Shown here piece after piece: positions 1-64,000 of a stretch of DNA of 64,000 bases; within the stretch, counting starts at the first letter, position 1, and the number at the start of each line of letters is the position of its first letter. This DNA is from Saprospira grandis DSM 2844 (GTDB taxonomy: Bacteria; Bacteroidota; Bacteroidia; Chitinophagales; Saprospiraceae): NCBI RefSeq assembly GCF_000275825.1, contig NZ_JH719942.1:2863928-2927927 (forward strand), given 5' to 3'. The notes under the pieces were generated by a model that searched no databases, was not told the origin of the DNA, and worked only from the letters and a program-made list of their open reading frames with translations. The translations under genes and the position numbers were made by a program.

Positions 1-2
1 TG

Positions 3-224
3 CATAACGGCAAAACCGCCAATGCAGGCCTCATGAACGAACCCGTTTCCGATGATTTCTATTTTATCGTAAGCGATAAATGCACCGAATGCGTCGGCTT
101 TCATGAAGAACCCCAATGTGCCGCCGTCTGCCCCGTAGATTGCTGCCTGCCAGACCCCGAACATGTAGAGACGGAAGCTACCCTGCTCCAGAAAAAAGCA
201 ATTATGCACCCTAGCGAAGAATAA
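3..224 (+). CDS. 4Fe-4S ferredoxin, C-terminal part (5' end outside window)
   Basis: This is the C-terminal part of a small iron-sulfur ferredoxin; the reading frame is open to the window edge, so the start lies upstream. The visible residues include the cluster-binding pattern CTEC...CAAVCPVDCC, with the CxxC part stretched by an insertion (CVGFHEEPQC), as in the roughly 115-aa YfhL-like ferredoxins common in Bacteroidota. By family it is a cytoplasmic one-electron carrier. An internal ATG at 33 exists, but the upstream codons remain open and family length argues against a start there. The gene is followed by the promoter of the first tRNA-His. Partner enzymes cannot be told from this fragment. 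Confidence 0.85.
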   Translation, partial: HNGKTANAGLMNEPVSDDFYFIVSDKCTECVGFHEEPQCAAVCPVDCCLPDPEHVETEATLLQKKAIMHPSEE

Positions 225-237
225 TTTTCCTGCAAAA

Positions 238-269
238 TTTGGTCTTTTCGTTTTGCTAACTTATATTTG
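238..269 (+). promoter_or_regulatory. Bacteroidota-type promoter of tRNA-His copy 1
   Basis: TTTG at 238-241 and TATATTTG at 262-269 are separated by 20 bp, which matches the Bacteroidota -33/-7 promoter form. The motif ends 15 bp before the tRNA. Confidence 0.7.
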
Positions 270-284
270 TGCCGCTTTCAAGAT

Positions 285-360
285 GGAGGGTGTAGCTCAG
301 TTGGTTAGAGCGCCAGATTGTGGTTCTGGAGGTCGTGGGTTCGAAACCCATCACTCTCCC
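285..360 (+). tRNA. tRNA-His (GTG), copy 1
   Basis: A full cloverleaf can be folded: acceptor GAGGGTG (286-292) with CACTCTC (352-358), anticodon stem CCAGA/TCTGG around loop 318-324 with anticodon GTG at 320-322, and a T arm with TTCGAAA. G285 can act as the extra G-1 opposite C359, which is the identity mark of tRNA-His. The 3' CCA is not encoded. An identical copy lies 181 bp downstream. Confidence 0.95.
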
Positions 361-373
361 TACATTTAAGAGC

Positions 374-410
374 AAAAGCGAGATACTATTTAGTATCTCG
401 CTTTTTTTTT
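374..410 (+). terminator. Rho-independent terminator after tRNA-His copy 1
   Basis: A 13-bp stem (374-386 with 393-405) with a 6-base loop is followed by a T tract to 410. It sits 14 bp after the tRNA. Confidence 0.85.
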
Positions 411-420
411 GGGCCAAAAC

Positions 421-451
421 TTGGATTATCCAAAAAGCTGCTTTATATTTG
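421..451 (+). promoter_or_regulatory. Bacteroidota-type promoter of tRNA-His copy 2
   Basis: TTG at 421-423 and TATATTTG at 444-451 are 20 bp apart. The TATATTTG box and its distance to the tRNA repeat those of copy 1, so the transcription unit was duplicated together with its promoter. Confidence 0.7.
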
Positions 452-465
452 TACCGCTTCAAGAT

Positions 466-541
466 GGAGGGTGTAGCTCAGTTGGTTAGAGCGCCAGATT
501 GTGGTTCTGGAGGTCGTGGGTTCGAAACCCATCACTCTCCC
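466..541 (+). tRNA. tRNA-His (GTG), copy 2
   Basis: The tRNA sequence is identical to copy 1, with anticodon GTG at 501-503, G-1 at 466 and C73 at 540. It has its own promoter and terminator. Confidence 0.95.
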
Positions 542-553
542 TACATTAAGAGC

Positions 554-590
554 AAAAGCGAGATTGTGAAAACAATCTCGCTTTTTTTTT
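554..590 (+). terminator. Rho-independent terminator after tRNA-His copy 2
   Basis: A 14-bp stem (554-567 with 572-585) with a GAAA loop is followed by a T tract. The outer stem bases match the terminator of copy 1, but the upper stem and loop differ. That suggests an old duplication. Confidence 0.85.
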
Positions 591-600
591 GGCCCAATTT

Positions 601-786
601 AGGGCTAGGGAGGCGGCGAAGCCGCCATGGCCGTTAGGCCAAAGGCCCAGCGCTGCGGAGCGGGTGGCCCGAAGGGCCAGACCAAAGGCAGGCAAAGCCT
701 GCCTGCAGGGCCGAACAGACCTGTGAGCCCCGCAGCATAGCGGCGGCCGCCCCTCCTAAAAAGGGCGGCCGCGGGCCCCAAAAAAA
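601..786 (-). repeat. GGGGC-family intergenic element, copy 1 (subfamily I)
   Basis: Read on the minus strand it starts GGGGCCCGCGGCCGCC (779 downwards), then carries the CTATGCTGCGGGGCTC segment, the family core (GTCTGTTCGGCCC variant), a variable stem GGCAGGC/GCCTGCC, the GGTCTGGCCC/GGGCC stem and a CGCAGCGCTGGGCC tail. Its GGGGC end lies 11 bp past the stop codon of the minus-strand barrel gene, in sense with it. Confidence 0.75.
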
Positions 787-789
787 GAA

Positions 790-2460
790 TTAAGGTAAGC
801 GATATTTTAGGCCCACCAACAACTGAAAATGATGAGCGGCCATCTGTTCGTTTTGGGCCAATTGGCGGAGATAATGGGCCTGCAAAGACAGGCGGTAGTG
901 ATCGCCCAATTGGCGATCGAGGCCCAAGCCCAACTGCAAGGCAAATTGTTGATTATTGGCCCAGCTCCCCTCTTGCAAAAGGGCCGAATTGGGAGAATCT
1001 GTAGGTAGATAGCTTCTTTGGAGGATTTGTCCCGCCGCCTGTTGCCCAATTAGCTCTTCTTGGCCCCGCTGCTGCCGCTGCAAAGACAACTGATAAAGGC
1101 CGGCAGCCAAGGCTTGCAACTCCCATTTATTATCAATATATAGGCTATAGCGAAGCTGCAAAGGCAACTGCAACAACTGCAAGCGCTCCTCCTTATTGAT
1201 TTGGCGGCTGTAGCTTAGGCCATCGGGCATGAGGAGGCTAGACTGCTCAAAAAGCGCATAGTTCTGCTGCTGCCAAAATAGGCCCAAAGACAAGCCCCAT
1301 TTTTTGTTGAGCTCCTGCTCTAGCTGTAGACCAAACTGCAAACCCGCTTGTCCACTACCCAAATTGGCCGTTTCGCCTAGGCCCAAATTGAGGCCCGTAT
1401 ATAGGCCCAAATGACGATGGCGATTATAGACCTTGGGAAAGCTATAGGGACTTTTGAGCTGAAAACTGAGGTCCCCTTTCAATTTATCCAAATCATTGCT
1501 GTCCTTTTTGGCCAAATAATTAGCCAAGGACAGCCCCTGATCTTCTAGGTCGAGGGCCGCAAAAACAGCGGCTTCCTTATTTTGCTCTTCCTTTTGGTTG
1601 CTGTCTTCCGGACGAGCGTCTTCTTCGGTTCCCTCTACCTGACCGCTGTTTTCTGCTTGCTTAGCGGTTTTCTCTTGGCTTGTGGCCAAGAGATTAGCCT
1701 GAGCTCCAGCGGCTGCTTTTGCAAAGTTTTGGCCCTGAATAAAGGGCGGTAATTTTGCGCCAGCCCCAAAGCTTGCCGAAAATGCCCCTGCGGGCTGCTT
1801 TTGTAGTAGGGGACTGCCCATCGCAATCTGCTGCGGCTCCTCACTAAGGCGAAGCGCATTAGTTAGGGCCGTATTTTCTCCAGCCGAAAAGGAAGCTTGC
1901 GAATCTTTTTGACCGCTTTGCGTCTTAGCTGAAGGACTATTTTGGGCCAAATCATTGGCGGTATTTGTCTTGCTAGATTGGCCTTTATCCCCAGTGGCTT
2001 CTTCCTGCATCGGATGCAAATAAAAGAGGTTAATTAGGGTAAAGAGCGAGAGCAACAGCAGGCCAGCCTCCATAGTTTTGAACCAAAAAACAGCGGGCCG
2101 GTCCTTTTTTTCCTCTAGGGCGGCTTCTAGGCGGCTCCAATCCTCGGGCATTTCTTCCTCTGTAGCAGCATAGGCTGCCAAGGCCTGCCTAGCGAGGGCA
2201 TCCAGCTCTTCGGTCTCCTCGGCATTGAGGTCCAAGTCCGTTTGTAGGCGGTCCCAATCCTCTTCCATGCTCAGCTCATTGGCTTCAAAATCGCCCAAAG
2301 CGGCAAGGACCAATTGATCTAATTGCTCATCTTTCTTTTGGCTAGCGTCCAAACGGGCTTCAAACTTCATCCAATCCTCTTCCAGATGATGGGCCTCTGC
2401 CTCAAAATCATTAAAGAGTTTTCGGCTATATTCATCGAATTTGTCAAAATCTTCTTTCAT
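790..2460 (-). CDS. Membrane-anchored protein with cytoplasmic repeats and C-terminal beta-barrel-like domain (ECF sigma partner)
   Basis: The 556-aa product has three parts. Residues 1-125 hold three acidic repeats built around a (L/M)(E/P)EDW motif. One membrane segment follows at about 127-150 (GLLLLSLFTLINLFYL), then a low-complexity Gln/Ala/Ser-rich stretch to about 330. The last 210 residues alternate polar and hydrophobic residues and are rich in Leu, Gln and Tyr, like the outer-membrane beta-barrel (porin-family) domain of Bacteroidota. The gene begins 20 bp after an ECF sigma gene and is surely co-transcribed with it. I infer that the N-terminal part binds the sigma factor as an anti-sigma while the C-terminal part senses or resides in the periplasm or outer membrane. 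No named family was recognised for the N-terminus. A paralogous pair lies at 29.2-31.2 kb. Confidence 0.7.
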   Translation of the reverse strand: MKEDFDKFDEYSRKLFNDFEAEAHHLEEDWMKFEARLDASQKKDEQLDQLVLAALGDFEANELSMEEDWDRLQTDLDLNAEETEELDALARQALAAYAATEEEMPEDWSRLEAALEEKKDRPAVFWFKTMEAGLLLLSLFTLINLFYLHPMQEEATGDKGQSSKTNTANDLAQNSPSAKTQSGQKDSQASFSAGENTALTNALRLSEEPQQIAMGSPLLQKQPAGAFSASFGAGAKLPPFIQGQNFAKAAAGAQANLLATSQEKTAKQAENSGQVEGTEEDARPEDSNQKEEQNKEAAVFAALDLEDQGLSLANYLAKKDSNDLDKLKGDLSFQLKSPYSFPKVYNRHRHLGLYTGLNLGLGETANLGSGQAGLQFGLQLEQELNKKWGLSLGLFWQQQNYALFEQSSLLMPDGLSYSRQINKEERLQLLQLPLQLRYSLYIDNKWELQALAAGLYQLSLQRQQRGQEELIGQQAAGQILQRSYLPTDSPNSALLQEGSWANNQQFALQLGLGLDRQLGDHYRLSLQAHYLRQLAQNEQMAAHHFQLLVGLKYRLP

Positions 2461-2480
2461 AAGCGAACTAGCTCTAGCGC

Positions 2481-3062
2481 TTAGTGATATAATTGTTTAA
2501 TGTACTCTCTTAGTTTGGCCCGGGCCTTCACTAAATTGGAGCGGGAGGTACTTTCGGTAATTCCTAATTGTTGGGCCACTTCTCTATGCGAGTAGCCCTC
2601 TATGGCATATAGATTAAATACGGCCCGATAGGAGGGCGGCAGTTTTTGGATCACTGCCATAATTTCTTTGGCAGAATAGCGACTAATGGCGTCGGCATCT
2701 TCAGAAATTTTGTGTTGGGCGGTCTCTATATTTTCGCTGCGGTGGCGAATTGCCTTGCGGTAAAAGTCAATAGAGGTGTTAATCATAATCCGTCTGATCC
2801 AAGCATCTAGGGAGGTCCCTATTTTGTAGCGATGCAGATAGCGAAACACTTTGATATAGCCTTCATTGAGGATATCGCGGGCATCTTCACTATTATTAGA
2901 ATAGCGCAGACAGACCCCTAGCATGCGCCCATAAAAGCGCTCGTAGAGTTCTTTTTGGGCCCAACGCTTTTCTTCTAAGCAGGCTTTGATGAGCTGAGCT
3001 TCTTGCTCTTTGGCGGTTCGCTCTCGCTCTTTTTTAGATGATATATTCAAGGCAAAATCCAT
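2481..3062 (-). CDS. RNA polymerase sigma factor, ECF type
   Basis: A 193-aa sigma-70 factor of the extracytoplasmic-function class. Region 2 is visible in the segment with SEDARDILNEGYIKVF (about residues 58-73), and region 4 in LPPSYRAVFNLY...YSHREVAQQLGI...RSNLVKARAKLREYI (about 140-190). Length and layout fit ECF sigma factors, which lack regions 1 and 3. It directs RNA polymerase to a small regulon and is normally held by a membrane partner, here most likely the next gene (20 bp downstream). The second sigma at 30.6-31.2 kb is a close paralogue with the same region 4 wording. The target promoters cannot be read from this window. Confidence 0.93.
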   Translation of the reverse strand: MDFALNISSKKERERTAKEQEAQLIKACLEEKRWAQKELYERFYGRMLGVCLRYSNNSEDARDILNEGYIKVFRYLHRYKIGTSLDAWIRRIMINTSIDFYRKAIRHRSENIETAQHKISEDADAISRYSAKEIMAVIQKLPPSYRAVFNLYAIEGYSHREVAQQLGITESTSRSNLVKARAKLREYIKQLYH

Positions 3063-3214
3063 AGCAGATAATTATCGGTGGAGGGAAATGGGGTGCATTC
3101 TCTCGATCTGGGGCAAGTTTTCCCAGTTGTTTCTAATACGTTGAAGATAGGGGCTTTGCTGCCTAGCTCTATGGTTTGGCCTAAAAAACAGGGAGATAAT
3201 GTTGTAGTTTTTTT

Positions 3215-3357
3215 GGGGCTGCCCACTCGCTTCGCTCGGGTCGGGCCATTGCGCAGCTCGCAGGTCTGCTCGGCCCTGCGGCGGCTTTGCCGCCTGGGTC
3301 TGCCGCCTTCGGCGGCCCTGCTACAGCCCCTCAGCCGGCGGCTTCGCCGCCTCTAGA
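3215..3357 (+). repeat. GGGGC-family intergenic element, copy 2 (subfamily III)
   Basis: Starts TTTTTTGGGGCTGCCC, then an ACTCGCTTCGCTCGGGTCGG stem, the core GCTCGCAGGTCTGCTCGGCC, a GGCGGCTTTGCCGCC stem, a GCCGCC/GGCGGC stem and the tail CTACAGCCCCTCAGCC. It lies upstream of the ECF sigma gene and points away from it. Apparent open frames inside it are not genes. Confidence 0.75.
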
Positions 3358-3373
3358 TGCAAATAAGTGCATC

Positions 3374-3404
3374 AAAAAAAGCCCCTTAGCTGGGGCTAAG
3401 GGGC
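3374..3404 (-). terminator. Rho-independent terminator of the S24 repressor gene
   Basis: Perfect inverted repeat GCCCCTTAGC (3381-3390) with 3395-3404. On the minus strand it is followed by seven T, and it lies 50 bp past the stop of the gene at 3456-4196. Confidence 0.75.
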
Positions 3405-3455
3405 GGGGTATATCAATTGTTTGTAAGCTGTATTTTGGAAAAGCGGGCGGGGCGT

Positions 3456-4196
3456 TTAGATAGCGGTTACCTTTCGGTCCACCTTCATAATTTTGCGTAC
3501 TTCTGCGACCTCCACCATAAAGGGGTCATGTTCTAGGTAGTTATCAGAAATAAGTTTGAGATGAGTTAGTCGATTTTTGTTAAAGACCTTTTGGATGCGT
3601 TTAACTTGGACGCCATGGCTACTGACGATGGCGTAGACTTCATTTTCTTGAACCCTTTCGATACCTTCTAGGGGGCGGCAGATGACCAAATCTCCATTGC
3701 TGAGAGTAGGTTGCATAGAGTCGCCACTAATTGTAAAGGCCACATAATCGCCTTGAGAGAGGCCGGGCAGGCTAAAATACTGTCCTTCCTCATAGGAATC
3801 TATGCCTAGGGCCGAGCTAGCAAAAGCGGCCTGGCTAGAATATAAGATTTGGGAGCCATATCCATAATCGGAGGCTAATTCGCCATTGGCGAAGGCGGGA
3901 GCGTCTTCCTCGCCGAACATGGGGCCTTTTCCTTGGAGCAGATAATCCTTATTGACGCCAAATTCTTCACAAAAGCGGCTGGCTTTATCAAAATCGATAG
4001 CGCGGCTACTTTGGGGGTTGAGAAATGCGCGGACTAGATGCCCGTTTCCTTTTTTGTCCCAAAAGAGCAAAGAGAGTTTGGTCATCCCTTTATCGTGGCT
4101 ATTGGGGACAATATCCCCTTTTTCCTCTAAGGCTTTAAAGGCCTTGATAAAACGACGATTCATGGCTAAGCGCTTCTCCTTTTTTTGATTTTTCAT
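3456..4196 (-). CDS. LexA/CI-like repressor with S24 autopeptidase domain
   Basis: A 246-aa protein with an N-terminal helical DNA-binding region of the XRE type (about residues 10-90, ending VNKDYLLQGKGPMF). The C-terminal S24 domain shows the catalytic serine in SGDSMQPTLSNGD (Ser160) and the catalytic lysine in VQVKRIQ (Lys199). Family knowledge: such proteins repress promoters and cut themselves when RecA filaments or other signals appear, as LexA and CI do. Here the gene stands alone, with its own minus-strand promoter and terminator and no phage genes nearby. I therefore read it as a stand-alone stress regulator rather than a prophage repressor. The true lexA of this organism may be elsewhere. 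Confidence 0.85.
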   Translation of the reverse strand: MKNQKKEKRLAMNRRFIKAFKALEEKGDIVPNSHDKGMTKLSLLFWDKKGNGHLVRAFLNPQSSRAIDFDKASRFCEEFGVNKDYLLQGKGPMFGEEDAPAFANGELASDYGYGSQILYSSQAAFASSALGIDSYEEGQYFSLPGLSQGDYVAFTISGDSMQPTLSNGDLVICRPLEGIERVQENEVYAIVSSHGVQVKRIQKVFNKNRLTHLKLISDNYLEHDPFMVEVAEVRKIMKVDRKVTAI

Positions 4197-4242
4197 AGTG
4201 GATCATTTGGCGAGCAGAGGAGGAACAAGTCCCCTTGCGCTA

Positions 4243-4273
4243 CAAATCTAAAACAAATCCGTTTAAAAACAAA
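4243..4273 (-). promoter_or_regulatory. Promoter of the S24 repressor gene
   Basis: On the minus strand TTTG (4273-4270), 19 bp, then TAGATTTG (4250-4243) is a full match to the Bacteroidota promoter form. It lies 47 bp before the start codon. Confidence 0.65.
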
Positions 4274-4414
4274 TAGTTGCATATATTTTTGCAAATAAAA
4301 ACAGGAAGTTGTATCTTGTTGGAGATAAGAAGGGGAATCCTAAGCCACTATTATTAAATGAATTGATTAAGTCTTACTTTTGGGCGGGGTTTTAAAAGCG
4401 CTGCTTATATTCTG

Positions 4415-4577
4415 CGGCAGGGGCGAGCGAAGCGAGCCGGCTGAGGGATGGACAGCAGTGGCGCGTAGCGGCAGACCCAGGGCTTTTGAAGCGAAGCGAA
4501 AAAGCCTGCAGGGCCGAGCAGACCTGCGAGCTGCGAAACAGCCCGACCCCGAAGGAACTGAGGGGGCAGCCCCAAAA
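4415..4577 (-). repeat. GGGGC-family intergenic element, copy 3 (subfamily III)
   Basis: On the minus strand it starts GGGGCTGCCCCC at 4573 and carries the core GCTCGCAGGTCTGCTCGGCC, an imperfect stem AGGCTTTTTCGC...AAAAGCC and a CTCAGCC tail. Its GGGGC end faces the glycosyltransferase start, 25 bp away. Confidence 0.72.
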
Positions 4578-4598
4578 AACAACAGGCTAAAAAACAGT

Positions 4599-5696
4599 AT
4601 GAAACGGATTCTTTTTGTGGCTTTACATCGGCCAAATCGCTCGCCTTCACAGCGTTTTCGGTATGAGCAGTATTTAGATTTTTTGGAGGAGCATGGTTAT
4701 GAGTATGAGCTCTCTTATTTGATTGAGGCGGAGGATGATCCTGTTTTTTATGGAGCGGGGCAGTATTTGGGTAAAATGAGGGTATTGTTGAAGAGTGTTT
4801 GGCGGCTTTGGCGGGCTTCTGGGTCTTGGGCCAAGCAATTTGATGTAATTTATGTGCAGCGGGAGGCCTTTATGTTGGGGACTTCTTTTTTTGAGCGTCG
4901 TTTTGCTAAGCGGGCGCCCTTAGTTTTTGACTTTGACGACTCTATATGGTTGCAGAATGTATCGGCTAATAATAGTGCTTTAGGGTTTTTGAAGAATGCG
5001 AATAAGACGGCGGAGTTAATTGCTTTGGCGGATATGGTATTTGCGGGGAATTGTTATTTGGCGGATTATGCTAGGCAATATAATGATTGTGTAAAGGTAT
5101 TGCCGACGACTGTGGATGAGCAGCGGCATCATCCTAAATTTAAGCCGGCTAAGGCGGCGGATGCGGCGGTTTGTATTGGTTGGACGGGGAGTTTTTCTAC
5201 GGTACAATACTTTGAGCAGTTGTTGCCGGTTTTGCGTCGTTTGAAGGAGAAGTATGGGGATAAGATATACTTTAAGTTGATAGGGGATGCGAATTATAGT
5301 TTGCCTGAGTTGGGCATTCGGGGGGTAGCTTGGACTGAAGCGGATGAGATGGAGCAATTGGTGGAGTTGGATATTGGTTTGATGCCTTTGCCGACGGATG
5401 AATGGACCAAGGGGAAATGTGGCTTGAAGGGTTTGCAATATATGGCTTTGGGTTTGCCTGCGGTGATGTCGGCAGTGGGGGTAAATACGGAAATCATTGA
5501 GCAGGGCGTCAATGGTTACTTGGCGCATAATGAGGAGGAGTGGTTTGCGCAGCTTTCGGCTTTGATTGAATCGGCGGAGTTGCGGGAAAAGCTGGGCCGG
5601 GCGGGTCGTCAAAGGGTGTTGGAAGAGTATGCTGTAGTGGCTCAAAAGGAGCGTTATTTGGCCTTTTTTGATGAATTAGTGGCAAAGAAAAAGTAG
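4599..5696 (+). CDS. Glycosyltransferase, GT4-like
   Basis: A 365-aa protein. I start it at ATG 4599 (MKRILFVALHRPNRSP) because the longer open frame upstream runs through repeat element 3. It has the two-lobe GT-B look of glycosyltransferases: an N-terminal lobe with FDFDDSIW (about 110-117) and a C-terminal nucleotide-sugar lobe with FKLIGDANY, MGLPAVMSAVG-like and EQGVNGYLAHNEEEW segments. Such enzymes move a sugar from a nucleotide donor to lipid- or polysaccharide-linked acceptors at the inner face of the membrane. The substrate is unknown, and no neighbouring polysaccharide genes help. The codons here favour G-ending forms (TTG, GCG, GGG), unlike genes further right. Confidence 0.85.
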   Translation: MKRILFVALHRPNRSPSQRFRYEQYLDFLEEHGYEYELSYLIEAEDDPVFYGAGQYLGKMRVLLKSVWRLWRASGSWAKQFDVIYVQREAFMLGTSFFERRFAKRAPLVFDFDDSIWLQNVSANNSALGFLKNANKTAELIALADMVFAGNCYLADYARQYNDCVKVLPTTVDEQRHHPKFKPAKAADAAVCIGWTGSFSTVQYFEQLLPVLRRLKEKYGDKIYFKLIGDANYSLPELGIRGVAWTEADEMEQLVELDIGLMPLPTDEWTKGKCGLKGLQYMALGLPAVMSAVGVNTEIIEQGVNGYLAHNEEEWFAQLSALIESAELREKLGRAGRQRVLEEYAVVAQKERYLAFFDELVAKKK

Positions 5697-5824
5697 GGGA
5701 GGGGAGCGTTGGTTATTTAGGGCTTGTGAAATCTGCTTGAAAAGTTAAGCGTCTAATTGGTTTTTTGCTATTGATTTCTGTATCTTTCTGGAGAAGAATT
5801 ATAAAAACAGTAAAGAACAGTTAT

Positions 5825-6877
5825 ATGGCAGATTTAGGTAAGATTCAGGGGCTTATTGGGCAGTACAATGCTCAGTTGACCACCTTAAAGGAATTATTTT
5901 TGGCCGATGGTAAAATTGACCAAGAGGAGCAAGATCAATTGGATAAAATTGAGGGCTTGATTAACAGCTTGGGTGATTTATTGGAGGATAAGATTGATTC
6001 GGCTCAGGCCGAGGCTGGTGAAGATGAAGAAGCTGGGGCTCCTCCTGCGGAGTTGGAGAGCAATCAGAAAACGATAAAGGCCTCTGTGGGTCGTGGTGGA
6101 ACCAATGACAAGGCCGATGTGCAGTTGGTTCAGGAATTATTGAAGGCCAAGGGGCATAATTTGGCCGTAGATGGATTGATTGGGCCGGGTACTATTGGCG
6201 AGATCAAAGCTTTTCAGCAGGCGGCTTTTGGTTGGGCTGATGGGCGGATTGATCCTGGAGGGCAGAGTTGGCAGGCGCTTAATGGCGCAGCTTCTGCGAG
6301 TTCGGATGACAGCAGCAGTAGTTCGGATAGTTCTTCGGCTACAGACAGTAGTGAAGAGGGGGGTGTTTCGGGCAAAGACTTTAGCCACCCCAATGCGGGG
6401 AATGTCAGTTTGAGTTATGGCTCGAAGGCGGTTAAGTTGAACAGCAGAGCGGAGAAGTTACTCAAGAGTATTTTGGCGGCTTGTGGTATGACGGGCGCAA
6501 CAGTAACCTCTACCATTAGAACCTATCATGATCAGGCTCGGATTACGATGACGCAGACCTTGCCTGGTCGTGGGGCGAAGACTGTGCGTAAATGGTATGG
6601 CCAAGATGTATTGGATGCTTGTCGGAAGTACAGCGGAAACATTCAGGCCTTTGCTGACTGGTGGCAGAAAAGAGATCAGAACAGAGGGCGGGTATCGAGT
6701 AAGCACTTGAGTAATCAGGCTTTGGATGTGGTACCTAATGGGAATCGTTCTGTATTTGCGGACAAAGTAGCGGGGCTAGTGCCGGTATCGGGTTCTGGTG
6801 TTCGTCGGATCATTAAGAAAGGGCAAATGAATGAGCCTGTAGACCATGTAGAGTTTACCTTTAAGGTTACTGGATAA
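5825..6877 (+). CDS. Peptidoglycan-binding, M15-like D,D-peptidase without signal peptide
   Basis: 350 aa. The start at ATG 5825 (MADLGKIQGL) is preferred over ATG 5765, whose extra residues look unlike protein. Residues 1-70 are a charged helical segment. About 85-155 form a PG_binding_1 domain (VQLVQELLKAKGHNLAVDG...GTIGEIKAFQQA), then a Ser/Asp linker. The last 160 residues carry the M15 zinc-peptidase signature SKHLSNQALDVVP and DHVEF (HxxxxxxD...HxE). Family role: cutting peptide stems of peptidoglycan. No Sec signal or membrane segment is visible, so export would need another route such as a contractile injection device, or release by lysis. A terminator follows directly. Confidence 0.75.
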   Translation: MADLGKIQGLIGQYNAQLTTLKELFLADGKIDQEEQDQLDKIEGLINSLGDLLEDKIDSAQAEAGEDEEAGAPPAELESNQKTIKASVGRGGTNDKADVQLVQELLKAKGHNLAVDGLIGPGTIGEIKAFQQAAFGWADGRIDPGGQSWQALNGAASASSDDSSSSSDSSSATDSSEEGGVSGKDFSHPNAGNVSLSYGSKAVKLNSRAEKLLKSILAACGMTGATVTSTIRTYHDQARITMTQTLPGRGAKTVRKWYGQDVLDACRKYSGNIQAFADWWQKRDQNRGRVSSKHLSNQALDVVPNGNRSVFADKVAGLVPVSGSGVRRIIKKGQMNEPVDHVEFTFKVTG

Positions 6878-6898
6878 AGCGGGACTTTAAATGAAGAG

Positions 6899-6930
6899 AA
6901 AAGCCCCAGCCGAAATCGGCTGGGGCTTTT
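6899..6930 (+). terminator. Rho-independent terminator after the peptidoglycan hydrolase
   Basis: A 15-bp perfect stem (6899-6913 with 6916-6930) ending in TTTT, 21 bp after the stop codon. It is GC-rich in the centre. Confidence 0.8.
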
Positions 6931-6946
6931 GTTGGTTTTGGGGGTG

Positions 6947-6961
6947 TGTCCGGTTGATGTC
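6947..6961 (+). promoter_or_regulatory. Shared 15-bp motif upstream of adhesin gene 1
   Basis: TGTCCGGTTGATGTC here recurs with one change at 10629-10643. Both copies sit about 120-145 bp before the start of a type IX-secreted adhesin-like gene. Its role is unknown; a common regulatory site is one possibility. Confidence 0.3.
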
Positions 6962-7079
6962 TGCATGTGGTCTGGCTGTGGTCCTTGGGCAGATTCGTTT
7001 TAAGAAAGAGGCTGGGATAAATTTGTAGTAAGTTTTTAGTGGGCTTAAAACAAGATAAAATTATCAGCTATACCTTAAA

Positions 7080-10000
7080 ATGATTATTATGATTAAGAGA
7101 TCATTAGACTATTATTTACTACTAGTCCTATGTTTATTTTCTGGCAGTCTATGGGCGCAGGACTTAAAGTTAGATTGGGCCTATGACATTGGTGGGGGAG
7201 GCTCTAACTCGGCCAGCCATATCATGACAGACAGCAGTGGGAACATCTATGTTTATGGGACGGTTTTGGATTCATTGGATGCGGATCCTTCTGCAGGGAG
7301 CAGTATTATTTACAACAGTCAGTTTTTGGCTACTGGGCAGGTTAATCCTTCTGCTCAGGAGGGATATTTAGCGAAGTACGATGATCAGGGAGGGTTAATT
7401 TGGGCGATTAACACGCCCTTAGTGGCCAGTTTATACTCGTCTATAGTATTTCAGGTTTCTGCAGTTGGGGACATCTATCTAGCTGGAGGTTTGAGTGATA
7501 CGGTAGACATTGATCCGACGTTGGCTGTACAGAACTTAGCAGGTTATATTTTGTATGAGGATGCGAATCGGGGGACTTTTCATGAGACCTCATTTTTGGT
7601 GAAGTACAATACTGATGGGAGTTTAGCTTGGGGTCATTTGTATCCGGAATACATTCAGGCGCCTGCGGCTAGTGGCAGTAATCTACTAGGGATAAGAGGT
7701 CTTGCCTTTGATGAATTTGGCGATGTATATATTGCGGGAAACTTTTTTGGGGACATTGATTTAGATCCGGGGTCTGGGGCAGATTTATACTCGGCTCCAT
7801 TTACGTCAGGGAGCACATTTCCGCCAGTAAGTGCGACCACTGAGAACTATGGTTATTTGGCCAAGTTAAATCCTTTGGGACAATTACAGTGGGCCTTTAG
7901 TTTAGAGAATGATGGGGCGGAGATTGCGGCTTTAGCTATACATGAGTCTAAGATTTATTTGGCGGGAACGGTAGAGGGGCGTCCTACTTTTCCTTCTAGT
8001 CCAGATTTTGACCCATCTAGTGACACGGCCCATCTATATCCAGCATATGATTATGCCAACTTTTTGGCTTGCTATAGTCCTTCAAAGACCTTAGATTGGG
8101 TGAAGATGATGCCTCAGTTGGATCCATCTATTGCTACGGCTCGTTTTAGAGGAGCATTGGCTACTGCAGAGGGGCTTATATTGAGTGGAGAGGTTAACGG
8201 GCAGACTCAGGCTGGTGTAGCCTTTGGTTTAGTGGGCACGGACAGCTTTGATGTAAGTGTAGGCAATGCGCCAAATGGGTTACAATATTTTACGGTAGCT
8301 TATCGGGATGATGCGAGTCTTCGTTTTGGACAGGCGCACAATGGATTTTTAGAATACATGGCCAAGGATCATCAGGGAGGTGCTTATATTGGATATAGTT
8401 TTGAGAACAGCATGGATTTGGCGATTAGCGATACCTTTTTGACACAGGTGGTGCCTGCTTTTGGTACTTATGGTAATGTTGTTGCTCGCTATGACAGCTT
8501 AGGGCAACTACTATTTCATCATGTATTGGCTAATCCATTTGGTCAATTTTATCCAGCTTCTGAGGATATTATTTTGTTTGCGGGATCGTATGTATCTTCT
8601 ATTCCGGGTTTTCCCAGTAATGATTTTGATTTGGGCCCCAATAGCTTTAGTTTGAGCAGCACTGCGCCTCAGGTTACATCGGCTATTGCCAAATATGTAA
8701 ACTGTCGGATGGTTTTAGACTATCAGTTGACGGATGTATCTTGTAAGGCTAGTGTGGATGGTAGCATTACGGCTACGGTAGTAGAAGGGGGCACTGCTCC
8801 ATTTAACTACCTTTGGTCGGATAATCAGACTACGGCTACTGCGGCTAACTTGAGTGCGGGCAGTTATATGTTGACCTTAACGGACGACAATGGTTGTCAG
8901 GCTTTTGACAGCTTATACATTTCGGAGCCAGACTCGGCTATTTCGGCCTTAACGAGCAGCCAGATGGCGAGTTGTTTTGGGGCTACTGATGGTTCTTTGG
9001 CGGCTCAAGCTTTTGGGGGAACGGCTCCTTATAGTTTTGCTTGGTCTTCTTCTGTGGCTACGGCCAATGCGAGTAACTTAGCGGCTGGTATATACAGCTT
9101 AACGATTACTGATGCCAAGGCTTGTGAGTTGGTAGTTCAGGATAGTGTGCTTCAGCCAGACAGCATTGAATTGAGTTTTACGGCTACGATGACCAGCTGT
9201 TTTAGCAGTCAGGATGGGCAGGCTGTTGTATTGGCTAGTGGTGGAACTGCGGGCTACAGTTTTCTTTGGTCTAATGGAGAGACTACAGCAGCTGTAAATA
9301 ACCTAGCTCCGCTTAGTTATATGGTGACAGTAACAGATGCCAATGGTTGTGAAAACATGGATAGTGTAGTCATCGACCATCCATCTTTTTATGGTGCGAA
9401 TATCAGTGTGGATCATGTAACTTGTCGAAACGACAGTGATGGTAGTGCTATGGCTGCTGCTTATGGGGGAACTCCGCCCTATAGCTATCTTTGGGATGAT
9501 GCTAGTGCGACTGCAGATGCTGTGGTGAACAACCTAGCTGCAGGAAGTTATTATGTAACGGTGACTGATGCCAATGGCTGTCCTCAGGTGAACCTTGCGG
9601 AGATTAGAGAGCCGGGTAGTGATTTGGTTGCTGTCTTGCTTAGTGGTTCGGGGACAAGTTGTCATAACAGCAGCGATGGTGTGCTCTATTTGGCTACCTC
9701 TGGGGGATGGCAAGACTCTAGTTATGCCTCTAGTTGGTCTAATGGGGTGAGTGGTATTGGTTTTGACAGCTTGAGTAATTTGGCCGCAGGAAGTTATCAA
9801 GTGACGGTAACCGACTTTGAGGGTTGTACGGACACGGCTTCTATTGAAGTGTATTCGCCGGATCCTTTGGTGGTGAATCTTACTATAATTGACGCTCCAT
9901 GTTTTGCTTGTGAGAATGGGAGTATTGGCGCGGCTAACTTGACTGGTGGAACGCCACCTTATCAGTATAGTTGGCCAAATGGGACCTCTGGCGACAGTTT

Positions 10001-10337
10001 GACCAATCTTTCGGCTGGAAATTATACCTTGACTATTACGGATGGCAATGGTTGTGAGTTGATCACGACAGCTACTGTAAACGAGCCGCCTGTATCGGTA
10101 GCGCATTTAGATTTGGCTGAGCTGCAGCTATTTCCCAATCCGAATAATGGGCAGTTTAACTTGCAGTTTAGTGCGGGGATTTATCGCTTGGAGCTTTTTG
10201 ATGGTTTGGGGCGTAAAATCTTTGATCAGAAAATGGGGGGCGAGCAGCAATTGCAGTTGCATATTCCGAAGCTAGCTGCGGGTATGTATTGGCTTCGATT
10301 AAATGAGCAAATTAGCAAGCGGGTGATCATAAAATAG
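7080..10337 (+). CDS. Type IX-secreted protein with SprB repeats
   Basis: 1085 aa with a signal peptide (YYLLLVLCLFSGSLWAQ, cut after AQ; ATG 7089 is an equally good start). Residues about 30-540 hold beta-propeller-like repeats of the type GNIYVYGTV and DIYLAGG. From about 545 to 1000 there are six to seven SprB-type repeats (DGSITATVVEGGTAPFNYLW...AGSYMLTLTDDNGC), the module found in the gliding adhesin SprB. The last 75 residues are a Por secretion tail (LFPNPNNGQFNL...GMYWLRL), the sorting signal for the type IX system. Expected fate: outer-membrane translocation and surface attachment. It is likely an adhesin or gliding-related surface filament. It is followed by its own terminator, and a second T9SS cargo gene lies downstream. 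Confidence 0.88.
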   Translation: MIIMIKRSLDYYLLLVLCLFSGSLWAQDLKLDWAYDIGGGGSNSASHIMTDSSGNIYVYGTVLDSLDADPSAGSSIIYNSQFLATGQVNPSAQEGYLAKYDDQGGLIWAINTPLVASLYSSIVFQVSAVGDIYLAGGLSDTVDIDPTLAVQNLAGYILYEDANRGTFHETSFLVKYNTDGSLAWGHLYPEYIQAPAASGSNLLGIRGLAFDEFGDVYIAGNFFGDIDLDPGSGADLYSAPFTSGSTFPPVSATTENYGYLAKLNPLGQLQWAFSLENDGAEIAALAIHESKIYLAGTVEGRPTFPSSPDFDPSSDTAHLYPAYDYANFLACYSPSKTLDWVKMMPQLDPSIATARFRGALATAEGLILSGEVNGQTQAGVAFGLVGTDSFDVSVGNAPNGLQYFTVAYRDDASLRFGQAHNGFLEYMAKDHQGGAYIGYSFENSMDLAISDTFLTQVVPAFGTYGNVVARYDSLGQLLFHHVLANPFGQFYPASEDIILFAGSYVSSIPGFPSNDFDLGPNSFSLSSTAPQVTSAIAKYVNCRMVLDYQLTDVSCKASVDGSITATVVEGGTAPFNYLWSDNQTTATAANLSAGSYMLTLTDDNGCQAFDSLYISEPDSAISALTSSQMASCFGATDGSLAAQAFGGTAPYSFAWSSSVATANASNLAAGIYSLTITDAKACELVVQDSVLQPDSIELSFTATMTSCFSSQDGQAVVLASGGTAGYSFLWSNGETTAAVNNLAPLSYMVTVTDANGCENMDSVVIDHPSFYGANISVDHVTCRNDSDGSAMAAAYGGTPPYSYLWDDASATADAVVNNLAAGSYYVTVTDANGCPQVNLAEIREPGSDLVAVLLSGSGTSCHNSSDGVLYLATSGGWQDSSYASSWSNGVSGIGFDSLSNLAAGSYQVTVTDFEGCTDTASIEVYSPDPLVVNLTIIDAPCFACENGSIGAANLTGGTPPYQYSWPNGTSGDSLTNLSAGNYTLTITDGNGCELITTATVNEPPVSVAHLDLAELQLFPNPNNGQFNLQFSAGIYRLELFDGLGRKIFDQKMGGEQQLQLHIPKLAAGMYWLRLNEQISKRVIIK

Positions 10338-10360
10338 TTGGACAACAACTGGTTGTGCGC

Positions 10361-10392
10361 GAGACTACTGGCCTTGTCCAGTAGTCTCTTTT
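10361..10392 (+). terminator. Rho-independent terminator after adhesin gene 1
   Basis: An 11-bp stem GAGACTACTGG (10361-10371) with 10378-10388, followed by TTTTTA. It lies 24 bp past the stop codon. Confidence 0.8.
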
Positions 10393-10397
10393 TATTT

Positions 10398-10623
10398 GGC
10401 CTAGCGATGTGCAGCAGTGGCCGCAGGCCAGACCGAGGCGGCGAAGCCGCCGAAGGGCCGAGCGAACAGCGAGCTGCGAAACGTAGCGCCGCAAGGCCGT
10501 TAGGCCGCAGCGGAGGCCCCAAAACAGCAGCGAGCTGCGACAACCAGCCTCGAAGAGGCGCCAGTTCGACGACCAAAGGGAGTAAACGTAGCGCCGCAAG
10601 GCCGCAGCAGAGGCCAAAAAAAT
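10398..10623 (-). repeat. GGGGC-family intergenic element, copy 4 (subfamily II, composite)
   Basis: On the minus strand the full subfamily II unit runs from GGGGCCTCCGC (10521) to the TAGGCC tail (10398), with variable stems GCGGCC/GGCC and GGCGGC/GCCGCC. A second partial module (10527-10618) carries the GACGACCAAAGGGAG word seen in copies 6 and 15. Confidence 0.75.
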
Positions 10624-10628
10624 AGGCC

Positions 10629-10643
10629 TGTCCGGTGGATGTC
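10629..10643 (+). promoter_or_regulatory. Shared 15-bp motif upstream of adhesin gene 2
   Basis: TGTCCGGTGGATGTC, one base different from the copy at 6947. It is followed by two 11-bp GTCCGTTTGGG repeats. Confidence 0.3.
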
Positions 10644-10787
10644 CGTTTGGGGTCCGTTTGGGGTCCAGTTAAAAATGGGGGGGGTATCGATTTAATGAAG
10701 CTTCTTTGTCTTGTACTCATTTGGGAGCTAGACTGGGGAGGGGCTGTTTGTGATGAGTATGTTTTTTTTTATTAAAAAAATGAATTT

Positions 10788-13700
10788 ATGAAAAAGATGT
10801 ATTACTTACTTCTGCTCTTTCTTTTGTTTGGGCCGATAGTTTGGAGTCAGCAAATAGGAGGCGCTCCGATTGTACCTTATACTTTGACGGTAGATGATAC
10901 TGTAGCTTGTAGTTATGGACAGACCATAACGGCCACCTTAGCAAGCTCTCAGATTAAGACGGTATACAACCTGCGTTCTGTGACAAATGGGGCCTTGATA
11001 GATGGGCCAGTTCAGGGTACAGGAGGGCCGCTTCAGTTTTCGATTTCTCCTTATCGAACAGATAGTTTTTATGTAGAGGCGGTAGCGCCGGGGATTGGGG
11101 TTGAGTTGGATGCCACAGACGATGCCTTAGAGATCAATCCGAGTCCGGACATTAGTTCGGGAGATTTCAGTTTGGTGGGCTGGATTAAGATTCCGCAAAC
11201 AGCGCCTAATTTTGGGTACATCAATACCTTTTCTCGTCCAGTAGGCACTACTCGTTACCTTCAGTTTCTCCATTTTTATGGCAGGCTGCGTTATCTTTCT
11301 GGAACGGGAAGCACCCCCACAGCCAATAGTTTGATTGGGAACAGAAGCATAAAAGACAACAAATGGCATCACTTTGCTTTTACGCGTACAGCGGCTACGA
11401 ATGAAGTGAATATTTATATTGATGGGGTTTTGGATGCGAGCAAGGTAATTCCGGCTTTAGAGACAGGTTTGGATACTTGTTTTATAGGGCATGTTTGGGC
11501 GAATGGTCAACGTCAGGGGCAGTTGGGAGCGAGTATAGATGAGCTCAGTTTTTGGTCTCGTCCGTTGAGTTTGACCGAGATTCAGGATGATATGGCCAAT
11601 GGGACCGATTCTACGGATACGGATTTGGCCTACTTTTACAACTTTGAAGAGGGGCAGGGGAATTCTGTACATGATATTTCGCCTAATAACCCGCCAGCCA
11701 ATAGCCAATTTGAGAATGCAGACAGCAGTGCAGTTTGGGTAGATGGAGCGCCTAGGTATAGAGGTGAGATGTCTAATCAAGTTGTGATACACTTTACGAA
11801 CAACCCTCTTCAGATTGTTCAGATCAATAGCTCTGCCACATCGGTTTGTGCTGGAGATAGTTTGATTTTGGAGGCAGAATGTCGCAGTTTTGATGTAGTG
11901 AGTAGTTACCAGTGGAGTTCTGGGCAAAATAATGGGGCGGCATTTGTGCCTAGCCAGTCTGCTTATTATACGGTAACAGCTACCGATGCTTTGGGCTGTA
12001 CGGATGTGGATAGCATTCAGCTAACGGTTAATGCGGCTCCAACTATTCAGTTGCAGGCTTCTGATACTGCAGTTTGTCAGGGCGAGTCGGTTATTTTGAC
12101 GGCTTCTGGGGCAGACAGCTACCTTTGGAATAATAGCGTACAAAATGCACAGTCTTTTCAGCCCAGTCAATCGGCTTATTATAGGGTGGTGGCCACAGAT
12201 AGCAACACCAACTGTAGTGTTGTGGATAGTCTATGGCTAAGCGTTTACAGTCTGCCTAATATCAGTTTGCAGCCTTCTGCCTCGGCCATTTGTGCGGGGG
12301 ATTCTGTACAGATTCAGGCGCCAACTTCTTTGACTTACAGCTGGCCGCAGGGCTTGGCCAATGGGCAAAACTTTGCGCCAGATAGCACCGATGATTATAC
12401 GGTTATTGGCACTGATGCCAATGGTTGTCGTGATACGGCTATAACCACTATCGTAGTGAATAGCTTACCTCAAGTTCAACTACAGGGCCCAGCCAACAAT
12501 GGCCTTTGCTTTGGAGAAAGTATGACCCTCAGCGCTAGCGGGGCCAATAGTTACAGTTGGGATAATGGGGTAGTAGATGGCCAATCTTTTACGCCTCAGT
12601 CAGCTCAAAGTTATACGGTAACGGCTACGGATGCCAATGGTTGCCAGAATACGGCCAGTATTTTTGTAGATGTTTATGCACTACCTGCAGCTAGTATTGT
12701 TCCTGACTTGAGTTTGTCTAACCCCAATCAGCTCTGCCCTGGCGACAGCCTTGCCCTTTTTGGCGCGGGCGGAACTAGCTACAGCTGGAGCCATAACTTA
12801 AGCGATGGACAAGCTTTTGTCCCTCAATCTACCGATAGTTATACCGTAACGGCCACCGATGCGAATGGTTGTAGCGATACAGCCAGCATTTATGTTCCTT
12901 TACTCACTGCGCCTAGCCCAAGTATTCAAGCTACTGCTATGGCGCTTTGCCCAGGCCAAAGCCTGAGCTTAACGGCAATAGGAGCCGATACTTACAGCTG
13001 GGATAATGGGCTGGTCAATGGCCAAAGTTTTGTTCCAGACAGCAGCCGTCGATATACCGTAACGGCTAACCTAAACAATGGCTGTAACGATACGGCACAG
13101 GTTTATATTACGGTTTATCCTCGCCCAATGGTACAGGCCAATGCCTCTGCTTTTAGTATTTGCCAAGGCGAGCCTTTGCTGCTCTACGGTAGTGGGGCCA
13201 ATAGCTATAGCTGGGACAATAATGTGGTTGACGGACAGGCTTTCTACCCGCAGTCTAATGGCAATTATTTGCTGACAGGAACAGATCTGAACGGCTGTAC
13301 GGCTATGTCTGGCATTAGTATTACCGTAAATCCAACCCCTACAGCAGCTATTCAAGCTTCTGCAAACAGCCTTTGTGAAAGCGATTCTTTAACGCTCTTG
13401 GCTACAGGCGGAACTAGCTATAACTGGAGCCATGGGCTGCCCAATGGCCAGGGGTTTGTCCCCGATAGCTCTGCTACTTATACAGTAGTGGTAACAGATG
13501 CCAATAATTGCAATGATACAGCTAGCTTATCCGTGACGGTACATCCTTATCCACAGCTTGCAGCTATGAGCAGCCAAGATTCTATTTGCCAAGGACAAAT
13601 GCTGAGCCTCAGCGGCCAAGGAGCTACCAGCTACAACTGGAGCAATGGCGTAATTGATGGACAAGCTTTTCCCATTTACAGTAGCCAAACTTATCTGCTT

Positions 13701-14471
13701 AGCGGAACAAGCGCTCAAGGTTGTACCGCCCATGATAGCATTTATATTCACGTATGGCCTTTGCCTACGGCTATGGCGCAGGCTTCTGCCGATACCGTTT
13801 GCCAAGGCGATAGTATTAGTTTGTCTGGAAGCGGAGGACAAACTTATAGCTGGGATAATAACGTAGTTGATGGACTGGCTTTTGTCCTCCAAACAACAAC
13901 GACTTTCACGCTTATCGCCACCGATGCCAATGCTTGCCAAGATACTAGCCAAATTGAGGTGCTGGCCAGAGCGCTTCCACAACTTAGTATCCTCAACCTA
14001 AATAGCCTTTACTGTAGCGCCGATAATAGCATTCAGCTAGAGGCTAGCCCCGCTAATGGGCTCTTTTCTGGCCCTGCAGTGAGCCCCGGCGATAGCATTT
14101 TATTCAATCAGCTAGCCAACGGAAGCTATACCGTGAATTATGCTTATACCGATGAGTTTGGCTGTAGCAACGAGCTGAACCAAAGTTTTGATATGGATAA
14201 TTGCGCAGGCTTAGCAGAGGCAAATCGCTGGAGCCAACTAAAGGTTTATCCCAATCCAAGTCATAATGAGGTCTATATTGATCTGTCTGATTTAGAGCAG
14301 CAGCCTCTACAGCTTCGTCTCTACAATTTGATGGGGCAGTTAGTTTTGCAAGAAGAGCAAATGGGCGGCCGCCTGGCTAGCCTTTCTATGGCCGATTTGC
14401 CCGCAGGAACCTATATTTTGCAGCTTCAACAAGCCGATCAACAAATTCAGCTTACTGTGGTCAAACAGTAA
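10788..14471 (+). CDS. Type IX-secreted LamG/Ig-like repeat adhesin
   Basis: 1227 aa with a signal peptide (YYLLLLFLLFGPIVWSQ). Residues about 100-300 form a LamG/concanavalin-like domain (DFSLVGWIKIPQ...IDGVLDASKVI...ASIDELSFWSRPLS). Then come about ten Ig-like repeats of roughly 80 aa, each with a CxGDSLxLxA start and a YTVTATDANGC end. A C-terminal type IX sorting tail closes it (KVYPNPSHNEVYIDL...GTYILQLQQ). This points to a cell-surface or released binding protein, probably for glycans or cell contact. Codon choice changes along the gene: the first half favours G-ending codons, the repeats after about 12.5 kb favour C-ending AGC and GGC. A terminator follows. Ligand unknown. Confidence 0.87.
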   Translation: MKKMYYLLLLFLLFGPIVWSQQIGGAPIVPYTLTVDDTVACSYGQTITATLASSQIKTVYNLRSVTNGALIDGPVQGTGGPLQFSISPYRTDSFYVEAVAPGIGVELDATDDALEINPSPDISSGDFSLVGWIKIPQTAPNFGYINTFSRPVGTTRYLQFLHFYGRLRYLSGTGSTPTANSLIGNRSIKDNKWHHFAFTRTAATNEVNIYIDGVLDASKVIPALETGLDTCFIGHVWANGQRQGQLGASIDELSFWSRPLSLTEIQDDMANGTDSTDTDLAYFYNFEEGQGNSVHDISPNNPPANSQFENADSSAVWVDGAPRYRGEMSNQVVIHFTNNPLQIVQINSSATSVCAGDSLILEAECRSFDVVSSYQWSSGQNNGAAFVPSQSAYYTVTATDALGCTDVDSIQLTVNAAPTIQLQASDTAVCQGESVILTASGADSYLWNNSVQNAQSFQPSQSAYYRVVATDSNTNCSVVDSLWLSVYSLPNISLQPSASAICAGDSVQIQAPTSLTYSWPQGLANGQNFAPDSTDDYTVIGTDANGCRDTAITTIVVNSLPQVQLQGPANNGLCFGESMTLSASGANSYSWDNGVVDGQSFTPQSAQSYTVTATDANGCQNTASIFVDVYALPAASIVPDLSLSNPNQLCPGDSLALFGAGGTSYSWSHNLSDGQAFVPQSTDSYTVTATDANGCSDTASIYVPLLTAPSPSIQATAMALCPGQSLSLTAIGADTYSWDNGLVNGQSFVPDSSRRYTVTANLNNGCNDTAQVYITVYPRPMVQANASAFSICQGEPLLLYGSGANSYSWDNNVVDGQAFYPQSNGNYLLTGTDLNGCTAMSGISITVNPTPTAAIQASANSLCESDSLTLLATGGTSYNWSHGLPNGQGFVPDSSATYTVVVTDANNCNDTASLSVTVHPYPQLAAMSSQDSICQGQMLSLSGQGATSYNWSNGVIDGQAFPIYSSQTYLLSGTSAQGCTAHDSIYIHVWPLPTAMAQASADTVCQGDSISLSGSGGQTYSWDNNVVDGLAFVLQTTTTFTLIATDANACQDTSQIEVLARALPQLSILNLNSLYCSADNSIQLEASPANGLFSGPAVSPGDSILFNQLANGSYTVNYAYTDEFGCSNELNQSFDMDNCAGLAEANRWSQLKVYPNPSHNEVYIDLSDLEQQPLQLRLYNLMGQLVLQEEQMGGRLASLSMADLPAGTYILQLQQADQQIQLTVVKQ

Positions 14472-14510
14472 TCAATTATAGCTGATAGCCAGCACTTAGC
14501 TGCCTTATCA

Positions 14511-14542
14511 AACCACTTCCTACTCTAGGGAGTGGTTTTTTT
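14511..14542 (+). terminator. Rho-independent terminator after adhesin gene 2
   Basis: Stem AACCACTTCCT (14511-14521) with 14527-14537 followed by eight T. It abuts repeat element 5. Confidence 0.75.
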
Positions 14543-14820
14543 TGGGCCCGCGGCCAGCTTTGCTGGCCGCCGCTATGCTTTGGGGCTCGCTCTTCGCTCG
14601 GCCCTTCGTTTTTTCGCTGCGCTCAAAAACTCGGTCTGGCCTGCCGGCCACCCCGCCGCAGCGCTGGGCCGCTCAACAGCTGGTCTAGCTCCAGTAAATC
14701 AATCTTTGGCCGCCAATCTTCCCCAAAAGCGGCATTCGTCGCTTCGCTCCTCATCCGTTAATAGATCCCCGCCCACCCACCCCTCCTCGAGATTCCCTAA
14801 GGAATCTCTCAGGGGGGCAC
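14543..14820 (+). repeat. GGGGC-family intergenic element, copy 5 (subfamily I, long form)
   Basis: Starts GGGCCCGCGGCCAGC, has the core variant GCTCGCTCTTCGCTCGGCCC, a GTCTGGCC/GGCC stem and a CGCAGCGCTGGGCC tail. It then continues for about 150 bp with a segment (GCGGCATTCGTCGCTTCGCT ... GATTCCCTAAGGAATC) shared only with copy 13. Confidence 0.75.
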
Positions 14821-14825
14821 TTGGG

Positions 14826-15686
14826 CTAAAAATCAAGAATATACTGCTCCAAATCCGCAGAAGAAGCAAAACCCAACTTGTTCCGCAAGCGCAGCTTCTT
14901 CTTACTCACCGAGTCTAGCGCAATATGCAAACTATCCGCAATCTCTTGGTTGGGCGATTTCACCCGAATCAAGGCCGCTAACTTCAGGTCTCCCACAGAA
15001 AGCTGTGGATGCTTCTCCTCAAATTGCCGCAAAAAATTCTCATAGGTTTTATTCACCTTATTCCTTAGCCCCTCCCATTGGCTTTTGGCCTGTATCTCCC
15101 GTTGCAACTGACGAAGAAGAAACTGCCCCCGCCTGCGAACTTCTGCATTCACTTGCTCTTGCACAAAGGCGCCCAGCTCCCGCTCAAAATTCTTCAAAAA
15201 ACCATTCTTTTCTTCTAGCCAGATCGCATAATGCAAGAGCTCTTTTTGCTTTAGCTCCAAGCATAAAGCTGCTTTTTCGCTCTCTAGTCTAATTGTTTCT
15301 TGCATATACGCCTGTCGACTCAAAACATTTTCTAAACGAGCCAACAGTTCTGTCGAATCTACAGGTTTACGCAAAAAATCTATGGCGCCCAATTCAAAAG
15401 CCTGTTGTAGATCTTTGCTGGCCGTATGCACTCCAGTGTGCATAATCACTGGAATATTCGCAAATGTCACTGTTGATTTTAGCAGCTTTAGGGTCTCTAA
15501 TCCATTGAGTACCGGCATGTCCCAATCCAATAAAATGAGATCTATGGCCAGTTCTTTTAAAAGGTCCAAAGCTCTTTGCCCATTGTTGGCAAAAAGAAGT
15601 TGGTAATCTTGAGCCCGAGGATGTAGGGCCTGTAATACCTGCTCAATATATTGTGGTTGGTCGTCTACAAGAAGAATTTTATACAT
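14826..15686 (-). CDS. Response regulator with C-terminal LuxR-like HTH
   Basis: 286 aa. Residues 1-120 are a receiver domain: acidic pair DD at 8-9, phosphoacceptor Asp54 in LLDWDMP, and the conserved Lys in FLRKPVD. A coiled-coil linker follows (about 125-215), then a C-terminal helix-turn-helix (LSVGDLKLAALIRVKSPNQE...DSVSKKKLRLRNKLG) like the LuxR/GerE-type output domain of Bacteroidota two-component regulators. It lies 37 bp after a TPR histidine kinase on the same strand and is its obvious partner. Kinase phosphorylation of Asp54 should switch its DNA binding. The target genes are not visible. Its stop codon lies 5 bp from the end of repeat element 5. Confidence 0.88.
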   Translation of the reverse strand: MYKILLVDDQPQYIEQVLQALHPRAQDYQLLFANNGQRALDLLKELAIDLILLDWDMPVLNGLETLKLLKSTVTFANIPVIMHTGVHTASKDLQQAFELGAIDFLRKPVDSTELLARLENVLSRQAYMQETIRLESEKAALCLELKQKELLHYAIWLEEKNGFLKNFERELGAFVQEQVNAEVRRRGQFLLRQLQREIQAKSQWEGLRNKVNKTYENFLRQFEEKHPQLSVGDLKLAALIRVKSPNQEIADSLHIALDSVSKKKLRLRNKLGFASSADLEQYILDF

Positions 15687-15723
15687 ATTAGATCCTGTTC
15701 TGATTTTATGAGGGGAAAATAAC

Positions 15724-17949
15724 CTAAGCCATTAATCTAGCAATTAGCTGCTGCTTTTCGGCTTCAAAGTCGGCGGTTTTAGCCTGATACTGCAACTGCA
15801 ATAATCTGTTTAGCGCCTGATAGATAGGACCATCTGCAGCCTGCTCTTGCCGAAGTTGGTAAAGTCGGCCCACTTCATAGGCATTGAGCGCCTCCAACTC
15901 TTTCCGAAGCCCAGAAGCAGCCGTTAGTTGCTGCACCGAAGGGGCCTGCCCAAATTGCCGCTGCTCGCTCTGCTGCGCCGCAAAAGTCCCCATTTCTTCT
16001 TGAGGCAAAAAGATGGAAATCAAGAGCCCATTTTGGCTCTCTACACTAATTTTTCCACCCAAAAGCTGCACAAAACTTTGGACCAAAGATAAACCCAGAC
16101 CACTATTTCCACTCGATTGCTGCTCAAAAAAATGGGCTAGAGCCTCTTCACTAAGGCCTTCCCCCTCATCTTGAATCACTAAGCAAAAACCCTCTTGTTT
16201 AGCCACTAAACTTAACCGAATTTGGCCCTTTTCTGGACTAAAGCGTATGGCATTGCTCATCAGGTTGCGCAAAATGGTTTGTAAAAGGTAGGCATCGGTA
16301 TAAATTTCGGCCTGAGAAGGCGCTTGGACCACTAAGCTAATTTGCTTATCGGCAAGCTGCAACTGAAGAGGGGCCAAAAGATCCCTTTGCAATTGTTCCC
16401 ACTTATGAAGCTGCAACTGTGGCCGAATCCCCCCCCTTTGCTGTTTAATCCAAGCCAGTAGTTCCTCAAAAAGAAAGTAGAGCTTTTGGGCCGATTCCTC
16501 CGCCTGCTGCCCCCACTTCTGCCAACTACTGCCCAAAACGGCCTGGGCCAAAGTTTGGTTGGCCTGCAATAGTTGCCCAAAAGGCCGACGAAGATCATGG
16601 GCCAAAATAGCATATAGCTGGTCTTGGTTTTTACTGTATTGCTGCAACTTCGCATAACTCTCCCTAAGCAAACTCCTGTTTTTGGCCAATTGCTTATATA
16701 GCCAAAATAAGAAAAATAATAAAAGGAGCAAAGCCACTAAAGCCGATAAATATAACCGGTTATAAGCCTCTTTTTCTTCTCTTAATGCCTGTTCATAACG
16801 CAGTTCAGCCTCCTGCTCCCGCAATTCTATATCCTTTTTTAAACTGATGGCCGCCTGCCCAATTTCTAACTCTTTAAGCATGTTGGGCGCCTGCTTCCTG
16901 TCCTGAAGGTACTGATTATAAACCTTAGCATAAAATAGAGCTTGCTGAGGCTGCTTACTGGCTTCATAGGCCCGCATGAATACCTCCCAGGCCTTACGCC
17001 TCTCATTTTCTTGCATAGCCTGCAAACGCTCCTGCTGGTCCAAACGACGAACAATGTTCATGGCAGCCTCTATGTTCTGGGCCCTAAGCAAGGCGCTCGC
17101 TTTATTGATTAGAATAAAGTCTTTAATCGGAAGATAAATCAAGGCACTGTCATAATGTGCTACCGAAGCCAAGTAGTTGCTGTCTCGCTCCAAATAAACC
17201 GCTAGGTTCAAATGGGCCAAACCAATTTGTGGACCGATTTGCTCAGCATGCTCTTGGGCTAAAACTAAAGCCCGTTTTGCATAATCTACAGCCTTATCAT
17301 AGGCCTCTTCTAAATGATGAGCAAAACCATAGTAGGTCAAAAGATTAAATTGCTCCAGCAGTTGGTCCTCTTGTATGTAGGGAGCCGACCTGTCTAAAAC
17401 CACAAACATAGAGTCAGCCATCTTTAAACGCTTATAGATTAAGGCTAAATTCCGATAGGCCAAACTAATCCCACTCACATCTTCTTGCCGCTCAAAACCT
17501 GCTAAAGCATACTGATAGTACCTTTTGGCTTCTTCGCCATAGCCCCGCTTGTAGTAGAGGTTGCCAATGTCAATGTAAATGTAGTTGTTGATTTCTTCCT
17601 GACTGACTTTATCCCGCATCAACCTAATAGCATCTTCAAAGGCTTGCATGGCCTTTAGTAGTTGCTCTCGGTCCAAAAGTAATTGTCCCCTTAAAGAGAT
17701 AAAACCAACCAGCTCACTCCAGTCTTCCAAGGCGCTAGATAGTTGCTCTCCTTGCTCATAAGCAAAAAAGGCTTCCTCAAATTGTCTGAGCTTCTCTGCT
17801 TGGCGACCCAGCTCTTTGTAATAGGCGTATCTAGCTTCTGTGGAAAGCTGCTCTGCGGCTATGGCCCTTAAACTATCTAGGCTGGCTTGTTGGCTGTACC
17901 CAAAGTAGGGAAGAGCTAATATATAAATAAAGAAGAGGTACTTTTTCAT
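15724..17949 (-). CDS. Sensor histidine kinase with periplasmic TPR domain
   Basis: 741 aa: signal peptide or first membrane segment (YLFFIYILALPYFGYSQ), TPR repeats from about 25 to 345, a short coiled coil, one membrane helix (YLSALVALLLLLFFLFWL, about 397-415), the dimerisation box with the phospho-accepting His in ILAHDLRRPFGQLL, and an ATP-binding domain with N box NLMSNAIRFSPEKG, G1 box QDEGEGLSEEAL and G2 box GNSGLGLSL. About 100 further residues of helical character follow. The family senses a signal in the periplasm and phosphorylates a response regulator, here the next gene (37 bp). The signal is unknown. Confidence 0.9.
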   Translation of the reverse strand: MKKYLFFIYILALPYFGYSQQASLDSLRAIAAEQLSTEARYAYYKELGRQAEKLRQFEEAFFAYEQGEQLSSALEDWSELVGFISLRGQLLLDREQLLKAMQAFEDAIRLMRDKVSQEEINNYIYIDIGNLYYKRGYGEEAKRYYQYALAGFERQEDVSGISLAYRNLALIYKRLKMADSMFVVLDRSAPYIQEDQLLEQFNLLTYYGFAHHLEEAYDKAVDYAKRALVLAQEHAEQIGPQIGLAHLNLAVYLERDSNYLASVAHYDSALIYLPIKDFILINKASALLRAQNIEAAMNIVRRLDQQERLQAMQENERRKAWEVFMRAYEASKQPQQALFYAKVYNQYLQDRKQAPNMLKELEIGQAAISLKKDIELREQEAELRYEQALREEKEAYNRLYLSALVALLLLLFFLFWLYKQLAKNRSLLRESYAKLQQYSKNQDQLYAILAHDLRRPFGQLLQANQTLAQAVLGSSWQKWGQQAEESAQKLYFLFEELLAWIKQQRGGIRPQLQLHKWEQLQRDLLAPLQLQLADKQISLVVQAPSQAEIYTDAYLLQTILRNLMSNAIRFSPEKGQIRLSLVAKQEGFCLVIQDEGEGLSEEALAHFFEQQSSGNSGLGLSLVQSFVQLLGGKISVESQNGLLISIFLPQEEMGTFAAQQSEQRQFGQAPSVQQLTAASGLRKELEALNAYEVGRLYQLRQEQAADGPIYQALNRLLQLQYQAKTADFEAEKQQLIARLMA

Positions 17950-18076
17950 ACGATAAGACTTGAACTAGCCAATTTAATGAATCTTTAGCCATTCGCTGAC
18001 TTATTGCGAAAGTAGACTGAAATATATACTAGGTCCTTGACTAACTAAGCTAGTTTTATCCGTCTAATTTGCCCAT

Positions 18077-18112
18077 AAAAAAAGCTTGTCGAACTAATCG
18101 ACAAGCTTTTTT
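18077..18112 (-). terminator. Terminator of the SprE-like gene
   Basis: A perfect 13-bp stem (18080-18092 with 18098-18110) with a run of A before and T after, so it can work in both directions. It lies 22 bp past the minus-strand stop codon. Confidence 0.8.
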
Positions 18113-18131
18113 ACCCTAAGCCAGAAAACTT

Positions 18132-20909
18132 CTAGTTCTCCTGATAGGTCTGTGCAAAAAAGCGCTTGTAATCAGCAAAGTTGCGCTTTTGCAAAATGGT
18201 GCGGTAGTTATTCTGACCAATAAAATAGACCTGATGCGCTGGCGCATCTTCGCCTAAAAACTCTTTGTTTCCTTCTACCGTTTTGTAGTATTCTTGGGCC
18301 TCTTTACCCGTTTTGAACTTACGAACAATTAGGGTCGGAAATTTACCGTCCAACATCAAGCTCGATACATTCAAACGAAGCAGACTATAATATTTTTTGT
18401 TGTAGTTGCTTATCGCGCCCTTAAAGCTATTGACCTTGGCCGAGGGATTATCAAAACTAATGAGGATGTAGTGGCCCTGAGCCAAGTCATTCTCAAATAT
18501 TTTATTGAGCTCTTCATCGGCTTCTCCTGCGGCAATGGGCTTCTTCCCGCTGCCTTTAACCTCCTCTCCGGTCAAAATGGCAATCATTTCTTTGGCCTTT
18601 TGCTCTTCATCTGTATTGGGGAAGCTAGTGACCACCGCTCTTAGTGCTTGTACATAGGCCTTTTGTCCCTGCATACCACCCTGACAAATAGCGCCCAATA
18701 AGGCAAAACGAGCTTTAAGTGGGTTATTGGCCCCATATTTTTTCGCCACCTTTTCTAGGTCCGCATAGGCCGCTTCCGATTTTCCTGCCCGAATCATGGC
18801 ATAAATGCGCTCATAGTCTGCATTGATGGCCTTGAGATCTTTCTCTTTGGCATTGAGGAAGTTGGGGTCCTGCAATGATTTGGCAATGTCCGAATCGGCA
18901 TATTGGTCCAAAATACGCCGCTTACATTCTGCCGCTAGGGCCGTTTGGCCAGTTGCACCTGCAATATTGTACATGCTAAATAGGGCCTCTAGCTCTCTAG
19001 GGTGGCCTGGAAACCGCTCTTGCAATTCCTTAAATTTATTAAGCGATAACTCATTTTCTCCCAAACGCTCATAATAAAGGGTCGCCACCATAAATAAGGC
19101 GTCTCTTAGCTCTTTTTCTGTAGCCTTTTTGCTGGCCTCATCTGCAGGGACACCCGCTTTTTTAAGGAAGTTGCTCACATCTTGCTCCGTAACAGGAGGC
19201 AACTCATTGCTGGCAAAATCTGGCCCTTCTGTATCAAAGCCATCACCACTGCTGCGCCGCCAGTTGTCGGCCCAAGGACGATCCCCCCAACGCTTCTTAA
19301 AGTCGCGCTCGCCACGCTTGAGCTGGCTGGGGCTATAAAGCGCAAAATTAGATTTTGCAATTTTATTGGCATTGATGACCGAAGGCCCCGCCGCAGGCTT
19401 TTTGTCCTGGCTGGCATTGGCCGCCTCTAGCTCTTCTTTACGCTCTTGCTGCACCCATTCTCGCTGCTTTTCATAGGGCCAATTGCTCAACATCAATAAG
19501 CTGTCTTTGAGCTCATAGGTTTGCATATTAGTTGCCAAGTCCTTAAGCTGCTGACTTCGGGCAGTTACTGCCGCCAAACGCTCATCCGCTTTTTGCATGC
19601 TTCTGCTGGTGGTGTCGTAGTAGTTATAGGCCGGAATATAATCCTTGCGCTTGTAGTATAGCTCTGCCAACATATAGGCGGCTTCTGCTCTTTGGAAACT
19701 ACCTTCTGGGCTGTTGGCCATGGCTTGCTTTAAAGCCAAAATACCATTTTCTTCACTGCCCGCTCTAAATTGTACTTGGGCCAAAGCAAAGTAAATTTGG
19801 TCCTTGTACTCGGCATTTTTACCCTCTCTCAACATCCGCTTGAGGGCGTATTCTGGATTGAATTTTCGGTCTTCTACCGAAGCAGCATTGGTCGCTCTTT
19901 TCAAACGAGCATTAAATTCCATCTCATATTTGGGCCGCAACCGAAGTACCCGCTTATAGGTGTCCATGGCCAGTTTGTTCTGCCCCTGCTGCTCGTAAAG
20001 CTGCGCCAAAACATAGACATAGCGGTTCTTTTTTCGCTTGCCTCTGGTCAGTTCGATAGCCTGCTCCAATTCTGGAATTGCCTTTTCATATTCTTTCCGT
20101 ATCAACCAACTATGGGCCAAAACAGCATAGGCTTCAGCCTTGATTTTGCGGCGCACCCGACCATCTTCCAATAACAACCGAAGGTAGGTCCCGGCCTCAT
20201 CATGACGCCCCAATTCTACATAACTTTTGGCCAACCAAAGCATAGCCTCATAACGCACCGGCGGATGCTTGAGGAAATAGGAGGGAGGGTCCAACTCACT
20301 AATGTCTTCTTCCTCAACAGCCTTTTTTTCGGTCTTTTTAGTGCTCTTTTTCTTCTTCGAACGCTTCTTTCTTCGCTTCTTCCGACGACGCTTTTTCTTC
20401 CGCTTTTTCCCTTTCTTCTTTTTGGCTCGCTCTTTTTTCTTATAAGCCTTGCGCTCATCAGCCGTCATAGCCGATAGGGCCTTATCTGGATTGTATTTGT
20501 CTACAATGTACTTAAAGGTCTCGGCAGATTTCTCATATTCTTGCTTCAAAAACTCGGACTGCCCAACCAAAAAATAACTATCATCTACCCAATGACTAGG
20601 GCGGTGCAGCTCAATGTTAATGGCGCATTTCTTAATGGCATTATCTAAGGCCGGAGAAACTGCCTGCCCCGATTCTGCTGCAGCATAGGGATAAAGGGCC
20701 AGCAACTGATTGTAGTTGTCTCGATGGCTTTGATTTAAGCTCTTAAAACTTTCATCAACCAAGAGGCCCGCATTATAATAGGCATTGTAGCGGCCAGTTA
20801 CATTATGATAGGCCTTGCCCAGCCCTGTGGTGGCGCCGTCTTTGGTCTTACAAGCGGCTAAAAGAAACAGTAGGCTGATGCTCAGCCAAATAAATTTTAA
20901 TGGTCGCAT
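18132..20909 (-). CDS. TPR lipoprotein, SprE/PorW-like (type IX secretion/gliding)
   Basis: 925 aa with a lipoprotein signal (LFLLAAC, Cys about 20) and many TPR-like helical repeats (YEKSAETFKYIVDKY, EKAIPELEQAIELTRG, NKLAMDTYKRVL). The N-terminal stretch NVTGRYNAYYNAG...ESFKSL resembles the start of the SprE/PorW proteins, outer-membrane lipoproteins that link the type IX secretion motor and translocon. This fits the two T9SS cargo genes nearby. Unusual is a very basic insert, about residues 155-195, made almost only of Lys and Arg. It is a single-gene unit with its own terminator. I am sure of a TPR lipoprotein, less sure of the SprE assignment. Confidence 0.7.
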   Translation of the reverse strand: MRPLKFIWLSISLLFLLAACKTKDGATTGLGKAYHNVTGRYNAYYNAGLLVDESFKSLNQSHRDNYNQLLALYPYAAAESGQAVSPALDNAIKKCAINIELHRPSHWVDDSYFLVGQSEFLKQEYEKSAETFKYIVDKYNPDKALSAMTADERKAYKKKERAKKKKGKKRKKKRRRKKRRKKRSKKKKSTKKTEKKAVEEEDISELDPPSYFLKHPPVRYEAMLWLAKSYVELGRHDEAGTYLRLLLEDGRVRRKIKAEAYAVLAHSWLIRKEYEKAIPELEQAIELTRGKRKKNRYVYVLAQLYEQQGQNKLAMDTYKRVLRLRPKYEMEFNARLKRATNAASVEDRKFNPEYALKRMLREGKNAEYKDQIYFALAQVQFRAGSEENGILALKQAMANSPEGSFQRAEAAYMLAELYYKRKDYIPAYNYYDTTSRSMQKADERLAAVTARSQQLKDLATNMQTYELKDSLLMLSNWPYEKQREWVQQERKEELEAANASQDKKPAAGPSVINANKIAKSNFALYSPSQLKRGERDFKKRWGDRPWADNWRRSSGDGFDTEGPDFASNELPPVTEQDVSNFLKKAGVPADEASKKATEKELRDALFMVATLYYERLGENELSLNKFKELQERFPGHPRELEALFSMYNIAGATGQTALAAECKRRILDQYADSDIAKSLQDPNFLNAKEKDLKAINADYERIYAMIRAGKSEAAYADLEKVAKKYGANNPLKARFALLGAICQGGMQGQKAYVQALRAVVTSFPNTDEEQKAKEMIAILTGEEVKGSGKKPIAAGEADEELNKIFENDLAQGHYILISFDNPSAKVNSFKGAISNYNKKYYSLLRLNVSSLMLDGKFPTLIVRKFKTGKEAQEYYKTVEGNKEFLGEDAPAHQVYFIGQNNYRTILQKRNFADYKRFFAQTYQEN

Positions 20910-20954
20910 AAGGTAGTTACTAGTAAATTGCTATCTGTACAGTGATTTATTTTT

Positions 20955-21155
20955 GGGGCCTCAGCTGCGCTGCGCTTGCTGCGGTTACTCCCTTTGGTCG
21001 TCGAACTGCACCCTAAAGGGCTTGTTGTCGTCCGGCAGCTCGCAGGTCTGCTCGGCCCTGCGGCTGCGCCGCACTGCCTACCATCGGTTACTCCCTTTGG
21101 TCGTCGAACTGCGCCCTAAAGGGCTTGTTGTGGCCAAGGACCGTCTGGCCCTATT
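20955..21155 (+). repeat. GGGGC-family intergenic element, copy 6 (composite)
   Basis: Starts GGGGCCTCAGC, carries the core GCTCGCAGGTCTGCTCGGCC, and holds two copies of an insert module with GTTACTCCCTTTGGTCGTCG and CCCTAAAGGGCTTGTTGT (20992 and 21088), one on each side of the core. Confidence 0.72.
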
Positions 21156-21286
21156 TTTTGCCCCAAGTCAAGGGCAGACTAATTTAGAAACGTAAAAAAA
21201 GGCTTTTTCTGTTGGTTTAGGGGCAAAAAAGCGAGCTTTTGGGCAGCCAAAGGCTGCCTTTCAAGGACCAAAGGGAGTTTTTGATC

Positions 21287-21411
21287 GGCCTAGCGATGTG
21301 GAGGGGTGGCCGAAGGCCAGACCGAGCCAGCTTGCTGGCGAAGGGCCGAGCAGACCTGCGAGCCCCAAAACGTAGCGCCGACGAGCGCAGCGAGGCGGAG
21401 GCCCCAAAAAA
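21287..21411 (-). repeat. GGGGC-family intergenic element, copy 7 (subfamily II)
   Basis: On the minus strand from GGGGCCTCCGCC (21405) through CGCTACGTTTTGGGGCTCGC, the core and a GCCAGC/GCTGGC stem to the CACATCGCTAGGCC-type tail (21287). It ends about 140 bp before the M23 peptidase gene. Confidence 0.75.
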
Positions 21412-21547
21412 CAGAAGAATTGAACCGCTTTATTGAAAAAAGCCCTAAGGCCTACAAAAATAAGGGCTTTGTTCGTATTTTCGCCATTTCTGGGCCCTTT
21501 CCTTAAAGAGTGGCCCTAAGCATCCCAAAATTTAGATCAAGAGCTTT

Positions 21548-22465
21548 ATGAGCGCTACGCCTAATCATAAAAAGAAGAAAAAGCCACTAATTCCCTGGAT
21601 CTCTGCCCATCATAAACTGGTGGTGGTCAATGAGCAGACCTATGTAGAGGAGAAAAGTTGGCGCCTGAGTCCCCTCAATGTGGCCCTGGTTTCCAGTAGT
21701 ATTACCTTGGGGATTATTTTGCTAACCGTTTTGGTCATTCGCTTTTCGCCACTTAGCTATTTGTTATCTTCTAGCAATAAAACGGTGGCTGATTCTGGGG
21801 TCCGCAAGGAGCTCAAGCAGTTGTTGTTGCAAATGGATAGCCTGAAAATAGACATGGAAAATAATCAGGCTCAGACCGAAAGCATTAAGCAGCTGGCCAA
21901 TGCGGAATTTGAGTACGAAAAAGATGTAAAAAAGCCTAAATCGGGCGGAAGCACCGAAACGGGTCAAAAAGCTTCGGTTCAAGGCGTGCCCGAGCAATCT
22001 GATGCCACCAAATCGGTAGTGGAAAGTGCCGAAATGGAGCGAGAGCTGGGTTCTTTGATTCAAAGTGTCTTTTTGGAAGATGAGGACCGTCTAGATAAAG
22101 AAAGCTTTGTGCCGCCTGTAAAAGGCGTCGTTTCGGATAGTTTTGCTCCTTCTCGGGCGCATTATGGCACCGACCTAGTGGCGCCCAAAGGCTCGGTGGT
22201 GCAGGCTGTTCGGGCGGGCACCGTCATTATGTCGAGCTGGTCTGCCGATACGGGCCATATGATTGGGGTGCAGCATAGCAACAACCTGATTTCTTGGTAC
22301 AAACACAATTCGGCTCGCCTCAAGAAAACGGGCGATCGGGTAAAGGCGGGAGAAGCCGTGGCCATTATTGGCAACTCTGGAGAGATGAGCTCTGGGCCGC
22401 ATCTGCACTTTGAGCTCTGGTATAATGGGCAACCGATTGATGCACAGAATTATATTGAGTTTTAG
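21548..22465 (+). CDS. M23 (LytM-type) metallopeptidase
   Basis: 305 aa: a basic cytoplasmic N-terminus, one membrane helix (LNVALVSSSITLGIILLTVLV cut short, about 48-70), a coiled periplasmic segment and a C-terminal M23 domain from about 205. Zinc and catalytic residues are visible in HYGTDLVAPKG (HxxxD) and GPHLHFELW (HxH). Family role: glycyl or D,D endopeptidase cutting peptidoglycan crosslinks, or a scaffold that activates amidases when degenerate; here the active site is intact. It is probably anchored in the inner membrane and acts in cell-wall growth or division. A terminator follows 7 bp after the stop. Confidence 0.92.
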   Translation: MSATPNHKKKKKPLIPWISAHHKLVVVNEQTYVEEKSWRLSPLNVALVSSSITLGIILLTVLVIRFSPLSYLLSSSNKTVADSGVRKELKQLLLQMDSLKIDMENNQAQTESIKQLANAEFEYEKDVKKPKSGGSTETGQKASVQGVPEQSDATKSVVESAEMERELGSLIQSVFLEDEDRLDKESFVPPVKGVVSDSFAPSRAHYGTDLVAPKGSVVQAVRAGTVIMSSWSADTGHMIGVQHSNNLISWYKHNSARLKKTGDRVKAGEAVAIIGNSGEMSSGPHLHFELWYNGQPIDAQNYIEF

Positions 22466-22471
22466 ACTCCC

Positions 22472-22497
22472 CAAGCCGCCTTCGGGCGGCTTTTTTA
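22472..22497 (+). terminator. Rho-independent terminator after the M23 gene
   Basis: Stem AGCCGCC/GGCGGCT with a TTCG-type loop and six T, just after the stop codon. Confidence 0.8.
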
Positions 22498-22547
22498 TCT
22501 CTTTCCCTCAACCCCCGCCCCAAAAACTTGTTTCCTTAAAAAAAGCT

Positions 22548-23123
22548 ATGCAAAAACATAAACTCGTCGTTGCCATTGCTGGGGCCAGCGGCTCTATCTA
22601 CGCCAAAGTATTATTTGATCGCCTGCTACTTTTGCAAGCCCAATGGGAAAAAGTGGGGGTCGTCATGAGCGATAACGCCAAATACAATTGGGAGCTAGAG
22701 CTAGAGAACCAAGACTATAAAAACTACCCCTTTGATTTTTACGACAAAAGGGATTTTATGGCGCCATTTGCTTCGGGATCAGCCCAATATAACAGCATGA
22801 TTGTTTGCCCCTGCTCTATGGGGTTTTTGGGCCGAATTGCCGCGGGCATTTCCGATGACCTCAGCAGCCGAGCCGCCGATGTCATCCTCAAAGAGCGCCG
22901 CAAACTGATTTTGCTGAGCCGAGAAACGCCCCTTAGCCTCATTCATCTGCAAAATATGCAGCGATTAACAGAAGCGGGCGCCATCATTTGCCCTGCCGTT
23001 CCCTCTTTTTACTCCAAACCCAAAACCTTTGAGGAACTAGCCGCCACCGTGGTCGATCGGGCCCTAGATTTGGCCGGTTTTCAGTTAAATGATAGCTATC
23101 GTTGGGGAGAATCTGCGGACTAG
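22548..23123 (+). CDS. ubiX: Flavin prenyltransferase UbiX
   Basis: 191 aa, started at ATG 22548 (MQKHKLVVAIAGASGS), since the frame upstream overlaps the M23 gene and its terminator. The flavin-binding start GASGSIYAKVLFD, CPCSMGFLGRIAAG and the C-terminal ...RETPLSLIHLQNM...GAIICPAVPSFY are typical of UbiX. The enzyme joins dimethylallyl phosphate to FMN to make prenyl-FMN, the cofactor of UbiD-type decarboxylases, for quinone or aromatic acid metabolism. It is a cytoplasmic dodecamer in known cases. It is followed by fbp 93 bp later, with a promoter between, so it is likely a separate unit. Confidence 0.92.
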   Translation: MQKHKLVVAIAGASGSIYAKVLFDRLLLLQAQWEKVGVVMSDNAKYNWELELENQDYKNYPFDFYDKRDFMAPFASGSAQYNSMIVCPCSMGFLGRIAAGISDDLSSRAADVILKERRKLILLSRETPLSLIHLQNMQRLTEAGAIICPAVPSFYSKPKTFEELAATVVDRALDLAGFQLNDSYRWGESAD

Positions 23124-23167
23124 TCGATAAAATCCTTTGGGGCCTCAAGCATTCCTGAAAATCATCT

Positions 23168-23175
23168 TATATTTG
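23168..23175 (+). promoter_or_regulatory. -7 element before fbp
   Basis: TATATTTG matches the Bacteroidota -7 box and lies 41 bp before the fbp start codon. No convincing -33 TTG at the usual distance was found. Confidence 0.45.
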
Positions 23176-23216
23176 CGGGTGTACCCCTAATTTTTTATTC
23201 TATCCAACTTCACTTT

Positions 23217-24200
23217 ATGAAACAGCTCATCACTGTAGACGAGTTTATCATCCGTAAGCAACAAGACCTTCCTTATGCCACTGGCGAACTCTCTGGCTTG
23301 TTGAGAGATATTTGCCTAGCTTGCAAAATTATTAGCCGAGAGGTCAATAAGGCAGGCTTAGCCGATATTATTGGCTTGGCGGGCGTAGAAAATGCTTCTG
23401 GAGAAACGGTCCAAAAATTAGATATTTTGGCCGACGAAATTCTGCAGGCTTGTCTGCAAAATAGCGGAGAATGCTGCGGCATCGCCTCCGAGGAGCAAGA
23501 GAGCTTTGTGGCTTTTGAGCATTGCAAAAAGGCCAAATATGTGGTGGCCTTTGACCCCCTCGATGGCTCTTCTAATATTGATGTGAATGTTTCTATTGGG
23601 ACCATTTTCGCCATCTATCGCCGCAATTCTCTGGATGGACCCTGTACCCTAGAAGATTTCTTGCAAGATGGGGCCGAACAAGTGGCCGCTGGTTATGTGC
23701 TCTATGGCTCTTCTACCATGCTGGTTTATACAACGGGTCAAGGCGTCAACGGCTTTACCCTCGATCCTTCTATCGGAGAGTTTTGTCTCTCTCATCCCGA
23801 TATCAAGATTCCCGAAAGCAAGAATTATTCAGTCAATCAAAGCCGCTATAAAACCTTCCCCGAAGGGGTCCGCCGCTTTATCGATACTTGCGTAGAAGAA
23901 GATATGCGCTTCCGCTATACGGGCTCTATGGTGGCCGATGTGCACCGCACCCTCATCAAAGGAGGTATTTTTATGTATCCCAGTAGCCCAAAATCAACCT
24001 CTGGCAAGTTACGCCTACTCTATGAGTGCAACCCTATGGCTTTTGTGATTGAACAGGCAGGGGGAGCCGCTACCAATGGCCAAGAAAGAATTATGGAGCT
24101 GGAAATTCAGCAGTTGCACCAACGTACGCCAGTTTATATCGGCTCTAAAGACTTGGTGGAACGCCTGTCTGAAAAAATGGAGCTGTTGCCCAATTTCTAA
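23217..24200 (+). CDS. fbp: Fructose-1,6-bisphosphatase, class I
   Basis: 327 aa, the usual length. It shows the metal-site motif [23 protein letters not shown] (split here as FDPLDGSS and [10 protein letters not shown]), ASEEQE before it, [14 protein letters not shown] and GGIFMYP, all of class I FBPase. It cleaves fructose 1,6-bisphosphate to fructose 6-phosphate in gluconeogenesis, in the cytoplasm. A 184-aa membrane protein gene begins 4 bp after its stop codon and is probably translated from the same mRNA. Confidence 0.96.
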
Positions 24201-24204
24201 GCTT

Positions 24205-24759
24205 ATGAGTCAGTCTTTTCCCACTTTGGCCCTAGACCCAGGAAGTGGCCGCAATCTAGAACGGATCAAAAAACAGTTGCCGCTTAGCCATGGACTCCGA
24301 GGCTATTATATCATCGGAATTAGCTTCTTGCTTTTTCCCCTGCTGCTTTTTGTTCTCCTTTTTGCCCTGAAAATATTGCCTTCTTTTGCCCTGATGACGG
24401 CCTTTATGCTGCTTTTTGAGTTGGCCGCTTTCTATTTCCTCTTTCAGGGAAATAAGATTTTGCAAAATCGGAGTAGCTGCCTAGCCGATGGCGAACTCAT
24501 AACCGCCCAGCTTATCAGCCAAAAAGAAAAATGGAACTGGGGCAGCTTATCTAAACAATATCAAATAGAGTTGCAATTGGCCAATGGAAAAACAAGCCGC
24601 TTTTTTTGGCCCCAAAAAAGTACAAGCGCCCCGCTAAGCCCAAATACTAGCCTCTGGGGACTCTATAACAACCAAAAGGAAATGGCCTGCTTTGTAGAAG
24701 AAATTGGCCTGCAATTAGCCGAGGAAATGCTCCCAAAAGGACCTAATCGACGAAGATAA
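24205..24759 (+). CDS. Small membrane protein of unknown function
   Basis: 184 aa from ATG 24205 (MSQSFPTLALDPGS), directly behind fbp. Two hydrophobic segments lie close together (about 36-55, FLLFPLLLFVLLFALKIL, and about 60-80, MTAFMLLFELAAFYFLF), so a two-helix hairpin is likely. The rest is a soluble tail of about 100 residues with beta-like character (WGSLSKQYQIELQLANGKTSRFFW), resembling DUF3592-type membrane proteins only in outline. I do not recognise a family. Co-transcription with fbp need not mean a shared role. Confidence 0.7.
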   Translation: MSQSFPTLALDPGSGRNLERIKKQLPLSHGLRGYYIIGISFLLFPLLLFVLLFALKILPSFALMTAFMLLFELAAFYFLFQGNKILQNRSSCLADGELITAQLISQKEKWNWGSLSKQYQIELQLANGKTSRFFWPQKSTSAPLSPNTSLWGLYNNQKEMACFVEEIGLQLAEEMLPKGPNRRR

Positions 24760-24774
24760 GGAGCCTGCTGTTTT

Positions 24775-24894
24775 GGGGCCTCCGCCTCCCTTCGGTCGTC
24801 GGCGCTACGTTCCAGGGCTCGCAGGTCTGCTCGGCCCTTCGCCGCTTTCAGCGGCTCGGTCTGGCCTACGGCCACCCCTCCACATCGCTAGGCC
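24775..24894 (+). repeat. GGGGC-family intergenic element, copy 8 (subfamily II)
   Basis: GGGGCCTCCGCC...GGCGCTACG, the core GCTCGCAGGTCTGCTCGGCC, stem GCCGCTTTCAGCGGC, stem GGCCTACGGCC, and tail CACATCGCTAGGCC. It starts 16 bp after the stop codon at 24759, in sense. Confidence 0.78.
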
Positions 24895-24931
24895 AATTGC
24901 CCCGCCTCCGCGCTGAGCAGCATAAGATAAA

Positions 24932-24966
24932 AATGCCCCTTTACAACTCAGCGTAAAGGGGCATTC
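24932..24966 (-). terminator. Terminator of the DUF2490 gene
   Basis: A perfect 13-bp stem (24932-24944 with 24953-24965). On the minus strand it is followed by TTTATCTT, 50 bp past the stop codon. Confidence 0.7.
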
Positions 24967-25016
24967 TAGCTATTTGGATAAGGCCCTTTGGAGAAGGCCA
25001 AAAACAAGAAAGAACA

Positions 25017-25775
25017 TTAAGACTTTTTTACAGGCACCTTATAGCCAATAGACAACTGCATAATAGGCGTGTTGAGGTAGTCTGTAGTATTGTAGCTGTC
25101 GTGTTGCTGCATATAGGCCAATTCAAAGCAAAGCTGTGGATTGAGGTCGTACCCAAGGCCCAAATATAACCAGTTGCGTCCCAATCCCTTAAAACGGAGA
25201 TTGTCAGCCTGATTAACCCAAATCTCATCAAAAATATGTAGGTAGATGTCCTGATTATCTCCAAAGTTAAAAAGCTTAGATTTAATGGTCATCCGATAGC
25301 GAAAGCGGTTGCGGAAAACATTATCTGTTTTGCTCCACTCATCTGTAGCTAAGTTGTGCTCCCACTGATCAACAAAACGATGTTCAAAACGGTACCTGTG
25401 AGATACCTTAATCGCCTTGTTGAGCTTATGATGAAAACTGACTTGCTCCCAGATGTTATGCTCATTGCTATGAGGGGCTTTGTCGCTACCCGGTAACGCC
25501 CAAGAACCAATATAGGTATAACCTACCGTAGCAGAAAAATGCTTGTTTACGGAATAAGTAACATAGGGACGCTCCAACAAATTTCGCCAGTTCTCTACCC
25601 AGTCATCCCGACGGATATGAAACTCATTGCCCAACTTCCATTTGCTATTTAACTTGGCCGTCGTATGCAGAAAAAACCAATTGTTAATTTCATCGGTCTC
25701 CTGGGCTTGCACGTTCTGAGAAAAGGAAAAACAAAAGAGGAAAAAAATGCTGAGATAGAAGGAATAATTCTTCAT
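25017..25775 (-). CDS. DUF2490 outer-membrane protein
   Basis: 252 aa with a signal peptide (FYLSIFFLFCFSFSQNVQAQ). The mature part alternates aromatic and polar residues in beta strands (NNWFFLHTTAKLNSKWKL, RYRFEHRF, YLGLGYDLNP, QLSIGYKV) and has the wording of DUF2490, a family of small beta-barrel outer-membrane proteins common in Bacteroidota whose job is unknown. It stands alone with its own terminator and is divergent from the CHAT gene. The 246 bp to that gene are AT-rich and hold its promoter box. Confidence 0.85.
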   Translation of the reverse strand: MKNYSFYLSIFFLFCFSFSQNVQAQETDEINNWFFLHTTAKLNSKWKLGNEFHIRRDDWVENWRNLLERPYVTYSVNKHFSATVGYTYIGSWALPGSDKAPHSNEHNIWEQVSFHHKLNKAIKVSHRYRFEHRFVDQWEHNLATDEWSKTDNVFRNRFRYRMTIKSKLFNFGDNQDIYLHIFDEIWVNQADNLRFKGLGRNWLYLGLGYDLNPQLCFELAYMQQHDSYNTTDYLNTPIMQLSIGYKVPVKKS

Positions 25776-25980
25776 GGAATAAAAGCTTTTAAATGTGCGT
25801 AATGTTTTTAGCGTATATTACCTGATTGGTAACTTATACTTTGCAAGTGTAGCCCAAAAAGCTGGGAACTTCTGTGGTATTTCTCACTTTGTAGTTTATT
25901 TAGACTAGCTTAAAGTCTTGTTAAATATTAGTTGTACTAATTGTTCAACTTGAGAGAACTGCCTTTTGAGGCCTATTGTC

Positions 25981-25988
25981 TACCTTTG
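25981..25988 (+). promoter_or_regulatory. -7 element before the TPR-CHAT gene
   Basis: TACCTTTG fits TAnnTTTG and lies 33 bp before the start codon. The -33 partner is unclear. Confidence 0.45.
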
Positions 25989-26021
25989 TATTGGCCCAAC
26001 TAACCTAACTTTCCAGAATTC

Positions 26022-28970
26022 ATGCGAAACTATATCTACAGCCTTTGTTGCCTATTCTTTAGCTGCACGCTTTTAGCCCAACCCAAATTAACCCCCGAGC
26101 TTTATCAGGATAGTCTGGCCCAACTGACTACACTCAAAGAGCAGCAGGCGGTCCTTATGCGCTATTATCAAAAGAGCTTTGCTCAAGCAGAGCCCATACT
26201 CCCTTTTTGGCGAAATAGCAGCTTCCAAGAGGCCGCCGATTGGGCCTTGGTCAATCTTGCTTTTGCTTATGTAAGTATGGAAGGAAAAGAAATCAAGGGA
26301 AAAAAACGCTACCTAACCGAGCTAAAGGCCTTTGTCTTAGAGCAAGAGCGCTGGGCCGAGCAAGAGGCTGCCGCTAGCTTGCCTTATTACTATTTTGCCG
26401 ATTATTATCTGGGCTACCTAGAAAATCGACCTGTTTTAGAACAAAAAGAGCGCTTAGAAAAAGCCTTGAACTGGCTAGAAAAAAATCCAGATCGCTATTC
26501 GGAAAAGCTGAAGTTCTCTCTCTATAAAGAAGGCGCTTATTTCCATTTTGGCCTAAGCAACGAAGCCGAAATTTCTCTAAAATGGGCCAAGCAGTTGGCC
26601 AAGCTGGAACAACCAAATGCCCGATTTGTCGCCTACTCTCTTATGGCGCAAATCTATCGAAAGAAAGGAAACTTTGAACGCACCCTAGAGGCCCTAGCCG
26701 CCCTAGATGGCGAACCCCTACCTGCTGGGGTCCAAGCAAAAAACTTGGCCAGTAAAGGAATCTGCTATTATGAGTTGGGCCAAAATGAACAAGCCTTACC
26801 CCTCCTAAAAAAGGCTAGCCAACTATTTACAGAATTAGGCCAAAAAAATAGCTTTTTTGCCCTAGAAGCAACCGCCTATTTGGCCCTCTTAGATGAGGAG
26901 AGTAGCAGCAATATCCAGCTAACCAAATTGCTGCTGAGCTACGGAGGCCATGCACAGTTTCCCCTACTCAAAGCACATATTCATCAACTAAAGAAGGATA
27001 AGAATATCCAAGGCCTTGAAGATCTGGCCAACAACCTAGCCCAAGCCCGAAAACAAGGGGCTGTTTTTAGAGAACTAGCCAAAAATCAAGAAGTCTATAT
27101 CGCCCTCGGCCAAGCCGCCCTCAGCCTAAATAGAGCCGATCTAGCCAAGCCGTATTTTGAGGAAGCTATCCGCTTCCAAACCGCTGGCTTAGGCCAAAAA
27201 GAGGGCCTGGCTCAACTTAAAGGCCAAGAAGGCCTCGCCATTTTATGGGGAATCTATCAAACCCAAAAGATAAGCTCCGCCCCTCTGCTAGAGCAATACC
27301 ACAGCTGCCAAATGGCTATTTCCTTGGCCAAAGAATTAGAAAAACAACTGGGCTCCAAAGGCGGAAAAGCCGCACTGAAAGCCCAAACAGAAAAAGTCTA
27401 TGAGGCTTTTATCAAAACAGCCATGGCCCTAGATCAAGCAGAAAAAAATCCCATTTATATCCAACAGGCATTTATCGAAATTGAGCTGGCCAAGGGCAGC
27501 TGGCTCCTTAGCTCTTTACGCAATAAGGAAGCTCAACAGCTAGGCAAGATCTCTGCCGAACTCTTGGCCGAAGAACGCAGCCTGCGCCAAGATATTAGTT
27601 ATTATCAGGCCCAGTTTAGCCGAGCCAAACGAAAGATAGATAGCCTGAAAGCCCAAAAAATACAGGCCGTCCTTTTTCAAAAACGCCAAGCACTAGACGA
27701 GCTGTTGAGCCAGTTGGCCCAAAAGTACCCTAGCTATACCAAATGGCAAGAGGAACTAAAACAACTCGATATTAAACAACTAAAAGAAAAATTGAAGACA
27801 GAAAAATATAGCCTGCTAACTTATTTTATGGGGCCCCAAAATAGCTATTGCTTTTTGCTGGAAAATGAAGAAATTAAGCTCTTTAACCTCGGCCCAACAA
27901 CAAACCTTCGTGAACAGTTACAAGATTTTCAACAACTCGTCCAACAACCCAGAGAAAGCCTAAAACCTTTCAAAAACAAGTTTATTCGCCTCGCCCATAA
28001 ACTGTATCAACAGCTGATCCCCCAACGCCCAAAATATGATTTACTCATTTCACCTCATGCCGAATTATCCCAACTCGCTTTTAGCTGCCTGCTGCCCAAG
28101 GCCGAAGAAAAACCCTTTAGTCGCCTAGATTATCTCATAAGATCTTATGCCATTAGCTACCTCTATGCAGCCAATTTTTATCTGCAACCAGCCAAAAAAA
28201 CTTCCGCAAAAGGCTTTTTGGCTATGGCGCCTAGCTATCAGGGCCAAGGACAAGCCATTGACCGACAAGCACTGGATTGGAGCCAAGCCCGAAAACAATT
28301 GCAGCCACTAGCCGGCGCTACCGCCGAACTCGATTTTCTAGAAACCCATTTTAAGGGCCAGTTTTTACGCCAAGAACAGGCCAATGAACAAGCATTTAGA
28401 CAGCTAGCACCCCAAGCACAGTTTATCCATCTCGCTATGCACGCCATTACCGACCCTATGGCGCCTAGCTATTCGGCCCTCTTTTTTAGCAAAACTCAAG
28501 ATAGCCTCCAAGATGATTTATTGCTGGCTTATGAATTGCCCAGCCTTCAGCTGGCCGCCGATTTGGTGGTGCTCTCTGCCTGCCAAACTGCCGCAGGCCG
28601 CTATCAAATCGGAGAAGGAGCCCAGAGCCTCGGCCTAGGCTTCCGTTATGCCGGCGCCGCTAGCACGCTGAGCACCCTTTGGGAGGTCAATGATGAGAGT
28701 AGCCGCCTTTTGATGGAGCTCTTTTATAGCTACCTACAGACCGGCCAACGAAAGGATAAGGCCCTGCAGGCCGCCCAAATTCGCTACCTAGAGTTGGTGG
28801 ACCAAAATGAGGTGGCCGCCCAGCCTTTTTTCTGGGCCGCTTGGTGGCTGAGCGGCAATAGTAACGCCCTCGAGTTACCCCAAAAAACTAATTATGGGCC
28901 ATTTGTTTGGGCTGCCGTTTTTGCCCTCTTTTTAGTTTTCGGCTGGCTGATTTATCAAGCCAAAAAGTAG
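26022..28970 (+). CDS. TPR-CHAT caspase-like protease with C-terminal membrane anchor
   Basis: 982 aa: a signal peptide (YIYSLCCLFFSCTLLAQ), TPR-like repeats to about 450, a coiled-coil region, and a CHAT domain from about 620 to 935. The caspase-type dyad is in place: His807 in FIHLAMHA and Cys854 in VVLSACQTAAG. A membrane helix (VWAAVFALFLVFGWLIYQ) closes the protein, leaving three or four cytoplasmic residues. CHAT domains are cysteine proteases of the caspase-HetF group; TPR-CHAT pairs use the repeats to sense a partner. With a signal peptide the body would be periplasmic, so this is not the cytoplasmic gasdermin or CRISPR-linked kind. Substrate unknown. Confidence 0.88.
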   Translation: MRNYIYSLCCLFFSCTLLAQPKLTPELYQDSLAQLTTLKEQQAVLMRYYQKSFAQAEPILPFWRNSSFQEAADWALVNLAFAYVSMEGKEIKGKKRYLTELKAFVLEQERWAEQEAAASLPYYYFADYYLGYLENRPVLEQKERLEKALNWLEKNPDRYSEKLKFSLYKEGAYFHFGLSNEAEISLKWAKQLAKLEQPNARFVAYSLMAQIYRKKGNFERTLEALAALDGEPLPAGVQAKNLASKGICYYELGQNEQALPLLKKASQLFTELGQKNSFFALEATAYLALLDEESSSNIQLTKLLLSYGGHAQFPLLKAHIHQLKKDKNIQGLEDLANNLAQARKQGAVFRELAKNQEVYIALGQAALSLNRADLAKPYFEEAIRFQTAGLGQKEGLAQLKGQEGLAILWGIYQTQKISSAPLLEQYHSCQMAISLAKELEKQLGSKGGKAALKAQTEKVYEAFIKTAMALDQAEKNPIYIQQAFIEIELAKGSWLLSSLRNKEAQQLGKISAELLAEERSLRQDISYYQAQFSRAKRKIDSLKAQKIQAVLFQKRQALDELLSQLAQKYPSYTKWQEELKQLDIKQLKEKLKTEKYSLLTYFMGPQNSYCFLLENEEIKLFNLGPTTNLREQLQDFQQLVQQPRESLKPFKNKFIRLAHKLYQQLIPQRPKYDLLISPHAELSQLAFSCLLPKAEEKPFSRLDYLIRSYAISYLYAANFYLQPAKKTSAKGFLAMAPSYQGQGQAIDRQALDWSQARKQLQPLAGATAELDFLETHFKGQFLRQEQANEQAFRQLAPQAQFIHLAMHAITDPMAPSYSALFFSKTQDSLQDDLLLAYELPSLQLAADLVVLSACQTAAGRYQIGEGAQSLGLGFRYAGAASTLSTLWEVNDESSRLLMELFYSYLQTGQRKDKALQAAQIRYLELVDQNEVAAQPFFWAAWWLSGNSNALELPQKTNYGPFVWAAVFALFLVFGWLIYQAKK

Positions 28971-28987
28971 TGTTCTCTTTATATTTT

Positions 28988-29140
28988 GGGGCCCGCGGCC
29001 AGCTAGCCGAAGGCTAGCTGGCCGCCGCTATGCTGCGCCGCTCGCAGGTCTGCTCGGCCCTGCAGCCGCCTAGGGCGGCTTTGGTCTGGCCCTTCGGGCC
29101 ACGGCTGCGCAGCGCTGGGCCAAGCCAGCCCTTGGCCCAA
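28988..29140 (+). repeat. GGGGC-family intergenic element, copy 9 (subfamily I)
   Basis: GGGGCCCGCGGCC, stem AGCTAGCC/GGCTAGCT, GGCCGCCGCTATGCTGCG, the core, stem CCGCC/GGCGG, GGCCC/GGGCC stem and CGCAGCGCTGGGCC tail. It starts 18 bp after the CHAT stop codon, in sense. Confidence 0.78.
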
Positions 29141-29160
29141 TTCCCTTGCGCTTGGCCAAA

Positions 29161-29192
29161 AAAAAAGACCTCCAACTCTGGAGGTCTTTTTT
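29161..29192. terminator. Bidirectional terminator between converging genes
   Basis: A 14-bp stem (29161-29174 with 29179-29192), A-rich at one end and T-rich at the other. It sits between the CHAT gene (+) and the barrel gene (-). Confidence 0.8.
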
Positions 29193-29209
29193 GTTTCGCC
29201 CGGTCTAGC

Positions 29210-30544
29210 CTAAAACTGATATTGTAACTGAATAGATAGGTCGTTGTTGTATAACTTATAAGGCAATCTGCTCAATTTTAACTCATTGCCATTTTGCTCG
29301 GGCAACAGACATTCATCCTGCGGAAGCTTATCTTCTTCTAGCAATTGGGCCGAAACCTCTTGGTTGGCCTGATGCGCTTTTTGTCGGCTGTTTTTGGCCA
29401 AGTTGGCAAAAGCCAAATTGCACTGTACCCCCAACTTTAATTGCTCATTAAGCTGATAATGATAGCCCAAAACAACAGCAGAAGACCAACTATTAAAACC
29501 CAAATCATCTGCAGTACGCTGGCCATTGGTCATCTGTACAGGCAATAGGTAGCTAACTTTTGCCCCCATCTGCAACTGATGCTTAGGCAACAGCTTGTAG
29601 TTGAGCAAAATAGGCAGCTCCAAAAATTCTAAACGCTTAATGGCTTGAATTTGCTCCTCCTGAAGCTCTCCATTCCACTCTAGCATCGCCATTTCACTTC
29701 TGTTGCCTAGCTGCTGCATATTCTTATACTGCAAACCCATTTCTAGCGAAAACTGATCATCTAGCTCTTGCTGCAGCTGTAGCCCTAGCTGAACACCTAA
29801 GGCCTTAGCTTGCGCATTAAGGCCCAAATTAGCCGATAGCTGTAGCTTTTTGCCGCCCTTGTGGTAACGGTCCAAAACAATCATTGGCGTATCAAGAGTC
29901 GTTTTTTGGCTATGGTGAAGCTGCTGCTGAAAACTGCCCTTTTCTAAAAAAGACAAATTTTCTAAACGCTGAATCTCGCGAAGCTGCTCGGCTTTGGCGC
30001 GGCTACTAGCAGAATATACATAGCGGGTGGGCAAAATCGTTTGCTTCACCTCTGGATGCATATTCTGGCCCTTTTCTGTAGCGTTTTGCTCTTCTTCTAG
30101 CAAAATAACTTTTTGGGCCTTAGGGGCCAAGCTCGCCACTACTTTTTCTTTAGTTGGTTTTTCTGGGGGAGGAGGAGGCGTACTATTCGCCGTTGCCAAA
30201 GGCAATACTTCTTCTGAAGTTGTAGCCGCTAGCGCTCGCTCTTCTAGTTGAATGAGCTGGGGCTCGGCAGCTTTTTCTAAGAGGGCTTCTTTTTGGGCCA
30301 TCTTTTGGGGCATCCCTAAAAAGGGTAGACAATATTGATAGGCCAAAACGCCAGCTCCACTAGCAAGCACAAAAGCACCCATCACCAACCAATTGCTCCA
30401 GGCAGAATTGCCCTTGGCGCCCGTTAGCTGGATTTGGTCGAGCCTTTTGTCCATATCCTCCCAAGCAGCAGGCGGCATCTCAAACTGATGGCCTTCTAAT
30501 TGAGAGCGGATAAAATCATCATCTTGTTCGTAAAACTGCTTCAT
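29210..30544 (-). CDS. Membrane-anchored protein with C-terminal beta-barrel-like domain (second ECF sigma partner)
   Basis: 444 aa. A short acidic N-terminus has one motif MPPAAWEDMDKRLDQ, the same theme as the EDW repeats of the protein at 790-2460. One membrane helix follows (WLVMGAFVLASGAGVLAY, about 50-68), then a Pro/Glu/Lys linker to about 215. The C-terminal 220 residues have alternating strands (LQLSANLGLNAQAKALGV, FSLEMGLQYKNMQ, VVLGYHYQLNEQLKLGV) ending in Phe, like an outer-membrane barrel. It lies 60 bp after an ECF sigma gene on the same strand and is the likely anti-sigma or sensor for it. The shared order with the first pair shows a duplicated module. Confidence 0.7.
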   Translation of the reverse strand: MKQFYEQDDDFIRSQLEGHQFEMPPAAWEDMDKRLDQIQLTGAKGNSAWSNWLVMGAFVLASGAGVLAYQYCLPFLGMPQKMAQKEALLEKAAEPQLIQLEERALAATTSEEVLPLATANSTPPPPPEKPTKEKVVASLAPKAQKVILLEEEQNATEKGQNMHPEVKQTILPTRYVYSASSRAKAEQLREIQRLENLSFLEKGSFQQQLHHSQKTTLDTPMIVLDRYHKGGKKLQLSANLGLNAQAKALGVQLGLQLQQELDDQFSLEMGLQYKNMQQLGNRSEMAMLEWNGELQEEQIQAIKRLEFLELPILLNYKLLPKHQLQMGAKVSYLLPVQMTNGQRTADDLGFNSWSSAVVLGYHYQLNEQLKLGVQCNLAFANLAKNSRQKAHQANQEVSAQLLEEDKLPQDECLLPEQNGNELKLSRLPYKLYNNDLSIQLQYQF

Positions 30545-30604
30545 TTGCTAAAGCGATTTATTTTGGGTGGTTCATATAATGTTTGTACAAAAAATGGGGC
30601 CAAC

Positions 30605-31186
30605 TTAGCGAGCAGTTTCATAGCGCTTTTGCTGTTCGAGCAAAGACCGAAGTTCTTTGCGCGCATTGGCCAAATGCCATTTGGAGGTCCCTACAGAAAT
30701 GCCGAGCATCTCTGCAATTTCTTTGTGCTTATAGCCATCTACTACATAGAGGTTGAAGACACTACGGCTAGCATTAGGGAGCCGATGAATCAAGCGGAAG
30801 AGGTCCTCGGCTTGCAGTTGCTGCAAGCTGCCATTATGGACCGCCCCATCTCGCTCTATATTATAGTTAATGACTTGCTTGTACTTGGTGTTTCGGCGAA
30901 CATGGTCAATAGCACTATTAAAGACAATTTTGGCAATCCAACCTGCTAGGTTGTTGCTATCTTTATACTTGTCTAAAGAAGTAAACACCTTGAGAAAGGA
31001 GGTGTTAAGTATATCTAGAGCCTCTTCCTGGTTTTTGGTATAACGCATAGCAATGCCATACATCCGTCCGTAATACTTTTCGTACAAATGCTTTTGGGCC
31101 AATCGGTCGCCTTTGCGGCAGCCTTGGATGAGTTCTTTATCTGTACTTTTGTTAGAATATCTCATGCAATAAATTGCTTTTGGCAA
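30605..31186 (-). CDS. RNA polymerase sigma factor, ECF type
   Basis: 193 aa, exactly the length of the sigma factor at 2481-3062 and plainly its paralogue. Region 2: MYGIAMRYTKNQEEALDILN and SFLKVFTSLDKY; region 4: NASRSVFNLYVVDGYKHKEIAEMLGI and TSKWHLANARKELRSLL. It should recruit RNA polymerase to a small set of envelope genes. The barrel gene follows after 60 bp. Upstream, 31187-31431 is a gene-free AT-rich stretch in which I see no clear promoter. Confidence 0.93.
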   Translation of the reverse strand: MPKAIYCMRYSNKSTDKELIQGCRKGDRLAQKHLYEKYYGRMYGIAMRYTKNQEEALDILNTSFLKVFTSLDKYKDSNNLAGWIAKIVFNSAIDHVRRNTKYKQVINYNIERDGAVHNGSLQQLQAEDLFRLIHRLPNASRSVFNLYVVDGYKHKEIAEMLGISVGTSKWHLANARKELRSLLEQQKRYETAR

Positions 31187-31431
31187 GGTGATTTATAACC
31201 AAGATGCAAGAACTGCAGCTTTTGGTCATCTTAGGGAGGACTGAGAATAATTTTTTGCCCTATTTTAGAGGCCTTCTCATTAAGTAGTAGAGTTTGTGCT
31301 ATAACGTTCTTTTTATAGAATAAAGAAAAGAGGGCCCTAGGGGCCATTTTGTTTAAGAACGGAGGCTAGGCTCTAATGGTTGGTGAGCAAGATCTTAAAA
31401 CTGAGCTTTTTCTGTTGGGCCAGGCGCTTTT

Positions 31432-31555
31432 GGCCTAGCGATGTGCAGGGGGGGCCGAAGGCCAGACCAAAGCGCTGAAAGCGCTGCAGGGCCGAGCGAA
31501 GAGCGAGCCCCGAAACGTAGCGCCGCAAGGCGAAGCCGCAGCGGAGGCCCCAAAA
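31432..31555 (-). repeat. GGGGC-family intergenic element, copy 10 (subfamily II)
   Basis: On the minus strand GGGGCCTCCGCTGCGGCTTC...CGCTACGTTTCGGGGCTCGC, the core variant GCTCTTCGCTCGGCCC, stem AGCGCTTTCAGCGCT, stem GGCC/GGCC and tail TAGGCC. It ends 56 bp before the lipoprotein gene. Confidence 0.75.
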
Positions 31556-31610
31556 AAATAAACATTCTTTTGAAGCTCTTTCTCCAACGCCTATCTATAT
31601 AAATTAGTCT

Positions 31611-32861
31611 ATGCGATTTCTATATTATCTTGTTTTTGCGCTCTTTTTTTGCAGTTTTTGGGCCTGTGATGCCCCGCTTTCGCTTAGTATTGCCGAGGCC
31701 AAGCAGCGAGCTCAAAAAGAGTTTCGCCTAAAAGACACTTTGGGCATTGGGATTAAGCAGGTGATGCAGGATAGTCAGCACCATTGGTTGGTGGCCTATA
31801 ATAAGGTGCATAAATTGTCTGCTATCTATTTGTTTCGGGCCGAAAATGCCCGGGAGCATAGCCATCATATTTCTCTTAAGCATAAGCAAAAGGCCAAAAT
31901 TACAGAACTGCATTTTGAGGATGTGACCTATGACGGCAACTTGGAGCTCTTGGTCTATTTGCACTATGATTTTGACCTCTCTTATCAGGGTAAGGAGCTG
32001 GTCATTTTTCGCTACCCTTTTGATACGCTTCGGCAAGAAGAAATTTTTAGCTTCCCCCTGCAACAACAGTGGGAACATGTAGATTCTTTTGACCAAAAAT
32101 ACGGCCTGCCCCTACATGAAAGGCGGATTGATTATTTGGTGACCCCCGAGTTTTTTGAGGGCAATATTTTGCTGCGTGGAACCATTGAGGGGCGGCAAAA
32201 TCATTTGCTAGAGTTTAGCTGGGATAAGGGCATCGAGGAGTTTAAGAAGGTGCTAGATGAAGATGTGCATGAAGAGGAGGAAGAGGCCCATAAGGGCGGC
32301 ATTTTGGGCAAGATCAAGGGGGCAAAACGCCTGTTTGAGGTGGTGGCCCATGAGGAGGGCTGCAAGGCTTATATTATAGAGGATCTGGCGGGACATGTGA
32401 TTAAAATGCCCAAAAATATTCATGATGCCCTGCTTTGCTCGCCCATTACTTCGCTCTCTAATGATGGCCATTATTTGCTGTATATGGACCATCCCCACAA
32501 CCAGTTTCGGCTCTATGATTTTAATGCCGATAAGCAAGAGGTCATTTTGCCTCAACTCTCTACCCTAGAGGGCTTGTCTACCGTGATTTGGCGCAAAAAA
32601 AATGGCCGCCTGAGCTGCTTGTTTGTGGCCGTGAATTTTGAGGAGTATAGCCAAAAAACAGCCCTTTATTTTTGCGAGGAACAAAAAGAAGGGCCTTGGC
32701 GCATCCAAGTTTTTGACCTGCCCATTTATTATGAATGCAATCATGAGGGCGAATGTGCCCCGCTCAAAGATTATCATTTCAAATTGGGCCCCCGCAAGAA
32801 TTTTCTCTATCGCCGCAGCAAAAACGATGATTGGCAACTTTTCCCTTTAGAGCAGAACTAG
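31611..32861 (+). CDS. Lipoprotein of unknown function
   Basis: 416 aa with a lipoprotein signal (LVFALFFCSFWAC, Cys followed by Asp, which in Bacteroidota does not force inner-membrane retention). The mature part has recurring beta segments with Trp and Tyr (HHWLVAYNKVHKLSAIYLF, DVTYDGNLELLVYLHYDF, LSNDGHYLLYMDHPHNQFRL), suggestive of a beta-propeller or repeat-integrin-like fold (DLNGDGYLD-like calcium loops are weak). I do not recognise the family. It is a lone gene between repeat elements 10 and 11; element 11 starts 12 bp after its stop codon. Confidence 0.7.
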   Translation: MRFLYYLVFALFFCSFWACDAPLSLSIAEAKQRAQKEFRLKDTLGIGIKQVMQDSQHHWLVAYNKVHKLSAIYLFRAENAREHSHHISLKHKQKAKITELHFEDVTYDGNLELLVYLHYDFDLSYQGKELVIFRYPFDTLRQEEIFSFPLQQQWEHVDSFDQKYGLPLHERRIDYLVTPEFFEGNILLRGTIEGRQNHLLEFSWDKGIEEFKKVLDEDVHEEEEEAHKGGILGKIKGAKRLFEVVAHEEGCKAYIIEDLAGHVIKMPKNIHDALLCSPITSLSNDGHYLLYMDHPHNQFRLYDFNADKQEVILPQLSTLEGLSTVIWRKKNGRLSCLFVAVNFEEYSQKTALYFCEEQKEGPWRIQVFDLPIYYECNHEGECAPLKDYHFKLGPRKNFLYRRSKNDDWQLFPLEQN

Positions 32862-32870
32862 ATGATTTTT

Positions 32871-33028
32871 TTGGGGCTGCCCCTTCGCTTCGCTCGGGTC
32901 GCTCCCTTCTGGGCTCGCAGTTCTGCTCGGCCCTGCGTTTTTTTCGCTGCGCTCAAAAAACTGGGTCTGGCCTTCGGCCCCCCTACAGGCAGCTCAGCCT
33001 GCGGCGGCTTTGCCGCCTGCTAGACGCA
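32871..33028 (+). repeat. GGGGC-family intergenic element, copy 11 (subfamily III)
   Basis: GGGGCTGCCCCTTCGC, then CTCGCAGTTCTGCTCGGCCC (a core variant), an imperfect stem with TTTTTTTCGCTGCGCTCAAA, stem GGCCTTCGGCC, and tail CTACAGGCAGCTCAGCC with GGCGGCTTTGCCGCC. It directly follows the lipoprotein gene, in sense. Confidence 0.75.
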
Positions 33029-33173
33029 ATTGGGCCAAAATCTGCTTTTTTAACAAACTTTTTTGATCCCTTTTTGCTAAAGAGAGCAAAGGAAAGCTGA
33101 AAACAAGCCTACCTTTGCGCAACTATTACATCCCTTCCCCCCCTTTTTATCATCTCTATTAAAGTAGTTAATA

Positions 33174-33818
33174 ATGCTCACGCAAGCAATTCTGGAAGGT
33201 TTGGGCCTTGGCCTATTACTTAGCATCATGACCGGCCCCATTTTCTTTACCATCCTGCAAGTGAGTATAGAAAAAGGCAGCCGCTCAGGAATTGCCCTAG
33301 TGGCAGGCCAATGGATCAGCGATTTTATTTATATTGGTATTAGTAGCTATTTAGCAAAGTTCTTAATTTCTTGGACCAAAGAAAGTGAGTTAGGGCAAGA
33401 CCTAGAGTTCTACCTGAGCATAGGCGGCGGAGCTTTCCTTATTCTTTTAGGCCTGTTGCTGCTGTTTAGCCCGCTGCCCAAAGCAAAAACAAAGGAAAAA
33501 CCCCTAAGCAATAAACAAGCGGGGCAGTATTTTCTACAAGGCTTTCTAATTAACAGCCTAACCCCCTTTCCGCTCTTCTTTTGGTTCACTAGTATCGGAA
33601 CAGCCTATAGCAGAGGCTACAGCCAAACAGATCTCGTCTTTTTTGGTGTGGCCATTATGCTCATGGTGATCTTAACCGATTTTTTAAAAGTTTTTCTGGC
33701 TAGCCGACTCCGCCAATTGTTAAATGAACTTTGGCTCAAGCGAATACGTTGGGTCGCTAGCTTTGGCCTAATTATTTCAGGTTTATTGTTTTGGCTTCGC
33801 CTACTTTGGCTAAGCTAA
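33174..33818 (+). CDS. LysE family exporter
   Basis: 214 aa with about six hydrophobic helices. The N-terminal LGLGLLLSIMTGPIFFTILQ carries the GP(I/V)FF motif of the LysE/RhtB family, and NSLTPFPLFFW matches the second conserved stretch. The family exports amino acids or related small molecules across the inner membrane with the proton gradient. The substrate cannot be read from sequence. TACCTTTG at 33110-33117 may be its -7 box. The next gene starts 30 bp downstream. Confidence 0.87.
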   Translation: MLTQAILEGLGLGLLLSIMTGPIFFTILQVSIEKGSRSGIALVAGQWISDFIYIGISSYLAKFLISWTKESELGQDLEFYLSIGGGAFLILLGLLLLFSPLPKAKTKEKPLSNKQAGQYFLQGFLINSLTPFPLFFWFTSIGTAYSRGYSQTDLVFFGVAIMLMVILTDFLKVFLASRLRQLLNELWLKRIRWVASFGLIISGLLFWLRLLWLS

Positions 33819-33847
33819 AGTTCCCCATCACATACAAAATTAGCACT

Positions 33848-35149
33848 ATGAAAAAACGTCTTTGGAAATCCTTTTTATTTGCTGCCGCCACCCTCGGAAG
33901 CAGCTTGGCCCAAGCACAAACTGCTAGCGAAAATATTCTGCTCTTTGATGCCAATTGTATGCAGGAATATGAATATCAGGCCGTCGATAAATATACAGAA
34001 TCAGCCTTTCATGATTTTATGTTGCAAGTTTCCCCAAAACAAAAGTTGGCCTTTAGAGTAAAGACCAACAACCTAAATGCAGAACTCTTAGAAGCGCTTC
34101 CCCAAAAAGCCCTAGGCTGTGCAGATTTAAGCAGCATCAATGGCCAGTTTATTCAAGAGGTCAATAGCCTGAAAAAATCAGTGAATATTGCCGTCTATAA
34201 TGAACAAACCAAACGCTACCATATCCATCAGGTGAGCCAAATTGCTAGCTATACCGAAAATGATAAGCAGCTGAGCTATAAGGACCGCCGACATAGCTTT
34301 GTCTATGCCGCCAACGAAATCAATAGCGGTGAAGACCTAGACGCTACCCCCGAAGGAAAGGTCCTCTTTGTCGATAATGACCAATTGAGCTGCCTCAAAC
34401 AACGACAGTTTCGCTCTTTTGACCGCCTGCAAGCCCGCCTTTCTGAAAACCTCTATTTTTTAGAGGGAATCGGACTCTACCTAGTTCAACAACAAAGCGG
34501 TAGCCTGCAACTGAAAAGAATAGACAAGAAGACCATCCCCGAACATATCCGAGCCCTTTGCTACCAAAAAATGCAGGAAGAAAATGGCATCGCTAGCCGA
34601 GGAACTAAGTCAGCCGATGAGCAAAAGAAAAGAGCTGGGGCGACTTCTGCCGAAGACCAAAAAGCACGAAAGGGGGTGATGCATGGTGGACTCCGTTCTC
34701 CCTTTGATGCCGAACCTATTCCAGCCGAAACAAAAAAACAAGCGGGCCCTGCCGAGAAGAAAACTAGCGAAAAAACGCCTGCTGTGGTCAATAATGACCC
34801 CAACTATTATATTGTGCAAGAGAATGATAATCTCTATAAGATTGCCGAGAAATATAATACAAGAGTAGATGTTCTCATGGGGCTCAATGGCCTGAGCTCG
34901 ACTAAAATCGATAGAGGCCGCCGAATTAAGGTGGTCAATGATGGAAGTTATGTAGACCCCAATCCTTATATCCGTACCGATGAGAAATCAGGGAAGAAGT
35001 ATAAGGTGCATGTGGTCCGACAAGGTGAAAACCTTTATGATATTGCCAAAAAATACGGCCTGACCATGACGCAATTGGTCCAAGTTAACAAGCTGCCTAC
35101 CGAAAAGGCGAGCATCGATCAAGAGTTAATTGTGGGCTTAGCCAACTAA
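33848..35149 (+). CDS. Secreted protein with two LysM domains
   Basis: 433 aa from ATG 33848 (MKKRLWKSFLFAAATLGSSL, signal peptide cut after AQAQ). Residues 25-240 are a domain I do not recognise. A charged low-complexity linker follows (about 250-310), then two LysM modules at about 317-360 (YYIVQENDNLYKIAEKYNT) and 382-428 (YKVHVVRQGENLYDIAKKYG). LysM binds N-acetylglucosamine polymers, so the protein likely sits on peptidoglycan in the periplasm. It follows the LysE gene after 29 bp and shares a terminator at 35169, so the two may be one transcript. Confidence 0.85.
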   Translation: MKKRLWKSFLFAAATLGSSLAQAQTASENILLFDANCMQEYEYQAVDKYTESAFHDFMLQVSPKQKLAFRVKTNNLNAELLEALPQKALGCADLSSINGQFIQEVNSLKKSVNIAVYNEQTKRYHIHQVSQIASYTENDKQLSYKDRRHSFVYAANEINSGEDLDATPEGKVLFVDNDQLSCLKQRQFRSFDRLQARLSENLYFLEGIGLYLVQQQSGSLQLKRIDKKTIPEHIRALCYQKMQEENGIASRGTKSADEQKKRAGATSAEDQKARKGVMHGGLRSPFDAEPIPAETKKQAGPAEKKTSEKTPAVVNNDPNYYIVQENDNLYKIAEKYNTRVDVLMGLNGLSSTKIDRGRRIKVVNDGSYVDPNPYIRTDEKSGKKYKVHVVRQGENLYDIAKKYGLTMTQLVQVNKLPTEKASIDQELIVGLAN

Positions 35150-35168
35150 ATTATCTTTGCCCAAATAG

Positions 35169-35203
35169 AAAAGGGGCGCTCGCTATTGGCGAGCGCCCCT
35201 TTT
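35169..35203. terminator. Bidirectional terminator between LysM and methyltransferase genes
   Basis: A perfect 15-bp stem (35169-35183 with 35189-35203) with A-rich and T-rich ends, placed between converging genes. Confidence 0.85.
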
Positions 35204-35213
35204 TGCGTTTTCG

Positions 35214-36020
35214 CTAGGGCCGTTGGGCGCCCAAAGCAAACACCATAGGAATTTTATCCTCTAGGCCCTTGATTTGGTAGCCTTTGGGATGCGCTACAGT
35301 ATTATTAAAGCAATTGTAAGGCGAAAACTTATACTCTTTGAGGTAGCTGAGTTGCCAGCCTGCTCCTTCGGTTAGGGCGGCGGTCATTTCGGAAAGGCTG
35401 TGGTTCCAGCCATAAGATTTTCCTAGGATCTCGGCTTCTCTGTTGGCATAGCTGCCCTCTTCTTCGGTTTCAATAGCGCCCTGGTCAAAGTAGCTATATT
35501 GGATATAGCTAAAGTTGTCATCAAACATCCAGACGATAGGGTGAAACTCGACCAGCATAAATTCTCCCCCCCTTTTGAGTAAGGGCCCAATTTCTTGGCC
35601 CCATTGCAGCAGATCGGGTAGCCAATAGACCACCCCATAAGAACAAAAGATGAGATCAAAGGGGGCTTCTTGGGCCAAAACCTCTTGGGCGTCTAGTACA
35701 TTACCCTGGTAAAAACGGGCATTGAGGTTGAGCGCTTTGGCTAGGCTTTGGGCCTTGGCAATGGCGGTTTCGGAGAGGTCTAGGCCCACGACTTCTGCGC
35801 CCATGCGGGCCAAAGACAGACTATCTTGCCCAAAATGACATTGTAGATGTAAGACTCGTTTGCCCGATAAGTCGGTCGCCAATAAGGAGCGCTCTATAGA
35901 CTGCAAGCTCGTTTGCCCTTGCATAAAAGCGTCTTGCTGATAAAATTCAGTTTCGGGATGCAAAGCCGCTCTTTGCTCCCAAACGGCCTTATTGGCCAAA
36001 ATTTGTTCTTGGTAATTCAT
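35214..36020 (-). CDS. SAM-dependent class I methyltransferase
   Basis: 268 aa, started at the ATG at 36020 (MNYQEQILANKAVWEQRAAL) because the longer frame crosses repeat element 12. SAM-binding motif I reads RVLHLQCHFGQDSLSLARMG (about 63-82), motif II VVGLDLSETAIAKA, then FDLIFCSYGVVYWLPDL. The family moves a methyl group from S-adenosylmethionine to a small molecule; HLQCHFGQ and WLPD are typical of the methyltransferase-11-like group whose substrates are unknown. It is a lone minus-strand gene converging on the LysM gene. Confidence 0.87.
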   Translation of the reverse strand: MNYQEQILANKAVWEQRAALHPETEFYQQDAFMQGQTSLQSIERSLLATDLSGKRVLHLQCHFGQDSLSLARMGAEVVGLDLSETAIAKAQSLAKALNLNARFYQGNVLDAQEVLAQEAPFDLIFCSYGVVYWLPDLLQWGQEIGPLLKRGGEFMLVEFHPIVWMFDDNFSYIQYSYFDQGAIETEEEGSYANREAEILGKSYGWNHSLSEMTAALTEGAGWQLSYLKEYKFSPYNCFNNTVAHPKGYQIKGLEDKIPMVFALGAQRP

Positions 36021-36042
36021 GCGATGGATTGATTTTTTTGGA

Positions 36043-36200
36043 TGGGACAGGCCCGAAGGGCCGCAGGCTGAGGGATGGAAAGGGTGGCCCGCAGGGCCAG
36101 ACCCAAGTTTTTTGAAGCGCAGCGAAAAAAACTGCAGGGCCGAGCAGACCTGCGAGCCCGGCACAGCCCGACCCGAGCCGATAGGCGAGGGGCAGCCCCA
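36043..36200 (-). repeat. GGGGC-family intergenic element, copy 12 (subfamily III)
   Basis: On the minus strand GGGGCTGCCCCTCGCC, the core GCTCGCAGGTCTGCTCGGCC, a TTTTTTTCGCTGCGC stem, GGCC/GGGCC stem and tail with CTCAGCC. The GGGGC end lies 5 bp past the stop codon of the nuclease gene, in sense. Confidence 0.77.
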
Positions 36201-36204
36201 AATC

Positions 36205-37437
36205 CTACTTCTTATCTGGCATCTCCTCCATAAACTCCACCTTCTTTTCATGGCCGATATTCATGGTAGGTGTCCCTTTGTAATCTGTAATTTTCCCCTT
36301 TACACAAATTTGCTTGCCATAGAGTTCCGTCTCTGGCGAATAAGAAAAATGCTTGATATCCTTGCCCCAGATGGTTACGGAAAAAATCTGGTTGGGAAAT
36401 TTTGTGTCCAGATTGATAAAGACAGAGCCCGATTTGGTTTTCTTGGTGGATACCACTGTGCCGCAAACGCAGGCTTTTTGGTTCATAAAGACGGGGGCAT
36501 CGGCGGTGCTGATACAGTCTTTGGGCAACTCCTCATTGCTGAGGGGAGGAACATCGGCCAGGCGACCTTCCGTTGTTTTCTCCCAGCTAGAAGGGTCCTT
36601 CATGGCTTCTAGGCGCTTTTCTTCCGCTTCGGGCAAATTGCTAAAGAAATCTAAGCCCGTTTGGGCCTCCACCTCATCTACCGAGACGGCATAGCTGATT
36701 GTGGGGTTGTTGCAGTGGCCATTTTTCATGATAAAACCGATGGCTTTGGGCTGCTCGGCCTCTAGGTCCAAAACCACCTTGAAAAAGGCCTCGGGAATGC
36801 TCACTTTATTTGGGCCTTGCGTAATTTGCGGCAAGCCCTCTTTCAAAATAGGGCCAGTAATGACCAAGATCGAGCGTTTGTGAGAAAAGACAGCTCCTCG
36901 GACCCAGCGCTCCAAATCGGCCCAGCCCTCTCGGTTAAATTCGGGCAATTGGGGGCTCATGTTAGAGTAATAATAGGACTCACTAATGGCCGTTTTGGAC
37001 CAGCGGAAATCCGCAGAAGGGGCCAAATGCCCACGGTCGTAACCACTATACCAGTAGTCGGCTTTTACCGCAGTTCCGCTACTCACCAGCTCATCTTCTC
37101 TAAAATCATTGGTTCGGCTAAGGTTGCCTTCCATCATGGCGGGCGGAATAATATGGGCCACCCAGGCGGCCTGTTCATGGGCCTCCGAATAGTTCAGAAT
37201 CATGGCGGCATGCTCTACCAATTCCCCTTTTACGCCATCTTTGGGCAATCCCACTTTCTTCAAATCGGCTCTAATCTTTTGTAGGCGGATGTTTTCAATT
37301 TGCTCAATAAGGGCGGCTTTTTGTTCGTCTAGGCTTTGCTTTTGGGCTTCTAGTTTTTGTAGTTCTTGACCAAGGTTTTGGCTCCAAAGGCAAGCCGGTA
37401 GGGCCAAGATAAAGGCCCATAAAGTAAGTTGACGCAT
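36205..37437 (-). CDS. Secreted DNA/RNA non-specific endonuclease (NUC1 type)
   Basis: 410 aa with a signal peptide (LTLWAFILALPACLWSQ), a short coiled coil, then a NUC1 domain: YDRGHLAPSADF (DRGH at 134-137, His137 the catalytic base), NMSPQ with metal-binding Asn159, and EFNREGW. The family cuts single- and double-stranded DNA and RNA with Mg2+ in a beta-beta-alpha-metal fold. The last 100 residues (CVCGTVVSTKKTKSGSVFINLD...KGKITDYKGTPTMNI) look like an OB-fold that may bind nucleic acid. Expected in the periplasm or outside, for nutrient scavenging or DNA from prey. It is a lone gene. Confidence 0.88.
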   Translation of the reverse strand: MRQLTLWAFILALPACLWSQNLGQELQKLEAQKQSLDEQKAALIEQIENIRLQKIRADLKKVGLPKDGVKGELVEHAAMILNYSEAHEQAAWVAHIIPPAMMEGNLSRTNDFREDELVSSGTAVKADYWYSGYDRGHLAPSADFRWSKTAISESYYYSNMSPQLPEFNREGWADLERWVRGAVFSHKRSILVITGPILKEGLPQITQGPNKVSIPEAFFKVVLDLEAEQPKAIGFIMKNGHCNNPTISYAVSVDEVEAQTGLDFFSNLPEAEEKRLEAMKDPSSWEKTTEGRLADVPPLSNEELPKDCISTADAPVFMNQKACVCGTVVSTKKTKSGSVFINLDTKFPNQIFSVTIWGKDIKHFSYSPETELYGKQICVKGKITDYKGTPTMNIGHEKKVEFMEEMPDKK

Positions 37438-37546
37438 AAGCGATGGTTTGTTTTGCTGAATGAGCTACTAAGATACAGAATCAATAAAGGGATGCGGGCA
37501 TTCTGCAGTTATTTAAAGGAAAGTTTATTTTGATTTTTATGTTTTT

Positions 37547-37795
37547 GGGGCCCGCGGCCGCCCCAAAAAGGGCGGGCGGCCGCCGCTATGCTACGGGGCT
37601 CGCTGCTCGCTCGGCCGTTCGCTGGCTTCGCCAGCTCGGTCTGGCCTTCGGCCACCCACTCCGCAGCGCTGGGCCCTCAGCGGCCCTTCGGGCCTTCGCA
37701 AAAGCGGTATTCGTCGCTGCGCTCCTCATTTGTTTTCACGACCCCGCCCACCCGCCCCTCCTCGGGATTCCCTAAGGAATCCCTCAGGGGTGCTG
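37547..37795 (+). repeat. GGGGC-family intergenic element, copy 13 (subfamily I, long form)
   Basis: GGGGCCCGCGGCCGCC, CCGCTATGCTACGGGGCTCGC, the core variant GCTGCTCGCTCGGCC, stem GCTGGCTTCGCCAGC, GGCCTTCGGCC and CGCAGCGCTGGGCC, then the long tail (GCGGTATTCGTCGCTGCGCT ... GATTCCCTAAGGAATCCCTC) shared with copy 5. Confidence 0.77.
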
Positions 37796-37797
37796 TC

Positions 37798-38215
37798 GGC
37801 GGTTTTTTTAGAGAAAAACAACCGTATCGCCTAGCTCTTCAGCCAGAAATAGGCCAGAAACAACCGTCTAGGGCGCTGCTGCAGCCCACAAACAGCCCTA
37901 GCCTTGCGCCAGCCTTCCTCTGCAGTTGCAAAATGGCCCAGAGAAATCCCCAGAGCTAATCTGCAGTTTACAAACTCCTCCGGGCGTATCTAGAATGTCC
38001 TATCTTTTTTTTCTGGACCCAACCTACTACAGTTTAACAATAGGCGCTTAGCGGCAAAATATATCAGCCCTTTGACTTTTTACCCTTCTTTTTGCAGCGA
38101 GAAAGAAAAACCCCCATTTTTTTGCTTAAAAAAATCGCTAATGTCATCAAAAAGCGATAATATGAGCTACAAATTAAGACCAGAGCCCTAAAAAGCCCAT
38201 TTTATCCTTTTGCCG
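37798..38215. other. Gene-free leader region of the retron island
   Basis: About 420 bp between repeat element 13 and the WGR/ARM gene. No gene is supported. The only structure I see is the inverted repeat ATCGCT/AGCGAT at 38136-38160, 55 bp before the start codon. It could be an operator, but the arms are only 6 bp. Confidence 0.35.
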
Positions 38216-41200
38216 ATGAAGCTAATAGAACAAAAGCGCCTGCATTTTAAGCAGGGCAATTCTGATAAAGTATATGAAGTAGACCTTTGCGAATTGGAAG
38301 CAGGGGCCTTTCTAGTAAATTTCCGTTATGGGAAAACGGGCGGCCCTTTAAGAGAGGGCAGCAAAACGCCCAGCCCTGTAGATGAAACCAAGGCCCGCAG
38401 TCTGTACAATAAATTGCTACAGGATAAAATGAAAAAGGGCTATTTGGATGTCTCTGAAAAGAGTCAGGCCAAGCAAGTAGCGGCTATTCAGCCCCCAGCT
38501 AAATCTCTAGAAGGAGAGGACGCCCAAATAGCTTGGATCCTATACCATTTGCAGCTCGCTCAACTAGATCCAGCAGCCCAAAAGGCCCGCAACTGGAAGT
38601 TGTCTAGGGTCGCTTGGCGTGCCGCCAGCCTCAACATCAAAGCGGCTGGACCCTATTGCTGGGCCCTTTTTGAGCAAAACCATAGAGGCAAATCTATAGA
38701 CGATATGGAGCTCTATAGCCTACTTTGGGCAACCGCTCAACTCGATACAGCCGTAGAGGACCCCAGCAACTTATTAACTTTTTGGCGAAGCAAGAAAAAA
38801 GCGCCTAGCGCTAAAAAACTAGCGCCCTTTGTCTATTGGGAACTAGCCGATGCCGCCAGACAGCAGGCTTTGCTCGAAGAGGAGCTGCCCAAACTCCCTG
38901 AACTCTGGCAAAAGGCCTTGGATCGTAAAGATAATGATGCTTTGGCCTATCAGCTACGCAAGGCCAAAGGAGATAAAAGCATGGAGGAAGCATTTGCTAT
39001 GCTTTATTTATTGTCTCCTGCCATGCCTTATTGTCGCAAGCCCTTAGTAGAAGTCATTTGCGAAATGGAGTTCCGGCCCAATAGCTTCCGTTTGCTGCGT
39101 CGCCTCTTCAAAATGGCCACCTTTCGCAAGGATGCACAGTTTTGGGGCGCCTTGGCCTACCGTTTTGAAAAAGCGAGCCCGCAGTATAGAATGCCCCGCC
39201 GCAATAATCAATATGTTTGGGTCAGCTATAATCGTATGCGGCCCAAAGATGAGTTGAAAAAAGAAAATAGCCGTCTGGCCTTCTCAAATTTGACCAAGGA
39301 CTACTTTAGCGATTATATGCGTAAGGAGTTGGACCAATTGGGGCAAAAAGGAAATATCGCCTATGTCGCTATGGCCACAAGCCTCCTCCTCCAATATGAT
39401 GATAACCGAGATGGCCGCACAGATCGCCGAGAAAAGAACTGGCGATTTGATAATAAAAAACAACGCTGGATTGCCAGCGTATATCATTATCCTAGCTATT
39501 CTAAGGAGCTAATATTTAACGAGATTCTTTATGCCAATAGCCAGCGATATGTTTATTCTCCCATGAAACAAGAATGGGTGTATGGCGAGCATTATGATCC
39601 AGATATGCCCTTGCCGGCCCCACTTTCAGAAACTAAATATGCCGAGCTCTGGCAGCAGGAACCCAAGGCCTTTTTGCACCTAATGGCCGAGGCCAAAAGC
39701 CAAAAGGTCCTAGAGTTTGCCCATACGGCATTTATGGCCCATCCCATGGCCAAGAGCTTGCAAAAGCGACTGGGCTTATCTTACTGGAAACAGCTATTGA
39801 GCCGCCCCTATCAGCCACTGCAAACTTGGGCCCTCCAAGAAATTGTGGCCAATTATGAAAAGTCAGGCAAGCCCACGGCTATCCTACTTTACCTTTTGGA
39901 CCATGATTATGTAAAGGCCAGAGAACAGGCTTTGGCTTGGCTAGAAGCTGATTTCTTTGACTATTTTGCCGACCTAGATTTGGTCTATAGTCTCTTATTG
40001 CACCAACGCAAAGATTTGAGAAATTGGGCCCAAGAGGCCTTGGGACGTATCGTGGAGCTGTATGAAGCCGCCAAACGTCAAGCGCTTTTGGGCCGTTTGC
40101 TGGGCTTCTTGCTCCGCTCGGGCCAAGATCAACAGCTCCTAATGACAGAGGTGGAATCGCTGCTGAAGAGCTACTTTGTGGACGAAACTCAACAACTCAG
40201 CCTAGATTTAATCGGGAAGTTTTTACGCCTGCCTTTGGCACAGCAACAAGCCTTCGGTTTGTATTTGCTTAAGGGCCATGCAGCAGAAGCTACACAAATT
40301 CCCTTTGAAGATATTCAATATCTCTTTGGCAAAACAGCCGATTATTGGCGCTATGGCTTAGAACTGCTCCGCCATTCTTCAGAGCAAAAGCTCTTGCAAG
40401 AAGGCGACTTCCTTTTGGGCCTTTTAGAACATCGAGAAGAGGATGTGCGCTTGGCCAGCCGTGAAGTTTTGGCCCCACTCTATGCCCAAAATCAAGCTTT
40501 TGCTGTTGATCAAATGCAACAGCTCTTGCGCAAACTGATCCGCAAAGAAAAAATTGAGGGCTTACACGCGCTCTTTGCCGATATCTTAACTAGCGAACTA
40601 GAGGGCCATTTGGCGGAGGTAGACCGGAAGTTTATTTTCCGTCTGCTCAATGCAAAATATGCCCCAGCACAAGAGTTGGCCGCCGTCTTAATTGATCGCT
40701 ATATCCCTTATGACTCTTTGTCGGTAGCCAATACCGTTCGTCTGGCCAATCATGAAATTGTAGCCGTTCGCGAGCTCGCCTGGAAGATGTTTAAGGAGCA
40801 AAAAGATCGTATGCGCTACGAAAGAGAAGAAGCTTTGCGTCTACTAGATGTAGATTGGGCCGATTCTCGACAATTTGCCTTTACTTTCTTTGGAGAAGCT
40901 TATACCGCAGAAGATTGGAACCCTAGTTTGATGGTGGGCATCTGCGATTCGGTTCGCCAAGATGTACAGCAGTTCGGTCGCCAGCTCATTACTCGCTTCT
41001 TTGAGGAAGAGGATGGCCCCATGTACTTGGAGCAATTGAGCCAGCACCCCCGTCCAGAACTACAACTCTATGCAACTAATTATTTAGAGCGCTTTGGGGC
41101 TGGACATCCTGAGCGGATTCTATCGCTACGCGATTATTTCTATACCGTTTTGGCCCAAGTCAATAAGGGCCGAATAGCCAAAGATCGCATCTGGAGCTTT

Positions 41201-41386
41201 TTGGCCAAAGAGGCCAAAGCTTCTTTTGAAGTAGCGCAATTCCTTTCTGATCTAGCTACTTTTATCTCGGCCACCGCAGCTATTGGCGATAAGGAGCAAG
41301 CCGTTATTGTGCTACGCGATTTGCAAGACCAATATCCCCTGCTCGAACAGCCTATTGCGATTCACGATTATCCCACTCAATCTTAG
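38216..41386 (+). CDS. WGR-domain protein with helical (ARM/HEAT-like) repeats, retron-associated
   Basis: 1056 aa from ATG 38216 (MKLIEQKRLHFKQGNSDK); a TTG at 38210 could add two residues. Residues about 1-78 form a WGR domain (VYEVDLCELEAGAFLVNFRYGK...), a nucleic-acid-associated fold also found in PARPs and MolR-like proteins. The rest is almost all helical, with ARM/HEAT-like repeats in the C-terminal half (LLEHREEDVRLASREVLAPL, NHEIVAVRELAWKMF). No catalytic motif is evident. It lies 11 bp before the WHSWIM gene, and both precede the retron RNA and reverse transcriptase. From memory, ARM-repeat and WHSWIM proteins are the accessory pair of one retron class (type XIII). Role inferred: effector or sensor controlled by the msDNA complex. 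Confidence 0.8.
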   Translation: MKLIEQKRLHFKQGNSDKVYEVDLCELEAGAFLVNFRYGKTGGPLREGSKTPSPVDETKARSLYNKLLQDKMKKGYLDVSEKSQAKQVAAIQPPAKSLEGEDAQIAWILYHLQLAQLDPAAQKARNWKLSRVAWRAASLNIKAAGPYCWALFEQNHRGKSIDDMELYSLLWATAQLDTAVEDPSNLLTFWRSKKKAPSAKKLAPFVYWELADAARQQALLEEELPKLPELWQKALDRKDNDALAYQLRKAKGDKSMEEAFAMLYLLSPAMPYCRKPLVEVICEMEFRPNSFRLLRRLFKMATFRKDAQFWGALAYRFEKASPQYRMPRRNNQYVWVSYNRMRPKDELKKENSRLAFSNLTKDYFSDYMRKELDQLGQKGNIAYVAMATSLLLQYDDNRDGRTDRREKNWRFDNKKQRWIASVYHYPSYSKELIFNEILYANSQRYVYSPMKQEWVYGEHYDPDMPLPAPLSETKYAELWQQEPKAFLHLMAEAKSQKVLEFAHTAFMAHPMAKSLQKRLGLSYWKQLLSRPYQPLQTWALQEIVANYEKSGKPTAILLYLLDHDYVKAREQALAWLEADFFDYFADLDLVYSLLLHQRKDLRNWAQEALGRIVELYEAAKRQALLGRLLGFLLRSGQDQQLLMTEVESLLKSYFVDETQQLSLDLIGKFLRLPLAQQQAFGLYLLKGHAAEATQIPFEDIQYLFGKTADYWRYGLELLRHSSEQKLLQEGDFLLGLLEHREEDVRLASREVLAPLYAQNQAFAVDQMQQLLRKLIRKEKIEGLHALFADILTSELEGHLAEVDRKFIFRLLNAKYAPAQELAAVLIDRYIPYDSLSVANTVRLANHEIVAVRELAWKMFKEQKDRMRYEREEALRLLDVDWADSRQFAFTFFGEAYTAEDWNPSLMVGICDSVRQDVQQFGRQLITRFFEEEDGPMYLEQLSQHPRPELQLYATNYLERFGAGHPERILSLRDYFYTVLAQVNKGRIAKDRIWSFLAKEAKASFEVAQFLSDLATFISATAAIGDKEQAVIVLRDLQDQYPLLEQPIAIHDYPTQS

Positions 41387-41397
41387 TCTAGCTCAAT

Positions 41398-43065
41398 ATG
41401 TTATTTAATTATAAGTATGGAGGAACTTCCTCTGTGAAGAATAAAGCTGGGCAAACGGCCATGTCTTTTGCCCCCGATAGTTTGCGCGAGCCTACTTTTT
41501 TTGTGGGCCAATTGCATAAGAAAATTGCCTTTAGAGAAGCCATCTCTGCCTTGAATGCCGTAGTCGTTTCTGACCTTCGCTTCAAACCCCGAGATAAATC
41601 TGCCTATTTGGCCTGGGCCAAAGAACAAGAAGAGGTTTGGCTGGCACAATACCTTGGCGAAATCGCCGGAGATGAGGCCAATATCAAACAACGTATCGAA
41701 GATATTTCTGTAGAATTGGCTGGGGTAGAAGAGCAGGAACGAGGCGTGATGCAACATTTCTACAAAAAACAAAGAGAGTATTTTAATTACCTCTATAAAA
41801 AGGATTTTGATGCCTGGATCGTACTAGATCCCGTCATCACTACTCATCCCGATAGCATTTTCTTTGAGTGCTTTAGCCAAGATGAATCTACTTATGGTAA
41901 GCTCAGCTGTGGCTATAATGTCTTTAAAAATATTGATGAGTTTTCTTGCGGAACAACCAATATCGATTACTCCGCAGCCCTCTATAATGAGTTTCAAAAG
42001 ATTCGAAACTATAAGGAAACCGATTTTCGGGTAGATCCTTCTGGCTTTGAAATCCAAACGGAGGACCAAGACTTATATAAGGAGGTCAAAATTGACCTGC
42101 CCGAAAGCTGGGTCCGCGGCTTCCTTCAAGTGAGCTCTGCCATGACGATGCCGCTCATTCGCTTTGATTTGCATCCTATGGATATTCACAGCATCTGCCA
42201 GCTTTTGCGCCGCTTTAAAGAAACACATGGCCCCCGCTCTTTGCGCTTTCAGCTTCGCCCCGGCCAGCCCGTTAAAGTAGTGGTAGAACCTTGGAATAAA
42301 GAAATTATCTGCCGCCGCTCTATTTATCATGGGCCAAAAGCAGAGGAGGTCCGCATTTGGGGCCGCCGCCGCTTACTCATCTTAGAGCGCCTGATTCCAC
42401 AAGCCAAAAAGTTTACGGTCAGCTTTCTCGGATCTGGTTTGCCTTCTTTTTATGAGGCCCAACTCGAGGGAGATATGGTCTTTACTTTGGGCCTTTCTGG
42501 CTGGACCGATAACGATTGGTCCAGAGCGGGCAACTTTGATCTGCTCGCCCCTCGCTTAGAGGTAGACGATTGGACCAAACAAACCGTTTTTGAGGCCCTC
42601 AAAACTACTTATTTCGAATCCGTAGATAGCCTGGCAGAACGCCTGCAGTTAGGTACAGATATCGTCAGCGCTTCTTTACAAGCCTATACCCAAGCGGGCC
42701 GAGTGATTTTTGACCCTACCTTGGGCGTCTACCGCCTGCGAGAATTGCATCGGGAACCGCTCGATATGAAATTACTCCGCTTTGCTTCGCCTCAAGAGGA
42801 AAAAGCCAATAAGATTTTGGACCAAAACCGCCTCAGCAATTTATCGGCAGAGGCACAGCAAAATGGCCAAACTCGACTGTCAGCACAGATCAAAGGAGAA
42901 CAACGCAATTACCAATGCCAACTCCTGATCGATGCCGATGACCGTATGGTCCAAGCCGAATGCAATTGCAATCATTTTCAAATGAATAAATTGCGCAAAG
43001 GCCCCTGCGAACATATCCTAGCCACTCGTATGGCCCATAATCGCAAAACTGGAAAACTGATCTAG
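41398..43065 (+). CDS. Winged-helix/SWIM zinc-finger protein, retron-associated (WHSWIM)
   Basis: 555 aa from ATG 41398, 11 bp after the WGR/ARM gene. Residues about 385-455 read as a winged helix (TVFEALKTTYFESVDSLAER...AGRVIFDPTLGVYRLREL), and the C-terminus is a SWIM zinc finger of the form CxCx12CxH (Cys522, Cys524, Cys537, His539 in CNCNHF...GPCEHILA). SWIM domains bind DNA or proteins in transposases and in plant and RNA polymerase-like proteins. The first 380 residues match nothing I know. This domain pair is the mark of one retron class, and the gene sits 600 bp before the retron reverse transcriptase. It is probably the second part of the toxin or its regulator. Confidence 0.82.
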   Translation: MLFNYKYGGTSSVKNKAGQTAMSFAPDSLREPTFFVGQLHKKIAFREAISALNAVVVSDLRFKPRDKSAYLAWAKEQEEVWLAQYLGEIAGDEANIKQRIEDISVELAGVEEQERGVMQHFYKKQREYFNYLYKKDFDAWIVLDPVITTHPDSIFFECFSQDESTYGKLSCGYNVFKNIDEFSCGTTNIDYSAALYNEFQKIRNYKETDFRVDPSGFEIQTEDQDLYKEVKIDLPESWVRGFLQVSSAMTMPLIRFDLHPMDIHSICQLLRRFKETHGPRSLRFQLRPGQPVKVVVEPWNKEIICRRSIYHGPKAEEVRIWGRRRLLILERLIPQAKKFTVSFLGSGLPSFYEAQLEGDMVFTLGLSGWTDNDWSRAGNFDLLAPRLEVDDWTKQTVFEALKTTYFESVDSLAERLQLGTDIVSASLQAYTQAGRVIFDPTLGVYRLRELHREPLDMKLLRFASPQEEKANKILDQNRLSNLSAEAQQNGQTRLSAQIKGEQRNYQCQLLIDADDRMVQAECNCNHFQMNKLRKGPCEHILATRMAHNRKTGKLI

Positions 43066-43075
43066 CAACTTTTTT

Positions 43076-43216
43076 GGGGCCTCCTGCCTGCGGCAGGCGC
43101 TACGTTTCAGGGCTCGCTATTCGCTCGGCCCTTCGGCGCTTTCAGCGCCTCGGTCTGGCCTGACGGCCACCCTTACACATCGCTAGGCCTGCGGCGGCTT
43201 CGCCGCCTGTCTACCG
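43076..43216 (+). repeat. GGGGC-family intergenic element, copy 14 (subfamily II)
   Basis: GGGGCCTCCTGCCTGCGGCAGGCGCTACG, cut here to its parts: stem CCTGCC/GGCAGG, GCTACGTTTCAGGGCTCGC, core variant TATTCGCTCGGCCC, stem GGCGCTTTCAGCGCC and tail ACATCGCTAGGCC plus GGCGGCTTCGCCGCC. It starts 10 bp after the WHSWIM stop codon, in sense, and splits the retron effectors from the ncRNA. Confidence 0.78.
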
Positions 43217-43274
43217 CAAAAAGGACCAAAGCTTCACTATTTTGATAATTTTTTGAAAAAATTTAAATAAAAAC

Positions 43275-43305
43275 TTGACAAGCTGCTAAAGAATATCTAT
43301 CATTG
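43275..43305 (+). promoter_or_regulatory. Predicted promoter of the retron ncRNA
   Basis: TTG (43275-43277), 20 bp, then TATCATTG (43298-43305), one base off TAnnTTTG. Transcription would start near 43312, just ahead of the a1 arm. This would express ncRNA and reverse transcriptase apart from the two effector genes. Confidence 0.5.
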
Positions 43306-43311
43306 TAACAG

Positions 43312-43605
43312 ACAAATGGGGATGACAAGCATCTCTATATAGATATTGAAAAGAAGGATCAAGAGAAGACAAAGTCTTGCAAAAAGAGCGCTGTTTCGGC
43401 GTTCAAGCGATATTACTCTTCACTGTTCACTAAGGAAGAATCTTTATGATGCGAACTGCCGTAGGTGCCCCTACTACGTCCCCTACGCGGTTTCGAGTCG
43501 TAGACTCTGTAGGGGACGTAGTAGGGGCACCTACGGCAGTTCGCTGGAGTTGATTCTCTTAGTTCTAAGATTGTACGAAGTAAATCTTCTCTCCTTCTTT
43601 TTTTC
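43312..43605 (+). ncRNA. Retron msr-msd RNA
   Basis: Template and primer RNA for msDNA. The a1 arm (43351-43368, AAGAAGGA and GAGAAG) pairs with the a2 arm (43586-43599, CTTCTC and TCCTTCTT) with a 4-base bulge. The msr carries a compact hairpin GAGCGCTG/CGGCGTTC with a UUU loop (43386-43404), a usual msr element. The msd has a basal stem (43430-43442 with 43552-43562) and then a perfect 36-bp stem, 43451-43486 with 43509-43544. That stem is capped by a 22-base loop which itself holds GAGTC-gta-GACTC. Reverse transcription from near a2 to about 43435 would give an msDNA of roughly 150 nt. The exact branching G and the msDNA ends cannot be read by eye. The start is set by the predicted promoter. 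Confidence 0.82.
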
Positions 43606-43613
43606 TTTTGCAG

Positions 43614-43680
43614 CTACTTTCAATTTTGGACCAGCTAGGCTTCGGCTTTAGTTCTCCCAAATTGAAAGTAGTTTTTTTTT
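43614..43680 (+). terminator. Hairpin with T tract between retron ncRNA and reverse transcriptase
   Basis: A perfect 13-bp stem CTACTTTCAATTT (43614-43626) with 43659-43671, an inner TTCG-capped stem, and then nine T (43672-43680), ending 17 bp before the RT start codon. It has the form of a Rho-independent terminator and may let most transcripts end after the ncRNA while some read on into the RT. Confidence 0.7.
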
Positions 43681-43697
43681 GCCTTAATCTGCTCCCT

Positions 43698-45272
43698 ATG
43701 TCTGACCACAGAATGACCCGTCAACAGATTTACGACCGTATCCGCCAAACTTCTAAAGAGGAATATATCTTAGAAGAAATGAAACGCCTTGGCTTTTGGG
43801 ATACAACTGAAGAGGCTCCAAAAATCTCTGAGGAGATTATCCAAAAGAAGGGCGCTCTCCGAAGAGAACTGCGTGAGCTGATGGAAAAGCAACGCATGTT
43901 CCGAGATAAGGAGCGCATGCTGGCCGAAATGCGTAAAAAACGCATGGCCGATGCCCTAGCTCGCCGAGAGGAGACCAAGGAGCGCCGTAAGGCAGAGAAA
44001 GAAGCCCGCGCTAAAGCTTGGCAAGAAAAGAAAGAGCGGAGTATTGTCTTTTTGGGTAAAGACTATTCTGCTGGCTTGAGCCAAGAAAAAGCGGATCTGG
44101 AGAAATTGGCCGCTTTGAATTTACCGGCCTTTCAGGATATAAAGGAATTGGCAGAGGCTATGGATATTTCTGTAGGCCGTTTGCGCTACCTTTGCTTTCA
44201 ACGGAAGCTCTCTACGGTATCGCATTATGAGCGCTTTTATTTGGCCAAGAAAACGGGAGGGAAACGCCTGATCTCAGCGCCTCGTCCTATGCTTAAAAAT
44301 GCCCAATATTGGCTGCTAGAGAATGTGCTTTCTCGCTTAGAGATGCATGAAGCTGCTCATGGCTTTGTGCCTCAGCGCTCTATTGTGAGTAATGCTAAAC
44401 TGCATGAGAAAAAAGAGCTGGTCATCAATATGGACCTCAAAGACTTTTTTCCTACCGTAACCTACCCTCGAGTGAAGGGGATGTTTAAAGGATTGGGCTA
44501 TTCGGAGCAACAGGCCATTATTTTTGCCCTATTGACTACAGAGCCAGAGGTGGACCAAGTAGAAATAGATGGGCAATTGTATTATGCCCAAAAGGGAGAA
44601 CGCTATTTGCCGCAGGGTGCCCCTACTAGTCCAGCTATTACCAACTGGCTTTGCCGCCGCATGGACCGCCGCTTTGAGGGCGTAGCCAAAAAACTAGGCT
44701 GGACCTATAGCCGCTATGCCGATGATCTGAGCTTTTCTGCTAATGATACGAGCAATATTAGCCGTATAATTTGGCAGGCCCAGCAGATTATTCAAGATGA
44801 AGGCTTTGTGATGCACCCCAAAAAACTCAAAATTATGCGTAGAGGTCGCCGCCAAGAGGTAACGGGCCTTACGGTAAATGAGAAAGTGGCTGTAGACCGC
44901 AAAACCTTGAAGAAATTTAGAGCTTGTTTGCATACCATAGAAACTAAAGGCTATCAAGCCGCAGAATGGGGCCAAGGATTTATTTTGGCTAGCATTAAGG
45001 GCTTTGCAAATTATGTTCGTATGGTACAGGCCGATAAGGGCCAAGTGCTTTGTGAGCGAGTGGACCGCATTTTGGCCAAGGAAGAAAACAAGCAAGCATG
45101 GAAGGCCTATTTTGCTAATCCTAGCACCAAAAAATATGCTTATGAGGCCCAAAAACAACAAGCTAAAACAGAAGAGAATGCCGTAGATTTGGGCAGCTCT
45201 GGTTTGGCAGAAAGCTTAACCCCCGTAGACCCTCAGCAAAAAGATGAGGAGCAATGGTGGAGCCTTTGGTAA
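43698..45272 (+). CDS. Retron reverse transcriptase
   Basis: 524 aa from ATG 43698 (MSDHRMTRQQIYDRI); the ATG at 43608 is rejected because its extension would be encoded by the hairpin and T tract. Residues 1-120 are a highly charged helical extension, opening with a QTSKEEYILEEMKRLGFW segment. The RT domain (about 175-445) shows the retron mark NAxxH (NAKLH, 232-236), catalytic Asp246 in NMDLKDFFPTV, QGAPTSPAITN (306-316), YADD (340-343) and VTG (388-390). It uses the msr RNA as 2'-OH primer and copies msd into a branched RNA-DNA hybrid. The N-terminal extension recalls the long myxobacterial msDNA enzymes. With the WGR/ARM and WHSWIM genes it forms a probable anti-phage retron. Confidence 0.93.
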   Translation: MSDHRMTRQQIYDRIRQTSKEEYILEEMKRLGFWDTTEEAPKISEEIIQKKGALRRELRELMEKQRMFRDKERMLAEMRKKRMADALARREETKERRKAEKEARAKAWQEKKERSIVFLGKDYSAGLSQEKADLEKLAALNLPAFQDIKELAEAMDISVGRLRYLCFQRKLSTVSHYERFYLAKKTGGKRLISAPRPMLKNAQYWLLENVLSRLEMHEAAHGFVPQRSIVSNAKLHEKKELVINMDLKDFFPTVTYPRVKGMFKGLGYSEQQAIIFALLTTEPEVDQVEIDGQLYYAQKGERYLPQGAPTSPAITNWLCRRMDRRFEGVAKKLGWTYSRYADDLSFSANDTSNISRIIWQAQQIIQDEGFVMHPKKLKIMRRGRRQEVTGLTVNEKVAVDRKTLKKFRACLHTIETKGYQAAEWGQGFILASIKGFANYVRMVQADKGQVLCERVDRILAKEENKQAWKAYFANPSTKKYAYEAQKQQAKTEENAVDLGSSGLAESLTPVDPQQKDEEQWWSLW

Positions 45273-45291
45273 ATTAGCCGAGGCAAAAAGA

Positions 45292-45326
45292 AAGCCCCCG
45301 CAGTCATTTGACTGCGGGGGCTTTTT
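45292..45326 (+). terminator. Rho-independent terminator of the retron RT gene
   Basis: Perfect 14-bp stem AGCCCCCGCAGTCA with its complement, two-base loop, then TTTTT. It begins 20 bp after the stop codon. Confidence 0.87.
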
Positions 45327-45339
45327 GTTGGCCCAAAAG

Positions 45340-45657
45340 TACATATCGTTTAGGGCGCTAGAGGCCGACCGAAGGGAGGACTGGCCACAACAAGCCCTTT
45401 AGGGCGCAGTTCGACGACTGAAGGGAGTAACCGATGTGCAGCAGTTATTAAGGCCGAGCAAAGGGATCTAAGGCAAATAGCGAGCGGCAATAAGCAGTCT
45501 TGAAGAGGCGCTAGAGGCCGACCGAAGGGAGGACTGGCCTAGCGATGTGCAGCAGTGGCCCAAAGGGCCAGACCCAGCCGCCAAAGGCGGCGCAGGGCCG
45601 AGCAGACCTGCGAGCTGCGCAACGTAGCGCCGACGACCAAAGGGAGGCGGAGGCCCC
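45340..45657 (-). repeat. GGGGC-family intergenic element, copy 15 (subfamily II, composite)
   Basis: On the minus strand a full subfamily II unit runs from GGGGCCTCCGCC (45657) to TAGGCC (45538) with the core GCTCGCAGGTCTGCTCGGCC and a GCCGCC/GGCGGC stem. To its left lie partial modules with ACAAGCCCTTTAGGGCGCAG and GACGACTGAAGGGAG as in copy 6, and a twice-repeated AGGCCGACCGAAGGGAGGA (45361, 45505). The GGGGC end is 21 bp past the stop codon at 45679. Confidence 0.75.
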
Positions 45658-45678
45658 AAAACAGCAGTATCCTAGGCC

Positions 45679-46413
45679 CTAAATCTGTTCGACAGCAGTG
45701 GCAAACAAATAATTGAAGGCGATCATTTGGCCCATAAAGCCAGAGGCATAGCCGCCATAGACCTCTTTTATTTTATGGGCGCCGAGGAGTAGGCGAGCTG
45801 TACCTACTAGGCCGGCCAGTAAAACCACCCAAATTAACAAGTAGCTTTGGCCATCATAGCTTCTGCTAACGGCAAGTAGCGTCATGGCCACTAGGCCGCC
45901 CATGCCTGTAGTATGCACACTAATTTTACTAAATAGATTGAAGAAAAAAGAGATGAACAGCGCAATTGTGCTGCCCAAAGCAAAGGCCGTTAGTTCTAGA
46001 GGGACGCCGGGATTATTCTTGAAATTGACAAAAATGATCATATATAAGAGGCCCACTACGATATAGGGGCCGATGCGTTCCATGCGGCCAGGCATCTGCA
46101 GGGAAGAGACAAAATTGAGGGCCCGCATCATGAGGACCGTGAGCAGAGGGACCGCAAAAGAGAAAATGGCCAGCCAAATAAAGAGCATACTATTGACCTT
46201 ATTCTCGAAAACGGCGGCAAAGCTACTGACCCGAAACAAAAAGGGATTGCAATAGGCCAAAAGGACAAAGGCGTAGAGCAAAATCAGAAAAGGGTGGAAG
46301 GCCAGAGAAAGAGCTTGGGCCAAAAGGACCAAAATGGCTGGTTGTTGGGCCTGCATATACTCTGCTTGAAGGACCTCTTGTTCGAGTTCTATATCTTCAT
46401 TTTTCATACTCAT
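45679..46413 (-). CDS. PAP2-like membrane protein
   Basis: 244 aa with about six membrane helices. The motifs KISVHTTGMGG (SxHxxxxxG) and LLGAHKIKEVYGGYASG (AHxxxxVxxG) match the second and third parts of the PAP2 lipid-phosphatase signature; the first part (KxxxxxxRP) is not clear. PAP2 enzymes remove phosphate from lipids such as undecaprenyl pyrophosphate. It is the last gene of a three-gene minus-strand run with the Lnt-like and secreted-protein genes (8 and 18 bp gaps), so an envelope role is likely. Activity is uncertain without the first motif. Confidence 0.75.
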   Translation of the reverse strand: MSMKNEDIELEQEVLQAEYMQAQQPAILVLLAQALSLAFHPFLILLYAFVLLAYCNPFLFRVSSFAAVFENKVNSMLFIWLAIFSFAVPLLTVLMMRALNFVSSLQMPGRMERIGPYIVVGLLYMIIFVNFKNNPGVPLELTAFALGSTIALFISFFFNLFSKISVHTTGMGGLVAMTLLAVSRSYDGQSYLLIWVVLLAGLVGTARLLLGAHKIKEVYGGYASGFMGQMIAFNYLFATAVEQI

Positions 46414-46421
46414 GAGCTAAA

Positions 46422-47702
46422 TTATTTTTTACGGAAGGGTTTGACAATGCTGGCTAAAGCCAACCAGGCCGCCAAAAAGATAGATAATCGCCCAGGTAAA
46501 TCGCCATATTGGGCAAAAAATGTAGGGCTCCATATTTTAGGTGTGCAACTTTGGCCATCTTCTAGGGCTTGGTAGTCGCCATTGGCCAAAAAATGATGAG
46601 CTTTCTTATTTTGGACCAAAATAATATCGCTGCCACTCTCTTGGGCGCGGGCCCTAGCCGAGCGGTATAAAATCGGCGATAAACTGCTGTCTGGACTAAA
46701 GGCAATAACGGTTTGTGCTCCTTTTTGCAGGCCCTCTCGGATAGGGGCCGTACGGTTTAGGCTATGGGCATTGAGCAAAAGCAGGCGAGAGCCCTGCCAA
46801 TCGATAAACTGAAAAAAGCGCTGCTCTACCCCCAATATGGTCCGAACAGAAAAGGCTTGGCTACTCAGTTGTTGGCGTTCTCCTTTTTGCCAAAACCGAA
46901 GGCTGCCCAAGCTATCTTGCCCAGCCAAATAGGCCCAATCATTTAAGGTTTTTTCTTGAGCATAAAGGGCATTTTCTGGAATCTCTTCTTTTGGTGCTTG
47001 GCCCAGCAGCAAGCGGCCCTTTTGGTTTGTATAAGTAGATTGATAGGTAAAACTGCCCGAATCTCCCTTTTGCCCTGGCCCCATAAACAAGCTGAGGACA
47101 AAGGGAAGGAGGAGCAAAGGAATGCCGGCCCAAATAGCGCCTTTTCTACTTTTGGCTTGGGCCGGAAAGAGAAAGCGAAATAACTGAATATTCAGGCTGA
47201 GTATCCATAAACTAGCGCCTCCAGTACCCACAACCGTTAAGGCCTGCCAGCTATTTCCAAAAAGTAGGGGCAAGCTCCCTAGCTGCCAACCGGCCCAATG
47301 CCCACTAAACTGCCCTTGCATCCACTCTAGGGCCAAATAGCTACTCACAAAAGCCCAATAGCCCAATTTGGCATTGTGCCGATGATGAATCAGCCAAAGC
47401 ATGGCCCAGGGAATACTAAACAACAGACTTACAAAGGCCCAAGAAAAGAGCCCCATAGATAGGGTTACGGCCTCTACGGCCTCGGGGGCCAAGAGGCCAT
47501 AAGTAAGTAGGTTGCTTAAGATACTAAAGCCTACAAAAGGCCAAAAGCTCTGCCTTCTACTAAGCCAAAGCAAAGGAATAAAGGCAAAGAAAGCCGTCAA
47601 TAGAATACTATATGTCGAAAGGCTAAAGGCCAGCAGTAATCCACTGCCCAAACTAGCCACTAAGGCCCAAATAAGAGGGGCTTTTGCTTGCTGCGTCTCC
47701 AA
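46422..47702 (-). CDS. Apolipoprotein N-acyltransferase-like protein (Lnt-like), shortened nitrilase domain
   Basis: 426 aa against about 510-550 for Lnt. The N-terminal half has six or more membrane helices and the Lnt-like stretch ALEWMQGQFSGHWAGWQLGS (about 147-166). The C-terminal nitrilase part is reduced: the segment around LLLLNAHSLNRTAPIREGLQ stands where Lnt has its catalytic Cys (VCFE-like), and no Cys is present there. A final membrane helix (LSIFLAAWLALASIVKPF) is kept. Lnt adds a third acyl chain to lipoproteins. This divergent form may be inactive or have another substrate. It is in the middle of a three-gene operon. Confidence 0.65.
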   Translation of the reverse strand: METQQAKAPLIWALVASLGSGLLLAFSLSTYSILLTAFFAFIPLLWLSRRQSFWPFVGFSILSNLLTYGLLAPEAVEAVTLSMGLFSWAFVSLLFSIPWAMLWLIHHRHNAKLGYWAFVSSYLALEWMQGQFSGHWAGWQLGSLPLLFGNSWQALTVVGTGGASLWILSLNIQLFRFLFPAQAKSRKGAIWAGIPLLLLPFVLSLFMGPGQKGDSGSFTYQSTYTNQKGRLLLGQAPKEEIPENALYAQEKTLNDWAYLAGQDSLGSLRFWQKGERQQLSSQAFSVRTILGVEQRFFQFIDWQGSRLLLLNAHSLNRTAPIREGLQKGAQTVIAFSPDSSLSPILYRSARARAQESGSDIILVQNKKAHHFLANGDYQALEDGQSCTPKIWSPTFFAQYGDLPGRLSIFLAAWLALASIVKPFRKK

Positions 47703-47720
47703 TAATCTCGATTTTATTCG

Positions 47721-48992
47721 CTAAAAACCATAAAACAACTGAAATCGCTGGCAGTTGTCGGCATTTTCAATAGACAGCTCATAATGACCAGCTGCCTGTC
47801 CGGGCAAAGTTAATTGATATGTGGGTAAATCCAGATAGATTTCTTGGCTTTGAACGACTTTACCGCCCCTTTTCCATTTTATTTTTAGCCATTCTCCCTT
47901 TAAGGCCGATAAATAGAGCCGTAAATCTTCTTGGGCGGATAAAATATTGGGACCTAATTGGACCTTAGGGCAGGCTGGACCTAAACAGATTTCTTGTAAG
48001 TAGCGCTTATGGCCCCAAGGATTAACCGCTAGTAGGCGGTAGCTCGTAGCCTTCCCCCTTTTTCGACTATCATCTAGGGCATGAAAGCCGGCCTGATGAG
48101 GTGGGTTGTAGGCGTTGAGGCTGCCAATAATCAGCCAGGGGCTGTCGGGTCCCTCTTTGCGCTCTAGCTCAAAGTGGTCAATTTCTGGACTAGGGTGCTG
48201 CCACCAGCTAATGCGCCCCCCTCGCAGGCCTTTGCCCCAATACAAACGGCTGGCTGTAGCGGGCAGAAAGCTTTTGAGCTTAGGGCCATTGAGGCTAAGG
48301 ACTTCGGCCTTGGGTTGTATGCCCTGAACGGGGCCCAGCTTATAGGCTTCATAATTGGCCATATTGAGGAGGTAGAGCTCCTGGCCCCCTACACTAAAGT
48401 ATAAAAACTGCTCTGCATCTATGGGCCAAAGTTGTCCCTCGGCCTGGCTTTGCCCCCGAGCAAAATTTCTAAACCAGGTTTTTTTTGGCCGTTCAATGAC
48501 GCCACTCTCTGGCTCAAAAAATATAGGCGCTCCACTAGATTGCATAGCCCAAAAACGACCCTGATTAGGCAGATAGCTCCAGTTAGACAACAGCAGCGGC
48601 AGCCCTCTTTTTACTACAGATAGCTGGGCCTTGGCTTCTAGCCCTAGGCTGTAGAGCAAGGCCCCAGATTGAAAATATAGCTGCCCCTTATAAATAAAAC
48701 TCCTTTGAATGAGGGCCGGAAGAGCTTCTATTGGGCCTAGGTTTTTCCAATAGGCTCGACTTCTATTGTAGTGCAATAACTCATTGGCCAAACTAATGGC
48801 CCAAATATCTTCTCCTTGGCCAGCTACTGTTTTTAAAGAACTAGGCAACTCTAAAAATGGCCTCCAGCCCCAGTCTCCACTAGCTAAAGGGACCAGCTGC
48901 TCTAACTGTCGATCGGCCAAACGCAAGGGCTGCTGAGCAAAAAGAAAAAAGGGAAAACAAAGCAAAATAAGAAAGTGGATAAGCTGTGGCAT
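47721..48992 (-). CDS. Secreted protein of unknown function
   Basis: 423 aa with a signal peptide (LIHFLILLCFPFFLFAQ). The first half has strands like those of a sensor beta-propeller (SLKTVAGQGEDIWAISLANELLHY cut short here, SFIYKGQLYFQSGALLYSLG, LYLLNMANYEAYKLG). Around 270-330 is a fibronectin-like segment (WWQHPSPEIDHFELERKEG...YRLLAVNPWG). No type IX sorting tail is seen. It is first of the three-gene minus-strand run and its start codon borders the 0.9-kb repeat region. I do not recognise the family. Confidence 0.65.
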   Translation of the reverse strand: MPQLIHFLILLCFPFFLFAQQPLRLADRQLEQLVPLASGDWGWRPFLELPSSLKTVAGQGEDIWAISLANELLHYNRSRAYWKNLGPIEALPALIQRSFIYKGQLYFQSGALLYSLGLEAKAQLSVVKRGLPLLLSNWSYLPNQGRFWAMQSSGAPIFFEPESGVIERPKKTWFRNFARGQSQAEGQLWPIDAEQFLYFSVGGQELYLLNMANYEAYKLGPVQGIQPKAEVLSLNGPKLKSFLPATASRLYWGKGLRGGRISWWQHPSPEIDHFELERKEGPDSPWLIIGSLNAYNPPHQAGFHALDDSRKRGKATSYRLLAVNPWGHKRYLQEICLGPACPKVQLGPNILSAQEDLRLYLSALKGEWLKIKWKRGGKVVQSQEIYLDLPTYQLTLPGQAAGHYELSIENADNCQRFQLFYGF

Positions 48993-49115
48993 ATGACTGA
49001 TTTTTGCTCAAGGTCTGCTTTTTATCTTAGAAATAAAAGAAGGGGGCTTTTAGCTAGGGCCTACTAAATAGACTGTAATTGGAGTCTGTTTAAAATTTTG
49101 TGTTTCTCCTTTTTG

Positions 49116-49285
49116 CGCCTAGGGACAAGCCCCTAGGCTAGCTTTTTTAGACAGCCCTCTAAAGAGGGCCTTTGGATAAGGTTTTTCTCTGCGATAACAA
49201 CTGAACAAGGCCTTGTATATCAACAGTTGAGGCCCTCGCAGAGGGCTGACTCCATTGGATTAGCCTAGGGGCTTGTCCCTGGGCG
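49116..49285. repeat. 170-bp structured element with 25-bp terminal inverted repeats
   Basis: The outer arms 49116-49140 and 49261-49285 pair over 25 bp with one mismatch (around GGGACAAGCCCCTAGGCTA). Inside are hairpin A (49154-49160 with 49163-49169) and a nested hairpin B: CTCTGCGA/TCGCAGAG (49187-49194, 49236-49243), CAACTG/CAGTTG (49198-49203, 49224-49229) and ACAAGGCCTTGT (49205-49216). GCCCTC-gca-GAGGGC (49232-49246) is a competing hairpin. No open frame. It could be a structured RNA or a MITE-like element. Confidence 0.6.
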
Positions 49286-49399
49286 ACTATTGGCTAAATC
49301 CCAACAAGCTAAAGGCCCAAATTTTATTCTAATACACAAAATCCTGAAGAGCCCCACAATTGGCCGTTTGGACTACTCTACCCCCTCAGTTGCACTTTA

Positions 49400-49600
49400 A
49401 TAGGTCCTCTGTTGATGTTGCTTAAGTCCTTCAATGGACCTAAGCAAGTCCTCGCTTCCATTTTACTACCTCCTCCAATGGACTTAGGCAAGTCCTCAAT
49501 TGCCACAGACTAAATGGTCTTTAGTGCTTATTAAAGCCCTCTTTTGATTAGCCCCTAGTCCTCGCTAGGACCTGTTTAGGTCCTCTTTAGGGCTGCTTAA
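49400..49600. repeat. Degenerate repeat stretch with TCCTC/GAGGA-type words
   Basis: About 200 bp with no gene. A 27-bp unit (CAATGGAC...TA.GCAAGTCCTC) occurs twice, near 49434 and 49474, and CTAGTCCTCGCTAGGACC (49555-49572) is a short hairpin. The origin is unclear. Confidence 0.4.
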
Positions 49601-49629
49601 AGTGAAGTTCTGGGGGGGCATGAATCCCC

Positions 49630-49802
49630 CTGAGGGGTAGCGCAAGCCCTCAGGATGGGTAGAGTAACCCCTTTGGATGGGTAGAGTAACCCCTTTGGAG
49701 GGGTAGAGGAAGCCATCAGGAGGGGTAGAGTAACCCATCAGGAGGGGTAGAGTAACCCCTCGGGAGGGGTAGAGTAACCCCTTGGGAGGGCTACGGCAAG
49801 CC
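49630..49802. repeat. Tandem array of about eight 22-bp units
   Basis: Units of the form TnnGGAGGGGTAGAGTAACC(CC) repeat head to tail from 49650 to 49802, with a degenerate unit before (49630-49649). Each unit holds the small inverted repeat GGGGT/ACCCC. There are no spacers, so it is not CRISPR. It ends 104 bp before the pepD start codon. Confidence 0.8.
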
Positions 49803-49905
49803 TTTCGTTCAAATAAAAGGCAAAAGCCAGATAGAAATAGGGCTTATTCCTTGGCTTTATCTAAATTTTCCTTAGCTTTTTGGCCTAACAAATTACTATA
49901 TAATC

Positions 49906-51354
49906 ATGAGTCAGAAAGTAGCAGAATTGGCCCCAAAAGCACTATGGGAGGCCTTTAGTCAGCTAAATGCGGTGCCTCGGCCCTCTAAAAAAGAGGAGGC
50001 GGTATCTGCATTTATGCGTGAATATGTATCCAAATTGGGATTAGTGGCCGAGGAGGATGAGGTTGGGAATATTTTGGTCCGAAAGCCAGCCACCGCAGGT
50101 CTAGAGAACCGTCCTACTATTCTTTTGCAGAGCCATTTAGACATGGTACATCAGAAGAATGCGGATACCGATTTTGATTTTTTGAGCCAGGGCATCGAGA
50201 TGTATGTAGAGGGCGATTGGGTAAAGGCCAAGGGCACCACTTTGGGGGCTGATAATGGCATTGGCGTGGCGGCTATTATGGCCCTATTGGCTAGTAGTGA
50301 TATTCCGCATCCGCCTTTGGAGGCCCTATTTACCATAGATGAAGAGACGGGGATGACGGGCGCTTTGGGATTGGGCCCCAACTGGTTAAAGTCAGACTAC
50401 TTGCTCAATCTGGACACAGAAGACGACAAAGAATTGACCATTGGTTGTGCTGGCGGGGTAGATATTTCGGTAGCGGGAAGCTATACGCCTATGGCCTTGG
50501 CTAAGGAGGAAGATTTGGCCCTAAAAATCAGTTTGAAAGGCTTGAGTGGTGGACATTCGGGGATGGATATTATTAAGGGTTTGGGCAATGCCAACTTATT
50601 GTTGGCCCGTGTTCTTCGGGCGCTTTCTCCTTTATCTTTGGCCCAATTTGATGGGGGTGGATTGCGCAATGCGATTCCCCGAGAGGCCTGGGCCATTGTG
50701 GTTTTGCCCAAGGCAGAAGCGGCCCAATACAAAGAACAACTAGCTGCTTTGGAAGCGGAGCTCAAGGCGGAGTATGCCAGTACTGACCCTAGCCTTAGCC
50801 TCACTGCAGAGGAGGTAGCTTTACCGGCCATCAAGTTGGGAGAAGCGGAGCAAAAGGCCCTTTTATCGGCGGTATTGGCTACGCCCAACGGCATCTTCAG
50901 GATGAGTCCAGAGATAGAGGGCTTGGTTCAAACCTCTAATAATTTGGCGCGTTTGCTGGTCAAAAATGGGGAATATACTGTGCTTTGCCTTTGTCGCAGC
51001 TCCGTAGATACGGAGAAATGGGCCTTGGCCGAGAGCATACAGGGATTGTATGAACTATTGGGGGCCGACACGCAGTTGTCGGGCAGTTATCCGGGTTGGG
51101 AGCCTTTGCCGGCTTCTAGTTTGGTGGACCAAATGCGTCAGTTTTTCCTTGATCGTTTTGAGGAGGAGCCCGATGTAAATGCCTGTCATGCGGGTTTGGA
51201 GTGTGGTATTTTGGGTCGTCATTACCCCAAGATGCAGATGATTTCTTTTGGGCCCAACATTCGGGGGGCGCATTCTCCTGATGAGCGGGTACAGATCAGT
51301 TCGGTACAGAAATTCTGGGCTTATTTGCTAGATGCTTTAGGGCAGTTGAAGTAG
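49906..51354 (+). CDS. pepD: Aminoacyl-histidine dipeptidase (M20 family, PepD)
   Basis: 482 aa, the usual PepD length. Zinc-site motifs: SHLDMVH (His77, Asp79), TTLGADNGIG (Asp116), DEETGMTGA (Glu146-147), NLDTEDD and the C-terminal CHAGLECG...GPNIRGAHSPDERVQI. The enzyme hydrolyses Xaa-His dipeptides such as carnosine in the cytoplasm with two metal ions. It is a lone gene. Its upstream region is the tandem 22-bp array, whose small hairpins might affect its expression. Repeat element 16 begins 9 bp after the stop codon. Confidence 0.95.
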   Translation: MSQKVAELAPKALWEAFSQLNAVPRPSKKEEAVSAFMREYVSKLGLVAEEDEVGNILVRKPATAGLENRPTILLQSHLDMVHQKNADTDFDFLSQGIEMYVEGDWVKAKGTTLGADNGIGVAAIMALLASSDIPHPPLEALFTIDEETGMTGALGLGPNWLKSDYLLNLDTEDDKELTIGCAGGVDISVAGSYTPMALAKEEDLALKISLKGLSGGHSGMDIIKGLGNANLLLARVLRALSPLSLAQFDGGGLRNAIPREAWAIVVLPKAEAAQYKEQLAALEAELKAEYASTDPSLSLTAEEVALPAIKLGEAEQKALLSAVLATPNGIFRMSPEIEGLVQTSNNLARLLVKNGEYTVLCLCRSSVDTEKWALAESIQGLYELLGADTQLSGSYPGWEPLPASSLVDQMRQFFLDRFEEEPDVNACHAGLECGILGRHYPKMQMISFGPNIRGAHSPDERVQISSVQKFWAYLLDALGQLK

Positions 51355-51362
51355 TCTGTTTT

Positions 51363-51476
51363 GGGGCCTGCCGCCTTTGGCGGCCGGGCCCTTGCAGGGC
51401 TCGCAGGTCTGCTCGGCCCTGCGCCAGCAAGCTGGCTGGGTCTGGCCTTCGGCCACCCTTTCAGGCCCCTAGGCCA
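51363..51476 (+). repeat. GGGGC-family intergenic element, copy 16
   Basis: GGGGCCTGCCGCC...GGCGGC, the core GCTCGCAGGTCTGCTCGGCC, stem GCCAGCAAGCTGGC, stem GGCCTTCGGCC, and a short tail CCCCTAGGCC. It is 9 bp after the pepD stop codon, in sense, and mixes subfamily II and III features. Confidence 0.77.
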
Positions 51477-51482
51477 AATAGA

Positions 51483-51512
51483 AACGGACCGCCAAGTTCT
51501 TGGCGGTCCGTT
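51483..51512. terminator. Terminator-like perfect inverted repeat
   Basis: AACGGACCGCCAAG (51483-51496) pairs with 51499-51512 over 14 bp. T tracts are short on both strands, so function as a terminator is likely but not certain. Confidence 0.5.
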
Positions 51513-51519
51513 CTGCGTT

Positions 51520-51685
51520 TGAGCAGGCGGCGAAGCCGCCGCAAAGGCGCGCAGCGCCTCGGCTGAGGGGCTGTAGCAGGGCCGCCGAAGGCGGCAGACC
51601 GAGGCGCTGCAAGCGCCGAAGGGCCGAGCGAACAGCGAGCTGTGCAATGGCCCGACCCAAGGCCGCAGGCCGCAGGGGCAGCCCC
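51520..51685 (-). repeat. GGGGC-family intergenic element, copy 17 (subfamily III)
   Basis: On the minus strand GGGGCTGCCCC (51685), GGGTCGGGCCATTGCACAGC, core variant TGTTCGCTCGGCCC, stem GGCGCTTGCAGCGCC, stem GCCGCC/GGCGGC, and CTACAGCCCCTCAGCC. Its GGGGC end is 23 bp past the hemW stop codon, in sense. Confidence 0.77.
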
Positions 51686-51708
51686 AAAAAAGCAGAAGAA
51701 AAGAAAAC

Positions 51709-52851
51709 TTAGGCAGGGCTATCCTCTAGAAACAGCTCGGCAATAATATGGTCGCTCAGGAGTTTGCCTGCATTGCTGAGATAGATATGTTCATTTTGGA
51801 GTTGGGCCAAATCATCTTGGATAAAGGGTTGGATAGTTTGCAGCAGTTGATTTTTAGTGCTTGTTCCCCAGCGTTGTTCCACCTCTAAGAGAGAGAGGCC
51901 CCATTTGGTGCGCAGGCGGGTCATAAGCAGCTCATTAAATTGTTCTGTGGGGGAGAGCTCTTCTTTTTCGAAGAGCAATTCATTATTTTCTAGGGCCTTA
52001 ATATACTTCATATTATGAGCAATATTCCATTGTCGGCTATGGCCATTGAAGCTATGGGCCGAGGGGCCGATGCCGAGATAGGGTTGGCTTTTCCAGTAAG
52101 CCGAATTATGTTGGGCATACTGTTCATTGCGGCAGAAATTAGAAATCTCGTACTGTTCATAGTCGTGAAGTTGGCATTCTTCGAGGAGGATTTCGAAATG
52201 TCGGGCGGCTTTATCTTCATCTAGGGTCGGCAACTTCTTGCGTCGGATAAGATGTTCGAGGGGGGTATTGGGTTCTAGGGTGAGGGCATAGGCGGAGAGG
52301 TGAGGGACTTGGAAGGCGAAGAGTTTTCGGATTGTTTTTCGCCAATCCTCATTAGAGAGGAAGGGGCCGCCATAGATAAGGTCTACAGAAAGTTGGTTGA
52401 AGCCCACGGCCAGGGCATTGGCCAGGCAGTTCTCGGCTTCTTCTGCGGAGTGGGCGCGGTTCATATAGCTCAGTTCTTTGGGCAAAAAGGATTGCAGGCC
52501 GATGCTAAGGCGATTGATGGGGGTATGTAACTTATAGCTACGGAGTTTATCGAGGCTCATATCATCTGGATTGGCCTCTAGGGTGACCTCCATATTTGGG
52601 CCGAGGGGGTAGTGTGTTTTGATAATGGACCAGAGTTGGTTAATCTCGGCGGCGGAGAGCAGGGAGGGGGTGCCACCACCAAAATAGACCGATTGCAGTT
52701 TGGCGCCTTGGAGATAATCTTTTTGCAGAAGCAGCTCTTTGCTAATGGCTTCAAGCATCTGCCCTTTATATTTTAGGGAAGTAGAGAAGTGGAAATTGCA
52801 ATAGTGGCAAGCTTGCTTGCAAAAGGGGATATGGATATAGAGTGCCGACAT
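51709..52851 (-). CDS. hemW: Radical SAM protein HemW (CPO3-like)
   Basis: 380 aa. The radical SAM cluster motif CKQACHYCNF (Cys11, Cys15, Cys18; Cx3Cx2C) follows IHIPF. VYFGGGTPSLL, LEANPDDMS, LSIGLQSF and the C-terminal HemN-like domain (YLGIGPSAHSF, TEQFNELLMTRLRTKWGLSL) are typical of HemW. HemW is a heme chaperone that passes heme to respiratory enzymes; it is often annotated as oxygen-independent coproporphyrinogen oxidase but lacks the extra features of HemN. It is a cytoplasmic, lone gene. Confidence 0.93.
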   Translation of the reverse strand: MSALYIHIPFCKQACHYCNFHFSTSLKYKGQMLEAISKELLLQKDYLQGAKLQSVYFGGGTPSLLSAAEINQLWSIIKTHYPLGPNMEVTLEANPDDMSLDKLRSYKLHTPINRLSIGLQSFLPKELSYMNRAHSAEEAENCLANALAVGFNQLSVDLIYGGPFLSNEDWRKTIRKLFAFQVPHLSAYALTLEPNTPLEHLIRRKKLPTLDEDKAARHFEILLEECQLHDYEQYEISNFCRNEQYAQHNSAYWKSQPYLGIGPSAHSFNGHSRQWNIAHNMKYIKALENNELLFEKEELSPTEQFNELLMTRLRTKWGLSLLEVEQRWGTSTKNQLLQTIQPFIQDDLAQLQNEHIYLSNAGKLLSDHIIAELFLEDSPA

Positions 52852-53025
52852 AGAGGAGAGGTCTGATGGTTAGGGCACAAAATTAAAATAAAATATTGGA
52901 AAAGGGGGATTTGCTCCGCCATCAATACTTCTTCTGGCAAGCTTGCAAAAATATTGATTATTAGCTTTTTAATGGAAATGATAAAGTTCTTTTAAAATAA
53001 GGGCCTATTAAGAATAAATCCTTAT

Positions 53026-53147
53026 CTTAGCTAAGCAGCAAAGGGTAAGAAATAAAGCAGCTTGCCCTTACAATTAGTAGATTTTTCATGAGAATAGGTG
53101 TATGCCTATTGGGCATCTTGGTGTAGCAGCGCCAGGATGCTTTTTTT
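53026..53147 (+). ncRNA. Candidate structured small RNA or attenuator
   Basis: In the 408-bp gap between hemW and the acyltransferase gene: palindrome CTTAGCTAAG (53026-53035), stem AAGGGTAAG/CTTGCCCTT (53041-53049, 53061-53069), stem AATAGG/CCTATT (53093-53098, 53105-53110), and an 11-bp terminator-like stem (53113-53123, 53130-53140) followed by seven T. A 12-codon frame (ATG 53088 to TAG 53126, MRIGVCLLGILV) overlaps the last two stems. The remaining gap sequence shows nothing. It could be a small RNA or a leader attenuator for the genes at 53260. Confidence 0.4.
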
Positions 53148-53259
53148 GTGGAAGCTACTACATTAAGCAGACTATAGAGGGTGTATTAAATGATTACTAA
53201 ATATACAGCTCTGGCGAAAAGCCTCTTTTTTAGTTGTATTTTTGAAAAAATAAGAGCCA

Positions 53260-53862
53260 ATGATCAAGAAAATAATTAGCCAGTTCTACCTCAAACTAGC
53301 GGGCTGGAAAATTCACCCCAGTATTCCCCAAGAGGCCCAAGGCAACTGCGTACTTATTGCGGCCCCGCATACCACCAACTGGGATTACCCCATTACTATG
53401 GCTGCCATGGCCGAGCTAGGCGTTCCCATTAAGTACACCATCAAAGATGACTATATGCGGCCCCCTTTTGGCTGGTTTTTTAGAATGATGGGAGGGATCG
53501 GAATCAACCGAAAGCCCAAAAAAGAAGGGGTGGAGCGCCCTTCTATGGTCGATGTTATTGCCAACTTATTTGAGGGCCAAGAGCGGCTCTGCATCATTAT
53601 GGAGCCTGAAGGAACCCGCTCTAAGGTGGTCAAATGGAAAACGGGCTTTTATTATGTGGCCCTAAAGGCTAAGGTGCCTATCTTGCTTGGTTGGCTAGAT
53701 TATGCGAAAAAAGAGGGGGGAATTGGCAAGGCCATACATCCTTCTGGAGATATTGCCAAGGATATGGCCGAAATTATGTGCTTTTATAAGGACATACTGG
53801 GAAAAAATCCCGAACTTTTTGCCCTTGACGAAACATATTACCAGCCCAACCGCTGCTCATAA
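53260..53862 (+). CDS. 1-acyl-glycerol-3-phosphate acyltransferase-like protein
   Basis: 200 aa. The acyltransferase motif H(x)4D appears as APHTTNWDYP, the second block as MGGIGINRKPKKEG, and the third as IMEPEGTRSKVVKWKTG (EGTR). These are the PlsC-family blocks. It is shorter than PlsC and lacks a clear membrane helix, like the small acyltransferases of Bacteroidota. It transfers an acyl chain to a lipid or other acceptor at the membrane. It starts a three-gene plus-strand run (gaps 11 and 12 bp) with an acidic protein and an FtsX-like permease. TATTTTTG at 53237-53244 is a possible -7 box. Confidence 0.85.
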   Translation: MIKKIISQFYLKLAGWKIHPSIPQEAQGNCVLIAAPHTTNWDYPITMAAMAELGVPIKYTIKDDYMRPPFGWFFRMMGGIGINRKPKKEGVERPSMVDVIANLFEGQERLCIIMEPEGTRSKVVKWKTGFYYVALKAKVPILLGWLDYAKKEGGIGKAIHPSGDIAKDMAEIMCFYKDILGKNPELFALDETYYQPNRCS

Positions 53863-53873
53863 AATAAATTAGC

Positions 53874-54827
53874 ATGAAACTTAAAGCCCTAAAAGAAGAG
53901 ATTGCCCAGTTCCAAATCCTATTGGAGCGCATCGAGCAATCGCAACCCATTAGTCAATTAGAGGTAGATCTCGTTTTGCAAAAAATTAGAGGCTTTTATG
54001 AATTGGCCTTGGCCAAGGAGGAGGAAGCTCCAGCCTTGACCAGCAAGCCCAAAATAGCAAAAGAGGAAGCGCCCAAAAGCCCCAAAAAAGAAGCGCCCAA
54101 AAAAACAGGCCCAAAAATCTTCTTAAATGAAGTCCCAGAACTGCCCAAGGAAAAGGAAGAAATTCTAGCTCCCGTAGAACCGCCTGTGGTCGAGGAAAAA
54201 GTTCAGGAAGAAGAGAAACAGCCTGCTCTAGAAGAAGAGAAACCCGAGCCAGTACGCCATCGGGCGACAGAGGAAGCAAAAGAGGAAGAGGCTCAATTGC
54301 CCGAGGAAATTTTGCCCGAACTAGAACTGCCTAGCGAAAAAGAGGAGGAGAAAAAAGTAGAGGAAGAGAAAGTAGAGGAGCCAGCTACTCCTATTGTAGA
54401 AACGACCAAAGTAGAAGAACAACCGCCTGCAGCTGTTGTAGAAAAAGAAGTGCCCAAAGAAGAAGCGCCGCCTGTTGTCGAAGCCCCGAAAGAGGAGCCC
54501 GCAGCTGCCAATAAGGAAGAATACGAAGCTCTTTTTGTCTTTAAGCAGGCTACGGACCTTATGAGTCGCTTGCAACAAAAGCCCATCAGCGACCTAAAAG
54601 GAAGTATTGGGGTGGGCCAACGGTTCCGTTATATTGGGGAGCTCTTTGCTGGCGATGCAAGCCGCTTTGATGAGGCCATTGACTACTTTAACCGCAAGGC
54701 CGATGACTTTAATCAGGCCCGAGAGTATCTAGAAAATAAATTGATTCCAGAAGGAGACTGGATGAAAAAAGAAAAGCAGGATTTGGCCAAGGATTTTATC
54801 AAATGGATCCGCCGCCGTTTCCTCTAA
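53874..54827 (+). CDS. Acidic Glu/Pro-rich protein of unknown function
   Basis: 317 aa. Residues 1-50 form a helix hairpin (KALKEEIAQFQILLERIEQS...VDLVLQKIRGFYELAL). Residues 50-220 are low-complexity, made of Glu, Lys, Pro and Val with many EEK and PKEEAP words and no fold. The last 95 residues are a compact helical domain (SDLKGSIGVGQRFRYIGELF...YFNRKADDFNQAREYLENKL...KWIRRRFL). The C-terminal wording recurs in many Bacteroidota proteins without a known role, as far as I recall. It is in the middle of a three-gene operon between an acyltransferase and a permease. Confidence 0.72.
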   Translation: MKLKALKEEIAQFQILLERIEQSQPISQLEVDLVLQKIRGFYELALAKEEEAPALTSKPKIAKEEAPKSPKKEAPKKTGPKIFLNEVPELPKEKEEILAPVEPPVVEEKVQEEEKQPALEEEKPEPVRHRATEEAKEEEAQLPEEILPELELPSEKEEEKKVEEEKVEEPATPIVETTKVEEQPPAAVVEKEVPKEEAPPVVEAPKEEPAAANKEEYEALFVFKQATDLMSRLQQKPISDLKGSIGVGQRFRYIGELFAGDASRFDEAIDYFNRKADDFNQAREYLENKLIPEGDWMKKEKQDLAKDFIKWIRRRFL

Positions 54828-54839
54828 GCTGCCAATGCT

Positions 54840-55997
54840 ATGAAGCCTTTATTGCAAAAATTATTATGGAAAAGCCGCTCGCCCTGGCAAGTTTGGGGAG
54901 CGGCTATTGGCCTTTTTTTGGGGCTCTTTCTGCTTTTGTTTAGCCTACAGATTTTCTGGGATGTACAAACGCTAGCCAATGGCGCTAGCGAGGAAAATCT
55001 TTTGGTCCTACAAAAAAGGGTAGAGGGGCTGAGCGGAGAAAAAAGCTTTAGCGAGGCGGAAATTGCCGATATTCGAGCCCAGGGCTTTTGCCAAGATCTG
55101 GCTCCCGTTCGCTCCAATCGCTATGAATTGATGGCTCGTGTGCCGCAGTTGGGCTTTTCTACCCTGCTGTTCTGCCAGTCGGTCCCTCTAGATTATGTCG
55201 ACATAGATAGCAGCGATTTCCAATGGAGCGAGGGCGATCCCTTTGTGCCGGTGGTCTTGTCCAATGACTATCTCAGCCTCTATAACTATGGTTTTGGCCC
55301 TAGCCAAGGCTTGCCTAAGGTCAGTGCCGATATGCTGGGCTCTTTTTTCTTCGATTTTGATATTCGGGGAAAAAACAAACGCAAAAACTATAAGGCTAAG
55401 GTGGTGGGCCTGAGTCGAAAATTTAACTCGATTTTGGTTCCCGCTAGTTTTTTGGAGGCCAGCAATCAGCAGTTTGGCTATGAGCAGCCTAAGGTGAGCC
55501 AGCTGATTTTGCAAACGGATAATCCTTTTCAAAAGTCTTTGGCCAATTATCTAGAAGAAAAAAGCTATGAACTGAGCCGAAATAGCCTAATTGGGGGCGA
55601 GTTGAAGCAGGGGATTTTCCTCCTGTTGGCCTTTTTGCTTTTCTTGGCCACGGCCATCATCAGCCTGTCCGTTTTGGTCCTTTTGCTCAATTATCGCCTC
55701 TTGGTTAGCCAAGCGCAAAGCAGTATTTTACTACTTCTACAGCTCGGTTATCGCCAAGAGCAAATTGCTAAGGTTTTGGGCCAAAAGCTCAATTTACTGC
55801 TGGTTTATATCCTCCTTGGGGTCTTTTCGATTTTGCTGCCGCTCAAGTTTGGCCTAGGCTATTTGCTCAGTCAAGAGGGCTATGCCATTGGCCATTGGCC
55901 ACATTTTACGGTCCTCTTGAGCGCCCTATTTTTGGCTCTCGGCATCCTTTGGCTCAATCGCTACATGATTAGAAAGGCGGTGCAAGCCTTACCTTAA
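54840..55997 (+). CDS. FtsX-like ABC transporter permease
   Basis: 385 aa with one N-terminal membrane helix (AAIGLFLGLFLLLFSLQIFW, about 20-39), a periplasmic domain of about 200 residues, then three helices (about 260-285, 305-330, 350-372), which is the FtsX/MacB permease layout. Such permeases work with an ATPase to move or release lipids, lipoproteins or signals; no ATPase gene is in this window, so the partner lies elsewhere. It ends the acyltransferase operon. Repeat element 18 begins 13 bp after its stop codon. Confidence 0.78.
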   Translation: MKPLLQKLLWKSRSPWQVWGAAIGLFLGLFLLLFSLQIFWDVQTLANGASEENLLVLQKRVEGLSGEKSFSEAEIADIRAQGFCQDLAPVRSNRYELMARVPQLGFSTLLFCQSVPLDYVDIDSSDFQWSEGDPFVPVVLSNDYLSLYNYGFGPSQGLPKVSADMLGSFFFDFDIRGKNKRKNYKAKVVGLSRKFNSILVPASFLEASNQQFGYEQPKVSQLILQTDNPFQKSLANYLEEKSYELSRNSLIGGELKQGIFLLLAFLLFLATAIISLSVLVLLLNYRLLVSQAQSSILLLLQLGYRQEQIAKVLGQKLNLLLVYILLGVFSILLPLKFGLGYLLSQEGYAIGHWPHFTVLLSALFLALGILWLNRYMIRKAVQALP

Positions 55998-56009
55998 TGT
56001 TCTTTTTTT

Positions 56010-56150
56010 GGGGCCTCCGCAGCAAGCTGCGGCGCTACGTTTCAGGGCTCGCTATTCGCTCGGCCCTGCGGCGCTTGCAGCGCCTTGGTCTGGCCTGACG
56101 GCCCCCCTTGCACATCGCTAGGCCTGCGGCCCTTCGGGCCTGTAGGACGC
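56010..56150 (+). repeat. GGGGC-family intergenic element, copy 18 (subfamily II)
   Basis: GGGGCCTCCGCAGCAAGCTGC, GGCGCTACGTTTCAGGGCTC, core variant TATTCGCTCGGCCC, stem GGCGCTTGCAGCGCC, stem GGCC/GGCC and tail CACATCGCTAGGCC. It follows the permease gene, in sense. Confidence 0.78.
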
Positions 56151-56192
56151 CAGCACTCACTGAAAATCATCAATCAAATTTAATATTCTATT

Positions 56193-56654
56193 ATGAAACC
56201 TTATGAAAAGGAAGTAGAGGTAATTTGGGCCGATATGGATCCCAATCAGCATATGCGTCATACCTCTTACAGCCAGTATGCGGCCCACACTCGGATTAGT
56301 TTTTTTGCCCAGCAGGGGTTTCCCTTGCAAGATTTGGCCAAAAAGGGTTTGGGGGCTATTTTGCTCAGAGAGCAAAGCACTTATATCCGAGAAACTCAAA
56401 TGCACGAAAAGCTCAGTTTTAATATGTTGCTCAAAGCGGCTACGGCAGACTATACATTTTATACCATAGAGCAGGAGGTCCGCAAGGAGAATGGCAAGCT
56501 AGCGGCCAAGGTCCTTATTGATGGCAGCTGGATTGATATGCAGGCTCGTAAAATTACGGCTCCTTGGCCCGATTTGGTGGCTGCTGTTATTGATGAGTTG
56601 CCTCGCCACAAAGATTTTGAGTGGAAGGAGCCCACTTATTACCGCTTTAAGTAG
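56193..56654 (+). CDS. Acyl-CoA thioesterase (hot-dog fold, 4HBT type)
   Basis: 153 aa. EVIWADMDPNQHMRHTSYSQ at 9-28 is the 4HBT active-site block, with Asp in the DxxxHMxxxxY pattern; the second half (LREQSTYIRETQMHEKLSF) completes the hot-dog fold. The family cleaves acyl-CoA or related thioesters in the cytoplasm. It is a lone gene with its own terminator, converging on pth. Confidence 0.88.
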   Translation: MKPYEKEVEVIWADMDPNQHMRHTSYSQYAAHTRISFFAQQGFPLQDLAKKGLGAILLREQSTYIRETQMHEKLSFNMLLKAATADYTFYTIEQEVRKENGKLAAKVLIDGSWIDMQARKITAPWPDLVAAVIDELPRHKDFEWKEPTYYRFK

Positions 56655-56667
56655 TGTTTTTAGCGTC

Positions 56668-56702
56668 AAAAGGGCGGCCCGCAATTGCGGGCCGCCCTTT
56701 TG
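56668..56702. terminator. Bidirectional terminator between thioesterase and pth
   Basis: A perfect 17-bp palindrome (56668-56684 with 56685-56701) with AAAA and TTTT ends between converging genes. Confidence 0.85.
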
Positions 56703-56705
56703 CTT

Positions 56706-57326
56706 TTATACTTCAGGCAAATCGTCTTTGTCTACTTCTGTTTGCTTAGTGGGTGGGGCAAAGAGTTTTTTGTTGCTTAGGTTCATGCTATTGGCTAGGC
56801 CCAAAAAGCTATAGCTTTTGCAGGCGCCTTGGCAGTGGCGGATAACTTTGGGCAGCAGTTCTATTTCTTGGGGGCTCCATTTGCCCAAAACAAACTCTAC
56901 TTGTCGGCCTTTGGGGTAGTTGTTGCCAATACCAATTCTTAGGCGGGGGTAATTATTGTGGCCCAATTCTTCTTCTATGCTTTTGAGGCCATTGTGGCCA
57001 CCGGCTCCGCCTTTGCCTCTCAGGCGGATTGTTCCGAAGTTGATATTGAGGTCATCGACAAGGACCAGGACATTGTCTAGGCCAATATTTTCTTTTTTCA
57101 TCCAGTACAGTAGGGCTTTTCCACTCAAATTCATGTAAGTAGAAGGCTTGAGGATGAGTAGTTTTCGGCCCTTATATTTTCCTTGGGCCAGATCGCCATA
57201 GCGTTTTGTTTCAAATTTGGCGTCTAGGCTTTGGGCCAAGGCATCGGCTACTTTGAAGCCAATATTGTGGCGGGTTTCGGTATATTCTGCGCCAATATTT
57301 CCCAGGCCTACAATAAGATACTTCAT
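56706..57326 (-). CDS. pth: Peptidyl-tRNA hydrolase
   Basis: 206 aa from ATG 57326 (MKYLIVGLGNIGAEYTETRH). A start at 57386 would add 20 residues (MIAWIKQLFASPASPKSINP), a kind of short leader seen in some relatives, so it remains possible. Active-site residues Asn10, His20 (TRHNIGF) and the Asp in VLVDDLNINFG are present, as are RLRGKGGAGGHNGLKS and PRLRIGIG. The enzyme frees peptides from tRNA that dropped off ribosomes, an essential cytoplasmic function. It follows rplY (L25) on the same strand with a terminator between them, the order seen in many bacteria. Confidence 0.95.
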   Translation of the reverse strand: MKYLIVGLGNIGAEYTETRHNIGFKVADALAQSLDAKFETKRYGDLAQGKYKGRKLLILKPSTYMNLSGKALLYWMKKENIGLDNVLVLVDDLNINFGTIRLRGKGGAGGHNGLKSIEEELGHNNYPRLRIGIGNNYPKGRQVEFVLGKWSPQEIELLPKVIRHCQGACKSYSFLGLANSMNLSNKKLFAPPTKQTEVDKDDLPEV

Positions 57327-57401
57327 AGGGTTTATACTTTTGGGGCTAGCGGGGCTAGCAAAAAGTTGTTTAATCCAAGCAATCATTTTTCTTCAAATAA
57401 A

Positions 57402-57435
57402 AAACGCAGCTCAATAGGCATTGAACTGCGTTTTG
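57402..57435 (-). terminator. Terminator of the L25 gene
   Basis: AAAACGCAG.TCAAT (57402-57415) pairs with 57421-57435 with one mismatch, with T-rich sequence following on the minus strand. It lies 23 bp past the L25 stop codon. Confidence 0.7.
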
Positions 57436-57457
57436 CAAAGGAAAGCTTTCCTTTTGT

Positions 57458-58048
57458 TTATGCTTCTTCTTCTGCAGCACCTTTAGACTGAGCAGAACGC
57501 AAAGCACGAGGAATGTCAACAGAAGCAACGGGAATGCTGCTATTGGTCATAATTTCGATACCTTCAGTAACTTGGATATCGCGTACACGCATTGACTTAC
57601 CTAGGTCCAAGGGACTTACATCAGCAGGGATGTAAGCGCAAAGGCTTTCGGGTTGGATCAATACTTTGAGCTTGCGCATTTTTTGTACTAGCGTACCCCC
57701 TACTTTTTGTCCTTTAGAGCTACCCACAAGGCGGATAGGCACTTCAGTTTTCAAAGTTTGGCCAGCTACGATAGCTTGGAAATCCATGTGAAGGATTTTG
57801 TCGGTTACAGGGTGGAACTGCACATCTTTAACGATTGCTTCAACAGTTTTGTCACCTAATTTGATGCTAGCCTTGCGAAGTTCGTCAGTGTAAATGAGAT
57901 CACGGATCTCAAGAGCAGTAGTTGTAAAGTGGAGGTTTTCGCCATTTCCGTAAACCACACAAGGAATGCGCCCTTCTTTGCGAAGTTCTCTGCTGCTGCT
58001 TTTTCCTAGGTTGCTTCTCAGTTGGCCCTCAAATTCAATCGTTTTCAT
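57458..58048 (-). CDS. rplY: 50S ribosomal protein L25 (CTC form)
   Basis: 196 aa, the long CTC/TL5 form: an N-terminal 5S rRNA-binding domain (residues about 1-90, LRSNLGKSSSRELRKEGRIPCVVYG) and the C-terminal beta domain (about 95-185, VPIRLVGSSKGQKVGGTL...PADVSPLDLGKSMRVRDI). It binds 5S rRNA in the large ribosomal subunit, and the long form is also tied to general stress. It is followed on the minus strand by pth. Confidence 0.96.
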   Translation of the reverse strand: MKTIEFEGQLRSNLGKSSSRELRKEGRIPCVVYGNGENLHFTTTALEIRDLIYTDELRKASIKLGDKTVEAIVKDVQFHPVTDKILHMDFQAIVAGQTLKTEVPIRLVGSSKGQKVGGTLVQKMRKLKVLIQPESLCAYIPADVSPLDLGKSMRVRDIQVTEGIEIMTNSSIPVASVDIPRALRSAQSKGAAEEEA

Positions 58049-58236
58049 CAGAAATGCGTATTTGTATTAGTATAACTAAGCGTTGTCTATAAAAATTAAA
58101 AGAAGCTAGTGTGGCATTTGGCCCTCACTGGCTTTCTTTCTGCTTTACAAAAGTGTTGCAAAGATAGACAAAATATTCTTTTAATCAAGTTTTTGGAGAA
58201 ATCTTGCCAGCTTTTTTGCCTTTGTCTTGGGTTTGG

Positions 58237-58365
58237 GGGAGCGAAGCGACCGGCCTAGCGATGTGGAGGGGTGGCCGAAGGCCAGACCGAGCCAGCTTGC
58301 TGGCGATGGGCCGAGCAGACTTGCGAGCCCCGCAACGTAGCGCCGCAGCTTGCTGCGGAGGCCCC
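58237..58365 (-). repeat. GGGGC-family intergenic element, copy 19 (subfamily II)
   Basis: On the minus strand GGGGCCTCCGCAGCAAGCTGC (its stem is almost that of copy 18), CGCTACGTTGCGGGGCTCGC, the core with one change, stem GCCAGCAAGCTGGC, stem GGCC/GGCC, tail CACATCGCTAGGCC. Its GGGGC end is 4 bp past the stop codon at 58369, in sense. Confidence 0.77.
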
Positions 58366-58368
58366 TAC

Positions 58369-58788
58369 TTAATGATCTAGAAATTGTCCTCTTTCCTTGA
58401 GTTCTTCATCAATGGCTTTGAGGATAGCTTGTTGGTAGCCACTACTTTTATATTTTGCAGATAGCCAGATGCTACCGAGCAGAAAAAACATAAAGGCGGT
58501 GGCGGCGATGGGCAGAAAAATGAGGCCGAGCAGGGCCCAAGACCAAAAGCCCAGCATGCCGATGCCGAAGAAAGTGGGGGAGGCGATGCCGGCGGCAAAG
58601 ATAATTCTGGACAGCCGTTGGTATTCTCGGTTGCGTTGTTGCCAACGCCCTCGTAGTTGGAAGAGGTGTTCGGTGGTATAGTGGGCTGGATGAATGCTGA
58701 GTAGGGTGTCGGGATCTTCCTGGCACTCTTGCTCGATGCGGTTCAGCAATTCATCGATAGATTGGTCTATTTGATTTCTCGTTTTCAT
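58369..58788 (-). CDS. Small membrane protein of unknown function
   Basis: 139 aa. The N-terminus is a charged helix (SIDELLNRIEQECQEDPDTL), then come two adjacent membrane helices (about 58-76, IIFAAGIASPTFFGIGML, and about 80-105, WALLGLIFLPIAATAFMFFLL), and a basic helical tail (YQQAILKAIDEELKERG). The hairpin topology puts both ends in the cytoplasm. I do not recognise a family. It is a lone gene; repeat element 19 follows its stop codon at once. Confidence 0.7.
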   Translation of the reverse strand: MKTRNQIDQSIDELLNRIEQECQEDPDTLLSIHPAHYTTEHLFQLRGRWQQRNREYQRLSRIIFAAGIASPTFFGIGMLGFWSWALLGLIFLPIAATAFMFFLLGSIWLSAKYKSSGYQQAILKAIDEELKERGQFLDH

Positions 58789-58987
58789 AAGCTGTTGGAT
58801 AACTGCCTGTTTGAGCCTTTAATTTACTATTATTATATGAGTTTATTGTAGCTTGCTGCTCGCTTATTCAATAATAGCGTATATTTTTTTGCAGATCTTC
58901 CTACATTTGGGCCTTAGGGGCTTTTCCTTTAAAACTAGGTCAAAACCAAAAGTGTAGAGTCAAAAACATTAAAAAAATAATAAAAAT

Positions 58988-60052
58988 ATGGAGAAACTAA
59001 ATATCCCTTTGCTCAGTACAATTTGTAAAACGGCGGCGCCTCCTGCTTTTGAGCAGCGTCTACGTCAGTTTGTAGAATCGGAAGTAACTGATTTGGTAGA
59101 TGATTGTTTTACAGATGCTTTGGGCAATTTGTATGCAGTTCGGAAGGGGGCCGCCGAGGGGCCCAAGAAAAAAATCATGGTGGCGGCTCATTTAGATGAG
59201 ATTGGTTTTATTGTTACGCATATTGAGGAGGGCGGTTTTTTGCGTTTTCATACCTTGGGTGGTTTTGACCCCAAAACTTTGAGCTCGCAACGGGTAATTG
59301 TGCATGGCAAAAAGGATATTGTGGGGGTAATGGGCAGCAAACCCATCCATTTGATGTCGGCTGCAGAAAGAGGTAAAAGCCTGAGCATCAAGGATTATTT
59401 TATTGATACGGGCATGAGTAAGGAGGAGCTGGAGAAGTACGTATCGGTAGGTGATCCTATCAGTCGAGAGCGGGAGTTGATTGAAATGGGCGATTGCGTT
59501 AATTCTAAGTCTTTGGACAACCGTTTGGCCGTTTTCATTTTGCTCGAATGCTTGCGAGAGCTCAAAGACGAGCAGCTCGATTATGATGTTTATGGCGTTT
59601 TTACGGTCCAAGAAGAGGTGGGTTTGCGTGGTGCTCGGGTGGCTGCACATAACATTGATCCCGATTTTGGTTTGGGCCTAGATATTACTATTGCCTTTGA
59701 TGTACCTGGGGCCCAGGCGCATGAAAAAATTACGGCTTTGGGTGCGGGGACCGCCATTAAAATTATGGATGGTTCTAGTATTTGCGATTATCGCATGGTG
59801 CAATTTATGAAAGAAACAGCCGATGCGGCAGAAATTCCCTGGCAGCCTGAAATCTTGACCGGTGGAGGTAGTGATACGGGTGGTTTGCAGCTATATGGAA
59901 AGTCTGGGGCCATTACGGGCGCCATTTCTATTCCTTGTCGACATGTGCACCAAACCGTAGAAATGGCCCATAAAGAGGATATTTACCAGAGCATTCAGCT
60001 GCTCAAGCAGTGCTTATTGAATATTTCCAAATACGATTGGTCTTTCCGTTAG
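58988..60052 (+). CDS. M42 family metallopeptidase
   Basis: 354 aa. Dinuclear-metal motifs: VAAHLDEIGFIVTHI (His, Asp), SLDNRLAVF (Asp bridging), TVQEEVGLRGARVA (catalytic Glu pair), GGGSDTGG and the final His in IPCRHVHQTVE. M42 enzymes (FrvX, deblocking or tetrahedral aminopeptidases) trim peptides in the cytoplasm. TACATTTG at 58902-58909 may be its promoter box. Its stop codon overlaps the converging RluA gene by 4 bp, so no terminator separates the two. Confidence 0.92.
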   Translation: MEKLNIPLLSTICKTAAPPAFEQRLRQFVESEVTDLVDDCFTDALGNLYAVRKGAAEGPKKKIMVAAHLDEIGFIVTHIEEGGFLRFHTLGGFDPKTLSSQRVIVHGKKDIVGVMGSKPIHLMSAAERGKSLSIKDYFIDTGMSKEELEKYVSVGDPISRERELIEMGDCVNSKSLDNRLAVFILLECLRELKDEQLDYDVYGVFTVQEEVGLRGARVAAHNIDPDFGLGLDITIAFDVPGAQAHEKITALGAGTAIKIMDGSSICDYRMVQFMKETADAAEIPWQPEILTGGGSDTGGLQLYGKSGAITGAISIPCRHVHQTVEMAHKEDIYQSIQLLKQCLLNISKYDWSFR

Positions 60053-60933
60053 GGCTGGTATTTTTCCCATTGCCTACGCTCTCGCTCCAATAAGCGCAAA
60101 AACTTGCTGGGCGCGGGCATACTAAGCTCTATTTGGCCGCCTGCGGGATGGTCAAAGGCCAAGCCAACAGCAACCAAGAAAAGACCCTTATGTAAAAGGG
60201 TCTTTCCTTTTGGGCCATATTGCTTATCGCCAACAATAGGGCAATCAATTTGGGCCAATTGCTTCCGCAGCTGGTGTTTTCGGCCTGTTTTGGGCCGCAA
60301 TTCGAGCAAACTCAACTGCCCAGAACGCAGAGAAGGAACGCTCCAAAGCAAGCGATAATCGGTCTCTGCGGCTTTGCCATCTACTGGACTATCGAGCCGC
60401 CCTTTGGCTTGGGCCGGCCTTCCCATCACAACCGCCAAATAGGTTTTTTGAATGCTTCTTTGGGCAAAAGCGGCCTGCAAAAAACGCAGGGAAGAAGCTC
60501 GTTTTCCCACCAATAATAGGCCCTGCGTTGGCAAATCTAAACGATGCACGGGCAGGGGAGAGGGCAGGGCATCCTCGGTCAAAGAAGGCTGCAAACCCGC
60601 TCTAAAACGCTGCTGGAAATTGTGTTTATGATAGCCCGAAACGGCAAGTCCCGCTGGTTTGTAGACCACCGCCAAATCCTCATCTTCATAATGCACCTCT
60701 AGAGGGAGCTCTCGCTCTTTTTGGTTGACTGGCCGCTGCCAAAGGGCCAAAACATCGCCCACTTGCAAGTAATAGCCCGTGCCAACTTCCTGTCCATTGA
60801 CCTTCAAAAGGCCTTTGTCTAGAGCTTTTTTTACACTTTTTCGGCTAGGCAGCAAAGGAAATAACCCTTGAGCATAATCATAGACTCTTCCTGCCCGCTC
60901 TTCCCGAACCTGATGTTCCGCAACTAAATACAT
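60049..60933 (-). CDS. RluA-type RNA pseudouridine synthase
   Basis: 294 aa. An N-terminal S4 RNA-binding domain (SRKSVKKALDKGLLKVNGQEV, about 30-50, cut short here) is followed by the catalytic domain with PVHRLDLPTQGLLLVGK (HRLD, catalytic Asp) and TGRKHQLRKQLAQIDCPIVGD. It turns uridine into pseudouridine in rRNA or tRNA; the exact site cannot be told. A cytoplasmic, lone gene. Confidence 0.92.
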   Translation of the reverse strand: MYLVAEHQVREERAGRVYDYAQGLFPLLPSRKSVKKALDKGLLKVNGQEVGTGYYLQVGDVLALWQRPVNQKERELPLEVHYEDEDLAVVYKPAGLAVSGYHKHNFQQRFRAGLQPSLTEDALPSPLPVHRLDLPTQGLLLVGKRASSLRFLQAAFAQRSIQKTYLAVVMGRPAQAKGRLDSPVDGKAAETDYRLLWSVPSLRSGQLSLLELRPKTGRKHQLRKQLAQIDCPIVGDKQYGPKGKTLLHKGLFLVAVGLAFDHPAGGQIELSMPAPSKFLRLLERERRQWEKYQP

Positions 60934-61000
60934 AATTAAAAATTAGCCGCCAATATAGGCTTTTTTGTCTAGCTGTATGGAGCAAAGCTTTCTCTTTTTT

Positions 61001-61160
61001 GGGGCTGCCCACTCGCTTCGCTCGGGTCGGGCCATTTCGCAGCTCGCAGGTCTGCTCGGCCCTGCAGGCTTTTTCGCTTTGCTTCAAAAGCCTTGGGTCT
61101 GCCGCCTGCGGCGGCCCTGCTACAGCCCCTCAGCCTGCGGGCGCTTTGCGCCCTGCAAAA
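61001..61160 (+). repeat. GGGGC-family intergenic element, copy 20 (subfamily III)
   Basis: GGGGCTGCCCACTCGCTTCG, GGGTCGGGCCATTTCGCAGC, the core GCTCGCAGGTCTGCTCGGCC, an imperfect AGGCTTTTTCGC stem, stem GCCGCCTGCGGCGGC and CTACAGCCCCTCAGCC. It is nearly the same as copy 2 over its first 70 bp. Confidence 0.77.
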
Positions 61161-61163
61161 CGC

Positions 61164-61195
61164 AAAAGGCCCTGCAATTCCTTGCAGGGCCTTTT
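61164..61195 (-). terminator. Terminator of the P450-reductase gene
   Basis: A perfect 14-bp stem (61164-61177 with 61182-61195) with TTTT on each strand. It lies 22 bp past the minus-strand stop codon. Confidence 0.8.
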
Positions 61196-61217
61196 CATGG
61201 ACCATAACGGCTATTTT

Positions 61218-63998
61218 TTAGCTAAAAATATCGGTAAAATAGCGTTTGTCCTTACCGGCAATTTGCATCAACCAATCTAGGGCCTGGGCTTCTGTAGCTT
61301 GGGCTTTTTCTTGGTAAATATCCATCAGGCATTGGCGGACGGCAGGGGCCATGCCTTCGCCATCTCCACAAATATATATATTGGCTCCTTCTTGCCAAGC
61401 GGCCCAAAAGGCATCTCTATCGGCCCAAAGGCGATGCTGTACATAAGTTTGGCCTTCTTTTTCGGGCGTTTTAGAGTAAACGGGCCGTAAATCTAACCAA
61501 CCTTCTTTTTCCCATTTTGCAAACTCTTTGGCATAAAGTTGATCCACTTCTTTGGCTCGGCAACCATAGAAAAATACTGCTTTTGCGGGCGTTTTTTCTA
61601 GGCTGCGTTCTTGCATAAAGGCTCTAAAGGGAGCAATCCCCGTACCTGCGGCAATAAGAATGAGTTTATCCTCGCTTTTTGGGGCGGGAAAGTTGGGTAA
61701 GTTGGGGGTAAAGCGGAGCCAAAGGAGCTGGCCTTCTTCTAGTTTGTTGAGATAGGCAGAGGCTAGTCCTTGGTACTCTCCTTGTCCAGACCAGGCTGCT
61801 CCCTTAATGCAAGAGATCACTAAGCTGGCCTTATCTGCAGATTGTTTAACGGAAGAAGAAATAGAGTAGGTTCTGGGGCGCATAGCGGGCAGCGCCGTAA
61901 TAAATTGGCCAAGGTCAATTTTTGCTCCAGGAAACTGTTCGATGATACTGAGTAAACTCCGATTTTTCTGCAAAACCTCGCTTTCATAGTTATCTATAAA
62001 CTGCTGAAGTCCTTGGGCCGAAAAGGGACAGCGAGTTTGGGCCAAAACTTCTTCGAGTAATTTTTTGCCTGCTGGCCGTTGTAGCTCCACATAATACTTG
62101 AGCAAATCAGTCAGGCGAATATGTTGGTCCAAAGGTAATTTTAGGGCAACAGACTGCTCTTCAGACTCCAATTTGATATAGGGATCATGTTGCATTTGAA
62201 AGTGGCGCAATACCCGCTGAATATTGGCGGGGCTGTTTTGGGGCAGAATATCAATATAGCCGCCAGTTTGATAGCTTTGTTCTTCGGGGACCTCAATTTG
62301 CAGCTCAATTTTGGAGCTCGCAAAGGGGCTATCTTGTTGGACCAATTCTTTTTTGCTCAGCAATTGAGCCCGAACAAAATCATTTTCTCCTAAAGCCTCT
62401 GCATGCCAATCGTGTAGCAATTGGACCTTATAGCTCTTTTTCTTGATCGGACTAACGGCATCTTGTCCTAAGCTTTTGGCTAGGGCCGGCCAGAGTTCAT
62501 CATGCCATTGGTTAAAAGAAACAAAGAAGTTTTGCTTGGCATTTCCTTCTGCAGGGGCCAAAAATGGCTGTGCTCCTAAGCGCTGTAATTGGGCATCAAT
62601 TTTTCGGGGAACAGCCTGATAGCTATGAATCCAGTCCGAGTTTCCACAACCAAAGAGGCTATATTGTACTTGGTTTAGACTGCCTTCAGGCTGTGCTACA
62701 ATCCAATCGACAAATTCTTCGGCATCATGGGTGGGCTGCCCCTCATAAGAGGCCGTAATAATGACATAATGCCCTTTGTTTTGGGCCATTAGTGCCTTGG
62801 TTTCATTGAGGCTATGCACGCTAGGCTGATAGCCCAATGCTTGGGCTGTTTCGGCTAGTTGCTGGATAAACTTTTTCGAGGAGCCCATATTAGAACCATA
62901 AGCAAGGTAGAGTAGGGGTTTGTTTTGGACAAAAACCTGTTTGTTACCTTTTAGTTGTAGATTTTGGCTGGGCCGAACTTTTGGGCCATCTTCTACTGGC
63001 TTAAAGCCTGGCCGTTTCTTAAATTTAAGGAAGTAGTTATCGGGCTTTAGGGTCAGGGTTTCATCTAAAACCAGCTCATAATTGGGGTCGGCCAAGCTAA
63101 TGTCAAAACGCTGCAAAATCATAGCAATGGCCAGTTTGGCCTCCTGAAAAGCAAAAGGGCGGCCAATACAAGAGCGGCGGCCATGACCAAAGGGGAGGTA
63201 AGCCGAATGGGGAATTTTGGCCTCATTTTCTGGCGAAAAGTTTTCGGGGTTAAACTGCTTGGGATCGTCTCCCCAAATGGGGGCACGATGCAAAGAGGGC
63301 AAAAAGATAAAAATGGAGTCGGTCGGTTTAATCAGGTATTCGCCCACTTGTTCCTCTTTAAAGGAACGAAGGTTAAAGCCCGAAGCAATGGGCCAAAGGC
63401 GCAGACACTCCTTGATGACCATATCCATATACTTTAGCTTACTCAAATGATGAAACTGCAGCTTTTCTTGCCCAAGCACCTCGTCTACTTCGGCCTGAAC
63501 ACGGGCCAAAATATGCGGCTGCTTGAGCATTTCATAGAAGGTAAATGCCATCATGCTACTGGTCGTTTCATGTCCTGCAATCAGAAAAGTGACCATTTGG
63601 TAGATGATATTTTGGTCACTCAGCTTTTCGCCAGTATCGGGGTCTACCCCTTCAAGCATCCGGCCCAAAAGATCATCTACTTGCTCTGCCTTATCGGCCT
63701 TTCTTCTTTGGTCCAAAATTTTCTGCGCCACGGTATACATATATTGAATGTCCTTATTATAGCGCTCTTTGGTTTTATACATCAAACGATTCATAATCGG
63801 TAGGCGCCGCATATGCTGATTGGCCTCATGCAAAATAAACAGCATGGCCTCCACAAAGGGGTGCATGTCGTTTTTATAAAAGCTGTTAAAGCGGTAGTCA
63901 AAGGCACAAAGGGCAATAGTGTCTAAGGTCAAACGCGTCATGTTTGCCGGGACATTAAAGGGCTCTTCAGGGCCAAGCCGCTCTAGTTTGATACAAAG
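61218..63998 (-). CDS. Bifunctional cytochrome P450/NADPH-P450 reductase (CYP102-like), 5' end outside window
   Basis: About 926 residues are visible; a full CYP102 protein has about 1050, so some 125 N-terminal residues lie beyond the window edge, where the frame is still open. P450 part: AGHETTSSMMAF (I helix), ExxR in ECLRLW, and the heme ligand in FGHGRRSCIGRPFA. Reductase part: FMN domain LAYGSNMGSSKKF, FAD motif RTYSISSS, NADPH site GTGIAPFRAFMQER and a C-terminal CGDGEGMAPAV. Like P450 BM3 it should pass electrons from NADPH via FAD and FMN to heme and hydroxylate fatty acids in the cytoplasm. It is unusual but known in Bacteroidota. Confidence 0.94.
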   Translation of the reverse strand, partial: LCIKLERLGPEEPFNVPANMTRLTLDTIALCAFDYRFNSFYKNDMHPFVEAMLFILHEANQHMRRLPIMNRLMYKTKERYNKDIQYMYTVAQKILDQRRKADKAEQVDDLLGRMLEGVDPDTGEKLSDQNIIYQMVTFLIAGHETTSSMMAFTFYEMLKQPHILARVQAEVDEVLGQEKLQFHHLSKLKYMDMVIKECLRLWPIASGFNLRSFKEEQVGEYLIKPTDSIFIFLPSLHRAPIWGDDPKQFNPENFSPENEAKIPHSAYLPFGHGRRSCIGRPFAFQEAKLAIAMILQRFDISLADPNYELVLDETLTLKPDNYFLKFKKRPGFKPVEDGPKVRPSQNLQLKGNKQVFVQNKPLLYLAYGSNMGSSKKFIQQLAETAQALGYQPSVHSLNETKALMAQNKGHYVIITASYEGQPTHDAEEFVDWIVAQPEGSLNQVQYSLFGCGNSDWIHSYQAVPRKIDAQLQRLGAQPFLAPAEGNAKQNFFVSFNQWHDELWPALAKSLGQDAVSPIKKKSYKVQLLHDWHAEALGENDFVRAQLLSKKELVQQDSPFASSKIELQIEVPEEQSYQTGGYIDILPQNSPANIQRVLRHFQMQHDPYIKLESEEQSVALKLPLDQHIRLTDLLKYYVELQRPAGKKLLEEVLAQTRCPFSAQGLQQFIDNYESEVLQKNRSLLSIIEQFPGAKIDLGQFITALPAMRPRTYSISSSVKQSADKASLVISCIKGAAWSGQGEYQGLASAYLNKLEEGQLLWLRFTPNLPNFPAPKSEDKLILIAAGTGIAPFRAFMQERSLEKTPAKAVFFYGCRAKEVDQLYAKEFAKWEKEGWLDLRPVYSKTPEKEGQTYVQHRLWADRDAFWAAWQEGANIYICGDGEGMAPAVRQCLMDIYQEKAQATEAQALDWLMQIAGKDKRYFTDIFS

Positions 63999-64000
63999 CT

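Follow-up and report, generated by a model that had tools for sequence, protein, structure and literature searches.

A type XIII retron of Saprospira grandis and its relatives: mispair polarity points to msd helices selected as DNA

For many retrons, it is unclear which property of the msDNA is sensed by the effector, and this question arises anew at a locus of Saprospira grandis where the msd contains a stem of 36 bp with no mismatch: is it the sequence of such a stem that is kept, or the duplex as such? Here, we examined this locus within the window (the entire stretch of 64,000 nucleotides analysed) and compared it with related loci, and the type XIII retron family to which it belongs suggests that the duplex is kept and the sequence is not. 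At the family level, the interest lies in stems with DNA-like mispair polarity, in arrays of msr-msd units and in a predicted clamp-fold partner protein, none of which turned up in limited literature searches. Within the open literature searched, no paper covers both a retron and a WGR domain, and the papers on retrons and SWIM were irrelevant; judged from their titles and abstracts, papers with three of the terms retron, sliding clamp, PCNA and SWIM do not seem to bear on the subject. A word look-up in the main text of PMC12548924 found no XIII, WGR or Mx162. Type XIII itself is mentioned for Variovorax, as called by PADLOC (PMC11953036).

The locus and its msr-msd RNA

The list of open reading frames and a reading of positions 42000-46500 reveal two plus-strand genes, a structured intergenic RNA and then a reverse transcriptase (RT) gene (Table 1). 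In this Saprospira grandis genome, PADLOC calls WGR_XIII, SWIM_XIII and RT_XIII consecutively, each model being the best match for its protein, so that the complete type XIII trio is present, and the msr-msd RNA with its paired a1 and a2 arms adjoins the RT gene, as in retrons generally. The locus is a further member of the already known type XIII, with no departure from the type seen within the window. The RT carries the expected retron motifs, namely YADD (within R-Y-A-D-D, residues 339-343), NAKLH (232-236), corresponding to NAxxH, the region X motif of retron RTs, and VTG (388-390). Among six aligned RTs (A1), R339, Y340, D342, D343, N232, A233, H236, V388, T389 and G390 are invariant, and A341 is replaced by V in two. 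Regions X and Y and the VTG motif are described as features of retron RTs in PMC6868368. Comparison of the RT with plasmids at an E-value of 1e-60 gave one Methylobacterium record. The same genome encodes a second RT domain (G000:C2:2167213-2167779), and a gene for a DNA/RNA non-specific endonuclease (Pfam Endonuclease_NS) lies near the retron, on the opposite strand, at 36205-37437.

The RT has an N-terminal extension of about 140 residues and ends in WWSLW. Its best match among solved structures is the RT of Retron-Eco1 (Ec86; 7v9u, E 5.4e-38), but this match covers only residues 134-417 and leaves the extension unmatched; the effector genes of Retron-Eco1 also differ from those found here. 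An extended RT N-terminus is instead shared with Retron-Mxa1 (Mx162) and the myxococcal Sa163, Ne144 and Mx65, which likewise have large msDNAs (162 nt in Mx162), and putative cyanobacterial retron RTs are placed with the myxococcal ones in the same account (PMC6868368).

The msr-msd reading of the intergenic RNA, proposed in a first-pass annotation made from the letters alone, is strongly supported, and we consider it very probable that the RNA is functional. Sequence inspection, folding and an inverted-repeat search place the a1/a2 arms, the msr hairpin, the basal msd stem, the 36-bp stem and the cap hairpin where they had been described, and the two arms of the long stem form a 100% complementary inverted repeat around a 22-nt loop. 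Folding of 43340-43610 yields -133.2 kcal/mol (z -12.7), a value reached by none of 200 shuffles. The extent of a1/a2 had to be revised: the pairing given as 43351-43368 with 43586-43599 is real and in fact longer, comprising 18 pairs and a 4-nt bulge (-21.4 kcal/mol), and further inside, CTT at 43376-43378 can pair with AAG at 43578-43580, beside the likely priming G. By analogy with known retrons, the RT would prime on the 2'-OH of G43379 and copy from about G43577 to about 43428; with these predicted ends, the product would have the length of about 150 nt that had been claimed, and its core would be the 36-bp duplex.

As a rule, the msd stem of a described retron includes mismatches or wobbles, of which the 36 bp here have none, and the context of the predicted priming guanosine, UUGC, compared by description, differs from the myxococcal CAGC or GAGC and is not among the contexts listed in PMC6868368 (TAGC, CAGA, CAGC, GAGC and ACGC).

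An ordinary terminator or repeat was considered and rejected for the long stem, which has no other long match in its own genome (contig C1 gives a partial match of 19 bases, E 0.7), and a search of Rfam gave nothing relevant, the best match being a microRNA hairpin below the gathering score. A terminator-like hairpin with a T run (43614-43680) does lie between the ncRNA and the RT gene and may set the ratio of one to the other; a terminator scan restricted to loops of 3-8 lists none at 43614-43671. Similar hairpins occur 3' of the ncRNA at two related loci (L074 and L093). The 19 bases at 43672-43690 recur in the genome as 25 further near copies (95%).

Table 1. Features of the type XIII retron locus, in window coordinates
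Feature	Position	Strand	Basis and remarks
WGR-HEAT protein gene (WGR_XIII)	38210..41386	+	start TTG 38210 or ATG 38216; PADLOC E 0, 1028.7 bits (38210-41383); Pfam WGR
SWIM zinc-finger protein gene (SWIM_XIII)	41398..43065	+	PADLOC E 2.9e-232, 769.7 bits (41398-43062); Pfam SWIM 505-542
Sigma-70-like promoter TTGACA-17-TATCAT, 5' of ncRNA	43275..43303	+	consensus match only, 11/12; region has 2 sites vs 0.9 in shuffles
a1 arm	43348..43369	+	pairs with a2 43585-43602
Predicted priming (branching) guanosine, in CUUGC	43379	+	adjoins a1/a2 helix, within conserved CTTGC; analogy with known retrons (PMC6868368)
msr hairpin, 8 bp, UUU loop, two G.U pairs	43386..43404 (43386-43393/43397-43404)	+	fold; helix 2 of family alignment, 98.0% of cells paired
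Predicted msDNA (cDNA), ~150 nt	43428..43577	-	cDNA strand folds at -56.7 kcal/mol, z -14.9; helix 3/4 wobble polarity places basal stem within cDNA
Basal msd stem, 5' strand	43429..43442	+	R1 helices 3 and 4: 95.3% and 92.6% of cells paired; mispair counts in text
5' arm of the long msd stem (36 bp, no mismatch)	43451..43486	+	inverted repeat; 6 compensated changes vs L041
Cap loop, including a CGGT motif and the 5-bp hairpin GAGTC-GTA-GACTC	43487..43508	+	sequence; identical in L041
Long msd stem, 3' arm	43509..43544	+	inverted repeat
Conserved GAGTTG, 3' of long stem	43547..43552	+	invariant in 28 A2 rows; GAGTTG or near forms served as anchors for collecting rows
Basal msd stem, 3' strand	43552..43563	+	fold; family alignment
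a2 arm	43585..43602	+	pairs with a1; fold and duplex comparison
Terminator-like inverted repeat then T run, between ncRNA and RT	43614..43671	+	17-bp arms, 94% complementary, 24-nt loop
Retron reverse transcriptase gene (RT_XIII)	43698..45272	+	PADLOC E 8.4e-188, 623.1 bits (43698-45269)

Relatives and the polarity of mispairs

The six RTs were used to scan genome contigs, and the best 80 of 464 relatives were retained; type XIII-like loci were found in cyanobacteria as well. Among these best 80 of 464 loci, a SWIM relative is present in the flanks of 72, a WGR relative in 68 and both in 67, all on the strand of the RT, and the SWIM gene lies 5' of the RT in 57 loci and 3' in 15; neither relative was found in the available flanks of L042, L047, L056, L066, L075, L095 and L099. 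The common RNA was located with simple anchors within 3 kb upstream of the RTs, and 28 units, with the window left out, were aligned with MAFFT (A2) and turned into a covariance model (R1). Searching 87 sources with R1 produced 98 matches at E-values up to 1, 73 of which begin with CTTGC, some rows beginning elsewhere in poor alignments; the window was recovered at E 2.8e-17 despite its absence from the model, and its own genome is matched at one place, the retron locus. At least one match was obtained in 74 of the 80 genome-contig loci (again, the best 80 of 464), with none in L047, L056, L066, L075, L099 and L114, of which L047, L066 and L075 have no more than 235 bases upstream of the RT. 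Under stricter filters, R1 matched 5 genomes in an even draw of 395 from the phylum. Each of these 5 has a strong SWIM_XIII match, and together they make up all but one of the six genomes in which SWIM_XIII matches at E 1e-169 or better; R1 did not detect the remaining one, G280, nor did it do so when run on L039.

On these comparative grounds, the RNA is shown to be a conserved structured unit. In the alignment of 95 distinct rows (A3), which is fitted to the R1 model and so favours the structure, 93.7% of cells pair versus 67.0% in shuffles, 1002 cells are changed on both sides versus 303, and the covariation score is 0.678 versus 0.196 when shuffled and 0.074-0.130 when slid. Two-sided changes affect 32 of the 38 model pairs, a count not clearly above shuffles (67 of 500 as high), and the number of further pair types does not exceed them (422 of 500 as high). 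The MAFFT alignment, which is not fitted to the structure, displays compensation at 30 of the 38 predicted pairs. The pairing of a1 with a2 is likewise kept, contrary to the outcome that would have refuted the first-pass annotation: cognate duplexes average -20.3 kcal/mol versus -8.3 kcal/mol for non-cognate ones, and when each of 96 units was ranked against 40 non-cognates, including close relatives with similar arms, the own partner was best in 62, second or third in 19 and lower in 15.

A G.U pair is tolerated in RNA and reads C.A in the cDNA; a C.A mispair in the RNA strand corresponds to G.T in the cDNA. The polarity of mispairs thus offers a test by which genomes alone can tell which retron RNA helices live as DNA. 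In the 95 distinct rows, msr helices 1 and 2 contain 157 G.U, 4 C.A and 63 other mispairs, whereas the basal msd helices 3 and 4 contain no G.U, 32 C.A and 25 others. Helix 5 (3 G.U, 4 C.A, 22 others) and helix 8 (1 G.U, 11 C.A, 5 others) were counted in the same rows; helix 8 is mixed: for the window, and probably for further rows with long stems, its columns fall in the long stem rather than the cap. Helices 6 and 7 run contrary to the pattern (30 G.U, 13 C.A, 44 others); in this length-variable tip, the consensus looks one base out of register in many rows, as judged by reading the sequences. The a1/a2 duplexes of 96 units hold 132 G.U, with single mismatches of 9 C.A and 25 others, a count that leans towards G.U because the duplex program seeks such pairs.

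Counting without an alignment gave the same direction for the long hairpins: among 89 distinct ones with 1939 pairs, there are 35 C.A, 5 G.U and 1 other mispair, the C.A being spread over 28 loci and the G.U over 3, and 54 hairpins are perfect. Fitch reconstruction on the RT tree of 77 loci yields gains of G.U and C.A, respectively, of 26 and 1 for helices 1-2, 0 and 9 for helices 3-4, 2 and 3 for helix 5, and 1 and 5 for helix 8, the difference between helices 1-2 and 3-4 being significant (Fisher p 1e-7). The window itself conforms, with two G.U pairs in the 8-bp msr hairpin and none in the 36-bp stem or in the basal pairs checked. Since mispairs are G.U in the msr and mostly C.A in the msd, this comparison of sequences shows selection that evidently sees the msr as RNA and the msd, from the basal stem inward and including the long stem, as the reverse-transcribed DNA strand. 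It also lends indirect support to the production of an msDNA, which would be 2'-5' branched.

Stem sequence and unit arrays

The nearest named relative among the best 80 of 464 is S. grandis Lewin (L041), with an RT 96% identical to that of the window. Between these two Saprospira genomes, the RNA outside the long stem differs at 0 of 193 positions (the backbone being identical at 111 of 111 and the cap at 22 of 22), whereas the stem is identical at 60 of 72 sites; 6 of its 36 pairs differ, and all 6 are compensated on both arms. Diversifying selection on the stem was considered and dropped: with an RT dS of 0.35 between the two genomes against 12 of 72 stem sites changed, and with the a1/a2 arms of arrays diverging too, drift under a pairing constraint suffices to account for the divergence. 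Nor do stems always change fast, given that those of L093 and L115, of L059 and L065, and of L060 and L061 are identical between species. The length of 36 bp as such is not essential either, because 44 of the 89 hairpins of relatives are of 20 bp or less.

The clearest comparison comes from loci with more than one unit. In 12 of 74 loci, the RT is preceded on its own strand by two to four msr-msd units: four in L070; three in L042, L044, L082 and L096; and two in L043, L045, L062, L076, L087, L109 and L118. The weakest full unit, in L045, has an E-value of 4.3e-7, and L042 has an additional fourth unit that is truncated where the contig ends (E 0.33). Units of one locus share 62-98% identity in the backbone but 22-76% in the stem, so that most stems are unrelated and yet paired. 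In L062, for example, the two units agree at 122 of 125 backbone and 31 of 31 cap positions but at only 10 of 28 stem positions, close to the 0.31 given by random 30-mers, and stem identity is similarly low in L087 (12/40) and L109 (10/46); other arrays, namely L096 (0.76), L042 (0.71), L118 (0.70) and L082 (0.67), keep related stems. Each a1 pairs best with its own a2 in 26 of 30 units, and in 9 of the 12 arrays all units match; the four units that depart from this are a near tie in L070, a unit in L043 and a pair of units in L044, the a1/a2 of the upstream units there being weak at the places taken. Taken together, these comparisons suggest that conservation acts on a DNA duplex almost free of mismatches and not on its sequence. 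Between the two units of L087 (Calothrix), positions 4182-5725 hold an open reading frame for a TPR protein and, on the opposite strand, one with a peptidoglycan-binding domain.

Some short words do recur. In a set of 69 stems that share less than 80% identity, 60 contain CTA/TAG, 56 GTA/TAC, 27 TACTA/TAGTA and 25 GTAC. TACTA/TAGTA was counted 28 times, compared with 11.1 in dinucleotide shuffles, none of 300 of which reached that number, and its density is 24.7 per kb versus 1.4 in the 6 kb around RT starts. This enrichment is real with respect to shuffles, is in part due to common descent, and possibly reflects a contact preference for TA steps. Dyad symmetry, which by eye seemed a striking feature of the stems, proved weak: in a comparison with 300 dinucleotide shuffles, z was 1.7 and 15 shuffles scored as high.

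Partner proteins and readings of the duplex

The model of the SWIM protein, built from 57 sequences (pLDDT 79.2, pTM 0.73), matches PCNA sliding clamps in a fold search (Foldseek E 3.9e-10, with viral clamps matched in BFVD); residues 34-371 align with PCNA at a VIA-align Z of 21.8 and an rmsd of 2.7 over 234 of 244 residues. SWIM_XIII is thus predicted, from this single model, to hold a two-domain PCNA-like sliding-clamp fold. It differs from PCNA in a long helical insert and in extra C-terminal domains with the SWIM zinc finger, whose C522, C524, C537 and H539 are the same in all 57 sequences; identity to PCNA is about 7-14%, and the 25 Pfam families listed, of 56 matched by the 57 members at E-values up to 10, do not include one for PCNA. 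At K201, R203, K206, R240, K274, R280, R283, R319, R323-R325 and R331, all those of the 57 sequences that have a residue at the position carry lysine or arginine, and such conserved basic residues would suit a candidate DNA-encircling ring. The bacterium's own sliding clamp is presumably of the DnaN type, and comparison of the SWIM protein with phages gave no match. The AlphaFold model of the WGR-HEAT protein (pLDDT 87.6, pTM 0.59) combines a WGR-like N-terminus with a long helical-repeat superhelix, and the 50 fold-search matches listed are helical-repeat proteins only, with low TM-scores.

The RT tail, often of low complexity, is a further shared trait: adjacent aromatic residues are present in the last 12 residues of 58 of 82 RTs versus 312 of 3346 background 12-mers, 54 of these tails remaining when 4 membrane-like ones are set aside, and WW is found in 45 of the 82. 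The tail is mostly absent from cyanobacterial RTs, and several gammaproteobacterial RTs and one from Desulfobacterales end in a hydrophobic stretch. That the aromatic tail binds the clamp is offered only as a suggestion.

We propose, as a reading that we consider rather probable, a type XIII msr-msd whose duplex would be held as a structure, not a sequence, by the partner proteins, probably the clamp domain and the WGR-HEAT protein, and infection would free them. As long as the complex of RT and msDNA is intact, it might restrain the SWIM and WGR-HEAT proteins; if a phage damages, unwinds or displaces the duplex, they might be released to harm the infected cell. This restraint until infection is taken from the general retron scheme and not from type XIII data; in that scheme, a toxic effector is held by RT, ncRNA and RT-DNA, as outlined in PMC12548924. 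Contact of the clamp with the stem is a tentative element: the PCNA-like fold of the SWIM protein suggests the msDNA duplex as the clamp ligand. More doubtful is the fuller view of type XIII as a DNA-hairpin sensor guarded by a clamp, in which clamp-SWIM and WGR-HEAT proteins sit on nearly mismatch-free msDNA duplexes, perhaps tethered by the RT tail, while drifting stems in arrays of two to four units, each with its own a1/a2, feed one RT, and phage clamps, clamp loaders or duplex-unwinding factors are sensed. Under this view, stems would be free to drift because only duplex DNA is required. A clamp-fold partner together with a free stem sequence makes the question testable by stem swaps.

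The first-pass annotation had seen in the stem a strong binding site or a mimic for phage or host DNA-binding proteins. A specific single site is weakened by stems that, within one locus, are often near chance identity under conserved backbones; what survives of the idea is that a near mismatch-free DNA duplex and short TA-containing words are kept. The proteins named there as likely triggers are at most candidates, the window sequence not pointing to a trigger. In its general form, the stem as a sequence-specific decoy or operator mimic whose binding triggers the system appears unlikely to us: the richness in TACTA/TAGTA, CTA/TAG and GTAC speaks for it, as does the fact that the Saprospira pair keeps 3 of the 4 CTAC/GTAG words of the arm (the fourth, at 43474-43477, being altered), but shared ancestry inflates the word counts, 3 of the 4 L070 units contain no CTA/TAG, and dyad symmetry is weak. 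Recognition of a mismatch, with a G.T near the tip binding MutS or a phage factor, could draw on the location of 29 of the 35 C.A mispairs (G.T in the cDNA) at 4-9 bp from the loop and on the titration of MutS by mismatched msDNAs reported for E. coli; with 54 of the 89 distinct hairpins, including that of the window, free of mispairs, and with fully complementary msDNA stems said not to raise mutation rates in the same source (PMC6868368), we regard it as very unlikely.

Two further explanations were weighed. If the perfect stem were a by-product of chromosomal inverted-repeat correction by template switching, with pairing unselected, compensation at all 6 changed Saprospira pairs, including four transversions located within or beside clusters, would be what correction does; a double-stranded process, however, should not prefer C.A over G.U on one strand (35 to 5 in long hairpins, 32 to 0 in the basal helices), and this asymmetry, with its reversal in the msr helices, calls for a single-stranded minus-strand product. 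Correction may help to keep the arms matched, but as the full explanation it is highly improbable. An antisense RNA would be such a minus-strand product, since its G.U also reads C.A on the plus strand, and formally fits the polarity of the msd helices; yet reverse transcription predicts a switch in polarity at the passage from msr to msd, which is where it is seen, the RNA is followed by an RT gene, and the one minus-strand promoter-like match (43328-43299) is located 5' of the ncRNA and directed away from the msd, which leaves this explanation extremely improbable. Structural recognition of a reverse-transcribed duplex remains our preferred reading, and perfect, sequence-tolerant stems of this kind may also serve as scaffolds for in-cell DNA production.

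In genome G285, on the contig that carries its type XIII retron and about 18 kb from that retron, positions 2224-6581 of L040 hold a WGR-DUF6493/7824/7825 gene paired with a SWIM_XIII-like gene without an RT; neither an RT nor an R1 match lies in the 12 kb covered. By PADLOC and Pfam, the two-gene architecture is that of the window partners, but the second protein, at 419 aa as read, is the shorter of the two SWIM_XIII-like proteins, Pfam detects no SWIM domain in it, and a stop lies inside the matched frame. Hence, msDNA is not the sole context of a WGR and SWIM_XIII-like pair, and the retron may have joined a pair that already existed.
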